Positions 1-64,000 of a stretch of 64,000 nucleotides of DNA are shown here, in pieces (the first letter of the stretch is position 1; each line of letters opens with the position of its first letter). Both the position numbers and the translations under genes were made by a program. The stretch is from Hypholoma sublateritium FD-334 SS-4 (Eukaryota > Basidiomycota > Agaricomycetes > Agaricales > Strophariaceae): contig KN817627.1 of assembly GCA_000827495.1 (NCBI GenBank), forward strand, positions 62,001 to 126,000, written 5' to 3'. The notes below the pieces were generated by a model. The model was not told the DNA's origin. It did not search any database and saw only the letters and a list, made by a program, of their open reading frames with translations.

Positions 1-18
1 GGTCAGATACGTATATAC

Positions 19-2820
19 TCATAAGGTCAGAGGGGACCTCACATCAAACCTAGAAAGGCGTCAGGTGTAAGTATGAATATTTCTATGAAAGTAACGCAAA
101 AGTGTCTACGCACCATCGGTTGAAATTTCCTTCAAACCGGATCAGGATATCCCATCGCTTCATTTTCGAAGGATCGCTTGCTGGGTCCTCCGCTGCAATA
201 GCTTGGTTCGCAGCCTTGGTAAAGGAGGAAGAATAGAAGGCGAAGGTCTGGCATGCTATGAGCGATTTCGAGCACGCCTAAATATTAAAAATAATGATTA
301 AAAACAACACTATGTTGATGACTTGAGACACTTACGCGTATGAGATTAGAGCTCGTCAGCATACTCTCCTTCAGGCACGTATCCAGGAAGTCCAGGTGGT
401 CGCGCAAAAGCTGGTCAACAGTGACGACCTTCTCCAGCTTCGCCTCAAGCGCATGCCAGTTCGGCTCCAGCACCTCGAACGTCACGAATGCAAGGATTTG
501 CTGCACGAACGCGAGCATGCGGGCGCGTAGGAGACACACACGCAGGCGCCAGCCGACGAACTCGGGGTGGGCGGGCACCGCGCAGCGCCACGGTGCGGTC
601 ATCTGCTCCGTCCACATACTGCAGAGGCCCTGCTCGATGTGCTTCAGGTGCAACAGGAAACGGAAGAGCAGCTGGTAACGCAGGATCGTCTTCCTCGAGA
701 TCACGAGCGAGAGCGGGAACTTAACGTGGTAGTCGAACATGAGCGCATCGATGGCTGCCCGGGTTCGTTAGCGGCTGAGGGGAAAGGGGACGAAAAGCTC
801 ACCCTGCATCGGCTTCTTCTCTTCCTTGTCCTTCTTCGCATCCTTTTCCCCAATTGCGTCTTCGCCTTTCACAGCGCCCGTGACCGTCACAACTTTCATG
901 AGGAAGTCGTATAGCCCACTCTCTGCCATCGTGACTTTGACATCTTCTCTGAATAGTGTGTCCTCGCCCATCGCGCCCATATTGAGCGCCAGGTCAAGCA
1001 AACTTTGGAGCTTAACGATCGAGGCGGACTTCGATGACTTCCGCAGCTCTGTGGCACTCAGGTCGAGTAGATGTGTGAAGAACGACGATTCCGAGAGGAA
1101 GAAATAGCGCTTGAGTGAACGCAGTCGTGGTATCAGTTGTTGATCTTTGAGAAGCAGCTGGAGGAGGGTGCGATTTGCATGCGAGTAAGCGTCTTCAACG
1201 AACTTGTAGAACCTTCGCCATCGTCAGAATATAAATAATGAACCTGAGCCAGGCACACCTCTCATCGTCCATGGAGAACTCGTCGTCGTCGGCGTGTGCC
1301 TGATCGCGAGGCATCTCGATGCCGCATTCCCGGATGACGTTGAGATACTTCCCAGCCAGTAGGATCTTGTGTTTCCAGCTCTCAAGTAGCGGCGGCACAC
1401 AGGCGCCGCCGGGTAGACGCCCCCCTGACGAGCGCGGCGAAGGTATACCAGCTTGATGTCGTTTCGACGCACTCGACGTTGAGCCGTCTCGCAGCTGCGA
1501 CAGTCAACACAAGTCAACATCAAGAATAGTATAACGCACTGTATATCGCCGCTCCCAATACTCGTCCGTGTAATCCATCTCAAGGGTTCCCCGATCGATG
1601 AACTTGCTCTCTTTGACGAGCAGCTCCTCGTGCGGATCGACCAGCCGCCCACTGGCGACCCAGTCCTTCAGCATCTGCACGTACGGCCGGCCCGCCTTCT
1701 TTAACAGCGTCCCGTAGATCACGCTCGCCGTCGGGTCGCCGCTCATGTTCTGCATTCGCTCGTATATGATCGTGAGCACCTCGCCACCCTTCACCGGGAT
1801 GCTGCTGCCCCCCGACCCAGTGATGTCGCCCTGCTTGATCTCGGACAGGACGGCCTTCAACGACGCCTTGCCAAGCCCGAGCGCCTCGTTCTTTGCGGCC
1901 TCTTCTGCATCTTCCTCGGAGCTAGACGATGAGGACGAGAGGTCTGCGCCGGGGTCGTCGGCGGTTGCTAGCTCGAGAATGAGTTGGTAGATCAGGGAGA
2001 GTGTGTGTACTGTTGGGTGGACGTAGAACCAGAGTTTCTGAAGGGAAAACGAGGGCGCGGTGTTAAATGCGTGTTCGAGTTGAGAAAGCAACGTTTGATA
2101 GTCCTATTGGAAAGATCAGTATCTGGTGAAGGGCCACTTGAAGGAACGCACTCGAAGCATTTCACGGATCGCAGCACAGAGTGCGTGATTTACCAACCCA
2201 TAATCGAGGTGGCTCCTGTGCTCGATGAATGCAAATATGGCGGTGTAATACATACCCAGCGGCAGTATTCGTTCGACCAGGTCGCTGAGAGAAGAATCTA
2301 ACACGAGAATTAGACATTGAGACTCGAAGTTTTCTGGATATACAAACCTAGAGACGGAGATACAACAAAGCGAATCCCCTGCAAAGGATCGTCATCTTCC
2401 GGTGAGTACTCAGGATGGTATGTTATATAGGTCCCTTCGATACCCTTTTAACAACATTAATAGTGATTATGTGTAGCCAAATCTCACGTACCGTCAACAC
2501 GAACAGCAAATCTTCTAGTATCAGCGCCTCCTGGATCTCCAACGGTATGCGCTCCAACGACTCTTGCTTGGCTTTTCCCTTTGATTTTGGCGCATTTGAG
2601 GATGAGAAGACGCGTGAATTGAGCGGTGCGTGCACGAAAGACGTTTCGGCTATAAAAGACGAGTCGTTGTGGCCTAAAAATTCGCTGGTGAGCGCGGGCG
2701 TAGCGATGTTCCATTTGACGCGTACTTTTCGAGTGCCCTTGCAAGTTTCGAGGGTCTATTTCCTCCTCGTGGTCTCCCCCGGGATGTCGATGCCGCCGTA
2801 CGGACGCGATTGTACCTGTA
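19..2820 (-). CDS. Gamma-tubulin complex component 2 (GCP2/Spc97 family)
   Basis: This is a subunit of the gamma-tubulin small complex, which nucleates microtubules at the fungal spindle pole body. At least ten exons can be joined in frame from about 2684 down to 19. The N-terminal part reads LEIQEALILEDLLFVLT, then GIEGTYI and YGLVNHALCAAIREML, all typical of GCP2. A central exon (2103-1540) holds PYVQMLKDWVASGRLVDP and DEYWERRYT; later exons give GKYLNVIRECG and LRSLKRYFFLSESSFF; exon 754-336 holds FDYHVKFPLSLVISRK. The family's low-complexity loop is present as an acidic Ser/Glu run after LILELATADDPGAD. The last intron (113 to about 51) leads to a stop at 19-21; if it is not spliced, the stop is at 83-85. 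The 5' end is unresolved: upstream of 2684 I see a possible 41-nt intron (2725-2685) and no convincing start codon. Identity is clear; the first exon is not. Confidence 0.92.
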
Positions 2821-2849
2821 ATCTGTCCTTCATTCATGAAGTGTCCGTA

Positions 2850-3515
2850 TGATAGATCAAGTCAAATAACCTTGGTATATTCCTTCTGAGAAAGGCCAAT
2901 AGTCTTTTTTCTAGCGCCTGTTCGCTTTGCCGGAGTATAAGGATCCATAATGTTGAGTGTTGCAATTTCCTACGACCTTGGATGTGTCCTTGTAAATATT
3001 AGGGACTTAATGAGGCGATCTGCCTTAGGGTCTTAGTGAGATGGCTCACTGAAGTATATTGGCTACTCGGGGCCCAAATTAGTGAATAAAGTCAAATGCG
3101 ACCCCAGCCTAGAGGAACGTAGAGGTGATTGGTTGGGGGTTGTTGCAAAGGGGGGATGAAGCAAGCCTGTGGCCGGATTGAAACCCCGACCGACGCGTAC
3201 CATCCGTTTGCGGTCACGCATCTCTCAAGCCTGCTCCCAACCATCACATCAGCATTGAGATATCTCTACCTTCTGGACGATCTGGAGAAATATCGTTTTC
3301 TGTTTGCAAACGCATTCGCTTCCTCAGCACGCCCGAGCCGGTTTCTTGGGCAACCAACGTTCAGCGATCAAGGTGTCGAGACCTCATCTTGCTGAAGTGT
3401 AGACTCGACTCGAACTCGAATTACCTCTGGGACAACACTCTTATATCTTTCCCTGTCTTTTCTTGAACTACGGGTCTGATTTCTCGCTAAGCGAGCGCTT
3501 GTGTAATTTGAGAGC
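2850..3515. other. Intergenic stretch between divergent genes
   Basis: About 670 bases separate the 5' side of GCP2 from the next plus-strand gene. It should hold both promoters. An 88-codon open frame at 3129-3395 has no recognisable protein features and no splice partners. I see no RNA gene or repeat here. Confidence 0.5.
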
Positions 3516-4295
3516 ATGGCTGGGCTTGTTATTGTTCTATCTGTCCTGGCGACCTTTTGGTGCTTCAGTCGGCCGGCCGCTGCTGCGGTGTACCCTACAA
3601 AGCCTACGGCAACCACTATTTATCAGGCCGGCGCTCCCGCAGAGGTACTATGGATTGAAGACAGCAAGAGACCTTTCTTGAACATTACAGGTCTCATGCA
3701 GATTGATCTGTATGAAGGCAATAGTGTGAGTTCTTCGCCCGCGACTCGGGCTAGATTGTGCTTCTAATTTGACATCCTATTATTATTATTCAAAACTTCT
3801 TCATGGCCGTTCCAGACATACCTGGCAACTCTTGCAGAGAACGTGGACCCACAGTCGCTGTCGACGACACTCTACATCCCAACATCGGTTATTCCAAGGA
3901 ATTACCATTCGTTGTAAGTTCTCCCCCATGCCCTACATCTTACGGCCACGAACTACATTTCAAACAGTACTCTACACTTCGTCACCGCCGAGCCTCACCA
4001 GATAATCTATACCGCGGATTTCGGTATCATCCCAAACGCATTCTCGCGTTCGTCGTCCGCAATCTACTCGCCCTCCAGCCAGGTTGTTACTGTAACGAGC
4101 ACCATCACGTCTGTCAGTACGGAGATGCCGCAGCCCAGCGTATCACAGAAAGGGGGTGCCGGCCTTGGCCTGCGCTGGGCCTTGGGGGGACGCAATAAGC
4201 CAGGAGGACAACTCGCTATTGACGCGGACAAGATGAAATTTCGCGTGACATTTATTGTTTGGCCTGCTCTTGTAGGGCTGTCTATGGCTCTGTAA
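3516..4295 (+). CDS. Small secreted Ser/Thr-rich protein, probable GPI-anchored (Kre9/Knh1-like)
   Basis: Three exons (3516-3725, 3816-3913, 3968-4295) give a 211-residue protein. It starts with a clear signal peptide (MAGLVIVLSVLATFWC, cleaved near the Ala run before VYPTKP). The mature part is one short beta-rich domain of the type VYPTKPTATTIYQAGAPAEV followed by a hydrophobic beta strand and FTLHFVTAEPHQIIYTADFG. This layout matches the small Ser-Thr-rich, GPI-anchored cell-surface proteins common in Agaricomycetes. A Ser/Thr-rich stalk and a hydrophobic C-terminus (VTFIVWPALVGLSMAL) follow, which fits a GPI-anchor signal. The likely place is the outer plasma membrane or cell wall; its exact role is unknown for the family. 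Introns are canonical and in frame. Family assignment is from pattern memory, so it is moderately sure; secretion is well supported. Confidence 0.75.
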
Positions 4296-4767
4296 ACTCT
4301 TTGATGCGCTTCCGTTCTTGAGATATAGCTCTAGACATATGTGCTACCTCAGTGCTGGTTGGGTACCTTCAATGTACTTACTTGAAGTTACTTCGTGGGT
4401 TTTCAATGGTCGGCTTGGGTTCCTGATTGGTTCCTGATCAATTCGGGATATGAGGCTTGAGTGTGTATGCTTCTCAATTATTCAAGTAGGCTTCAAGTTT
4501 TACAGCGACTTGTCTTTGCAAATGTTAGGTCCTTGCGAGGTCCTTGCGCCGTTGGAGGCTATAGAATGCGAGTCAACCATTGAAAGTCAACGGCCGCTTA
4601 GGCTTAGGTCTTAGCTAAAGTATTTTAATAAGCAATTTATAATTTATTTTTGCTTATTAATATTCAGCATTTTGCTATTCTCACGTGATCTCTTCCCGTT
4701 GGATCCGGGTTTGCGAAGCGGCTCCTCCCCAAATTCTCCCCTCCCACTATATCAATTTGCGAGCGGT
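4296..4767. other. Intergenic region upstream of dihydrolipoamide dehydrogenase
   Basis: About 470 bases, AT-rich around 4610-4680. It should contain the terminator of the secreted-protein gene and the promoter of the next gene. No gene, repeat or RNA is visible. Confidence 0.5.
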
Positions 4768-6638
<1,871 letters not shown>

Positions 6639-7688
6639 ACCGCCTGCCGCTTCAAAGCGTCCACAAGTGAAATGTTTCTGCTAAATTTTACGCTGTTGGC
6701 CTCTTGGATACCTTGGCTACGGCTGTAATCGGACGGAGATAATTGGGAATTGTGCGCATCCGATTTTTTGTAACTATACTTTCAGTTACCCTAGACGCTT
6801 CTTCGAGCCCTTGTTTTATTTACCACCCCCCGCTTATCATAGCTTTAATTGAAGGTCTGTGCTGCCCAGGGGCAGACATTCTCAAGCATAGACAAGTTCA
6901 ACAATCTTGGATGGCGCAGTGGATTGAATGGAGAATGTCGGACCTTGGTTAGGTATGTGGTCAGTACTAAGCATGGGTCTTTGTACGCTGCCAGGCACGG
7001 CAGTCGGTACATGCCTAAATTATTTCGTTGAGATTCTTCCCGGGGTGGCAGCACGCGTTCATCAAGCGCCCATTGACCCTTCGGTTTATTTACAGTACAT
7101 GACTTGGACGCTACAACGCCCTTGGGGAATCCGGGGTCAGGATGTGGTCGGGAGGAAGAGTTTTGATGGTGCGTATGGAACATGTAAGGCGGGGAATGAG
7201 AAGAAGTGTCGGGATCGTTTGAGGTGGTACACCGCCGTTTGGCCGAAACGCATTTACTCCGTGAAGTTCACACGAGGTTGATGTATACTTGAAATATGAA
7301 ATCGACGTGAGCCGAATGTTGTGGCCACTTTTCGAAATAGATTTGGACACCGTGATGACAGCTTATGTTATTGCGACGGATAGCACAGTGAGCGTTTCAC
7401 GACTTTTTCAGGCTGGGCGACCTATGGGTAACAATGTTGGGCGTACCTTACTCAGCTCGTTACTACGCACTGTACAAGTACGTTTTTACTGTATTTGATG
7501 TGATGACCCGTCCATGTATCTCTGCACCCCAGCCTGTGCCAGGTAAGCCGTCTGCACCCATCATATTTGACTCGTTATCTAGTACATGTAAATCAATGTG
7601 CTGTTCACGAGTTGAGATAGCTTAGACGCTCGCAAGTATGTATATCCCACCCTTCTTACTCTTCGCATCACTGATATGTGTTATCTGA
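6639..7688. other. Intergenic, no gene seen
   Basis: About 1 kb after the dihydrolipoamide dehydrogenase stop. Several short open frames occur on both strands, but none has domain-like sequence or splice continuity. The stretch leads into the tandem repeat that carries the MULE insertion. Confidence 0.5.
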
Positions 7689-7934
7689 CAAGCTGTTCAG
7701 GAATCTCCACAGCTCAGCTAGGTATAGATCGAAATATGTAGCCCGTCTTATCTATGCTATGGTTCCCCAAAATGATCCTGTATGATTTCCAGGAATCAAC
7801 GCAGCGTCACCGGTCACAGGTATGGATGTGCCTACCATCCCATCTAATTCACACTATACGCCATTGAAATGGATCTCCTAGCATGAATTATATTGCCTTG
7901 CGTACACAATTTTGACTACCTCTCTAATTTGAAG
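7689..7934. repeat. Tandem repeat unit 1, left part (split by the MULE)
   Basis: This segment is clearly similar to 12788-13049 in the same orientation. Shared blocks are the CTGTTCAGGAAT start, a GTAGCCCGTCTTATC block, GGTATGGATG, and the end TTTTGACTACCTCT. It ends with AATTTGAAG, the 9-bp target duplication of the transposon. The missing remainder of the unit is at 12704-12787. Confidence 0.75.
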
Positions 7935-10900
7935 CGGGAGCGACCAGATCCGACACACACACCCAATTGGGACTGTGTGAAGTGCGGCACACTGGCCGTA
8001 TCTGCGACACACTGGTTAGAACAGTGACACAGCGAGTCCTCCTCATGTGTCGTGTTTCTCTTCACTGTGTCGTGCTTCTCATTGCCAGCCTCAGTCTACA
8101 GAAGCCCTGTGCCCACACGAAGTCTGAAATTGACAATGTCAGCATACATAAAGGCGGCAATAATACAAGTAATTCTTCTATACAAACGATCTAATTGAGT
8201 CTACATCTAGTAATATAATTTACACTTTCAGAATTTGGCCCGAATGCGTGAAGAAACCATCAGGGGTTCACGCGAAGGCTTGGCTGTGGCCCTACGAGTC
8301 CCCACCGGTAGGATAAAACGCTCATCAACCTCATCGCGCGCCCGCTTCTTTCCTTTCCGGTCACCTACTTCATCCACCACTGAGTCTTCAACTGCCGANG
8401 ATAANGCCATTGGGACTGGACTGGATGAGACATCNTATCCGAGNCGAGATGTNGAAGAGGAGGCAATTGGGGAAGAGGATAGCGGAGGGAAGTCATAATC
8501 GGAATGCGGCATTGGGAGGTATGTGTCGGGGTAAGGGTTGTCCATTTCAGGTGACGATAGCGCAGCAAAACCGTAGATATTAGCCAATGAAAAATCTATG
8601 TCCCCATACGAAGGGAGTCCGAACTGCATGAAATCGAAGTCATTGAAAACTTCGGCACCCATTGTACCGTAGTTATCAGGTTGCTCTTGTAGTGCTGCCA
8701 GTTCGTCCGGGCCTATAGCAGCAAAGTCAATGGGAGGTACGTCGGCCTTGATGACGTCTTCATGATGGGCCATGTTATCTGCGAGATCTATTGCTGCTGT
8801 CAGGTCATCACTCGCTATCATTGCATCAAGAGATTAGATGTGATCAACGACTACGGTTGACAGAACAGCTTACTTTGGGCGGTGCCTTCCACAGCCACCA
8901 TCTTGACGCGCCCACTGGAGCTCGCCTCCACGAGACTTGACCGCGCTGGTTTTCTTCCCTGTCGTTTCCCTTTGCTTTGCTGTTCTTTCAACTGCAGCTG
9001 CATGTCCTTAGTTCGAGCNGCTGAAGCCCGTTGATTCTCTTTTTCTTGTTCAATCTGAGAGCGTAACTTGGATANGGTATCTTGTGATTCAGCAGTGGCT
9101 TGACCTTTCCGAGCAGCTGCCGATTGTCGTTGTGTTTGTCGAGTCATACGGTGAACGAGGTCGGTCTGCGTATTGGTTTTGATACCTGTTTTCANGGTCC
9201 GTTGAACTTCTACAGAGACACGCTCGTCAATTTCACGCGCTCTGATACAAAGTTAGCGAGACAAAAAAAGAGAGTAGAATGGAATGAGCTTACGAAATGA
9301 TTGCCTCGACCAAAGGTAGTTTGATTCCACTTTGATGGTTTGCCCAGTGATGTTGGCCTTCTCCAATGTTGGTCGTTGCAGGGAGATTCCGCAGATCATC
9401 AGGATCAATCTTTGATTGCGACTGCAAGATACAAGGAATGATCCACTTGCTCGTAAACTTATGGTCCCACCAGTCTTCATAACATGCAATCAGTAGATGC
9501 ATCTAATGAAGGACAAAGATACACNANNACATACCTTGAATTTTTTTNACCTTCAGATTCTTCACGAAGTCGGAGAAGTCTTCAAGTTCATCAATCGAGC
9601 GCAGGTATGGGAANTCCATAAGACGTTGGTAGTCAGAAACCGATACCAGTGATTTGAAATCAAGTATTCCCCTAAAGATATAGCATCAGGCNCCAAACAN
9701 ATGATTTAACTGATAGTTCCACTCACCGCTTCGCATGCGTTAGACAGAGACGAACGAAGTGCGAGGCAAGTTCTTCAGGAGTGATATCTTGAGGCAAACC
9801 GCTAAACTCNAAGTCGACTGATTTGCNAATTGACTTTGCCGCCCCAAGGATTTGCGCGGCTTCCATATCCGCATTCATACACAAGATATTCCCGTCTGCT
9901 GAAAACTTCTTGAAGCCCATTGGGCGGCCTGTAATAGCCTTAACGTGCTTCTGTAGAACGTCAAATAGGCGCTCATAGTGGTCGGTGTCAGCGCAGTCAA
10001 GATAGACACGCGCAATGGTGACAGCTAAGTAGGCTTACATTAGGCATAAATCTAANATAGGAATGGTTTACTCACCGCGTTGAGCAGGTGGGTAATAGAT
10101 CACCATTTCCCACTCATTGATATCAGCACTCTTGACGCGTTTAAAGGTTGTGTCACACTCAAACGACGGAACCTCATGAATGAGAGAGAGGAGGTAAGGG
10201 ACACTTGTAAAGATAAGTAATTTCCCAGCTTCGGTTACAATCACATCATGGATGTACCGAGCATCGTCTGGCTTTGCAAAATCCTTCTGAAAGAGATTAA
10301 ATGCGCCTAGTAAANGTTAATATCGATGTCAATATACATTTTTGCCAATTCAACTTACCAGGAACACCAAGTCCAGCCGGATTACTCTTGATTTTAGCCG
10401 TATGGAGCANTTCTCGCTTGACCCTGTTATTGGTCAACGCTGGGTCATATTCACCAGGCGATTTCCCGTCAAGGAGCAGCTTTGTTGACATGGCTACAGA
10501 ACATGAGTATGAACCGATCAGTGGCAGTCAAATAGGCGCACCACGATCAACTTTCTGCACCGTGAGGCCAGAAGTACCAGCCGCATCAATACACTTCTCG
10601 TATGCTGCCTTTGCTTCAAATGACGCCTTGGACATCGGTGGGATTGGATGATTGTGTGGAATGCACCCGGGGTAGATGAGCAGCAGGAACCGAAGTTCAG
10701 GATCAAGAGGTATATACATCCTTCTTTTGGAAGGACACTTGTGTCGGACTATGGATGAGCGAGTACCAGTTTTACCATTGACAATGTGCATGTGAGCTAA
10801 AGACTAGTTAACCATGACCAATGATTATAAAGGTCATAACATACGACAAGTTTTGAGCTTGAATCCGATGTGTGGAGAAACAACGCGGCTACAGGGATTA

Positions 10901-12703
10901 GTATCGCAATCCTTAGGCAGCAATTCGTTTTTCATAAGCCGCGCAAGAATATCTTCGTTGATTGCATCGGGTATTGTGAGCACTCGGTGGTCATTTCTGA
11001 AATTGGATCGCCATCCACTACACGCAATAAAATAACTATGCCCACAACGAGACACGCCCTACAAATAATCTCAGAGGTATAACGAAGATAAAAAATGCGT
11101 AATGACGTACGTTCGGCCTGGGTTGCAGCTTCGGACGCCCGTTACATTTTTTCCCCGTATTATCTATTGCTGAACATTGACCGCTTTGAATAACAGCAAG
11201 AAACCTGAAACTCTTGACGTGAGCTGAATGATTTCATGGATACCAAATCACGTACGTAGCCGCTTTCTGCTCCTTTGAGCCCATTTCTTCCTCCACGCGA
11301 GTGTCATGTTGTGCTGCGAGAATCTTCGCCCGTGGTCCTGGGTCCAGTTCAAAGCGTTCGACGTTTAGGAGCTTTGGATCTACTTCAGAGCACGCATAAC
11401 ACCCATTGCATTCTGCGCGAGATCTACGACATTCGACTGGAGGGTGTCCAGGCTGAAACACGACCATAACATGGCTGTCACCCATGCCTGTGGACGTTTT
11501 GAACGAATCCTGGTCCTGTAAAAGGGTAATTAGTACAATTAGAAACGAGAGTGTTGAATAGAAACCTTGTTCTTGAGCAGAGCATCCACTCGACGCAGAA
11601 TACCATTCTCGTTGTAAATCCTGAACTTGGGATCTTGAAGATCGACTATGTATGCAGTTGGGCGCCGTGGAACAGGCCAAATTGCAGGGAGCTCATTGAG
11701 ATACTCAACGCTTTCAACCCNAGTATCTTTCGTNACATGGAATGATTGCTGGANTTCATAAGAGATAACACCCGGGGAGTCTTCCCATGCGGTATCAGAA
11801 ACNATGTTGAAGTCGGCAGGGTTGAATGGGGGAANTAGNGACTTGTCTCCATCGGCAGACAACAGTGAAGACCTGATAGTTCAGTGCAATAAATTAGCTC
11901 GACAAATGATATAGCGGAAAAGTAACATACTCAGAATCCCGTCGCNGTTGTTTTTCCTTCCTCCCGCGCCTCCTTTCCTTTGCTACCAATCGGCGCTGAA
12001 GGGCCTCCTCTTCATCAGAATCAAGGATTTCAATGATATCTTGTGATCCATTGGTGTCGGTGAGGCTGACTGTATCGCGAGGTTCTGCTTTCACGGGGAT
12101 GGTAGATAACGTAGGCTCAGCTTTGACAACCGACGTCGCTTCAACAGAATGATCACGTGATTCGATTAGCCATTGCCTAAGATTAGCGTGTTTAATCCAT
12201 CGTGTATCCATGAAAACGCTGGGATAGGTCGCGATAAATTCTGGGGTAAAGCACTGAAATTTATAGAATTAAATGCAAGCATTTAAAGTACAGAGTATAT
12301 TAACTTACTGATAGTCGATACTCTGTAATTTCGCGCATGGTCATTGACTCGATATAGGCTTGTGGGTTGCCATCAAACACGTCCGGATTGAACAACGGCA
12401 TAATTGACAGTGGGGTCGGTGTGGGAAGTGTTGGAAAGAGAGCGGCGGGGGGGGGGGATTCCAAGCACTCAATGGTCAGTATATTAACAAGCCATGTATA
12501 TTGTTTATGATACATTCAAGACAAAATAAGTACTTTTTGTTTACCTAAATCTAGGTTGGTCAGAATTTCTGCAGGTGTGTCGCCCTACAAATGAATGTGT
12601 CGCTCTTTGCGCAAGTGTGTCATACTTTGTGCAGTGTGTCGCACTTTGGTGTGATGTGCCGCATTTCGTCGAAGAGTATGTGTGTCTTCTTCTGTATATC
12701 CTC
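7935..12703 (-). mobile_element. Mutator-like (MULE) DNA transposon, 4.77 kb
   Basis: The element is bounded by a perfect 9-bp direct duplication, AATTTGAAG, at 7926-7934 and 12704-12712; 9 bp is the usual MULE target-site length. Its ends are imperfect inverted repeats: bases 18-30 inward read GACACACACACCC at the left and GACACACATACTC at the right (reverse strand). Both subterminal zones are full of the motif TGTGTCG or its complement. One minus-strand transposase gene fills the interior. All N bases of the window (8399 to 11946) lie inside the element, which suggests that the assembler merged several near-identical copies. Confidence 0.85.
8228..12401 (-). CDS. MULE transposase with WRKY-GCM1-type zinc finger
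   Basis: A many-exon gene read from about 12401 (MPLFNPDVFDGNPQAYIE) to the stop at 8228. After an acidic N-terminal region comes a Cys-rich stretch (ECNGCYACSEVDP, near 11390) and a WRKY-GCM1-like zinc finger (10540-11060) ending in IPHNHPIPP. The MULE catalytic domain follows: FECDTTFKRV near 10140-10165 holds the first Asp; RAVTIARVYLDC and NADMEAAQILG (near 9870) hold the second; the SHFVRLCLTHAKRG segment near 9740 is where the catalytic helix is expected. A Trp-rich segment (ACYEDWWDHKF), a coiled coil with a basic stretch, and a Ser-rich tail end the protein. Ambiguous bases blur several codons, so I cannot say whether this copy is active; no obvious stop breaks the conserved blocks. 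The enzyme cuts and joins the element's own ends in the nucleus. Confidence 0.8.
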
Positions 12704-13150
12704 AATTTGAAGTGGTAAACATTTATGCTATGTCATCGTGTGAACGACCTTCATAACATTGCTCTGCGAAACACCATGCATTTGAGTGACAAACTGTTCA
12801 GGAATTTCGGCGGCTTAGCTAGGCATAGGTCCTGATATGTAGCCCGTCTTATCCGTTCTATGGTTACGCGCTGTCTAATAGCGTCAATCACCAAAATAAT
12901 CTTGTACGATGTTCAGAAATCAATGCAGGTCCACCGGTTATAGGTATGGATGCACCGATCATCCCGTTCAGTTCATGCTACATGCCTTTGAAATGGACCT
13001 CATAGTATGAAGTATATCACCTTGCATTCACAATTTTTGACTACCTCTTTGGTCAAAGTGATAAACATTCATGCTATATTGTGGTGTGGATGATCCACAC
13101 AACAAGGGTCCGCAAAACACCATGCATTTGAGTGGACCTATTTCTAATGG
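12704..13150. repeat. Tandem repeat: remainder of unit 1 and complete unit 2
   Basis: Bases 12704-12787 complete the unit interrupted by the MULE. A second unit runs from about 12788 to 13140. Both contain a block reading GTGGTAAACATTTATGCTAT or GTGATAAACATTCATGCTAT, and both end with ACCATGCATTTGAGTG. The unit is roughly 350 bp. It looks non-coding. Confidence 0.7.
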
Positions 13151-13316
13151 CATGGCCCCTTAGCCAGGTGCAGGCAACAGCATATGACCCATCTTGAGAA
13201 ACACACATATCTTGTTACCTTCTCAGTCAGTTCTCAGGCATGGAAATGGGGGTCAAATACGATGTGCTTATTTACGAAAAGATAGTTCTAGAAGGTATAC
13301 GAGGATTCACGATGCA

Positions 13317-14668
13317 TCAGGCCTCAGCTGTTGACTGACCAACAACATCTTCAACTCTTTGCTGCAATTCATCAGCAACTATGTCCCCTATTTCATAATC
13401 TTCACTTGTGCCATAGGTTTCTCTGTCGGTTTTGAGGATATCTCTAAATGCCCTACAAATGTATTGGGATGTAAGCATATCGTCGTGGAAGAAACAAGAA
13501 ACAATATGCACCTTACTATCTTAGCGGCATTGCCTTCTGCCAGCTTACGGATTAATGCGAGGCGCTGGTCAATGAAGTTCCAATATTTCTCGCCCCCATT
13601 ACATTCAACATGAATAGCACGCTAAAATGGCTCAGATGGTAGTACATAGGAAACGGGTGGTCACCTACCATGAGTGCAACTCTGGAACAGAGCTGTACAG
13701 TTGGGCGACAAGGTGTCCCGTGGACGATGACCTGCGCAAGGGCATATATGTTCATGTCTTCAGATATACTATCGCGTACCTGTAAAAGAGTAATGATTGA
13801 GTGTATGCATAATTTTCTTCATAGCTATACTTACAAGCTTTTTGACCCTTGCCCGAGTCTGAGTGAGTGAATAACTGACGGCAGTCGTAATCTTCTCCCA
13901 ATTCGAATAATCATGCTCGATACCGGAAGGCAGACCGAATCGATAGCGCTTCAATATACTCTGAAGCAGAATGATTATATGACTCATTTTCGGAACAGGA
14001 TACGCACCAGAATATGGTTCCGGGGGATATCGCCCTTATAGGCACTGATATTCACAGACAGCAAGACAGCGATAGCATAATTGTTGATGTTCGTCTTCGC
14101 CAAACAAGTTAGCATTGAGGCCATCGAGGACAAAATTGAAGCTCATACCTTCAAATCTTCTGACACTTGAAAAGGCGGTGCGGCTGATCGGTAGGTGTCG
14201 ATTTTGTTCTCTACTGAGAGCAAGGTGACGAATAGTTTGGCTTGACGGCCCAGTACGTTGTCCTAGGAAATGTTACGATGGAAAAACCAAAGTCATTAAT
14301 GAATTACTCACCTTCAAGAAAGTTTCGAGTTCGTCGCGCTGCTCAGCGCGAAGCTTCTTATGTGTTGCATAACGGAGAGTTGCAGCAGTTATATTGCCAT
14401 GCGAAGGCGGTTCCCTGACAGGAGTTTCGTCATCGGGTTCAGTATCCCCGTCTTGGTCGCCGTCGCCTTCAGATGTCCTCTTTCCCAACACTGTTTCAGG
14501 TGGCGGGCTCGACCTCATCATAGCGTCTTGCAAAGCCTGTTCCGCAGCGGAAAGGAGAATGATAGCTCCTTCCCTCTGAAGAGGACGGCGTACTTGCGAA
14601 GTAGACAGAGGCTGAGGGGTTTGAGATTGAGTAGCAGAGGCGCCAGTTAATCCTGCAGGTGAAGACAT
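13317..14668 (-). CDS. Uncharacterised Agaricomycete protein, 346 residues
   Basis: Seven exons (14668-14312, 14262-14149, 14094-14008, 13960-13835, 13779-13669, 13621-13512, 13452-13317) join without a stop to 346 residues. The N-terminal 90 residues are Ser/Pro-rich with an acidic run (DGDQDGDTEPDDE). The rest is helical and conserved-looking: NITAATLRYATHKKLRAEQRDELETFLK, KRYRFGLPSGIEHDYSNWEKI, and RLALIRKLAEG, with a polar C-terminus. I believe it belongs to a family with many copies in polypore genomes, but I know no function. It has no signal peptide, membrane span or catalytic motif that I can see. Its position next to transposons and the JmjC-like gene suggests an accessory region. 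The start at 14668 was preferred to an in-frame Met at 14944, because the intervening sequence looks non-coding. Confidence 0.75.
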
Positions 14669-15651
14669 TGTGGGTATGATTTGACACTCAAAGAAACACA
14701 ACCTTTTATATGAGAGTTTTGAGAGTGACGTAAGCCTATGAAATGACTCGAGACGATTGAAGGTGACTCCAAAATGATATTTGCAGGGTCTCAAAAACGT
14801 ACCTTTATTCCGAATGGAAATCTTGGCAATAGCGTCGGCTCTGTGATGCTTGACGTTGGTTGCTAAGTAATTGTGCAAGGAGGCAGGAGAGTTTAGCACC
14901 ATCTGGAAGAGGTCGTGTTCTATGTCGAAGCTACCGGGCAGCATTTTCCCGAGTCGACGAGGCGCACGAAGGCGCAGAGGAACGGGTTATTGTCCTGCAG
15001 TCAACATCAAAGGTGTCAATTACGCTCATTGTTGGTCTTGCATCATTGCTAATGTTGGGTACGTTGTAGCACGAGAATCATGCTGCTATATAATGAAAGA
15101 AAGAAGAAAAAGCTAGTATAAGTATCTCTTGCGACGCGCGTGCAGTGCAACTGACACACCTTACTACCATGCATAGAATTGCCAATTTGGACAAGGATAC
15201 TCAGTCGGTGAAAATACACGCCATTCAAAGCAGCATGAGCCTCCAGAAGGTCAGGACTTCCCCCCCAGATATATAAGTAACCCGGAGGCGAACAATGGTT
15301 GGTTTCGTGGGGAACTGGAAAATAGCGCCAAGTCAATATCGATGTTTCCTTACGGCTCACATGTGCATGTCTCTTGAGATTATAGAAGCGGGTGCAAATG
15401 AATAACTGAGGCCTTTGAAACGAGCATGAGAGATAGTCAAGAGATAGTGGTGAGAGAGGGAAAAGGAGTTGGCCAACTTCAAATGGAGTACTCACGTGAG
15501 AAGTCCGCCGCGGCAAAATCGCGGGAATTTATTCCATCCACGCAGTCCTTCGAAAAATCACGGTAAATTAAGCATATATAACATTGAAAGTGAAGATTGT
15601 TTTATGTATGAAGAAGGCGAAGTGGATATATATGTATGTACCAAGCACAGG
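14669..15651. other. Intergenic, no gene seen
   Basis: Nearly 1 kb upstream of the 346-residue gene and downstream of the JmjC-like gene. It should hold the promoter of the former. A 155-codon minus-strand open frame (15516-15049) has no protein-like features and no splice partners. Confidence 0.45.
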
Positions 15652-18600
15652 TCAACCTAATCGGGTGCGCTTGGGTAGATGTTTACCCGCAGAGAAATAC
15701 TTCTTCAATTCAGGGATGACCAGCGACGATTCCAAGTTTTGACGATCCCGTTGAGCACTGAAGTAGCATTCATCTAGTTTGGTAACACCAGCAGAGAAGA
15801 AATCTGAGGCAAAGTATGAGTTAGCATAACATATCTGAGAATCCAAATATGTATATACCGTCTGGGAGACTTGTCCACTTTTGCCGGACCTCCGGAAGCC
15901 ATCGAACAGAATATGCATCTTGATTTGAAAGCGAAAGTGAATCAGAAGGCAATAGATGCCGTTCCATCCATAAAGAAGAGATCTGAGGATCGATCTCCAC
16001 GATATTGTTGATCTGCTTCATGAGCATCTCCAGCGTGCAATTTGCCTCTAAGTCAAGCCGCGAAGAATTTGCCCATTCTTTGTACTCCGCCAAGCTTTGG
16101 GTAATCTGAACAAAAAATAGAGATGGCAAGTCGTTGATAGTATCACCTCCGGGGCCAGTGATCACAGAGCAGTGGCGAATCCAATCGATGAGACGCAATG
16201 CGACTCCACGGGCATAACAAACGGCAAATCGTTCATTGAGGGGAATGCTGTTCAATTCATGGTCAAGGAGGGTTTGCTGATTCCGGTCCGGTTTTGTGTC
16301 TTCTTTTTGAGTCGGCGCACAATAAGTCCTGAAATCGAGGACATTGCCCAAGATAACAAGCACGCAAGCTGACAGTAGGTTCATCACGCCATCGATGTCG
16401 TTGATGTTTGGCAAATGAGTAGCAGCGGGATCTAAATTGAGAACGTTTATTAGAAAGAAAAAGACCGTTGAGAGAGGGAAAGTATACCAGAATCAGGAAT
16501 CTCATCTTCGACCAGCCCCATATAATAAAAAAGGATTATACGCCGCAACAAAATGCGAGTGGGGTGCGATGTGTTGGTGAGGAACTTGTGTAATACGAAT
16601 GAGTGGATGAGGCCTTGGAGTGTCCCTTGCATATTGTTTGTGAGGTAATAATGACCTCCAAGGCATATCAAATGCTCATAACTAATGACAAAATGAGGCT
16701 GGCTGGGCAACATGAAACTTTGTCAAGGTATTTAGCAATAAAGTTCATAGGATATAACAGTAAAACCTACAGTCTATCATGACGCCGCATAGCTATAGCC
16801 TCGAAGTCATAAGCAGATGAACGCAAGACTTCGTTAAGACGGAAACGATTGTCCAGGAAAAATTTAATGGAAGACAGAGGATTACCAGACCGTTGTCGAA
16901 GGAATCCCCACACCTTTCCTCCATCCGCCACCCAGATGTCGGTACCTAAGCCTTCGCAGTCAACATGCACGAAGGATATGGAATTTTTAAGGCCAACAAG
17001 GGCCCACCGCATGTGTTCGGTTGGGTAAGAAGACGCTTGGTCAATATGATGATGGCCCCGTGTTACATCCCATGCGTGGAGATCAGTCGCATACTCGGTG
17101 GGCTCTGTATTACCATCGTATGATGGAAGATCCAAGGCATTTAATATCTTTCCCGACGGATGCCGATTGTCCCATATATCGCGCACACGACCGCTCACAA
17201 CCGTTGCACCGCAGTCGCCGTTGGATGGCTTGATCGAATAGTCTGAGGAAAAACACGGAATAAATTCAGTATATCGACGCGTAAAGAGTGAGGATAAAGT
17301 ACCACTGATTGAAATTTGCCGCGACTGCGTGCCAGCAACTTTCCTCAGACCGTCTTCATTGAAGGATATATTTTCCTTAAGAGGCCATCCGGTGACAATA
17401 ATGTTCTTCTGCCCCAACTCCTGCTGCATTTGGACGGACGTGAGGGCTTTCCAAGCTTCATATGTGTATGATTTTATAATGGAATCACTTGGCCGCGCAA
17501 CATGAATCGGCTGGCCATCAACATAGGACGCTTCGACCCGACTGTAAAACTGACGAAATCTTTCGTGATAAACTCCAAACTTGAAGAAAATGAACAACAG
17601 AGCAGCCATCAATGTTTTGGAACTTACGTGGAAACTGGGATTGAACGAAATAGGTTCACCGTTCACATCAAAAAAGGTATAAGATCTGTCCCCTTCGACT
17701 GGAGGACTTGACTCGGCAAAAAGAGATATCTCTTCCTTTTTCATCTGCAAAGGAGTTTCAGCACCCGCAAATTGAAGGAAGGATTCCCCTACATATTCCT
17801 TGATCACCGTTGGTTCGAATAACGACGCGATTTCGTCTACGTCAATGGGATTTTCTTTCGATCCCAGTCTTCTCATGGAAATAGGAGAGGAAGATCGATG
17901 ACGCTTCAGAGCGTTGGAAACACTGGGACCTGAAGATCGCGCTCTTTCTTTTGGACCAAGACTGCCCCTATTCGATGGCGTAGACTTTTTGGAGGCTCCA
18001 ATCGATGCGGATGAATGTGGCTGAGTATTCAGTAGGAGCCTAGAATGTGTCCCCTTCGGAATGTGTTTCTTAAACGTTGAATACTTTCTGTCAGAATTGG
18101 TATTGTTGTCAACATCAGATGTTTCTGAAGATTCACTGGACGTAGTATTGGCTAATAATCACATGAGATGATGATATGTGTCCCGGGCAAAGACACAACG
18201 CACCATGAAGCTTCCTCGCAATTGGTTTCACAGTCGGTACATCTTCGTCTCGACTTGGGTTGCTCATTGAGTCTTCCTCTGAATCCTCACTGAAGGCTAA
18301 CAAAATCTTGGAAATTAGGGAATTTTTCTGGGAGATGCTCATCAGACTGACCGTCATCTGAACTTCCAGCATAGGGTTGACAAGTATCAGGCCTATCGGA
18401 ACCAGTTTCCATGGAGTCGAGAAATGTGACAGGCCTATCACCTTGACCATCGTCGGATGATTGGGTATTATCGCGTTCATCAGGATCGCTCAATGTGCTG
18501 TCCGATTCTGAGCTATTGTCCGAGCTGCTCAAATTGACAGGTAATTCTATCGGTTGTGAGGACCGCGTCGGCGAAGATATTGACAAGCGGCTGTACATAT

Positions 18601-20471
18601 CGACAGTTTCAAGGATCTGTTCAGAGGGAAACATCTCGGAGTGGACAGGGGTTTCGACCTGTTCACGAAGAGAGGGCGTCAAGCAGGCGGCACTAGTCCA
18701 GACCGACCTACCGCGGGGGGCGACGGGATCTCCAAGGTTTCCCACTTGCGACAATGGCGGGAGTATTAGTCCTTGCTGCTGAGCATTGTAGCTATCGTGA
18801 ATTGGAAGTGATGTTGCGACACTTCTCATCGGGGCTATTTGAGAAAGCAAAGGGGGCATGGGCAAGTTGTTGAAGGGGTGTACCGACGGCCATGTCAATT
18901 GGGGATTGGTAAAAGACTGATCCATTAAGAGCGCCCTTGACCCAGTACTTGCGAGTGGGGAAGATGGCCCAATAGCAGGTGGCGAATCTGTTTGTTGCGA
19001 GGAAGAGGTAGGAGCATATTTCATTCCTATTGTCGACATTCGTTTGATTAGGAGGAGGACCAAGATCGGAGAAAAAGAAAAAGAACATACGCGGTCCAAG
19101 TGCAAACCACTGTTTATCGGCATCACAGTTGGATGCTATATCAATATCGGGCCAAGGGAGGGAATCGGATAAATCACGCAGCACTGTGTGAACAGAGGTG
19201 TGGCCCTCAGCCAGACGAAAAATGGCATCCCAAATCAAGTTTTCAACAGCTAAGATACGAGATGTTTTATGGGCGCCCAGTCTGGCGGCCATATCGATGA
19301 CATTTCGGCGATGAAAAGATTTTGTTGACAGCCGTATTGTCACCAAAAGATATAAAGGTGATATCATAACAGCTAGCTGGAACGGCGACCGAGAACCGAC
19401 TTGAGCAGGTGACGAAGTGTATCCTTCTGTTTGACAGTCCCTGATGAAAGAATCGAATGCTACTTTGAACTGCTCGTAAGATTCTTCATCTTGGAATCCA
19501 CTGCTTGGATTGGTTTTCCTGGATATTAAAGAAGGAACGAAAAAGACATACCCAGGTGGCACAGTAGGCATTTTTGCGGGGAGTTCTGGTAGGATCCCTT
19601 CACGGAATGGAATATTCTTCAGCGCAGCCACATGAATAGCTGCCAGGAGAAAATTCTCTTCAATTGCGAGATATCTCGTCGTGGCATTATTCCTGGAAGC
19701 CATATGGATCAGGGAGAACAGGGGATTTGAGAATGAGCGAAAGGGTGGGATATCTGTAGTTTCATTCTTTTGAACTAATTTTTGAAAACTTATGGCTAGA
19801 TTTGGCCAATCTTGGAGACGGGAAAATGCCTAGTAGAGGATATCAGGAAGGAAACACGACACAAATCGCAAACTCACATCAAGGTCTTCTTTGGTACTCG
19901 GCGGCCCTGGCAGAAACATAGACGCCGTGGGGGAGGAAATTGGTATTTGCGAAACGCATTGCGCACGGAGGGAAATGATTTCGAAGAATCTGTATGCGCA
20001 CAATACAGAGCAGAGCTTTTGAAAGTCGTATGAGCTCAATGCCGGTTCATGTGAAGCTTTGATGAAATAGTTCGGCTCCGGCTCCGTGGTTTCAAACATG
20101 CTGACGCCCAACAACCGTCGGATATCGTTCATGTGCGGATTGCCGACGAAGTGGAGTAGCGCATCCTCAAAGTTATGTAACGACGATATGAAAAACTACG
20201 TATTGCATTGTGTAGATCGAGTATTTCAGGAGAATAAAGGACTTACCTTGAACGCAGTTAACTTCTCGCAATGAGCCAGGAGCGATTCAGGATTCAATAC
20301 CAACGCGTCCGAATACCACGAAAATTCTGCCAAGATAGTTGAGTAGAGGCGTCGCTGAGACGTTGCTACATTCACCAATCAGCATGAGGAGGTATAAATT
20401 TAGACAAAGATCGTACCAACACTAGAGTCATATCGAATGAAACGCGGCAGAAACTCAGGCTCGCTCGACAT
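15652..20471 (-). CDS. JmjC/cupin-like domain protein with long disordered middle
   Basis: Exons from 20471 (MSSEPEFLPRFIRYDSS) to the stop at 15652 join in frame; I checked the junctions at 20417/20365, 20247/20195, near 19090/19030, 18350/18300 and 18200/18150. The product is roughly 1,200 residues. The N-terminal 350 residues are helical (LAIEENFLLAAIHVAALKN). A Ser/Asp/Pro-rich disordered region and a basic stretch (KRHRSSSPISMRRLGSKE) follow. The C-terminal half has a JmjC-like fold: FVHVDCEGLGTDIWVADGGKVWG gives a His-x-Asp metal pair and the Lys expected to bind 2-oxoglutarate, and CLGGHYYL supplies a likely distal His. A helical tail (LGNVLDFRTY, RFAVCYARG) follows. If active it would be an Fe(II)/2-oxoglutarate dioxygenase; its substrate is unknown. 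I believe the family is expanded in polypores. Catalytic activity is inference. Confidence 0.75.
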
Positions 20472-21610
20472 GAAGGGATATATTAAAGGCTTTACGAGAG
20501 TTTCCACAGGGTCTGATCTGAGCAATCACGTGCTCGACCACTCGAGCTCGGCTGAGAATGTTCCCACGGATCAAGATATGGATGACATTCATTTCCTTGC
20601 TTGCAAGGGCTTTGTTAATCTAATCGTTTTCTACAATATCTCTGCTTCGCTCAAGATGGACCCTTGTCTACATTTAAATTCAACCTTTCTGCGCGCTCCT
20701 GGCCCCATGCTCTGCCTCATCGATCATCGACATCCCTTACACCCACTCCCAGGCTGTCCGTGACGTCTCAGCGCAGGCACGGTATCGATCCTGCTCACCG
20801 GCGCTCGTGACGTTTAACCGAAGGGGATGCGGCGGCGCGTCAATTTATCTAAGCGAAGAACGGCGTCAGCCAGACTCAGTCAAGGCTTCAACTACCACCA
20901 CAACCTCGCTCTCCCAAGTCTATCAGACCCACAAACCGCGTTGTCCGCAGAAAACCATAATACGCCAACGAAGCTCGGGCCGTTGAACTTTGCACGGTGA
21001 GTAATTATATATCTCTATTACCAGTTGATCATCGACGCAGGAGACGCGCGGCGCTTTCGCCGCACGGACAAGCTAATTTGGACAAAAAACATAGAGCGTG
21101 TGCGCGAAATGACGCGTTAATTCACCTTAACAAGACCGCGCTGCATCAACACCGCTAGGTTACACATGCCGCACACGCTTGAAAGTGTGCCTGGAACCGA
21201 AGACGAGGCGTGCGTCATGCACCACGGGGACGCAGCGCAGCGTGTACATCCCAGCCGTGACCGTATACACGACGGACACGCACCAGTGTCCAGTCCACAT
21301 CGCACACGTACGCAGGGTGGTGACTGGGCCCGAATTCCCTAACCGTACACCCAACACCTCTCCACGCCGCTTCGCGTCCTTGCTCCCCTGCTCCCGACAC
21401 TCCGCGTCTCTTCGATGCGGGAGACGCGCGGCGCAATACAAATTGTATGCAAAATGACGCGTTTATAAGACTGCGCACAGCCGACACCTCCAGTGATACA
21501 TGCCGCACACGCAATTCCCCCAGTTGAAGCGAACTACTCATCCTCAATTTCCAGCTTAAACGAAAGAATCTGTGGCGATATCATACAATAAAGACACTGT
21601 ACAGTACCTA
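20472..21610. repeat. Intergenic region with two diverged direct repeats
   Basis: About 1.1 kb between the JmjC-like gene and the stop of the zinc-finger gene. A block at about 21041-21183 recurs at about 21418-21512: both have GAGACGCGCGGCGC, then AAATGACGCGTT, an AAGAC(C/T)GCGC stretch, and ACATGCCGCACACGC. The spacing is about 370 bp. GC is higher than in the flanking genes. I see no coding sequence; it may be the remains of a small repeat. Confidence 0.5.
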
Positions 21611-24600
21611 TCATACAGCCGTGGACATGTCCTTATCAGCTCCAGCCTCCTCTGCCTCCGTGTCTGATCTTGCTCGTTTCTTTGGTATCGCGGACTCCAT
21701 CCTGTCCGAGTCTGCTGTATCTTTTTCGCCCTTCTTCTTCTGTGCTGCGCGTGCATCTAGCTTGGCTTTCTGTGTAGCTCGAAGTCTCCGCGCAAATTCA
21801 TTATGTTTTTCCCTTCGAATCTCGGGTGGATAGAGAGGAATCGGAGCAACCAGTGAACGTTGCAAAGCTGCTCGAAGGCGGTGTACGTTGTGGAAGGCAT
21901 GCGTATTGATGACAAAACGTTCAATTGGTTTGTGTTCGATATATGTTTTGAATAAGCCCGATTGGACTCGCTCCTGTATCAGCGGCTGTCTGCCTGATGC
22001 CGTGCAATTCGCGAGCGGACAATCGTGTTGCACATTGTAAAGAAATGCGATTTCCTGTACGTTAGCGGAGATTATATCGGCAAAAATAACGGCCACAGGA
22101 ATGTACATACTTTAGAGGGAATGATAGCATAAATCGGTTGTTCATGGCGACGAGCAAGCATTGGCATTCCGAAGATTTCATGTCGATTACTACAGACCTC
22201 AAAAAGGTCGAGCACAACAACAGCACGTTTACCTCTGTGTTCCGCCAAAATTTCAACAATGCGACCCGTCACAGATTGTGTGGCCTGATTTCGGAAAGAC
22301 ATTGAGTTCAATAGATCGAGATAATTGATCTGACTTGCATTGAAAGGTGATGTCGCAAAGATCCATGATCCTGCTAAACACTGATCTCCAGAATTTGCAA
22401 TAACAAATCGGCAGGTAGTCCACAGCGAATTGACGTCTTCCGCAGTGTTCATGGCCTTAGCGCCTTTTGTCTGGTGCCAAGGGACGTATTTTCGACTGTC
22501 GATCTTCCGATTTGCATCGCGTTTGAGTGGCTCCAATTTAAAAGAGCCTGAACGTCGTCGTAAGAGCAAAAAATATTTGTAGTCGAAATGAAAGACTTAC
22601 CACTAACAGGCTTTTCATTGCTGGTCCAACCTACGAGAGCCTGAAGGGTTGGATGCTCATGAATAAAGTTCCGGACAGAGACCCCTGATCTCCTCCATTC
22701 GCCGTCGCCAGCAAGCCACCAGCCACCGGTGAGACGATTTTTTAACAGTTCTTGACTGGCCAATTGAAAGGCTATGTCTCGACTTGGTGCGAGGTGATTT
22801 GAATAGATAGAACAGAACCTAAAAATACCATGGAAACACTCAAAGGTCTCCGTTGCAACACCGACCAGAGGTCCAAAGCGGCGAATGTCTTCTTTCAAAT
22901 GCACAAGAAGATGGAGTTTCAACTTGCATGTCATTTTAGATGGGTCGATAATAGCAAATAGGTCGAGGACATTTGCGGCCGCAATTTCAACATCTGACTG
23001 GAAACAAAAAAGTGAGAAATACCACACGACAACACTAAATTCTAGACATACAAGATATTCTTCCATATTTGATATTTCTGGTATCCATAACAGAGCAGTA
23101 AGCTCTCCCACTGCTTTAGTAAGGAGAAATCGAGTGGCGTCTACAAGATCATAGACGTGAAATGTATTGACCTGCACAATAGTCTTGAACTGCCGTCCAA
23201 TGAGTGAATTGGCGTATTGCATGATGTAATTAGCTCTGATTGCATGTATAGACAGCCCAGATGTCTCAGTGGATTGCAAACGAGTTGCGTAAATCTCTTT
23301 TTGCCTGGCTGTCCATGGACTGTGAGAGTCATGCCACAGGTACTTCGCTATTCCCAGGAGTATAGTATGAAGGATTTCCACCGGGGTATCGACAGCAGGA
23401 TCAAAACCTATCAAATATCAATATCAGATAGGACCAGAGGCTAGAGCTGACAGTGAAATGTCCATTACCAGGTATGTTCAGAAATGGATTATAAACATCA
23501 TTTTTACGCTCCTGCACCCAGGCAAGCAGTTCATTCTGGATATCAGCCGGAGTCCGTTCAGGGTGTTCTTTGCGCAATGTTCGTGCTCGATCTATTAGGT
23601 AGTCTATCCAATGTTGGGTGTACGCATCTTTGATACCGGTCTTAGTCTGATGATGTTGTACGTGTTGGGCAACGCCCAAGCACGCTAATTGGACCTGGTG
23701 TTCGACATCCGAGGCAATTTCGCTGGCAGTACGAGGTTCACCGGGCTGAGTGGTTGAATTTACTTAGTAATCATGAAAGTAGGGTACGGTTGTTGCCTAT
23801 ACATACCTTGAAGAGATCATGAAACCCAGTGTCTGATTCTTTGGTTTCGTGCGTCCCACCAGCATGGCATTTCCGACATAGTTGGTTGCCATTTCCACCG
23901 ATGTGGCCGCAAATTTCACTTTGGCCAGGGTTGTCCCCCGGTCCACAATTGACATTTATCTTGAATCGCATCTGTATGCCGGATTTCCCATGACGAACCT
24001 TCACAGGGTTCTTATGTGTAGACCTATAAATTGATTACTACCCGGAGGCAGCATGCAAATGAATTCGATATACTCAATAATCTGTTTAATGCCGTGAAAC
24101 TGTTCAGGAACGCTAGCGACTGGCGACGTTGATACAAAATGTATGTAGAATTCTTGTTGAAGAAATTGGCGGGGTAGGTTTCGGTGAGTGATATATATAC
24201 TCCAATGTTTATTCCAACTTTTAGATCGGTTGGCAGACACGTCATCTCCAAAGACATCTATCCAGCTGCAATACAGGGGATCGCCCTCTGCTAACACACG
24301 ATCTGGGTTGGGCATGCGTGCGGGATATCCAGATTCTATAGATGTACCTATTGCACATGAGCCGGCATTGATCTGCAGCGTAAATATGTGACTCACTGTT
24401 CCAGAGAGGAAGCAAACCTATATCTTTCAAGTGCAGAAAGTTGTCTTGTAAATCAGATGCCTGTACGACAACTGTTTTGCCATCAGCTACGTTTGCGGCA
24501 CCCTGTAGTGCATTTAACATCCCGGGCTAATCATAATTGCAATTTTTAGCGAAAGTCTAAGTACCTGTTGATCAAATTGAACGGCATATGCATCTGAACA

Positions 24601-25958
24601 GACATTGCCACCCTCGTCCTCCAGCCATCGTACCGGAATAACAAAAGAACCGTTTTTGAGGCGTGCAACTTCATCAATGTAGTAGTGACAGTCGCCGGCA
24701 TCGTACATTGGACTTAGCAAGTGTGGATCCACATCCTTTCTCCATTTCTGCGCGTGATAAACCTCGGATACGATATTGTCCTGGGGAATAACTGGATAGC
24801 GATGGATATGGTCGCACACCGCAGGATTAGCCCAGTCCTACTTAGAATCAACCGTTGTAGTCTGAACTTGAATGCTGCAAAGACAGTAATATTGCTCACC
24901 ATCGCCACCAGTGCACGGGGATCATTCATAGAATAGACATTACCTTTAGAGGATTTATGTTGTGTGGTTGACATGCCGGTTGACTGTCGGAGAGAGGCTT
25001 GTACCTGACGAAGATGGTATAAAGTGGGGACGTCACGAGCACCACCTTCACGGAGTACCCAGAGAAAAGCGTTCATTAGCGTGTTGGATATTCGCAGCCT
25101 AGGGAGGTTGTCAAGGATGTCAAGGAGAAAGATCTGCAAAAAAGACGGCACGCTTAATCATTGGTATGAAGATTAAAGAGTATAACCACCATTTTTGAAC
25201 CATAAGGTGACCAGGAATTATCATGAGTCTTCGATTGTTTGCTACCTTGTGGCTCTTCAGCAAGTACGTCTGCCACATCAGGCGCATTGATGTCTATCGA
25301 AAACGTTGAAATGTGTTTGAAGAATATGATGAGATATACTGACGTGCGTTGCGCAGTAATTCGGATAGGATGTCATCTTGCTCCAGTTCGTCCAAGAGCA
25401 CCTCAGCATCATTTACAGAGTCCTCGGCAAGAAAATCTGCTCCATGCCAAAGGTCGAATTCGGCAGACTCCCGTTCTAGACGCTTTCGTTCTTCCGCTGC
25501 AGCAAGTGTATGGTCCATTCCTGCACAAAAATCCTCCTGGCCAAGGACGTAGCGGTCCCACATTTCTTGCTCCTGCTCGCTTCGTCGAGGAGCGCGTGAG
25601 GTTGTAGTACTTTTGGGTTTGATCGTTGAAGACAGTATGAGAAAGTCCATGTGCTCTTCCATTACAATTTCCTCTTGCATAGACTGCTCTGCAGCTCTTT
25701 GGGCAGATTTGTCAACTTCTCGAGCTTCGATGGACTTGGCATGATTGTCCGACTTCAGGTGGTTTGCTATGCTTCCCTTATTGATCCACCCACTGCCATT
25801 TTGTTGGCGCGCCGCAAGACATACAGTGCATCGGGCCTTCAGGCCGTCGTCAGAAATTTCTATATCTAAGAATTATTTAATTGGAGCTGCAGATAATGAT
25901 AAGCTTCAAGAACTTACAAGCAGGCCATGTATTCGTTGGCTTCCGTCCCCTTGCCATT
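21611..25958 (-). CDS. Large zinc-finger gene of a multi-copy, transposon-related-looking family
   Basis: Many short exons run from ATG 25958 ([13 protein letters not shown]) to the stop at 21611. The first exons give a single BED/C2H2-like finger: [10 protein letters not shown], then [11 protein letters not shown]. An acidic region follows ([18 protein letters not shown]). The central part has [20 protein letters not shown] near 24270, [15 protein letters not shown], then a Cys-rich block near 23860-23960 ([15 protein letters not shown] and [14 protein letters not shown]). Next comes [19 protein letters not shown] near 23390, [31 protein letters not shown] and [10 protein letters not shown]. 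The tail is Lys/Arg-rich. I recognise the arrangement from many near-identical predicted proteins in polypores; the FGDD segment and the overall layout recall fungal DNA-transposon proteins (Plavaka-like), but I cannot place it in a named superfamily. It is not a KDZ transposase as far as I can tell. No stop interrupts the conserved blocks. Confidence 0.65.
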
Positions 25959-26139
25959 TTTCAGAACCATGCCGCCAATTGTTCCAATTATATGTTTTCG
26001 GTCCGAACAACGATGTGGTGACTAAGCAAGCTCAATTGCACGAGCTCAAGGTACGGAACCTGTGATGTGTGACGCGTGACGTTTCAAGTTTTGTCAATAC
26101 GTGGGCAACCCTGACTTGTCATCGCCACCTTTCATCATA

Positions 26140-28644
26140 ATGTCGATTATCAACGATCAACCAGATGCCCAGCAAATACGCGAGGAAATCCTGGCGTTCA
26201 GGACTATTACGACATTACTCTCCGAGCTTCCACACCGCGAAGCTATCCAACCAGAAGACTCCCTGAAGAATCTCCCTGTCAAAAATCGAGAAACCATCAA
26301 GGTCTGCGATGCCTTGGCACAAGCGCTAGTAATAGAGCACGAAATTATCGCAGTGACTGCCAGTCATCGTTATGAAATGGATGAAAAAGGCATGCTACAC
26401 ATTGTCGCCGTTTCCACGGAAGACACGAGCAAGGTCGACACGACTGAAGTCGACACGGCCGAAGTCGACACGGCCGAAGTCGACATGTCTACGCTCGGTT
26501 GGGGGACCAGGATGATGAGCAATGTCTTGAATTTCCTTTGCTCCTTGAATCCTCCCATGGCAAAGCCGGATTCCGAAGTCAAGCTCCCTGAACGCAAGGA
26601 GGCGGAACCGCCAGCAGGCATAACGAAAGAGACTGTGTTGGAGTACATGCACAAGCTGGAGACAAAATGGTGAATCCAGCGTTTTACCCTTATCGCATTA
26701 TCGCATGGCATATCTTAACATCTGATACCGGCCCAGGGAACAACCGACTCTGTCCCAGCACCTGTGGATTATTACGAACGCGCTCGCCGCCAAAAGCACG
26801 GCGCATCTCAGCTTAGAGGATCGCATGTCCCATCGGTCTGTTCTCGGCCAAAGACTGATGAGATACATCAGTTCCGCTTGCTACAGAAAGATCTCACGTC
26901 GTTTCAACAACAAAGCCTTATCGCAGCCGTACTACAACGCGTTATTGGCCGTGAATATAGCGAACCTTCCTTCCATCTCCATTCAACCTTTTCCACAAGC
27001 GGGAGACCGAGAGGGGTTGACGAAGATGAAAAACGACCGGCTTTTCCTAGAAGACTTCGTGTTAAAGATGGAAGGGAAAAACCTCATCAAGACGCAGATT
27101 CCAAACTTGATCCAAAAGGCGAAAGAATTACCACCTCAGCCGGATGCGGGCTTCCAACTCTACACCGACGAGACCAGGCAAGAGTTCCATGCCTTATTAC
27201 TCGAGATCCTCAAAGACTTCAAGACGTCTTTGGATGATTTGGTTAACTCTAAAAGTAGCCAGACGTTATTCCAAGCCTCCTTGGGCCACCTCTATCGAAA
27301 TGGATATATACTCCTCCGGCTGTCCAGGGGTTCGGCTTTCCAAATGCACATTGACAGTATCAGTGTCCGTCTTCGAAGTGTTTACAAACTTCCTGGAGCA
27401 TTGTCTCCCAGCAACAAGGATATGGACCCGGACATGAATTCGCTTCGCCATCTCATATTGCGAAAGCGGTTCGTTGGCTGGCTGCGGCTAAATGTTGGTC
27501 ATTTTGATGCTGCCGAAACCCTTGCCAGGTTCGCAACCTCCCGCACATTCCTCTTCAAGGAAGTATCTGCCGTATTCTTTACCACCGATGAACCGGACTC
27601 CACATTACCATCATGGCGATCCCTCTTCGAAAATAGCTTCCTTCCAAATTCTGGCGGCAGAACATCGGACGCGGGCACCACTAACGACATGATCTGCCAA
27701 TTCCTTGATATACGTATCAATGAAGCAAGGCTTGCCAAGGAGATTCGCGACGACAGTTCGTATGTCAAAAAATTTCTGAAGCTCGGCAATACAACCAGGG
27801 TCCGACTGAGGTTAACAGAAATGGAGAACAAACTAGAAGGATGGATGACGAACATTGACGCCGCCATTGGGGCCATCGACACCAATGTCAACATAGATGA
27901 AACCAATCGCTTCTTCCGGTACGATAAGCCTGCTTTAGTAGAGAGTAGGGCTGCTCTGGTAATCACTCAGACAACACTTGCTGCCCTGGCAGTAAAAGCG
28001 AGAGGTAATTTTGCGCAAGCACCGGAGTTATTCGAGACATGGACTGAACAGCAAAACGAAATGCTGACGAACCAAGAGATCTTCCTCACTCTGGACAACA
28101 AGAAAGTCTTCACAGGCACTCTTCATTGTGAAGCATACCTTGCGAGTCTCCTCCCTCTTCATCCCCCTTCTTCTCGGCCTATGTTAGCAGGCGTAAACAA
28201 AACCTTGCAGGTAGAGCCGTCCCTGTCGTATCTGTTTTTCTCATTTAACCTGTTTTTTTTTCATGAATGTAGATGTTTCAAGCGCAGGAGATTGGAGTAT
28301 CGAAGTGTTGCTGCCCTATTTGCATGTCTTATCTTTCTATCATACAGGGAGGGGCGCCCAAGAAGTTCCTTGTGCGAGGTTCCCACGATTGCGTTACAGC
28401 ATGCACTCTGCCGCCATGGACTGCGCTTCCTTATCTGAAGGCCATGAATGAATACTGGGGCAAGATATTGAGGAACGACCTTTTGCAATTAATGGCGGTT
28501 GACTCGTCTCGAAGGAGGGATCGATCCAAGACCACAGGCTCAATGGCCAGGGCCTCGGATGAAAGTATAGGCAGCGCTTCGTCTGGTGGGCCTCCGTCAC
28601 ACAGTAACCTCCTAGACACCTTCCCGTCGACGCCAGATGCTTAG
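26140..28644 (+). CDS. OTT_1508-like deaminase-fold protein, 791 residues
   Basis: Three exons (26140-26669, 26737-28210, 28273-28644) give exactly 791 residues. The zinc-deaminase signature is at the C-terminus: His640-Cys-Glu642 in LHCEAYLASLL supplies the first metal ligand and the proton-shuttling Glu, and Cys682-Pro-Ile-Cys685 in KCCCPICMSYL supplies the other ligands, followed by GSHDCVTACTLPPW. This is the pattern of the OTT_1508-like deaminases, a mostly fungal branch proposed to come from bacterial toxin deaminases; the substrate is unknown. The N-terminal 600 residues are helical. A linker near 26425-26485 carries a 15-nt in-frame repeat (VDT(T/A)E). The start at ATG 26140 is preferred; upstream in-frame sequence begins only with GTG. 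The last intron separates the HxE half from the CxxC half. The gene is divergent from the zinc-finger gene, with 181 bases between the start codons. Confidence 0.82.
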
Positions 28645-28893
28645 CCACTATTTCTTGAAACATGTCATCAGTCCACTGTAAATACTACGTACGCCACGAA
28701 TCTATCTTGCCCATGACCCAAATTGAACGGAATGGCGCTAAGAAAAGGATGTGTCCACCTGGATGCTCCAAACCTGACTTGCTCGCATATGATATGACTC
28801 GAACATCTAGGTATGACATGCTTATAACTGAGTGCTAATATATGCAGGCACGACTCATCCACTCCACGACACTTTCCTTGGTCTGGTCACAAA

Positions 28894-29850
28894 ATGTCTA
28901 TGCTTGTAAGATTGCCCTGCCTATTCATCCTGCATTTCATTAACTAGGATACCGCAGTCTGACACATACGTCAGGCGCCCATTCAGTCTCAATAGTAGTG
29001 ATTTTTATCCGCTTGTTCATGTACGCTCTTCAAAGTGGATGACCTATGAGGCAAAAACCGCATATCGCGCAAAGCATGGCGTGCCCGGAACCATCGACGA
29101 ATGGATTGCGGATGGGATGACACGCACCAAAGCGCCCACCGTCGATTTACGCAACCGTGGCCCGTCTCTCAAGAATCTACTGTGGCAAGACGATGTTGAG
29201 TGCATCCTGAACGTTATACGCAAGGAGGTGGGCAAGTGACTTGGTTGAGCATTTTGAATCTAATCATTCGCTGTGTATGGTGCTTTTGTTGTTCAGAGAC
29301 CCAACGAGTTCACGCCCAACGAGTTCACGCTGACGCTTCGTCTTCGTGTTCCCCCGACCACGGTCATCTTGATGCACTACTGGCGCAGTCCCACCATAGT
29401 TGTTGATCAATACATAGGAGACCCTCATGACGAACTCTCGCCCGAATGGTTGGAGACTGTGCAAACGGAGTGCCGGTTCTGGCAGAGTCGCACTATCATG
29501 TTGGAGATGATGCTTTACTTTGTGCAAACCATCCCTCAAAATTTCATTGTATCAAGGCGAGCCATGGATTGGTGCAGTGCTATGACAGTGAGTAGTAGCA
29601 TCCTCTGATCAGGAAAAGTAATCTTATAAAATATTCAAAGATACCTGCATCCACTCTGTCCTATCTCCGCCTGAGGCCTGGCTCCAATCCTAACTCATCC
29701 CACAACTTGAATACGCGTCTCCATAAGCCACGGGCGTCAGACCTATCTGCCGAAGAGTCACAGAAGCTGAGAAAAGCACTCAACGAGCGGTCGCCATTGC
29801 GGAAAAAAAAAGAGATCACGTCCAAAATTGCTCAAAGGGCTGAAGCTTGA
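28894..29850 (+). CDS. Unknown 260-residue protein downstream of the deaminase
   Basis: Exons 28894-28905, 28958-29227, 29297-29587 and 29641-29850 join in frame to 260 residues. All introns are GT-AG and in phase 0. The first exon is only four codons, so the start is uncertain. The sequence contains KWMTYEAKTAYRAKHG, an imperfect repeat RPNEFTPNEFT, a hydrophobic core (TLRLRVPPTTVILMHYW, RTIMLEMMLYFVQTIP) and a basic Lys-rich tail (SPLRKKKEITSKIAQR) that could be a nuclear signal. I do not recognise the family. It lies 250 bases after the deaminase on the same strand, so a shared context is possible but unproven. Confidence 0.6.
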
Positions 29851-30400
29851 AATCTGGGGAGAGGGAGACCCTTGGCTGTTACACTTGATGTTACACTAAT
29901 ATTTCAATTAATCTTCAAGCTTCAAGTAGCATGTTCAAGTTGAGGTCGGCGGTAGGGTCAGCGTACCAGGATCGTCATCAAGAAAGCCGTTGGGACAATC
30001 CCAGGTACCGGCCACGAGGCTAGGAAATCTTTCGTCTTCCTGTGATCATAAGATATATCAATTCCAGTGAATATTCCTTGACTTGAAATTTATAAGATTA
30101 ATAGTTGATTCATAGAGATCGCTGCTGATCGCTGAGCAGCGGGCTGTCGCGGGGCGCCAATTGGTCGAGCTTGCGTACCTTAATTAAGATTGATCAACCG
30201 TGAGAAGGAACATTGTAATAACTGTCAATCGTCCAAAATCACCTTCAAGTTGAATCTTCCCAGTCCATCATGCTCTTAAGTACAGTCTTATCGCCTATTG
30301 CTTGTACAGACTGTAGGTATATACACTTGATTACTTCCTATTGGAAGTGATGTACGTACATCATTGTTCTTTCTTGCAGAATCCAACTGACCAACATCAT
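29851..30400. other. AT-rich intergenic region
   Basis: About 550 bases with several TTCAAGTT or CTTCAAG words but no clear repeat structure. No gene is seen. Confidence 0.4.
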
Positions 30401-32440
30401 TCACAACAGCGAACAGGAGTTCTCGCACAAGGGCAAGGGGCGCGGTGAGCTTCTCGTCGAGATCTGCGGGCTGTCCGCAGCGTCTGTCTCATTTTCCCTT
30501 ATATTGCATGCCAGGCTAATCGGGTTTATATAGGCATGTCCGTCCGAGAGACCGGGCGGGAAGAGAGCGACGAGACAAGGACCGGATGGAAGTCACATCC
30601 TCGAATCCACTTGCCGCTCCGGTGCCCCAATCATCGTCGCACACCTGCCGCGAGCGCTTGCCCAAGTCGATGACCTTGTCCGCAACCCGCGCACCCTCCC
30701 ATTGCCCCGCGCTGTCAGGCCCCACATGTCGTCGTATCTTGTCCGAGCCAGTTTGCTGCCCGTGGGGATTTTTTCGCAGACTCAAAATATCTTTGTCGCC
30801 CGCAAGACCTTCCCAGGCCGCCCAGAAGGCCAACGCCTCTTCAAAATTATTCAATACGGACGCAGACCCCATACCCATGCGCCACACCGCAAAGCCAGAG
30901 TCGATGTCCGGCGATTTCCCCTCCCAACCTGCTGGGAAAAGGTGCTTAAAGCGTTGCGCACGGCAAGGGCCCCGCCGATTGGCCCTATAGCATCCACGCA
31001 ACCCGCGTCAAGCTACTTGAGCTCGCTCGACCGAGAGCAAAGGAAGGCGCGGTCGTCGATACGCGCTGCCGTGGAAAGGCCACCGTAGACGCGTCAGCCG
31101 GTCCTGTGCGAGCCGCCCTCGAGCAGGTTGTCCAGCGTTACCCTCGGGGTCCTCGCATGGATAGGTGCGTCCATCGATGCGGATGCGCGCACGCTCAGGT
31201 CGCCGACGGCGACGGCGTGCCTAAAGTGCAGACCACGGGGTGAAAACGTGCGCTTTTGTACTCATGCAGGAGTACCACTTCCACCTCCGCTACTGCCTGC
31301 GGGCGGCGCAAACGAGGACCGGCGTTGGCGTGCGCACGGAGGGCCGTTCCGCTCCGCACGCCGCCGCGCCTCCGTCGTTTGCGGACTTCATTGGGCCCCG
31401 CCTTCCGGGCCCAGACCCTTCGCGCCTTCCACACTATGCTGGCTATAGTGCGCCTCGAGTTCCGCCGGACAAGGAGCGTGAGGCCAAGTGCACGCACACA
31501 CCCACGGCGGCGGCTATTTGCTGAGCCACGCGCTCACACACCGATGCTCGTTCACCACGTCGACCTCGCGACTGCGAGCCGCAGAGCCCGCGCCAGGTCC
31601 TGGCAGCAACATATCCTCCGAAGGAGTCGGCTTCGAATGCCCAGCTCGCTTTAACCTCTCCCATGCGGGCGCGTCCGTGGCGTATATCTGGTTGGCAAGC
31701 TCCTGCAGCTAGAACACCGCGCGCGAGGAGCAGCAGCGCCATTCGTGTGCACGGACCACGCGGGCGATGTACGGCACCATCTGCTCGGTGGTGAGTCCGT
31801 GCGCGAGCTGCGTGTTGCGTACGTTGAGGCTTAGCGGGAGGATGCACTAGTCGAGCGCGTGCAGTGGGGCTGGCGCGGTGGGGTTGAGGTGCGCCAGTGT
31901 GCCCATAGCGGAGCGTGTCGGCGTTCAGCGCGAGGGTCTCGGGGATGCTCGCCCGAGTGTGCGTGGATTCGTAGGTGGTGGGGAGTTAGGTGGGCGACGC
32001 AGAGGTGGAGGGTGGGCACGCAGAGGTGGAGGGGTGGGCACGCAGAGGTGGAGGGGTGGGCTGCGCATAGCTTGCCGAGGCTCACGCCCGTGGGGAGGTT
32101 ACGCAGGCTGGCAGGTGAGGACAGACTGCGCGGATGCAGCACTCGACGAAAATGGCGGGTCGGCGAGTGGTTTCGGGTGCTAAGGTGCAACGGCCGCCTG
32201 ATTCGCAGAAGCAGGATCGTGATCGTCAGGCAAGCTGTGTACCTCCCGGGCGACGTCAATATTCCGGCCAGCTTTTGACGTGCGCTCATCGACAAGCAGG
32301 AGGACATCATCACCGCCCCGCCTCGCTGCATCGCGCTGAGACCACACAAGCTTCTCCCGCGCCCCCGACTCCAAGGAGCTGCCTGTCATTTTTTCCTTGA
32401 CGCTGATATTTTTGCAACGTCTCGCTTCGTACATAGCGCC
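30400..32440. pseudogene. GC-rich degenerate patch, possible gene relic
   Basis: About 2 kb of GC-rich sequence between AT-rich flanks. Open frames on both strands shift every 100-200 bases. The most protein-like fragments are on the minus strand (FAVWRMGMGSASVLNNFEEA near 30850; MVPYIARVVRAHEW near 31760; LQELANQIYATDAPAWERL near 31680) and, on the plus strand, LTNIIHNSEQEFSHKGKGRG near 30390. I cannot assign a family. A decayed gene, or a fragment mosaic, fits better than an intact gene. Confidence 0.4.
31997..32063. repeat. Short tandem repeat, about 22 bp x 3
   Basis: Three copies of a unit close to CGCAGAGGTGGAGGGGTGGG follow one another within the GC-rich relic. The first copy lacks one G. 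It is a simple minisatellite. Confidence 0.8.
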
Positions 32441-34091
32441 GTGACTCCGAGCTCAAATCTAATTAACTACATCATGTATATTCATCCACGAATGTAAAAT
32501 TAAAATCAATTTCATTGCGTGGCTAGCAGACAGGTCGAACATGAGCTATCGAATAGACTTCAGAATTTGTCAATATCATATATGAATATTTGCCAATCCG
32601 GTAAATTAATGGAGCTGGCACATAGGTCGAACACCACAGTGTGAAATAGACTTGATACTTCGTGGACATTATGTGTATCTTCGAGCCAGGTGGATTATTT
32701 AACATTAAGTCAACATCAAATATTTCAGTGCTAATGGAGCTGGTTAGTGTCTGTTAGATGGACACAATTCGACCTGTAGAACTAACTTCCAGCCACATGA
32801 ACATCACGTATATAAATCTGCCATTCAGCTGAATGATCATCTGATATCTCAGCTGGGGTAGGACTGCTTCCACGTGTTACTCATGTACGTTAATATATGT
32901 TTCCAATAAATTCAATAAACGTGACCCCTAGATATCGTACGTTTGGCGGTGTACCTGAGTCGACATCAAGTTGACATCTCATTTGGCAGCTGGTATACAG
33001 CCTTTTTCCAATCTGATAAGCGCGTGAAATAAAATATTAGAAACGCTTCGCATGCCACCCTAATTATACGCTCAAAACACCTGTTGACCAGCTGTTTTAT
33101 AATTTATTTTTCCATCTGGCTGATAGCTTTTTTGCAGCCTGACAAGCGCGTGTCATAAAATATTTAGAATAGTCTTTACACTACACACTTTTTACGTTCG
33201 TACATATGCTGACCAGCTAATCCGACATCAAATTTTGCAGCTGATATATAGCTGGCTCTGGCCCCTACTCACGTGCGTTGCTATATTCACCTAACGAAAT
33301 TTTCAAACGTGACCTCTAGATACTGTACATTTGGCGGTGTAAGCTACTTCGGTATCTTTGGCTGATGGACTGTCAGGCTCATATACGACCGTATCTCCTC
33401 ACATTGAAAAAATGGTTTTTGCGACATGGATATGGAAGTGGTAGGCCGGTAGCGGAGCTCACCGTTATCTGGATGATGTTGAGCACAAGTTGAACGAGTA
33501 AGAAACTGTGGAAGACTCGACTCTCCCAATTTCTGGAGGATTGTATAAGTCACAACGAACAGCCAAATTCTCATGGCGTAGGAGTTTATGAAAAATATGC
33601 TTTTTATATCTTTTCCTTTATTATATAGCGTCTCCAAGACGTCTCCGGCGCCTGTGGGGGTGTCCAATATGTCGGATTATGGTTGGGTTGTACCACTGGG
33701 GCTCGACTCGGATGATCTGTGTTTGATCTGTGTCTATTTATAAGTCTCAGCTTGCGCCGGGCCGGAAATCGGCGGAGACTGAATTTACTTACGCACTTGT
33801 TCAACGCTTGTTGCCAACTTGTTGCAACTCCCCGACTCGCAACTTGAAGCGGCAATTGGACAGGACTTGTGAACTTACCGCACACTGCGCGCTACATCTT
33901 CCATCTGCCGTTGGCTCTACCAAGAGTCTTGTACCCCGAGTGCTCCTTCCAAGAATCTGAGCTGTGTCAAACAACCTGGGATGTCTGGGTCATCGTGATA
34001 GCGAAAACCGCTCACAGGTACAGCCAATGGCTCAAAAACCGCAGGTTGTATATTATCATGAAGCTTTTCGTGGAAAATATACGTCTTTGCG
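32441..34091. repeat. AT-rich region with diverged direct repeats
   Basis: No gene is seen in 1.65 kb. An AGGTCGAACA...AATAGACTT block occurs at about 32532 and 32631. A longer block containing AAACGTGACC, CTAGATA and TTTGGCGGTGTA occurs at about 32919-32956 and 33307-33344. The words AAGCGCGTG and AAATAAAATATT (or CATAAAATATTT) recur near 33020 and 33145. These look like old, diverged copies of a short AT-rich repeat. The last 700 bases lead to the ATPase start. Confidence 0.55.
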
Positions 34092-37000
34092 ATGTCTCCG
34101 CCATCTTTCGATATCGAGTCGCAGTCCGGCGAGAAATTGCCCGGTATCACTGCACAAAAGCAGGATGTTCGTCACTTCAAACCCGAGGCTCGTTTCCCAG
34201 CGGAGTATCGCACGCTGAGCATTCACGTCGACGACGGATCCTCAGCGGCGAAAGGAAAACAGGGTGAGAAGCGCAAAGTCGCTGTGAAAGGTGTGATTGC
34301 ATCGCTCTCATTTGCGATAAGTGGTCAATTGACGTTATCTTGCTTTAGAGCTGAGTACCCTCGATTGGCATAAAATTTCGGCGGACGATGTTCTGTCCCG
34401 CCTTTCGGTATCCCCAAAGACAGGCTTAGAGGCCGCGCAGGTCGCGCGTAATTTGAAGCTGCACGGAAAGAACCTAATTACCCCTCCCAAAAGCAATATC
34501 GGTCGCAAGTTATTGGAATGGGTTCTTGGTGGCTTTGGAAGTCTGCTGTTGGCTGCCAGTATCGTTTGTTTCATCGCCTGGTCAGTATATGTGCACTTTC
34601 TTACCCTCAGATCAAACTCACATCACGTCTAGGAAGCCTCTTGGTAATCCCGACCCCCAAGCCTCTAATCTAGCTCTGGCTGTTGTTCTGCTTCTGGTGT
34701 TGGCCGTTCAGGCAGTCTTCAACGCATGGCAAGATTTCTCCACTTCCCGCGTCATGGCATCCATCAAAGGAATGTTACCCTCTGACGTGTTGGTTCTCCG
34801 TGACTCGGCCCACATAAAAGTCGAGGCCAAGTTCCTCGTTCCAGGCGATATTATCACCGTTACTATGGGTGAGAAAGTACCGGCAGATCTCAGGCTCATC
34901 GACGTTAGTACCGACCTTCAATTCGATCGCAGTATCCTCACCGGAGAGGTACATACATGTTTACGTGTGACTTTCACCCCAAATGTTTATCGGTGCATTT
35001 TCTAGAGCGACGCTGTCTCTGGCCGAGTCGAGAAGACCGACGACAACTTCCTAGAGGTATGGAAGTATATTAAAGTGCTTCCTGTATTCAGGTACTCACG
35101 TTCTCTGTAGACAAAGAACATAGTTCTGCAAGGAACCCACTGCGTCAGTGGATCAGGAGTCGGCGTTGTCATTCAGACGGGCGACAACACCATATTGTAC
35201 GTGTTGATAATCTTATTGCATGCCACCAGGAACCAACATCATGTTAGTGGCACAATCGCCAAACTTTCATCCATGGAAGCTACGCGTTTGACGACATTGC
35301 AACGTGAACTTCTCAGATTCGTCGCGATTATTGCTGCTATGGCCACCGCTGTTGCTGTACTAATCGTCATTTTATGGGCGGTTTGGTAAATACCGCTCTG
35401 TCTGCTCTAGTAAACACAGACTGATCAAATGTGTTCAGGCTTCGTGTAGATCACCCGGGGTACATTAACGTCTCTGGACTTTTAATTGATGTTGTTTCGG
35501 TCATGGGTGAGCTCCATTGCAAAAGCCTGATGGTTGCGGCACCAACTATGGACTACTAGTTGCGTTCATTCCTGAGGGACTGCCGGTCGCCGTGACTCTC
35601 TCCATGGCCAAAGTTGCTCACACACTTGGTCAGAAGAAAATCTTGTGCAAGTAAGGTTATATGTTCTACTATCTGTGTCTCGTTCTAACTACTTATATCA
35701 AGGTCCTTGTCGATTGTTGAAACTCTGGGATCAGTCAATGTTCTCTGCTCAGTTAGTCAAACTTCCATGCATATCGCCGCCTTTTTATAATGAATAACAC
35801 AGGATAAGACTGGGACACTGACTCAAAATGTTATGCACGTCGAAAATCTCGCTATCTATGACACAGCGTATGAGTCCAACGCCTTCCACGCGGTGGTTGT
35901 CAAAGGAGAGACCCCTGTTGAGAACAACGTAGCGCAAGTCGCTGCCGTTGGGGCCATCTGTAATTCTGCGACATTCGAAAACTCTAACCTCGATGAGAAG
36001 AAAATCACCGGAAGATCAATCGTAGGGAACGCCACTGGTATGCTGGCCAGCCCGTATTAGCAAAATTTGGGAGTCTAATTCGAGTTGTAGACGTCGCCAT
36101 CCTTCGTTTCTCTGACTCGATATCATCGGCAGATATCACCCGTCACAGGTGGATCAATGTCTTCCGCAGAAACTTCAACTCGAAGGTACGGCTTTTGTTA
36201 TGTCAAGGAAATGCAGTGACATTCAATAAATAACATATTACATAGACCAAGTTCATGCTCCAACTCTCGAAGCTCACGCCGGGGACGCCCATTGAAACCG
36301 AAGAAGATCCGGTCGCCCCACTGGCTCCGTGGGATAACTTCACAGACGACTCGTTCCTCCTGACTGTTAAGGGCGCCCCGGAAGTCCTTCTGCCATACTG
36401 CACACATACACTAAACCCACAGGGTGGATCCCCGATTCTGCTCTCTGGATGGGAGAAAGACCGGATCGCAGCTGTCCAGGAGAAATGGTCTCGTCAAGGG
36501 CAGCGTGTTATTCTTCTGGCAAGACGGATCGTTCGCGATGAATATCTGTCGAAAGCCAAAGATTCTCAGTCCGAGGAATACGGCGAGGCGGTGGACGAGT
36601 ACATGACCGGCCTCATTGTTGTTGGAATCGTTGGACTGATGGATCCCCTGAAGCCAGATATCAAGCACACGGTTCGGTATGTTTTATTTGTTTGTTATTC
36701 TGTTTTGTATTTCGTTCATAAAATCCTCTTTGCAGCGTTTGCCGCGATGCTGGAATTCGATTCATGATTGTAACTGGTAATTCTTTTCGTGAATACCTCA
36801 ATCTCGCGTCAAAAGTACTAATCCTACCTAGGTGACCATCCAACCACAGCTCTGTCTATCGCTGGCCAGGCTGGTATCATTACCGATATCCACAAGGTTC
36901 ACCGTGTCACCCACCTTGATGTTAATCCTGAGGGGCCCCCGATCGTCTATGACTACGAGATTCCCAACTACCCATTGAAGAGCATCATCATCACCGGGAC

Positions 37001-38451
37001 GGACCTCTTGACACTCACCGCTCCCCAATTGCACCAGCTGTGCCAATACGAAGAGATCGTCTTCGCACGTACCACTCCCGAACAGAAGTTACGCATCGTC
37101 AACTCCTTCAGAAGCTTCGGAAACTGTGTCGCTGTCACCGGCGACGGTGTCAATGACGCCCCGTCTCTCAAGGCAGCGGATTGCGGTATTGCTATGGGTA
37201 ACGGCTCGGACGTCGCGAAAGAAGCTGCTGATCTCGTCCTATTGGGGGACTTCTCCTCGATTATCACTGCTATCGAATACGGCGAGCTTTCCATGAAGAT
37301 CCCCGTTTTTTGATTTGCTCACTATCCTTCAGGTCGCCTTGTCTTCGATAACTTGAAGAAGACTGTTCTGTATTTGCTGCCTGCCGGAAGGTAGTTGTTC
37401 TACTTGAGTGAAGGTTGATTATGCTGAGATTTTGGATTATTACAGTTTCTCTGAGCTGATGCCCATCTTGCTCAATGTGCTCATCGGTGTCCCCCAGATG
37501 CTCAGTAATATTCAGTGTGTCTATATTCCTCTGTCGACGTGGTATTTCCTAACAAATCATTTCCCCTGCCATTTAGAATGATTATCATTTGCGTCGCGGT
37601 AAGTCCCATCTTTCAACGAAGTCAGCTTTAACCTGATGAAAAGCTGCGCAGACCGATGTCCTTCCCGCCCTGAGTCTGTGCTTGGAACCTCCCGAACAAG
37701 GTCTGCTTTTGAGAAAGCCGCGAAACATCCAGAAAGATAGGCTGGCGAACACCAAACTTATCTTCCACGCCTACGCTTTCTTGGGACTCATTGAGTCCCT
37801 ATGCGCAATGGCAATGTATGCTGTGCCATCTCTATTTCACCCTGTTAAACGGCGCTAACACTGCTCGTCGCAGGTCCTTCTGGTACTTGCAGCGCAAGGG
37901 CTTCCCGTTCTCGTCACTCGCACTCAGCTATGCTACCCCACCGGGCCTTACCACTGACATTCTGTCCAAGGCCCAGAGTGTCTACTTTTTCACTCTAGTC
38001 CTTATGCAATGGGGGTAAGTTGCATTTCCCTCTTTTCTACGCTGTGTATTCACGACGCGCCGAAAGTAATCTGTTCGCTACCCGCGGACGAAAGTTAGGC
38101 ATCTTCCAGCACAGCCCGTTGCTGAACTTGTACACGATCCCGGCGGCCATCTGCGCACTTATCCTCGGTATCTTTTTCTCGGCGGTCCCGTGGTTGTAAG
38201 TTGCACTCCCCCCACTCCCCCGTCAAAGGTGGCTGATGTTCGTGTGCAGCCAGAAGATATTTGGGACCCGCCTGGTGCCGGCCGAGTATATCTTTATTCC
38301 CATGACCTTTGGTCTCGCGCTGTTTTTGTGAGTCATCTCTGCTTTCACGGGCTTCACGCAGTCTTACACGTGCTTGCGAAGCTTCGATGAGATACGAAAG
38401 TACTTTGTGCGCAAATACCCCAAGGGATTCCTCGCCAGAATCGCGTGGTAA
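34092..38451 (+). CDS. P-type cation ATPase, Na+/K+-ATPase-like (type IIC)
   Basis: A gene of about 18 exons encodes a membrane pump of roughly 1,000 residues that uses ATP to move cations. Exon 1 gives MSPPSFDIESQSGEKLPG and EYRTLSIHV. The actuator-domain region includes VPGDIITVTMGEKVPADLR and SILTGE; FIPEGLPVAVTLSMAKVAHT is the M4 ion-binding helix; GSVNVLCS-DKTGTLTQN carries the phosphorylated Asp (codon at 35803, first of its exon). VKGAPEVLLPYC binds nucleotide and VTGDGVNDAPSLKAADCGIAMG is the hinge motif. The C-terminal helices (FSELMPILLNVLIG, TDVLPALSLCLEPPEQGLLLRKPRN, AYAFLGLIESLCAMA) fit type IIC, the animal Na,K-ATPase alpha group also present in some fungi. The end FFDEIRKYFVRKYPKG is reached with an acceptor near 38384. 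No beta subunit is in this window. It appears intact; ion specificity cannot be read from sequence alone. Confidence 0.9.
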
Positions 38452-38963
38452 TACGCACTGGCGGAATGGACGTATTTAGTTCAGTTCCATGTAAATATGC
38501 GCTACTCGCGAGGTGGTCGGCGCTGTATATAAGTATCTTTTTATTCTGGTGTATTGTCACGGAATTTTACAGCTTCGTTAGATGCATTTGGTACAGTAAG
38601 AACGTTATGGGTACTCTGCATACACAGTGATACACTTAACGGGCCGCAGGTGGCTGACAATAATATTGTTTGTATACACTCATTCGCAAGTAAGGTAGAG
38701 TCTGCGCTGTTCTTACAGAAGACCCTATGATCACATACCTGGCATCTAGCAACTATGTAGCTGCAGTTGTAGGGTAATTCGACCACCAGCGCCGGCCTAT
38801 TGATTGCACTCGATATACGCACGCCCACGCCCACGCCCACGTAGCACCGCAGTGTTTGTCGCCTATTAGTGTATTTGTAGAGACCTCTTTGCAAGCATTT
38901 CAAGCATACTGTTATGGTTGTGATTATGTCCAATGGAAGCGAGGAAATTTGCGGAAATTTGCG
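38452..38963. other. Convergent intergenic region with a CCCACG microsatellite
   Basis: About 510 bases between the 3' ends of the ATPase and HET gene 1. It includes a short hexanucleotide run (CCCACG, three to four copies) at about 38818-38841. No gene is seen. Confidence 0.6.
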
Positions 38964-41253
38964 CTACAAATACATGGTACGCAGTGTCATTCCGTGTCGT
39001 TTCAATTCTTCTTTCGGAATTTGATACGAGCTATCGTTGTGGCGAATGACGTCAAACGTAATCGGGCGAATGGTCGACAATCTCGTAAATGAAAAGTCTT
39101 CTGGGATATCCCAATCGTCCACTGGTTTGTTGGGGCGCAGCAACATCGCAAAGCAAGGCCCGGTCTTTGGCAAGAGGACCGCGGTGGCTTTGTCCGCAAT
39201 GTTAAGCACAGCAAATACGTGGACATCAGGCTTTGCGGTGCCTGTGCCACTGCACGCTGCGCTGTCGAGTATCCTAAATGGACCACGCTTCCAGGTACCG
39301 CTCCCACCAGGATAGTCGATCACCACCGAGGTGGCAGGGACATTGGCAGAATAATCTCCTTTGGGCTTTCGCCGATAGAGAAGGTTCCTCCGATCCTGTT
39401 CTATGCTGGGCAGCAGCAGAACTGAGACGCGGAGGCCCAAGTGCGACAAGGTAATTGGCGTAGACGGGGGGTAGAAGCTCACGTCGCCCTTTGCAGACCA
39501 AGCGTACGATGTCGGGCTCCGCGGAATCAAGGCACTGGGGCAGACGTTTGCAGCTGATGGAAGGCCGATTCGATCCACCGAGGGCACGGAAGTGTCGCGG
39601 GCGCCCAGCCCCCAGTTCGCGATCTCGAGCACGGAGGAGGTGCTGGAGTTTAAGATTTCCTTGACGAGGCGGAAGAACGCGTGATCCGCGCCCTCGCCGT
39701 AGCCGGTGGGCATGCTGACATTGAAGATGCCCATGAGTGAGTAGGCCGTGTCCTCCTCGCGCGTGACGCTCCGCTGCGCCGCCCACTGCATCTTGCGCCA
39801 GATGGGCACTCTGTTCAGCGAGCGCGGCGAGCCGGTGATCTCGCTCTGGCTGAAGCCAGTCGCATCGCATATCTTGGACAGCAGCTGCATAGAGCTTGAC
39901 GAGCCCCCCGCTTTATCAGAAGCCCACACGTTCTCGTTCTCGGCTACTGCTGTCCACTGCGCGGTGTAGAACCTGACGATTCGCGGCGCGTAGAGCTCCT
40001 GGAGGGTCCAACTGCGCGTGAACCACTTGTCTTTCTCCATGTTGTGCAGTGATTGCGTCTCCGCGAGGTACGCAATACATACGTCGGAGCGCTGGTACCA
40101 CTTGTACATAGACCGTATTGACTCGTCGAGCTCGGTGCTGCTGTCTTTGTTAATGCAGACGGTATCCATCCAGCCCAGGCGCATGGCGTACTTCCTGGCG
40201 GCGACCGCGCAGAAATTTCGCAGCTTGGCATATCCCGGTGCGCCATACCCCGGAGAGCTTGCGTTGCACGCAGTGAAGCTATTCCAGCCGGAATATGTCA
40301 CCTCGGCGCCCGGGAGCCAGGTGTGCGACAGAATGGCGTATCTCCCGTAGCTGTGGTTCGCGAGGAAGTGACGGATCGTGCGCCGAGGAACTAGGTGAGC
40401 CGGCCCGAAGCTGTGGACATATGCGTTGAAGTTCTGCTGGACATCGAGGGAGATGCACTGGAGAAGGTGCTGTCTTTCAACGAGCTTGATTTCGGTTCCG
40501 TCGGAGTTGAACGTGAGCAAGCGAATAGGCATCTCGTTGAACACCCAGTCGCGCGCTTCGTCCATGATTCGCTTTAATAGCTGCTGGCGTTCTGATTCCA
40601 ATATCGTTGTCCCGATTATTTTCAGAAATACCAAGGCGATTAAATTCTCACCTGTCTCTTGGTGGAAGAGGAACCGTCTCATGGCCAACGTTCCCTGGGC
40701 GTCCATTCCAACAAGCGAAGGGACGGTAGTATCTGGGGATGCAAGTATCATACTATTTACTTGGGCCATCCTCGGATACTCATACATTACATACCTTCAA
40801 AATTTCCGGAGTCTGCAGCCGCTCCCTTGTCTTCACGCCGATCTGCCAGCGGGCGCCGAACAAGAGACAGGGCAAACCTCTCGAGCGCGGCTAGCAGATC
40901 TCGCGCTTCCGCCGTGAGGGCAGACTCCTCACGATCGGAGCCACCCACAGGACGGAGTTTGTCCTCCTCGATGGATCGTTCGCCAGCGCGTTCCTCTGCG
41001 GGAGCGCATACAAGCTGAGCGGCAGCATCGTTCCCTGCGATGGCGTCGGCGCTTACCTGGGGCCGCCGCCTTGCCCCCGCTCTGGATCAGGGGTATGATG
41101 ACGCTTGCGAGTGCGGCGACGAGCGCGTGTCCTGCACCGGGGCTTTCTGTGCGGTCCGCCAGGCGTGAGTTGCTGTCTCTGAAGTTGTGCGCTCGTACCT
41201 TTCCCAGACGAGGGGCCGTTGATCGCTGCATTTTGCGGGGAAGAACGCTCCAT
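38964..41253 (-). CDS. HET-domain protein 1, 684 residues
   Basis: HET proteins act in fungal self/non-self recognition and programmed cell death after hyphal fusion. Five exons (41253-41199, 41146-41057, 40995-40795, 40732-40652, 40591-38964) give 684 residues, and every intron is in phase 1. Exon 2 encodes the shared N-terminal segment GHALVAALASVIIPLIQ; exon 3 holds DLLAALERFALSLV. The HET core starts near residue 227 with YAILSHTWL, then LGWMDTVCINKDSSTELDES, YLAETQSL and FTRSWTLQELYAPRIVRFY. After the core come TREEDTAYSLMGIFNVSMP and a beta-rich C-terminal half ending RHGMTLRTMYL. The open frame happens to run through introns 3 and 4, but splicing restores the match to HET gene 2. It lies opposite in direction to its two relatives at the right end and has no GATase beside it. 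Confidence 0.9.
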
Positions 41254-41683
41254 GGTGGCTGGGTGAGGGATAAGGTATCCGATGCTGTTAACTTCATTTG
41301 AAGGCTAATCATGTGCATGCTGGCGGGAGATTGAGGCGTGGCAATAGGCGATTCAATTTAACGTCTGCTTCTAGTGCCCATGAATAAAGCGCTGGAGGGT
41401 GTCCCGCGTGGACTGTGTCCCCATACTGCGTGTTTTTAGGGAGGGGTAGGCTGGAGGCTGTGGGTGGGGAACGTGCGTCTGTAGAACATTGACGTTCTGG
41501 AATCACATCGGGGGCACCGGGATTTCAGTGCCTCCCAAATGTTGATCGCATATGTTACCCAATATTTAATAAAGGATAAATGTCTCCAATATTGTAACTT
41601 CTATTTAAAATAATGGGAGAGGTGCGGGATTTTCACAATTCAAAAGAAATCAGACGAATATAGGATAGAAATGTATTTTAAAT
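41254..41683. other. HET gene 1 upstream region
   Basis: About 430 bases that should contain the HET 1 promoter. It becomes AT-rich towards the MITE. No gene seen. Confidence 0.45.
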
Positions 41684-41872
41684 ATTAGAAAAACCTGCAC
41701 ATTGGCCGACATTCTGTATGTTGGGCAACATAAAAGATTTTCTCCAATATATTTTCTGACCAATGGGAGAAATCTCGGTGAAATTTCTATTGGCCAGGAA
41801 TTTCATCTGGGATAGTCTTTCATGTCGAACAACATACAGGATGTTGGCCAACATGCACAATTTTCTAATACT
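41682..41872. mobile_element. Hairpin MITE with TA target duplication
   Basis: Two arms of about 50 bp are inverted copies of one another: TTAGAAAA...TGCA, TTGGCC, ACAT and CTGTATGTTG at 41684-41731, and the complement at 41819-41870. The ends are TA-TTAGAAAA and TTTTCTAA-TA, which fits a Tc1/mariner-type MITE and its TA target. The whole is about 190 bp and non-coding. Confidence 0.7.
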
Positions 41873-42660
41873 GAAAATAAATTATCTTCCTTCACATCGC
41901 CCCGCTTTCAGAAACTCAGAAAATCCTCCATACCCCCTTGTATTTAGAATAATAATCTGAATTGAATGTCTACTTCTATCTAAAATATTCAATTACCTAG
42001 AGGATTCACATTTGGGAGAGTCTTAAATCCCGTTGCCCCTGATGTGTATACTTATGAACATGCTTGAAGGTCCCCCGAAATATCCAAACTTCGCACTCCG
42101 CCCGGCCCGCGTACGCATACTGTGCGCCTTTGGACGAATAAAGCATCGCCCTTGGCGATAAGACCTTGCTGAGCATTTAAATAAAATATTTATTTCCATC
42201 AACGAATTCAATAAACATGTATTCACTAAAGCAGTGCAAGCCAGTACTCCATAACCCCCGCACGGACTACAAGTCGCAAGGGCAGACAATCGAGCATGTC
42301 ATAATAGACTCATAGGAAAATCTCCAACCGGAAAACTGTCACCATTCAGCACATACGTGTCACTGTCGAGCCGAGGAGGGGACACAATCAGATTACTGCG
42401 CGACTTCGACGAAGACCTTTTCCAACATCATCCTTCAGAGTATCTGCGAAAGGATATATCATATGGTGAGACTAGAGCAACTGAACAAAAAAACAAAAGA
42501 AGAATATGACAGAAAGCCTATAGGAAAACAAGCGGAGATTCAGTTGGGTGAGTGGGGGAATGAAAAGCAGTATGGGGAGTGTGAGGGCTGAGAAGAAGTC
42601 TGAAGAGCAATCTAAGCGATTGATCATGGGAGCAACGATTGTAATTTAACAAAGGCGTTC
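41873..42660. other. Non-coding stretch between MITE and hAT region
   Basis: About 790 bases, moderately AT-rich, with only short open frames. No gene, RNA or clear repeat is seen. Confidence 0.4.
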
Positions 42661-42664
42661 AAAC

Positions 42665-42718
42665 CAAACACAAACCAAACACAACCCTTAAAAATGTACG
42701 AACATTTACTGAAAATAG
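42665..42718 (+). repeat. 45-bp direct repeat, left copy
   Basis: The block CCAAACACAACCC, then TGTACGAACATTT and TGAAAA recurs in the same orientation at 47422-47468. The two copies flank the hAT region. A direct orientation means they are not its inverted ends. Confidence 0.6.
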
Positions 42719-42833
42719 GGTGGCGGGAAATAGCGGCGGAGTCTATTTCGCTGAGCAAATTTGCCGAGCCAACGTTTCAGGGCAAATTCGCGGCTGCGAA
42801 TTTGGGCTAATTTGCACATGCCAAATTCGCGCT

Positions 42834-43410
42834 ACAGTGTTTTGCATAACCGTTTGCACAACTGAGTTGCGAAATTTGGCAAAACCATGTTTGTACCTGT
42901 TGTATCTGTGACGCACCAAATGGGATATCACACTGACAGTCTGCGAGCCTGAGCGGCTTGAGCGCGTCGGTTAACGACCAGCATACGCCCACCACTGCAA
43001 CCACCCAACCCCCGAGCCCATGATTCCAAGAGACTCTGGCATTGGGACAACTCCGTGCACACGCGGCGCCGGGGAGTCATCCCTCCGCGGCTTGCGCGTC
43101 GCGGCGCCGCTGAGTCCTGATGCGTGTTGGAGACGCGCATGCGCGGCGTAGCATCCAGTGGTGTGTGTCGCCCGGTGTCGCCTCTCCCGCGGACAAACGC
43201 TTCTGCTGGGGCGTTTGTGCGTGTCGTCTGCTTTGTCTTGCATGCGGAAGGCATCCCTGACCTCTGAGTCGGATCCACTGCATAGACCCGACAGCCAAAA
43301 GGGTTTGAAGCGTGATATTTCTGACAGGCGAGTAACGGAACATACAAATGCAAACAAGCTTTTGAGAATTTCTGACAAGTTGTTGTGCAAACGGTTATGC
43401 AAACCACTGT
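42834..43410. mobile_element. Short non-autonomous element with hAT-like inverted ends
   Basis: Near-perfect terminal inverted repeats of 28 bp: CAGTG at 42834, then one mismatched base and GCATAACCGTTTGCACAAC; the complement ends at 43410. A CAGTG start is typical of hAT elements. Similarity extends inward more weakly (GAAAT, CAAAA, TGTTTG). The 400-bp interior is GC-rich and has no protein-like frame. The 8 flanking bases differ between the sides, so the target duplication has decayed or the true border is a few bases further out. Confidence 0.7.
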
Positions 43411-43531
43411 AATTAGCCGTGAATTTGCCCTGCGAATTAGGGCGAGTCAGCTGATCAGCATGTGAATTAGGGTCAAGGGCAACGTAGGCTCGTCTTTCCA
43501 TCTACATCCTGTATGCTACATTATCTATGCA

Positions 43532-46500
43532 CTACCAAGTTGCCCAATCACTGTCTGATGGAGCCATAACGGCAGCACTTGCATTCTTCTGACCCTTCTC
43601 ACTGTTCTTCTGGTGAGATTTTGCCGTTTGCCTGACTCTCTCACCATCTGAAACACTGTCAGCAAGGAGAGAAGCATAGCGGCCCACTTCAAACTGGAGA
43701 GCAAGATCGAAGTGTCGGTGATTTGATGAAGACAGATCAGGGAGACCTTCATCTAGCCAGGATAACGGATCGTTCATGGGATCTTCAGGTGCGTCCAAAT
43801 GTTCTTCATTGTCTTCTGATTGCTCTTCATCAGTGACTGCAGGCCCTTTTCCGGATCCAGTAGCTTGATTTCCCGGACTATCGATGGTTTTCCGGATGTC
43901 TCTCCAATTTACAGTGACAGGTTTACGAGGCTTTGGCTGAGGTACAGTACAGGACATCAGTAGCGGCCAAATTAGACCACGGTGAGTGTGTATCAATGCC
44001 GCACCTCTTCATTTATCTGATCAAATCCACGGATTGCCAGATGGTCTGAAATGGTTGATATATTTTGACGGCGCCTCTTTGGTGCGTTCAACCATGTCAC
44101 AACAGACATTGCACGCTCATCTACCATTGATACTGGTGTAACAGAGAAGATTTTAATAGCTAGAGCCTGATGTGTGAACGAAGCATTAAGTCAGTCAAGC
44201 TGTACTGTACAGTGATATAGACTAACCGCCAGAACATCAGATTCATCGTCATTCAAAAAGTGTTTCCAATACTCGCGAAGTGATTCGCGAGAGCTACGTT
44301 TGCGTGTAAATGGTTCAACTCCGTCAACGTAAGCCTGAAACTGAGTCTTGAGTGCTGTAATCGCCTCACGAGGAGTTCTTCCTGCCAGGCGTGGGTTTGC
44401 TGTCTTCATGCCCTTTTGGGCCTCTTCAACGGTGCGTGATTCACGATACTCGTCACCATACTCCCTTTTGAGCAGCTGAAGAAGACTCAATCCAATTCCG
44501 TCGACCATAGCTTTCTTTGATTGGGTTACTGAGGGGGCCAATGGATTTGGGTTTGAAAGGATTGGTGCAATGTGGTTTTCTGAGCATAAGTGAGTGCCAA
44601 TGTTAATAGAGAGTACCCCTTACAGTTTGCAATGTAATTCTACTTACCGGGATCAAGCACGAAGGCTGTGAGATATATGTTTGAAGCACGTTTGTTATCT
44701 ATGATCTCTGCGAACCTATTATTTGCTATCTGGCGGATAGTATTCTTCAGCTCTTCGTTATACTTTGATCTCTCGTTATCCTTTTTCATCAGGTCTTGAA
44801 GATGTGCAACAATGGCAAGCCAATAAGTGTATACGTCAGCCGGGGTGGTCTCCTTTGCTTCGAGACATTGAATAGCTCTCGCAAAAGGCATAAGGACTGC
44901 CCCGAGCCGCTTCAGATCTCGCTGGAACTCGAAGACTGTGTCGTCATCAGCAAAGATGATTTCGAGAACCTGAAAGATGCCATTGGTCAATATTTGGTGA
45001 GTAAAATATGTGGGAGCTTACATCGCTCTCGATCCCAAGAGATTTATCCTGAATAATCTTCACGAAAGGTGGTATACCCTGCAACACTGAATCCAAAGAC
45101 CAGTATATAGTCCCAAAGCATGTTTCACCAATCAACTGCAGGCCGCGTGTGATATTCAACTCCTTTCGTGCAACGTCAAAATGATCAAGAGTATACGATG
45201 ATAGACTCATGAATGCGAGAACATTGCGCATTTTGGTGATGACCTAGAAGTATGAATTGACGATGAGTGACATTACAATTCAAATTTACGCACCGGCTTA
45301 AATTCTGTGATGTTACAGATATCTTTGCATGCATTATGAAGATTATGGCAGGCGTCAGCCATGTCCAAAATCCACGGTGCTAAATTGCTAAGTAAATGTC
45401 GTGCTTTTCTACAGTTTCCAGCGTTGTCGGAAGCAACACCACCCCAGCAACGCAATCCAATCTTGATAACCCACTACAAAAATAATGACAGTATGTTACT
45501 ACATAAATTCAATCAGAAGAATTGGTCGTACCTTTTCTAATAGCTCATAGATATAGTCACCTGTTTGACTCAGTCGAGAAACATCATCCAACTCGAGGCA
45601 AAAAGACTGTCGGTCAGGTGTTGTTGCATGAACTGAGTAAAACTTTTTTTTCCCAAGCTTTCCGCCGTCGAAGCTGAGCGTCAAATCCCTACAGGTCCGG
45701 AGATGTTCAGTCACTATTACCTGCACACTAGCTGCGTATGCTGGTACAAGGCTATCCTCGAATGTTGTACGGCTGGGAGGTAGGTATTTCTTGTTGAGAA
45801 CGTTGACAAATCTCTTGAATCGGCTGCTTTGCAGTGTGCGGGGAGCTATACCACAGCAGACAATGTACTCAACTAAGGCCTTGTCCGCTTCCTCTTTCAG
45901 TGCCTTTCACCCTTCTGTCTGGTACGCCGTTTCTTGACTGGTCTTCTGGCCTGCTAAAATTGGCTCCTTGTTTTCAGAAACTCGGAGTGTTGGTTCTGTT
46001 CGGGAACACTTCAAGGAATGTGCTTGGGAGAAAGGATTGCTAACTTTTGTTGAATCAGGGTCCTTCTCGTCATCTGAGCGTGCCCTTTTCCCACCACTGC
46101 CCATTCCAACCTTCTTCTTCAGCTGATCGACAAGGTGCGGATGTTTTTTGGACATGGCGAGCATCGCGTCTTCAACCAAGCTGGAGTCAATCTTTGCCAG
46201 ATATCCGCATCCCATAGCATGTTTGAGTATCCTGGTCTTGTCTCGAGGAGTGGCCCATGTCGTCAGGCAACCTTTACTGGCTAGGCAGCGCACACGTTTA
46301 CGCGACTCCCCACGAAGATGACATATCTTACTGATCTTCAATAGAAGGGGGAATGTTGTCCTTCCTCCTGCGCGATCATCCTCGGATTCATCGTCGGAAG
46401 AGTATTTTGGGTCTTTCGTTCCCACAAGAACTTTGGTGGCAGTTTTTTTCCCCACGTCGCTGCAGCCAGCATTTGATTTAGAAGCTGATAATCCAGATTC

Positions 46501-47113
46501 GGTTCGCAGGTCTGGTACAGCAGGAAGATCATCTTCAGACTCGTGCGGTTCGTCAGCAACCAAAGGGGGAGGGTGCGTGGATGTTGACTTTGTGGTCTTT
46601 TTCGATGGCTTAGATTTTGCGGAGGCGCTTCCACTGGCGGCTGTTTCTTCAAAAATAGGCGGCTATAATAAAGTACGTCAGAAACAGGTATTCAAACCAA
46701 TAACCTCAATAAAGTACCTTTCCTCCACGTTGTGTAATGCACTTATGTGCCGAATCTGCTGCGTTCTTGAGCCATAGCTGTAAAATCACTGATTTGGGGT
46801 ATTTTTCGAGCCAAAATCCCAGTACATCAGCTAATGCAACTAGAGCTGGGCCTCGATGCTTTATGAAAAAAATACCAGCATCATTGCGGGGCAGATATTC
46901 ATTCAGTGCTGCCTCAAGCTGCCTGTTGATTGCCATTTCCTCGCCTATATCCTGCACCCAATCGGGGTCGAGCGAGAAGTGAAGAAGTTGGCTGACTGGA
47001 AAACTTTCATCGGCAATTGGGAGGCTGTCTGGAAGGGCCTCTAGGCATGCTTTAAGATATTTTAGTTTAGAAGCGCTCATTTGAGTACGTGTTGGGATGT
47101 AGCCTGTTGTCAA
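43532..47113 (-). CDS. hAT transposase
   Basis: A multi-exon minus-strand gene. The N-terminal 125 residues (MSASKLKYLKACLEALPD; start at 47080 or 47113) are not a known domain to me. After an acidic Ser-rich linker a BED-like finger follows (RVRCLASKGCLTTW, then RILKHAMGC) near 46200-46300. The catalytic region has the DUF659-type strand LTLSFDGGKLGKKKFYSVHA near 45640-45690, with the first Asp, and VASDNAGNCRKARHLL with ADACHNLHNACKDI near 45320-45440, the classic hAT Asp and CxxH region. The C-terminal dimerisation segment is SMVDERAMSVVTWLNAPKRR near 44080-44130. The tail is acidic. I see no disabling stop in the conserved blocks but did not verify every junction; around 45900 one junction between the linker exon and the DUF659 exon is unresolved. 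Confidence 0.75.
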
Positions 47114-47421
47114 TAATGATAATCCAGATCATATACCTTGAAGCTCGATGCTGCTCCGAAAATTTGAGCTGATCTAATCTTATCTGTCTAATCTAATCAT
47201 TTGACCGCGTAAATTCCATATTTTGCCAGTCTCCAGACAAATAAAATTTGTGTAAAATTTGACAAAAATACCCAGAACATATGATGCTAATTTGCCCTAT
47301 TTCGCACACCCAAAACCTAGGTCGACGACTGGCCAGCTAATTAGCAGCAAATTAGCAGGGCTAATTAGCCCGTGCGAAAAGCACCCAGTAAGAAGGTATT
47401 TGGCTGTGTGAGGACCAAGGG

Positions 47422-47468
47422 ATGAGAGCCAAACACAACCCGTGATTTTGTACGAACATTTTATGAAA
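47422..47468 (+). repeat. 45-bp direct repeat, right copy
   Basis: Matches 42671-42718 with several mismatches. See the left copy. Confidence 0.6.
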
Positions 47469-47676
47469 ACGTTGCGGTAAGAAACTATTTGCGCGTGTGT
47501 AGAGGAGAAGTACTTACTATATATAGGTCATTCAGAGGGTGGGGAACCTTACTTTACAGCAACTTTACAGCAAGGTCACAGAGAAGAGACGGACAGTGGG
47601 TGCGCAGCGCAGTCGGGGAGGGGGCGAAGCCCCGGATTCCGGGTCGGACATGCACGCAAGGACGACACGCAGCGCG

Positions 47677-47702
47677 TAAGTAAGTAAGTAAGTAAGTAAG
47701 TA
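47677..47702. repeat. TAAG microsatellite
   Basis: Six direct copies of TAAG within the GC-rich island. Confidence 0.95.
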
Positions 47703-49803
47703 TGCGCATCCACAAATTAATGACGCGCGCAAAGAGAACCGCGCGGGCGACACCTCGTAAGTACTGCAAGGGCCTGTGGCACGGTGGCACCGGCTGGCGC
47801 GCGCGTCAGGGCGTGCCACACCGCTGTAAATCCGCCGAGTCTGCGCAGGAGCCACCCTCCGATGGGCTTTTACGTGCATTATTCTATAAGTACCTACTAC
47901 ATACTTACAGGCGCTTACAACAGTCGAGAGAATTGGATTTTGGCTCGTTTTTGGCCCCTTTTGGGACTTCCAGGCGGGGCGATGCACTCTGCGTTGTGCG
48001 GTGCGGAAGGCGGAATCGACAATTTTTTTGGGGGGGGGCCAAAACCATTGTGCGCTGCGTTGCGGTCGTCGTGCGGTCCCGTGCAGTACATAAGTAACTG
48101 AGGCCGCCGGTTTCGGCAAATCGGGGGGTATTTCCGCTTTTGTTACTATGATGCCATCCTTTTCGGCTCGGACAGGCGCAGGAGGCGCGCGCAAGTCGGG
48201 CGCAGAAAGAAAGAGGCGGAATATCGAGGTATCACGCAAGCGCCCGACAGGCGGTCGGTCGTTGGATGAACAAACAAAGTGCAATTCATGAGCGTAGACG
48301 GTACGTACACCCCTCGCTCGCCTGCCATGGGTATTCTTGATCTACGACTAGTAAGCAGTTGCACCGCAATCCCCGCAGATTTTGATGATACCACGAGCGC
48401 CCGAGTCGACGTACCACCGCCGGTACCTATCGGGCGGGGCATCGAGTGCGGGGTGTGCGGTTGCCGATCCCCGTGGATGGGTGAATGGATGTGATACGCG
48501 GGCTCTGCTGCATAGCCTGCGCGCGGTGTACGGCGGGGGAGGGTCGGTCCGTGCGTGCGTGCGTGCGGCGCTCTGCATACGCGCGAAGTGCAGGATCGGA
48601 TCGAGGCTGCAGGACTAGACCGCACGAAGACGAAGGCCCCGATTCGCGGGCGGGCACTCGTTCTCCCCCAACGCCTCCGCGGAGAGCGGGCGACAGACGT
48701 AAGTGCTTGCATACTACCCGTACCCGGGGGCACGCGACGGGCGACGACGCGTCGAGGGGTGTCCGCGCGGCTGAATGTGCGGCGGCTGCGGCGCGCTGGG
48801 GCTTTCTGGGTGGGGATGGGGCGCGGTGCGGTGCACGGGGGGGTAGCGGTGGGGGTGGCGCGTGCGCGGCGGCGGCGGGGGGTGGGTGGGTGGTGGGTGA
48901 GAGCGTGCAACTTGACGTAAGGAACTCAAGAACACGGACAACTTGAGACACGGACAAGGACAAGGACAATGGCAGACAACGGCATGCACGAGCGCAGACG
49001 GCCATGTGCGGACGCGCATACGTATAATAGCATATGCCATAACGCAGAAGCGCAGAAGAAGCTCCCCAATAAAAAAAGACCCTGAAATGGGCGAAAATAG
49101 GCGGCCAAAAATACCGCGCGTTACATTCATAGATGATTTTAATTTAGACGGAGGCATGCGCCTGGGCTTCGGGTGGGAGGCTGCCGGCCGGTGCGTTGGT
49201 GGATGGTGTGCACGCTGCACACTGCACGCGAACGCGACAGCGCGCAGCAGTCCCGGTGGTCCCGCTAAGAACCCCCACAGCAGCCCCCCGCACGCCGGGG
49301 ATAGCGCGCGTGTGCCGCGCTAGATCCGGGCGTGCGTGCATGTGCTGCAGCCCGTGCCGGGTGCGCTGCGCAGCACGCAGCTATTCCGGGCGCGGTATTC
49401 ATAGCGGTTGGGTGGGCTGGGCCGTCCCAGGCGCAGGCGCAGGCGCGCTGGCCCGGTGCTGTGCGGACCCGGGACAGCTGCTGGCGGGCGTGTGCCTGTG
49501 GGTGCGGGGGGTGGGTGAGGGTGGCATGTGGGTGCGGGGGTGGGTGCGGGGCGGAGCGGGGAGAGGGGAGAGGACGCGGCGGGCAGAGGCCGTCGGTCCG
49601 CGGGTGGTTATGTACATGCGTACGTACACCCCGGAGGGTGATGCTGATTAGCGTGCAGCAGCGGCGGATCGCCGTCGCGCCCGGGCCGCTGCGGGGGCGA
49701 GCTCGTTGCTCGTCGCAGGCGTAGCGAGGCCCGGGCGCGGCGCGGCGCGCGCCACCGCCAGGGCGCACCTCGCAGGAGCTCGCAGGCCCGGTCGGGGCGC
49801 GCC

Positions 49804-49814
49804 GGCTATATATA
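49804..49814 (+). promoter_or_regulatory. Possible TATA box of the disordered-protein gene
   Basis: CTATATATAGG stands alone in very GC-rich DNA 440 bases before the ATG at 50251. A long GC-rich leader would follow. This is a motif match only. Confidence 0.35.
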
Positions 49815-50250
49815 GGCGCCGAGCGACCCGCGTCCCGCGGGCGTGGGAGCGCGCCGTGGCCAGGCACGCTGCCGTCACGGCGGAGTGCGAAAGCGCCACG
49901 CCACGCACGGTGTTCCCTCCGAGTCGAGTCCCACCCGCTGCCCCACCCGCCGCCCTTGTTGTTGTCGTCGTCGCCGCCCGCTGCTCGCACGTCCGACTAC
50001 GCGCTGAGCCGCGCCCCGCCCCGTCTGAGTGCTGCCTGCCTGCCTGCCACCCACCGCCTCCTTTCCATCCGTCTGTCCGTCGGCCACTCCGCGAGGCCTG
50101 CCTGCACCGCCGCCCCACCGCCCCAGGCCCGCCCTCCCCCAGGCCCTACGCACGCCCTGCGCAACGCACACACACACGCACACACGCCCCACCCACCCTC
50201 GCCCCGCACGACGCGGCCCACCGCGCACGGACGCACGCCCGACACCCCGA

Positions 50251-53200
50251 ATGCACCCCCCCGACATTGACAGCGCGCCCGGCGCCCCCCCGCCCCTATC
50301 CGCCGCCGCCGCCGCGCCGCCGCCCGCGGACGCGCGCCTCCTCCTCGCCGCGACGCTCGCCGCGCTCCTCCTCGCGGGCGCCGCGGCGCTCTTCCGCGCG
50401 CGCGCGGGGCCCCTGCCCTATCCGCCCTACCGTGCACGCGCCGATGCGCCTGCGCGGACGGCCGCCGGCGGGGGGGAGGTGGCCCGCGGAGGTGGAGCTG
50501 GGGGGGAGCAGGAGGGAGAGGGCGAGGGCGAGGAGGCGGGGAAGGCGGCGCCGCGCTCGAAGGACCGGCGCCGCCGCGGGAAGGACCCGCTGCGCGAGGG
50601 CGCGCGGCGCAGGGGGCACGCGCGGACCGCGTCGGGCGCTGCGCCCGCCATGCACCGCGCCGCGGCGGTGGTGCTGCCCCCTCTCCCCTCGCCAGCCGTC
50701 CCCTCGCCCACCAGCCCCTCTCGGACCCACCCCGCTCCCAGCACCCCACACGCCAGCACGAGCACCGCCAGCGCCAGCGCACACCACCCGCCCCCCGGCG
50801 CCGACGGCGATACACACCTTGCGCACCCGCACCCGCACCCGCGCGCCCACGCGGACACAGGCACCGCGCGAGCTGCGGCCGAAGCCGCCGCGCCGCGCCC
50901 CCAGGCACCCGCGCGGCGCTTGGCGGCCGACGCGCGCGCGGATGGTGATCCGGATGTGCGCCTACACGCGGATGTGGGCGTTGAAAACAACGGACGCGAT
51001 GCGGCCGCGCGAGAGGGGGATGGACGCACAGACGTTTTGCGCGAGGAGAGAGGGGACGCCGGGCGCCCCCTGAGCTCGCGCGCGTCGACCGCATCGACCG
51101 CATCGACCGCGTCCACCGCGTCGGGAGTGCGCGCCCCGCGCGAGACGCGGTACGATGCGACGGAGGGGGAGACGGAGACGGAGACGGAGACGGCGGCGTC
51201 GAGCGTCGTGCTCTCCGCGGAGGGTGCTTTGGGTGCGGACAAGAGCGCAAGGGACGGAGAAGTGGGAATGGGAGATGGAGAAGGAGGAGACGGGGAGGGC
51301 AAGGGCGACGACGCACGCACGCCGTCGGCGGAGAAGCCCGAGCCCGACCTGGAGCGGCACGCGCACGCGACGGGGCACGCGGAGGGCACGGCGAGGGGGG
51401 AGGATGGGAGGGAAAAGGCGAAGAAGGCGGGTAGGCGCCGCCCGGCGCCGCTCGACGCCGAGGGTACGAGCTCGATTGCCAGCGCGGGCACCAGCGCAAG
51501 TACCAGCGCAAGCGCCAGCGCAAGTACCAGCGCAAGTACCAGCGGAACGAGTACAAGCGGGCCAAGCACAAGCGCGCGACCGACGCGCGTCGACGCGCCG
51601 CCCGCGTTCCCGCCGAACCCGCCGGCGGTGCCGCCTAGTCCGCGGTCGGCTGGTGAGCATTTCGTGTTTGGTTTGGTGTTTTATGCTGGTTTTATGTTCG
51701 GCGGGCGCGCTCCTTTTTGCCTGCGCCCGTCCCTCTTTCCGTTCCGCACCCACCGCCCGCGCACACCCACCTCCGCCCCTTTTCTTTTCTTTTCTTTTAT
51801 TGTTAGCTTCTCTGGATTGGGATTGATTGGACGTGTGCTTACGCCCCGCTCCTGCAGGCACGCGCCGCGCCCCAACCCCGCGGCGCCCCGCGACCCCGCG
51901 CGCGCTCTCCTCCCTCGGGCTCCCTCTCGGTTTGGGTGCGGGGATGGGTGCGCTGGGGAGCGGCACCCCGCCCGGCTCCCCGCGCGCGGGCGCGTTCGGG
52001 ACGCCCGGCGCCGGGCCCAGTACGGCGAGCGGAGCTGGGGCAAGTGGGAATGGGAGTAACGCGAATGGGAGCAACGCGAGTGGGAATGGCAGTAATGGCG
52101 GTAATGGGAATGGGGCAAACGGAGCTAATGGAGGAACGCCAGCAGTCTCGCTCCAGACGCAGGTCGCCGGGCTGCGCGGCGCGCTCGAGGCGGCGCGCCT
52201 GCGCGAGGAGGCCGCGCGCGCCGAGGCGCAGCGCGCGGGCGCGGAGGCGGCGGCGGGGCGGTGGGCGGTGGTTGCTGCGCGGAGGGGGGAGGCGGAGGTG
52301 TGTTTCCTTTCTTTCTTTGGGGTTTTTGTGCTCCCTTCTTCCCGCACGTAAACAACACGCTGACCCTTTTTTTTAAAAAAAAAACAGCTCCATGCGCACC
52401 TCCGCGCGCTGACGCACCAGGTGCACGCGTACGCGGCGCTCCTCGCGGGGCTCGCGCCGCACGTCCCGCCTGCGCAGATGGCGCGCGTCGTGCAGCAGCA
52501 GCAGGCGCAGGCGCAGATGGCGCAGCAGCAGCAGCAGCAGATGGCGCAGGGGCAGATACCGCCGATACCGGCGATGCAGCTGCAGCAGCCAATGCTAAAC
52601 GGGAACGGAAACGCGTACCCCGGAATGGAGTCTGGGTCTGGGGCGCTGGATGCATCGCCGGCGGAGGCGCAGCCGCTCGCGCAGGACGCGTCACCGTATC
52701 CGCAAAATCAGCCGCGGCCGCCCACGCCCGTCCTCGCGCCGCTCGCCGCGCTGCCCGCGGGGCGCTCGTCGCCCGGGGGCGGCGGCAGCCCGCTCGTGCC
52801 GGGTGTTGGCAGCCCCCTCTCACCGGGCGTCGGCAGCCCACTCGTACCCGGGATAGGCAGCCCAATCGTACCGGGGATCAGCAGCCCCCTCGCACCTATG
52901 GGCAGCCCCGTCGTCCCGGGGCCCGCCGCGTACCCCTTCGCGCTCCCGCCGTACGCCCTGCCACTGCCGCCGCCGCCGCCCGCGCCGTGGGGCGCGCTCG
53001 CACACGCGCAGCAGGTCGGGTTCTACCTCCAGCAGCAGCTCCAGCTCCAGCAGCTCCAACAACAGCAACACGCCTACCCACCAAGCCTCCCGCAGACCCT
53101 CCCACAAACATTCCCACCACCACCGCCGCCGCCGCACTCGCCGCATGCAAGTGCCTTTGCGCTGCGCGCGCCGCGCGCGCCGACGCCGGGGACGGGGACG

Positions 53201-53800
53201 TCGAGCGCGGGGTCCGGCGAGCGCTCGCCCGACCTGCGCCGCCCGTGGGAGTGGGACGCCGCGGGCGACGGGTGGCTCGTCGGCCCGCCCGCGGGTGCGG
53301 AGGCGGACGGCGCGGGGGACGAAGGGGTGAGCGCGCTGCTTGCGGACGCGATCCTCAAGCGCCCTGGGAGTATTGGCGCGCGGGCGCCGGTGCGCCGTGC
53401 GCGGGGGGCGCTGCCTGAGGCGTTTGGGTTTTCGGGCGCTGGTGGTGGTAATGGTGTAGGCATGGGGGAGGCAGAGGCGGACGGGGGTGGAGAGGGCCGG
53501 GTGGTGGGGAGGGAGGAGGAGGGCGAAGAGCCGCTGGAGTTTACGTTCCCCTCGCTCTCGGCGCTGGGGAACGCGTACTACCGCGCGCGCCCGAGCCGCA
53601 GCCGCAGCGCGTCGCCAGTGGGCGCACCATCCCCCCCTATTACGGACGCGCTCGTGGAAGAGGGGGCTGCAGGCCCCAGCGCGCCGCTCCCCGCGTCCGT
53701 GTCGGATCCAAGCGCGCTCGCGCCGTCGGGCGAACCAGAGGACGCGCGCGTGACAGTGCCCACGGCGCACTCCGCCGGCGCCGTGCTCGAGCACGAGTAG
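50251..53800 (+). CDS. Large disordered protein with one N-terminal membrane span, 1084 residues
   Basis: Exons 50251-51652, 51858-52297 and 52388-53800 join in frame to exactly 1084 residues. Near residues 28-48 a hydrophobic helix (LLLAATLAALLLAGAAALF) suggests a single membrane anchor with a short lumenal or outer side. The rest is low complexity: Ala/Pro/Arg stretches, SAST and ETET runs, a Gly/Asn stretch, then a likely coiled coil at the exon 2/3 junction (LQTQVAGLRGALEAARLREEAARAEA), Gln-rich runs, and at 52780-52920 about six copies of an octapeptide close to GSPLVPGV. A more ordered C-terminal part includes WEWDAAGDGWLVGP and EPLEFTFPSLSALGNAYYRARPSRS. I do not recognise the family; the coiled coil and the C-terminal segments are the parts most likely to be conserved. 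Base composition is extreme, as in its whole neighbourhood. Confidence 0.75.
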
Positions 53801-54315
53801 TATAGTCTGCTCGCTGCCGCGGTGCTCGGCCCGTTTTTATGTTCCCGGCGTACGCTACACAGTAAGTAAGATATCACATATTTCGCATCATACCCGTTTA
53901 CCAGCATCGTCTGTGCGTGTCCATTTTCATCATCCTGCCCATTCACATCACCCCATCCATCCCCCATGCGTCTGCACATCACTTTCTCTGCCCTTTCGTA
54001 CTTTTCTTTTCGAGTGTTTCGTTTTTTTTTTCTTTCTTTTTCGAATCGTGTCTCTGTTACTTTGCGCTCGAACTACATACACATACAGATGTTATATACT
54101 TACAATCAAGCTATCAGTGCGTGCGATGTCGGTCGCATGCGCCATGCCTGCTGCATATCGCGTATCGAAGATGTGGATGGTTTATCCAGGGTTTATCTCA
54201 CAGTCAATTTACAGGAAATGTGCACCTGACCGCAGTATCGCGCTCCCACGTGCACGCCTGCGGGAGTCGGGACGCAGCGGGTCGGGAGCATATCGCATTC
54301 GTTCCAGAATCCACC
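53801..54315. other. Intergenic, T-rich
   Basis: About 515 bases after the disordered-protein gene, with a pyrimidine-rich tract near 54000-54050. It should hold the promoter of the GATase gene. No gene seen. Confidence 0.5.
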
Positions 54316-55455
54316 ATGCCCTCACCGCCCGCCCCGTCGCCCACGCGCATCGCACTCCTCATCTGCGGCGACCTCACGGGGCCCGCGCTCGAGGCGAACG
54401 GGAACTACCTCCAGGTGTATACCCGCTTTCTCGAGGACACGGCGCCTGGTCCGTTCGTGCTGACGCCGTTCTACGTCGTGACGAGCGAGGTGTACCCCGA
54501 CCCTGCGATGTACGACGCGCTGCTGATCACCGGATCCGGTGCGTCTTCGTCTTGTCCTGCGTCCACCAGCGCCTTCGGGCCATCTCTGTGGTCCCGCTGA
54601 TCTGCTTCTGCTTATCACGCATGGTCCGCCGGTCTGACGCTCGCTGACGGTGCATTGCAGCTTCCTCGGCGTACGACGCCACCCCGTGGATCGTCAGTCT
54701 CGCAGCCTACCTCGCGCGCGTCGTCGTCGATGCGCCGGCGCTGCGCATCGTGGGTGCGTCTCTCCCCCTACTCGTTATCGTTATCGTCCAGCGCCGCTGA
54801 CAGGGCGCAGGCATCTGCTTCGGGCACCAGATCCTCGCGCGCGCGCTGGGTGGCGCGTGCGTCCCGAACGACGGCTGGGAGGTCGGCCCCACGCGCGTGC
54901 AGCTCACGCCGCTTGGCGCGCGTGTGTTCGGCCCTGCGGATGGCGGCGAGGAGGAAGGGGAGATCGTGAGTTGCTTTGTCTCTTCGTCGCTTTTTGTGCG
55001 CGTTCGCACGCTTCTCGTGCCCGGCACGCCTGTGCCCACCACGGACGGGGTGCTCGGCGCTGACCTTGTGCTGATCCACCACGCAGGTCATCCAGCAGAT
55101 GCACCGCGACCACGTACCCGCGCTCCCGCCCGGCTGTGTGCTGCTCGGCGCGTCCGCGCGTGCGCCCGTACAGGGCATAGTGCGCTTCTATGCGCCCGAG
55201 GGTGCTTCTCCCACCACCACCACCGCCGCCACCGATGACACCGCGCCGCTCCCCCCGATCCACATCCTCGCGGTGCAGGGCCACCCTGAGTTCGCGGAGA
55301 GCGTCGTCGCGCCGCTCGTTGCGACGCGCGCGGCGTCGGGCGCGATCGACGGGGCGACGGCGGCGGCGTACGAGGCGCACGGACGCGGCGTGCGGGACGA
55401 CGGGCGCGGGCGGGTCGCGCGCGCGGTGTGGGGGGTGATGCGCGGTGAGATGTAG
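54316..55455 (+). CDS. Class I glutamine amidotransferase-like protein, 279 residues
   Basis: Four exons (54316-54538, 54661-54753, 54811-54965, 55087-55455) give exactly 279 residues. It is a stand-alone class I GATase domain: IALLICGDL at the N-terminus, the oxyanion strand YDALLITGSG, the nucleophile elbow GICFGHQILARALGG with the catalytic Cys, and LAVQGHPEF with the catalytic His-x-Glu. Such proteins (similar to GMP synthase-like GATases, for example those hydrolysing gamma-glutamyl peptides) occur alone in many fungi; the natural substrate here is unknown. Location is probably the cytosol, as no signal peptide is seen. It lies 620 bases before HET gene 2. A decayed copy lies at 61975-63110, again before a HET gene. 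Confidence 0.88.
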
Positions 55456-55589
55456 GCGCTGCTGCGGCGGCGCGGAGCGGGCTCGTTTCTCGGGGAACGT
55501 GTATTATTCATTTTTCCAACAATGTATGTACTTACCTGCCCTCCTGCCCGGCTGCGCGCCTTGCTGCTGCTGCCGCCGGTTCTTTTGAG

Positions 55590-55740
55590 CGTGTCGCCAC
55601 CTTTCGCGCGTCCGTATCTTCGCCACATGCGCGCGGCTGCTTCCGGCGCGATCGACGGTGCCGCAGAGGCGGGCGGGGCATGCGGGGCAGCCTGGCAGGT
55701 CGGGCGGGCGGCGTGTGGGCGATTAGAGCAGCGGGGTGCC
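55590..55740 (+). pseudogene. Possible fragment of a GATase C-terminus
   Basis: The translation RAAASGAIDGAAEAGGACG resembles RAASGAIDGATAAAYEAHG of the GATase just upstream, and GGCGCGATCGACGG is identical in both. It may be a leftover of an extra tandem copy. The match is short and lies in GC-rich DNA. Confidence 0.45.
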
Positions 55741-56075
55741 CAGTCCAATAAGTGCGGATTTCGAACATAGCAGCTTTGTGGGCCAGCGGCTTACCCGTAC
55801 TGAGTCACCTGTTGATTTTGCTGTGCGAGACGCAAACGTTGAAGCGCCGTCGTGCGCGCGTCTACCCAACGACCACCTGCCGGAACGAGGTGCAGTAAGG
55901 ACTAAATTTTCTTACGTCACCTAACGACCAGCCGCTTGAGAATCGGTAGCCCGCGTGCAATCCTCTCTGTTCTCTCAGACTGCAGCACCTTCAGCTGGTA
56001 AGTCGCCCTTGCGATCGACTAATCGCTCCTTAGTTTTCGACACAAATAGAACGATATAAGTAGTCATACACCGCC
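55741..56075. promoter_or_regulatory. Upstream region of HET gene 2, shared with HET gene 3
   Basis: The segment around 55983-56005 (AGCACCTTCAGCTGGTAAGTC) matches 63474-63495 before HET gene 3 (AGCACCCTCAGCTGGTGGGTC). A TATA-like GATATAAG stands at 56052. The match shows that the duplicated block extends into the intergenic DNA. Confidence 0.5.
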
Positions 56076-58245
56076 ATGATACTTCTAGGGGCATCGGTCG
56101 AGGACAGGGTTTTGGGGAAAGGTGCGAGCGCGTTCCCCAGTGGCCCAGTCCAGACTACATCTCATAACCAGTGGCGCCGTGTCAGACAACACAGGGGTGG
56201 GTCAGGCGCTCATCACGGCTCTCGCCGACTTCATCATTCCATTGATACAGGGGGACACGACGGCGCCAGGTGAGCATCGGTACCACTTCCAGCAGCAAAC
56301 ACCCCAACGCTCACTGTTGGTACAGACCCCTCACGCGCGGTGGCGGAGGATCCGCACCGTTCTGTGTATGGCGCCGTTCACCCCGGGTCTGGACTCACGA
56401 TTGAGGGACAAGAGTTACTCGTCGCGCTGAAACGTTTTGCTGTGTCTCTCGTGCATACCCCGGAAGGTCAGCAGAAAGAGCAAAACTCCTCAGAAATTTC
56501 AGATAAGCTTCAGGAGGTGTCCTCGGGTTTCGGTCATCCCGCGACCGTGGACGTTGCCAAATGGGTTGAACCGGACACTTCTACAGATATTCAGCTGCTT
56601 GGCGGATGGGATGGGAATATGTGGGAAGCTAGTGGCCTGGGTCTTATCAGCTCGGGTAAGTGTTGCTGTTTACCAGTGACACAATGGTAGTGCTCAAATC
56701 ATTTGCACAGAAACGGTAAACTCGAGATACCACCGCCTGATCAAGGTTATCATGGATGACGCACGCGACATGGTTTTCAATACAATGCCTATCCGCCTGC
56801 TCATGTTCGACGAGGAAGGAAATGGAATTAAACTCGTCGAAAAATCGGAAGTCCTGAAACATATATCTCTTGACCTTGCAACCTTTGATTTTAGGGAGGC
56901 TACATCCAGCTTCATCCAGGACAACGGAGAATTTCGCCCGCTTGCATGCAGGCGGTTTCTCTCCCGCCACAAATTTGGGCAATATGCCATCTTGTCCCAC
57001 ACTTGGCTTCCGACCGGCGAGGTTACCTATTCCGATTGGCTCAGTCGCTCGTTCGACACTACGTCTCCTGGGTATGTCAAGCTTGCAAATTTCTGCAAGG
57101 TAGCCGCGGTCCATTATGGTTTGCGCCTGGCCTGGATGGATACTGTCTGTATCAACAAAGAGAGCAGCGCCGAACTCGACGAGTCGATCCGCTCTATGTT
57201 CAAATGGTACAAAGGAACCAGAGTCTGCATCACGTATCTGGCGGAAACGGCTTCGCTGGACGTCATGGGCAAAGACAGGTGGTTCACGCGCGGCTGGACG
57301 CTCCAGGAACTCCTCGCTCCAAGTTGTATCAAGTTCTACACGGTAAACTGGACAGCAATATCTGACATTCCTGCTTATCACTGTGACAAATCAAAGCTGT
57401 CTCCTCTAGTATCCAAAATATGCGGTGCGACTAGCTTGAGCAAGGAAGAACTGTTCCATTCTCCCTATCTTGATCACATTCCAATCTGGCGAAAGATGCA
57501 GTGGGCATCCAGCCGAGAAGTCACGCGCGAGGAGGACGCCGTGTATTCACTCATGGGCATATTCAACGTCAGTATGCCGACAGGATATGGTGAGGGCTCG
57601 GAGCACGCATTCCTTCGTCTTGTCAGGGAGATTCTGAATTCCAAATTGACATCTGTGTCCAAGCTGGAGATAGCAAACTGGAAAACCTCCTCTAAATTCC
57701 TTTCGGACGCTGCTTCGCCCAGCGCGCTCATCCCCAGAGACCCACGGTCGTATGTGCGTTTGTCTGCAAATCGCAGAGTACACTTTTATCCCCCATCCTC
57801 GCCAATTACGCTGTCGCACCTGGGCCTCTCCGTTCCAGTGCTCCTGATGCCGTCCATTCAATTTGCGGGGACGTACCGCGTACCTTCTTCCCTGAAAGGA
57901 GATTATTCTGCCACTGCCCGCCTCGCGGGGTACACATACAAAATCCTTGACGGTACTTTGTTTAGTGATGAAAGTCCCCGCGATATCTGTATTTTTGCCG
58001 TGCTCAATATCGCGGACAAATCCACCGAGGTCCTCCTACCAGAAAATGGCACTTGCTTGGCGATACAACTACTCCCCCAGCATCCGGTCGATGGATGGAC
58101 GATACCGGAAGGTCTTGAGTTCAAACGAAAATACGACATGCACCCTGTCACATTTGACATAGTCTGCCACAACGGCAGTTCGGTCCGCATTCCCAAAGAC
58201 GAACTGGACCGCCATGGAATTACACTTCGTACGATGTATTTGTAG
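56076..58245 (+). CDS. HET-domain protein 2, 664 residues
   Basis: Four exons (56076-56121, 56186-56269, 56326-56655, 56711-58245) give 664 residues with all introns in phase 1. Exon 1 is MILLGASVEDRVLGK; exon 2 is the shared segment GQALITALADFIIPLIQ; exon 3 holds ELLVALKRFAVSLV and an acidic stretch. The HET core begins near residue 245 with YAILSHTWLP, then LAWMDTVCINKESSAELDES, YLAETASL and FTRGWTLQELLAPSCIKFY. TREEDAVYSLMGIFNVSMP and a beta-rich C-terminal half ending RHGITLRTMYL follow, as in HET protein 1. Known HET proteins trigger cell death when partners of different type meet; here the partner is unknown. The gene appears intact. Confidence 0.92.
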
Positions 58246-59321
58246 TATTTGAACACCATGGTAATATAAGCAGATAACCGTGGGGTGAAGTGAGAACGGA
58301 AACCGAATGAATAATACCGTTTGACTTGTTTTAGAGGGCGAAATAAACGCGAGATACTTCTTCACTTTTTTTTGGCACTGCACAAGGTGGATGCTCAATG
58401 GGAAGTGACCGGCGAAGAACCACCGCGCTTCCCTCTTATGTTTCCCGCGTCGTTGGGTCATCACCAACTGATTTAAGTTGGAAAGACATCCGGGTCGTCC
58501 CCACCTGCGCTGTACAGCGCACCGTCGGTGTGTTTGCCTCACCTTGCTGACGACTACCTGGCCGCTCAAGAAGCAGGTGTCCCTTGACATGCCGTTGGGA
58601 CGCGCGTTGTGGGCTTGCAGTAAGCGTCCGTCCCGGCTCGGGCTATCCATTTCTCAGTACGTTTTGCGAATGTTTACATACATAGTTCTTTGTCTTCTAT
58701 TATTCGCTTAAACTCCCACACAGCCAGTCTGAGGCTTTGTAACGCCTTCATTTCCTGACAAACAGCCCAGCGAGTGATTTCAATGAGATGAGGCATGAAT
58801 AGCTTCGCTTCACGTCGGCTTACTGTAAGCCTATTGATGTCAGTGCTTTCACTTCCCTACTTTCACAGCGTCTCACGCTCCCTCGGTAGCGATTTCGACT
58901 GACTCGTCTCGGCGAGATTATTGCTTCGATTTCATTTGCATCGAAAGTAGATCGAAACGGGGACGGCCCGAAAGATTACCGTGACTGGGTCTGAAAACTC
59001 CATGACCTCTGAATCCAAGTCCCTTGTCCGAACAGTGCCTCAAGTTTGTACGCATGCTACCATCTCACCTGTTCGTCCTTCTAACCTTTCATTTATTTGT
59101 TTCCGCTTGCTTATACCGATGCTGCTCTTCGATGCCCTTCCCAAACTGATTTCTATCTTGACATAAGCACGCCAGGCTCCAAAAAATAGTAGATCATTTC
59201 GAACAAAAGAATTCGCGCGTCTATATTTGCTCGTAACTCATGGTCTTATAGTAAGAGGGCTCTATAAGTAGAGAGAAAATAATTCGACTGAACAACCAAG
59301 CACTACAGCCATCCCTCGAGT
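58246..59321. other. Intergenic, no gene seen
   Basis: About 1.08 kb between HET gene 2 and the flavin monooxygenase. Small open frames at 58478-58711 and 58981-59166 have no protein-like features. A TATA-like CTATAAG near 59260, about 60 bases before the ATG, may belong to the monooxygenase promoter. Confidence 0.5.
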
Positions 59322-61226
59322 ATGTCCCAGAACGACGACGCCACTACTTTCACTGCCAATTACACGAGCCCAATCCATGAGCCAAAGCATCTTAAAATAA
59401 TATGCGCCGGTGCTGGAGCATCTGGCTTGCTATTAGCATACAAATTGCAACGCTCATTTGACAACTTCGAGCTCGTGATATACGAAAAGAACGAAGACAT
59501 CTCCGGAACCTGGCTCGAGAACACGTATCCCGGGTGCGTCAATTTCTCTGTCACCCCTTCCACCTACAGCTTAACCGTTACCTTGTGAACTACAGATGCG
59601 CTTGTGATGTTCCTGCACACATTTACACCTACTCATTTGAGCCCAACCCAAATTGGTCGTCGGTCTACTCTGGTTCACGCGAAATCCGTGACTATTTTTT
59701 GTCCTTTGCGAATAAATATGGACTCGACAAGTACATAAAGCTTCAACACCAAGTATCTGGAGCTGTTTGGAACGACAAGACAGGCCAGTGGGACGTCGAC
59801 ATCACGAACCTCGAGAACGGATCAGTGATCCACGACTCGTGTGCTATTTTTATCAGCGCCGTCGGTGTTTTGAACGCCTGGAAATGGCCGACGATTCCCG
59901 GACTGCACGATTTCAAAGGTCCTGTTCTCCACACGGCGAGGTGGGATCCGTCAGTCAACCTTGAAGGTAAACATGTCGGCTTGATTGGAAATGGGTATGT
60001 TTCATATCAATTTTTTTATAAAATAATCAGTGCATGGTGTTAACAGCGATATTTAGATCCTCAGGCATTCAGGTCCTTCCCGCAATTAGTCCTGTGGTCA
60101 ACAAAGTTACCACATTTATCCGCTCTTCGACGTGGGTGTCGCCAACGCGAGGCTTTGAGGCACGCATGTATCCAGATGAAGAACGTCAGAAATACGCCAC
60201 GGATCCAGAGGCTCATCTCGCGTACCGCAAGACGCTGGAAACAAGCATCAACGCGCTCTTCTCAATTTTTATTGCAGATTCTCCTGCACAAAAGCAGATC
60301 TCCGACGCCATGAAAAAGGCGATGCAAGATAAACTGCAGATCTCTGACGACCTCCAAAAGCTCGTCATACCTACGTGGCCCGTGGGTTGTCGACGACTCA
60401 CGCCTGGAATCGGTTATTTGGAGACGCTTGCATCCGACAAGGTGGAGGTTGTGTTCGGAGAAATCGCGAAGATAACCCCGGCGGGATGTGTGTCCACCAC
60501 TGGCCAGGAACATCCTATTGACGTGTTGATCTGCGCGACCGGGTTCGATACGTCATTCAAACCTCGTTTTCCGTTGATTGGCCTGGGCGGAAAAAATCTT
60601 CTAGACGCTTGGGCGAGTGAGGCACAGTCGTATCTCGGAATAGCTGTGCACGATTTTCCCAACTATTTTATGTTTGTTGGACCAAATAGCCCCAGTGGAA
60701 ACGGACCGCTGATTGCGCCTATGGGTGAGTGTTGATGAACTCAATGGAGAAGTACACTCACGAGATTCCTGCAGAGGCGCAAGCCGACTACATGCTCAAA
60801 ATGATCAATCGTTGGCAGACAGAGAATATCCACAGCTTCAACCCGAAAAACGAAGCCGTGCAAGATTTCATCGCCTTCAAGGACGAATTCATGAAGGCCA
60901 CCGTTTGGCAGCATGAATGCAAATCCTGGTACAAGAACAACAGCACGTCCGGAAAGGTGACGGCTCTCTGGCCCGGGAGCTCACTACATTATCTGGAGGC
61001 GATTGCCGACCCTCGATACGAAGACTGGGACTTCAAGTACCGAGGAAATCGGTTTGCGTTTCTCGGGAACGGGCGTTCTCAGGTCGAATCAGACAGCACG
61101 GCCGACTGGGCTTATTACCTGCGAAACGAAGATGATGGGCCATACCTCAGCCGCATGAAGCAGACTAAAATTGTCGCTAGGTCTGGAACCGTAGCTTCCG
61201 AGGCGAGAACTTCCCTTCAATTTTGA
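59322..61226 (+). CDS. Flavin monooxygenase, Baeyer-Villiger type, 576 residues
   Basis: Four exons (59322-59533, 59596-59994, 60057-60724, 60775-61226) give exactly 576 residues. The FAD motif is [39 protein letters not shown] is typical of the family; the Baeyer-Villiger fingerprint FxGxxxHTxxW is present as FKGPVLHTARWD; the NADPH motif GLIGNGSSG is split by intron 2. ATGFD and GPNSPSGNGPL follow. Such enzymes insert oxygen next to a ketone or oxidise nitrogen or sulfur atoms, using NADPH and O2, often in secondary metabolism or detoxification. An apparent frameshift near 60730 is really a 50-nt intron (60725-60774). No biosynthetic core gene is next to it. The substrate is unknown. Confidence 0.92.
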
Positions 61227-61970
61227 TTCCGGTGTTTCTATCAGGGCTTGCGGTGATCACACCTTCACGGATGAACGACGAAATCCAACGCGACAGACTA
61301 TATATACTGCCTTCGATATGTTTGAGATTTGTACAGCTCATTCATTTGCGTCGTGTCCAATTATATTCCGTTTTCTTTGATTTTTCGTGATCCCTAGGCT
61401 GTGATTATTCACTTCATCCTTTCGCAACGTGGATGAGAGACTCGCAAAAAGCCTCCATGTCCATATGATAAGCTGGGTGAATCGTCTGAGGGCATCCGAA
61501 TATTTTCTCAAAATATTCCCGTCGATGTTGGGTTCTTTATCCTAACATGTATCCAGTGCAGGAGAACATTGCGAGGACATCGACCATTGTTCTGACAATG
61601 TTCAGTGACAGACTCAAGACGGGCCGAGTCAGCGGCAATGGCCGGAATTGATGGCATCATTCAAAAGTAGAAATACTTTCCGAGTTCGTTGCAACGTGGA
61701 ACTTTTGCTCAGGCTTGACTTTGCCCTTGTCATGTATGTTGCGACTCTTCCGGCCAGCCGCCTACGCGTACCACACCCCGGAGAGGAGAGTGTCGCCTCT
61801 GACTCCCGCCTCGTGCTCGGCATATACTCTGCACATTGGGTGCGTCGGCCCCCCCATCCGTTCGTTCTGGTCGCTGATGTTGCAGACGGTGCACAGACGT
61901 ATCCGCCGGCCACTGGTGTCAGTACTGAGCATGGCGCGCATTTCTGGTGAATATTAAGAGGGCAGATATG
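61227..61970. other. Intergenic, no gene seen
   Basis: About 740 bases after the monooxygenase. A 100-codon open frame near 61650-61950 has no recognised features; the 5' part of the GATase pseudogene could once have lain here, but I see no match to GATase exons 1 and 2. Confidence 0.45.
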
Positions 61971-61974
61971 TATT

Positions 61975-63110
61975 TGTGCAGCTGAAGCGGCTCTGCGCGT
62001 GCGTGTTTTCTTCGGGGGGTGAGATCGTGAGTCGGCTTTCTTTTCTTCCTCTCCTTTTCTTTGCTACCTCCACTTCCATCCATCCTCTAAGTTCATTAAA
62101 TTATGCTCTGTTCTATGGGGTCAGTTTTCTACCTGGAGATACGTCTGTCCCGCACACGCGCTGGCACGACGGCAGGCGGTCAGGCGCGTGTGCGCAGATT
62201 TGGCTGGTCATACGCGCCGTCCCGCGCGTGTTCCACAATTGCGCTGCATGCAGCCCCCTTGCGCGCGCCTGGCACACGTTAGAACAAAAACCAACGGCTC
62301 GCTAACCCTGTCCATCGCACGTAGGTCACGCAGCGAATGCACGACGACGACGTGTCCGCTGTCCCACCCGGCTGCGCCCTGCTCCGCGCGTCCGCGAGGG
62401 GGCCGTTTCAGGGCTCGGTGCGCTTCTATACACCGTGTAGTCCCCCAGCACCACCGATGACCACGCCATCGCCACCGATATCACGGACAATGTGCACACC
62501 TCCATCAATGCGCGCGCGATGTCAACCGACTCCCGACCCCGCAGCGGACGACGCGTAGCAGATCACCGGAACCGGCGTGCCTTTTTCCCTTACGTCATAT
62601 GTTGCTCTCTTCCCGCTAGCTCTCTCGGCACACAACAATACATCATGAGACGTAGCCCCTGTCGTGTATCTTGCTCGCCCCCCCCCCTTCCGCCCCCCCG
62701 CCCTGGATCGTATCTTTCTCCCCGTGACATGACCCCGGGATTGCGTGCGCTATTCAAACGTGCACTGCCGCTACTGGGCGACGACCAGTCGACGACAGTC
62801 AACGCCCCGTAGCGTTAGCATGCACGGAAACACACAGTACGCGGCGGCCCGGACGGCTTCTATACCGCCAATGACAGACCTCACCCTCGATGACTTCACC
62901 ACCAGCACCACCGATGCGCGCACCGATAGCGCATACATGCGCCTCCTCCTGCTTATCTACATCCCTGCGGTGCACGGCCGCTTCAAGCCTCCCCGAGATC
63001 GCCGACGTCGTCGTTGCCACCTGTGCAGTGTCTAGTGCGATTGATGCGCTCACGGTAGCCGCGTTTGAGCTGCACGGTGGCGGGGCGGATCGCGCGGGAG
63101 GTGTAGGGGG
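61975..63110 (+). pseudogene. Decayed copy of the glutamine amidotransferase gene
   Basis: Three blocks match the intact gene at 54316-55455 in order. Bases 61975-62025 read VQLKRLCACVF...GGEI and end at a GTGAGT donor, as exon 3 does (VQLTPLGARVF...EGEI). Bases 62325-62440 (MHDDDVSAVPPGCALLRASA, FQGSVRFYTP) match the start of exon 4. Bases 62945-63080 match its end (IYIPAVHG, then VVATCAVSSAIDALTVAAFELHG in another frame). The catalytic QGHPEF is lost (VHGRFKPP), frames shift, stops occur, and exons 1-2 with the Cys elbow are missing. It lies about 480 bases before HET gene 3. Confidence 0.8.
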
Positions 63111-63591
63111 TGATGCCGTGGTCCGGGGATTATGCACTGTGCAGGCGGGCGGGAGGAATAGTGAGGTCGGGGTAAAGGCTGATGCTTGTACCGATGCAAG
63201 GATGCACAAAGTGCCACTTTGTATGCAGTCGTACACGCAGGCGGAGAGGGGTGATGATAAGATAATCTCTGTTCATGGTGGACACTGATTTACTTTCTCG
63301 AATTTTCGCCGCTTGCCAGATTTTGTAATAAACAATATAATATTTCAACGCAAGAGGCAGTGTGCATCGCCTTTGCGTTTCAAGTACACCGGTCCACTCA
63401 AGGTGTGCAAGTCGGGCGTGCTGTAAAACAAGTACGAGTGCCACGTATGCGCTTGCATTCCACCATATTTGAGCACCCTCAGCTGGTGGGTCATTGACGC
63501 TGCGCTCGCTATCCCGCGCGAAATATTTACTACCTTAGCACCAGTACTCCCTGAAGGAGATCAACAGTCGAAATATCAATCGGCTGACAAG

Positions 63592-64000
63592 ATGCCAGAG
63601 GTTTTAGAGGCGAAGAGCACCCCAGTGGACAGCATGTTTGGAAAAGGTGCGAGAACCATGCGTCGGTCCAGGTATTATCTCAAAGCAACGTGTGGTCAGA
63701 CAACCGTAGTGTAGGCCAGACGCTCATCACGGCGCTCACCAACTTCATTGTACCTTTGATACAGGGAGATACGACAGCGGCAGGTGGGTATTTGCGTCAC
63801 CTTCACTGGCAAGGGCTTCTGATGCTTAGTTGTCTCTGCACAGGCATTGGGGCCGACGCCGCATACACCGTTCGTAACCTGACCGCGGATGAACCCGCCC
63901 CTTCTGTTGACGCCATCGTTCGCTCCGAGTCTGGGCCTACAATGGAGGCACAAGATCTGCTTAAAGCGCTGAAACGATTTGCTGAGTCCCTCGTACATTC
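63592..64000 (+). CDS. HET-family protein 3, N-terminal part (cut by the window end)
   Basis: Exon 1 (63592-63646, MPEVLEAKSTPVDSMFGK), exon 2 (63700-63783, GQTLITALTNFIVPLIQGD) and the start of exon 3 (from 63844, with DLLKALKRFAESLVH) match the first three exons of HET genes 1 and 2 in sequence, length and intron phase. The HET core itself lies beyond the window, so the family name rests on the shared N-terminus. Exon 2 is the same length as in HET gene 2 (84 nt). Confidence 0.75.

What the first reader, a model, noticed from the sequence alone, without database searches (positions are those of the whole stretch)
56076..64000. An undescribed N-terminal module shared by three local HET-family genes
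HET genes 1, 2 and 3 begin with a tiny exon (55, 46, 55 nt), then an exon of 90, 84 and 84 nt coding for GxxLxxALxxxIxPLIQ, then an exon with LLxALxRFAxSLV. All introns are phase 1, so the first exons form a swappable cassette in front of the HET core. The hydrophobic helix-like segment could be a membrane-active or self-assembling death effector or a recognition part; I know of no named domain with this pattern. Seen: sequences, lengths and phases. Inferred: function.
Basis: partly seen in the sequence, partly recalled or inferred. Interest (0 to 1): 0.78.

Follow-up and report, generated by a model that had tools for sequence, protein, structure and literature searches.

The report
Paired helix tail on HET proteins
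A large family of mushroom cell-death-type (HET) proteins carries the same short helix twice in its otherwise floppy front end; the pair is real and kept by selection, no known domain describes it, and it is probably a docking or assembly arm for the domain behind it.

Summary
The window is Hypholoma sublateritium FD-334 SS-4. Genes 1 and 3 carry the same small exons, although their public models differ at the 5' end.

(1) Its two segments are one motif twice (profile-profile P 2.4e-9; 0 of 200 column shuffles reach its score), one copy per exon. (2) The pair is not local: at least 34 of 63 HET genes of this class in the genome carry it, as do Pholiota HET proteins.

Both helices are as constrained as the HET core (pN/pS 0.38 and 0.28; core 0.36; linkers 0.81 and 0.71). 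They look like amphipathic alpha-helices without net positive charge; no Pfam family matches them above its cut-off in 10 of 10 proteins.

The swappable-cassette idea is not supported: 35 of 36 genomic matches of helix 1 belong to HET genes or remnants, and module and core diverge together (Mantel r 0.72).

Best reading: a family-specific docking or assembly arm on a TIR-like effector, of interest because basidiomycete NLRs are reported to lack HET domains. Function is inferred; distribution beyond Hypholoma and Pholiota was not established.

The parts
56076..56121 (+). Gene 2 exon 1 (46 nt, ends in phase 1)
   Evidence: whole model identical to public protein P0001
56186..56269 (+). Gene 2 exon 2 (84 nt, phase 1-1), holds helix 1
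56200..56250 (+). Gene 2 helix 1 (R1), GQALITALADFIIPLIQ
   Evidence: AF2 helix 18-40; pN/pS 0.38
56326..56655 (+). Gene 2 exon 3 (330 nt, phase 1-1): helix 2 and variable linker
56406..56456 (+). Gene 2 helix 2 (R2), GQELLVALKRFAVSLVH
   Evidence: AF2 helix 69-86; pN/pS 0.28
56711..58245 (+). Gene 2 main exon: HET core and C-terminal part
   Evidence: PF06985 36.6 bits, cut-off 22.5 (on the enclosing frame); weak TIR-like matches
41199..41253 (-). Gene 1 exon 1 (55 nt); not so in the public model P0010
41057..41146 (-). Gene 1 exon 2 (90 nt) with helix 1 at 41132-41082
40795..40995 (-). Gene 1 exon 3 (201 nt) with helix 2 at 40906-40856
40652..40732 (-). Gene 1 exon 4 (81 nt), linker
   Evidence: present in P0010
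38964..40591 (-). Gene 1 main exon with HET core
   Evidence: PF06985 40.2 bits (on the enclosing frame)
63592..63646 (+). Gene 3 exon 1 (55 nt); not in the public model P0006
63700..63783 (+). Gene 3 exon 2 (84 nt) with helix 1 at 63714-63764; not in P0006
63844..64000 (+). Gene 3 exon 3 (357 nt, runs past the window) with helix 2 at 63948-63998
   Evidence: rest read from L037

Best explanation
The N-terminus of this HET family is a largely disordered tail carrying two copies of one short amphipathic alpha-helix (R1 about residues 18-40, R2 about 68-88 in gene 2), each on its own phase 1-1 exon, tethered by a fast-changing linker to a TIR-like HET domain. I propose that the paired helix is a bivalent protein-docking or assembly arm: by binding itself or a partner it brings HET domains together or to a trigger, and so controls when the effector domain acts. 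Shown: the sequence motif, its two copies, their conservation, and their near-exclusive place before this HET family in this genome at the sensitivity used. Predicted: helix. Inferred: that they bind protein, that they control HET, and that HET here causes cell death.
Against: No partner was found. No listed NACHT place lies near a motif match, though single-sequence queries are weak. AF2 confidence on the helices is only about 48-76 by block and no contact map was given. 3 of 30 held loci of this class have no recognisable module, so HET can do without it. A conserved proline sits inside R1 (48 of 56 sequences), unusual in a plain packing helix. Conservation alone fits other helix roles equally well.
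Confidence: 0.45

Rival explanations
1. Intramolecular brake: the helices fold back on the HET core (or on the helix at residues 156-178) and keep it inactive until displaced.
For: Module divergence tracks core divergence (Mantel r 0.72), as expected if they touch; the module was found almost only in front of this core.
Against: Shared descent alone gives the same correlation (the little-constrained linker also tracks the core, r 0.66); AF2 gives low confidence to the tail, which suggests no stable docking.
Confidence: 0.2
2. Membrane-active helices: R1 (and perhaps R2) inserts into or coats a membrane, as the N-terminal helix of HeLo/MLKL does, and is part of the killing act.
For: R1 is strongly hydrophobic (mean 0.75 on the Fauchere-Pliska scale) and amphipathic, close to the N-terminus, with a conserved proline.
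Against: Mean net charge -0.3 to -0.6; the lipid-binding discriminant exceeds 1.34 in 0 of 36 and 0 of 41 (formula and threshold are recalled). No HeLo-type Pfam match. The helices sit on a TIR-like domain, a fold that elsewhere acts by NAD chemistry.
Confidence: 0.18
3. Targeting or degradation tag: a localisation or sorting signal, or a binding site for quality control, not part of activation.
For: Short helices in a disordered tail are common in such signals (general knowledge).
Against: Not cationic, so not a classical mitochondrial presequence; two copies and selection across a large family argue for more than an address label.
Confidence: 0.12
4. Amyloid signalling motif of the fungal NLR kind (HRAM, PP, sigma or an agaricomycete variety).
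For: R1 of one subfamily ends in hydrophobics followed by G-D, and HRAM-like features reported for agaricomycete NLRs include a hydrophobic pattern and a C-terminal G[DN] (PMC9815663, passages and section 29).
Against: Helical periodicity, with the 170-degree moment above shuffles in only 1 of 36 and 4 of 41; a proline inside R1; the effector's N-terminus rather than its C-terminus; no listed NACHT place near a motif match.
Confidence: 0.05
5. Artefact: chance reading frames or wrong gene models.
For: Public models of genes 1 and 3 differ at the 5' end.
Against: Exact match of two models with public proteins, reverse-strand control 1 of 30, pN/pS 0.38 and 0.28, conservation in Pholiota annotations.
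Confidence: 0.02

Closest known systems
HET domain proteins (Pfam PF06985) outside NLRs, e.g. TOL, PIN-C, HET-6, BH
   Same: HET core above the curated cut-off; large copy number
   Different: BH has HET at the very N-terminus with its recognition domain behind it (PMC10890737, passages); here a tail of about 150-180 residues with a duplicated helix precedes the core
TIR effectors with an accessory assembly part (SARM1 with SAM, SPARTA TIR-APAZ)
   Same: Weak fold resemblance of the HET core; proposed control by assembly
   Different: Here the accessory part is two short helices in a disordered tail, not a folded SAM or an APAZ/Argonaute partner (features of SARM1 and SPARTA recalled)
HeLo / HELL / MLKL-type death effectors
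   Same: An N-terminal hydrophobic helix on a death-type effector
   Different: No HeLo-type Pfam match, two tethered helices rather than a four-helix bundle, no net positive charge
Fungal amyloid signalling motifs (HRAM, PP, sigma, PUASM)
   Same: Short conserved motif in a disordered tail of an effector; a double HET-s motif occurs on some HeLo effectors (PMC9815663, passage)
   Different: Alpha-helical periodicity, N-terminal place, no matching NLR found

Membership tests
HET domain family PF06985 | Profile match above the curated cut-off | tested here: met
   36.6 and 40.2 bits against 22.5; above it in 10 of 10 homologues; only about profile positions 1-91 of 146 aligned in the best stretch
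HET domain family PF06985 | Induces regulated cell death | not testable with these tools
   Known for some ascomycete HET proteins (PMC12881547 and PMC10890737, passages); no assay here
TIR fold | TIR-like alpha/beta fold of the core | tested here: inconclusive
Fungal amyloid signalling motifs | Same motif on an NLR N-terminus and on an effector | tested here: inconclusive
   Nearest listed NACHT place 47 kb from a motif match, but the NACHT list is a lower bound and single-sequence queries have limited reach
Fungal amyloid signalling motifs | Beta-arch type sequence, not helix | tested here: not met
   Alpha moment above shuffles in 35 of 36 and 41 of 41, beta moment in 1 of 36 and 4 of 41; helices in both models. 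Prediction only
HeLo / HELL / Goodbye-like domains | Pfam profile match in the N-terminal region | tested here: not met
   No such family listed up to E 10 in 10 of 10 proteins (HMMER filters drop most matches above about 0.1)
NLR (NACHT/NB-ARC) proteins | Nucleotide-binding domain in the same protein | tested here: not met
   Only HET above cut-off in 10 of 10 proteins

The most novel reading that the evidence does not exclude
The twin helix is an activation code of its own: an alpha-helical, non-amyloid assembly motif through which stand-alone TIR-like HET effectors of mushrooms are recruited or polymerised in trans, filling the place that NLR fusion and amyloid motifs have in ascomycetes, with the fast-changing linkers and paralogue expansion tuning who pairs with whom.
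Probability: 0.2. Interest if true: 0.8.

Novelty: new variant of a known kind. Interest (0 to 1): 0.52.

Why it matters
[quoted passage not shown] in the table of a 2025 review the HET row reads ND in the last two columns, which in other rows hold in-vitro work and PDB codes (PMC12881547, passage). Basidiomycete NLRs are reported to lack HET domains (PMC9815663, passage), so their HET effectors seem to need some other control. A short, duplicated, selected helix on at least 34 of 63 such genes in one mushroom is a concrete and easily mutated candidate for that control. It also shows that gene models which start in exon 3, as the public model of gene 3 does, lose half of the module.

Tried and rejected
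Swappable cassette: rejected at the reach of these searches. Helix 1 queries gave 36 distinct places: 31 have a same-strand HET match 0.8-1.1 kb downstream, 1 has one 2.9 kb downstream, 3 (C72:196199, C72:52477, C238:2265) are followed by a HET start or HET remnants when read by eye, and 1 (C28:20708) has helix 1 and part of helix 2 but no HET core seen on its strand in the 1.3 kb read. Helix 2 queries gave 31 places: 29 with HET within 1.5 kb and 2 (C72:195948, C238:2022) that belong to two of those remnants. A consensus helix 2 of Pholiota type found nothing, which shows the limited reach of single queries.

Restricted distribution: not claimed. One search returned only the protein itself, but local scoring shows that P0003, P0004, P0006 and P0028, present in the same database, would score E below 1e-20, so its candidate filter had missed them. 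Named hits are Hypholoma and Pholiota only; the best 120 of 4030 are listed.

Fold search of the whole model with Foldseek: nothing at E 0.001 or below. PDB sequence searches with the helix profiles gave 3 matches each, over 10-13 positions; the best, E 1.2e-4 to a covalently connected cytochrome c555 trimer over 11 positions with no stretch passing on its own, was taken as chance. Pfam in 10 proteins: besides HET, weak matches below cut-off to TF_AP-2, Sporozoite_P67 and DUF6545 in or beside the tail of one protein each, and DUF3256 in one core, taken as chance. Column rotation was meant as a control for the R1-R2 match, but it keeps most columns in order and still matches, so it is not one; the column shuffles and the reversal are.

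Gene models of L021 and L022 failed at the last intron (stops) and were dropped from phase counts; L032 has one phase 0 intron in my model. A first pN/pS estimate (helices 0.26-0.39, stretch behind helix 2 0.81-0.83) took the linker at fixed offset without gaps and in subfamily B ran partly into the next intron; it is replaced by the gapped codon alignment. Rows dropped: 68 of 120 homologues went into A1, of which 44 have both helices ungapped; helix profiles used 36 of 36 and 41 of 47 non-redundant copies; A4 used 18 of 30.

Novelty in print: searches listed no paper whose title or abstract describes such a tail, and passages of five papers mention none; no paper was read whole, and only open-access PMC papers were searched.

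Full report
What was checked. The window is contig C110, bases 62001-126000, of a 46 Mb genome. Of the 12 models, nine stay open with only phase 1 introns (W1, W2, L037, L023, L026, L027, L030, L036, L042; 31 of 31 introns); L032 stays open with one phase 0 intron of four; L021 and L022 failed. Public models of genes 1 and 3 disagree at the 5' end; their shared exons are then supported by homology and selection, not by annotation.

One motif twice. Exon 2 of gene 2 carries GQALITALADFIIPLIQ and exon 3 GQELLVALKRFAVSLVH. Profiles from 36 and 41 non-redundant copies match each other over 23 columns with P 2.4e-9 and score 29.2; the best of 200 column-shuffled controls scores 12.9 and the reversed profile 5.0. 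The two exons therefore look like an ancient duplication of a helix-coding phase 1-1 exon; convergence onto one helix type is not excluded.

Family-wide, not local. The genome has 75 HET matches (a lower bound); setting aside the 12 best, which match nearly the whole profile, 63 remain, matching mostly positions 1-91 as the genes here do. I could hold 30 of these 63 (genes 1 and 2 from the window, 28 fetched, gene 3 among them). Helix 1 is present in 24 of 30 by one degenerate scan plus three by other evidence, helix 2 in 27 of 30; L028, L035 and L047 show neither; the reverse-strand control hits 1 of 30. Searches with single peptides add seven loci not held, two of them (C38, C33) on weak matches of E 0.009 and 0.047 at the expected distance, so at least 34 of 63 carry the module. 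A stricter pattern found it in 17 of the 28 fetched loci of this class and in 0 of 12 of the other class. Among the 120 best homologues, annotated proteins of Pholiota conissans and Pholiota molesta carry the same pair; in the alignment of 68 proteins the pair stands out as two islands at about residues 18-40 and 68-88.

Selection. In a gapped codon alignment of seven Hypholoma genes (W1, W2, L037, L023, L026, L027, L030), pooled pairwise pN/pS is 0.38 for helix 1 and 0.28 for helix 2, 0.81 for the linker between them, 0.71 for the linker to the core, 0.71 for the start, 0.60 for the pre-core helix and 0.36 for the HET core. A cruder estimate gave 0.26-0.39 for the helices in two subfamilies of nine genes each. 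The helices are thus held about as tightly as the HET core, which speaks strongly against chance frames.

Nature of the helices. AlphaFold2 predicts helices at 18-40 and 69-86 in the Hypholoma protein and at 19-37 and 52-73 in a Pholiota protein, with block pLDDT of about 65-76 and 48-61 inside tails that are mostly below 50. The hydrophobic moment at 100 degrees exceeds that of shuffled sequences in 35 of 36 and 41 of 41 copies, while the 170-degree moment does so in 1 of 36 and 4 of 41; mean net charge is -0.31 and -0.56. This looks like an amphipathic alpha-helix with a protein-binding rather than a lipid-binding character, and not amyloid-like. No Pfam family other than HET reaches its cut-off in 10 of 10 proteins; weak matches to TF_AP-2, Sporozoite_P67 and DUF6545 (E 0.11-1.1) touch or adjoin the tail in one protein each and agree on nothing.

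No sign of shuffling. Of 36 helix 1 places in the genome, 31 have a HET match 0.8-1.1 kb downstream on the same strand, against about 0.1% expected by chance; of the other five, one lies 2.9 kb upstream of a HET match, three are followed by a HET start or HET remnants, and one is a fragment without a visible HET core. At least 88 NACHT places are listed, and the nearest to any helix match is 47 kb away. Across 44 proteins with both helices, module distance and core distance correlate (Mantel r 0.72, P 0.0005; the linker gives 0.66), as for joint descent. Single-sequence queries have limited reach, so a divergent copy elsewhere is possible.

Novelty. Eight open-access searches listed no paper that describes such a tail by title or abstract, and passages of five papers mention none; no Pfam family covers it. 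It is a new accessory variant within a known family. How far it extends beyond Hypholoma and Pholiota could not be settled: of 4030 homologues only 120 are listed, and the N-terminal searches had poor candidate retrieval.

Noticed in passing
window 62325-63084: Broken remnant of the glutamine-amidotransferase-like gene that lies intact before gene 2 (about 54316-55455): two tblastn pieces of 53% and 45% identity, and a 112-nt DNA match of 77%. Gene 2 and gene 3 with their upstream neighbour look like a segmental duplication (the gene name is recalled from the sequence).
   Followed up: partly
window 59322-61226: Flavin monooxygenase / Baeyer-Villiger-type gene (name recalled, not searched) lying between the two duplicated HET units.
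   Followed up: no
G000 C158:59257 and C158:61463 (near L025): Helix 1 and helix 2 of this HET gene are 2.2 kb apart instead of about 0.2 kb, as if something had inserted between the two exons.
   Followed up: no
L050 (G000 C72:194600-196320): HET gene with both helices interrupted inside the HET core by sequence that reads like a retroelement gag (only read in frames, label recalled).
   Followed up: no
P0001 columns 101-107; Pholiota-type proteins P0121-P0127: A third, beta-strand-like element (about I-E-V-D/E-L followed by acidic residues) some 12-18 residues behind helix 2 in many Pholiota copies; weak in Hypholoma (a short strand).
   Followed up: no
P0122: A 184-residue annotated Pholiota molesta protein with the helix pair but no Pfam domain: a stand-alone module or a truncated gene.
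   Followed up: no
G000 C30:133068-133505 (-) and C30:137511-137789 (-): A NACHT place and a HET place about 4 kb apart on the same strand.
   Followed up: no
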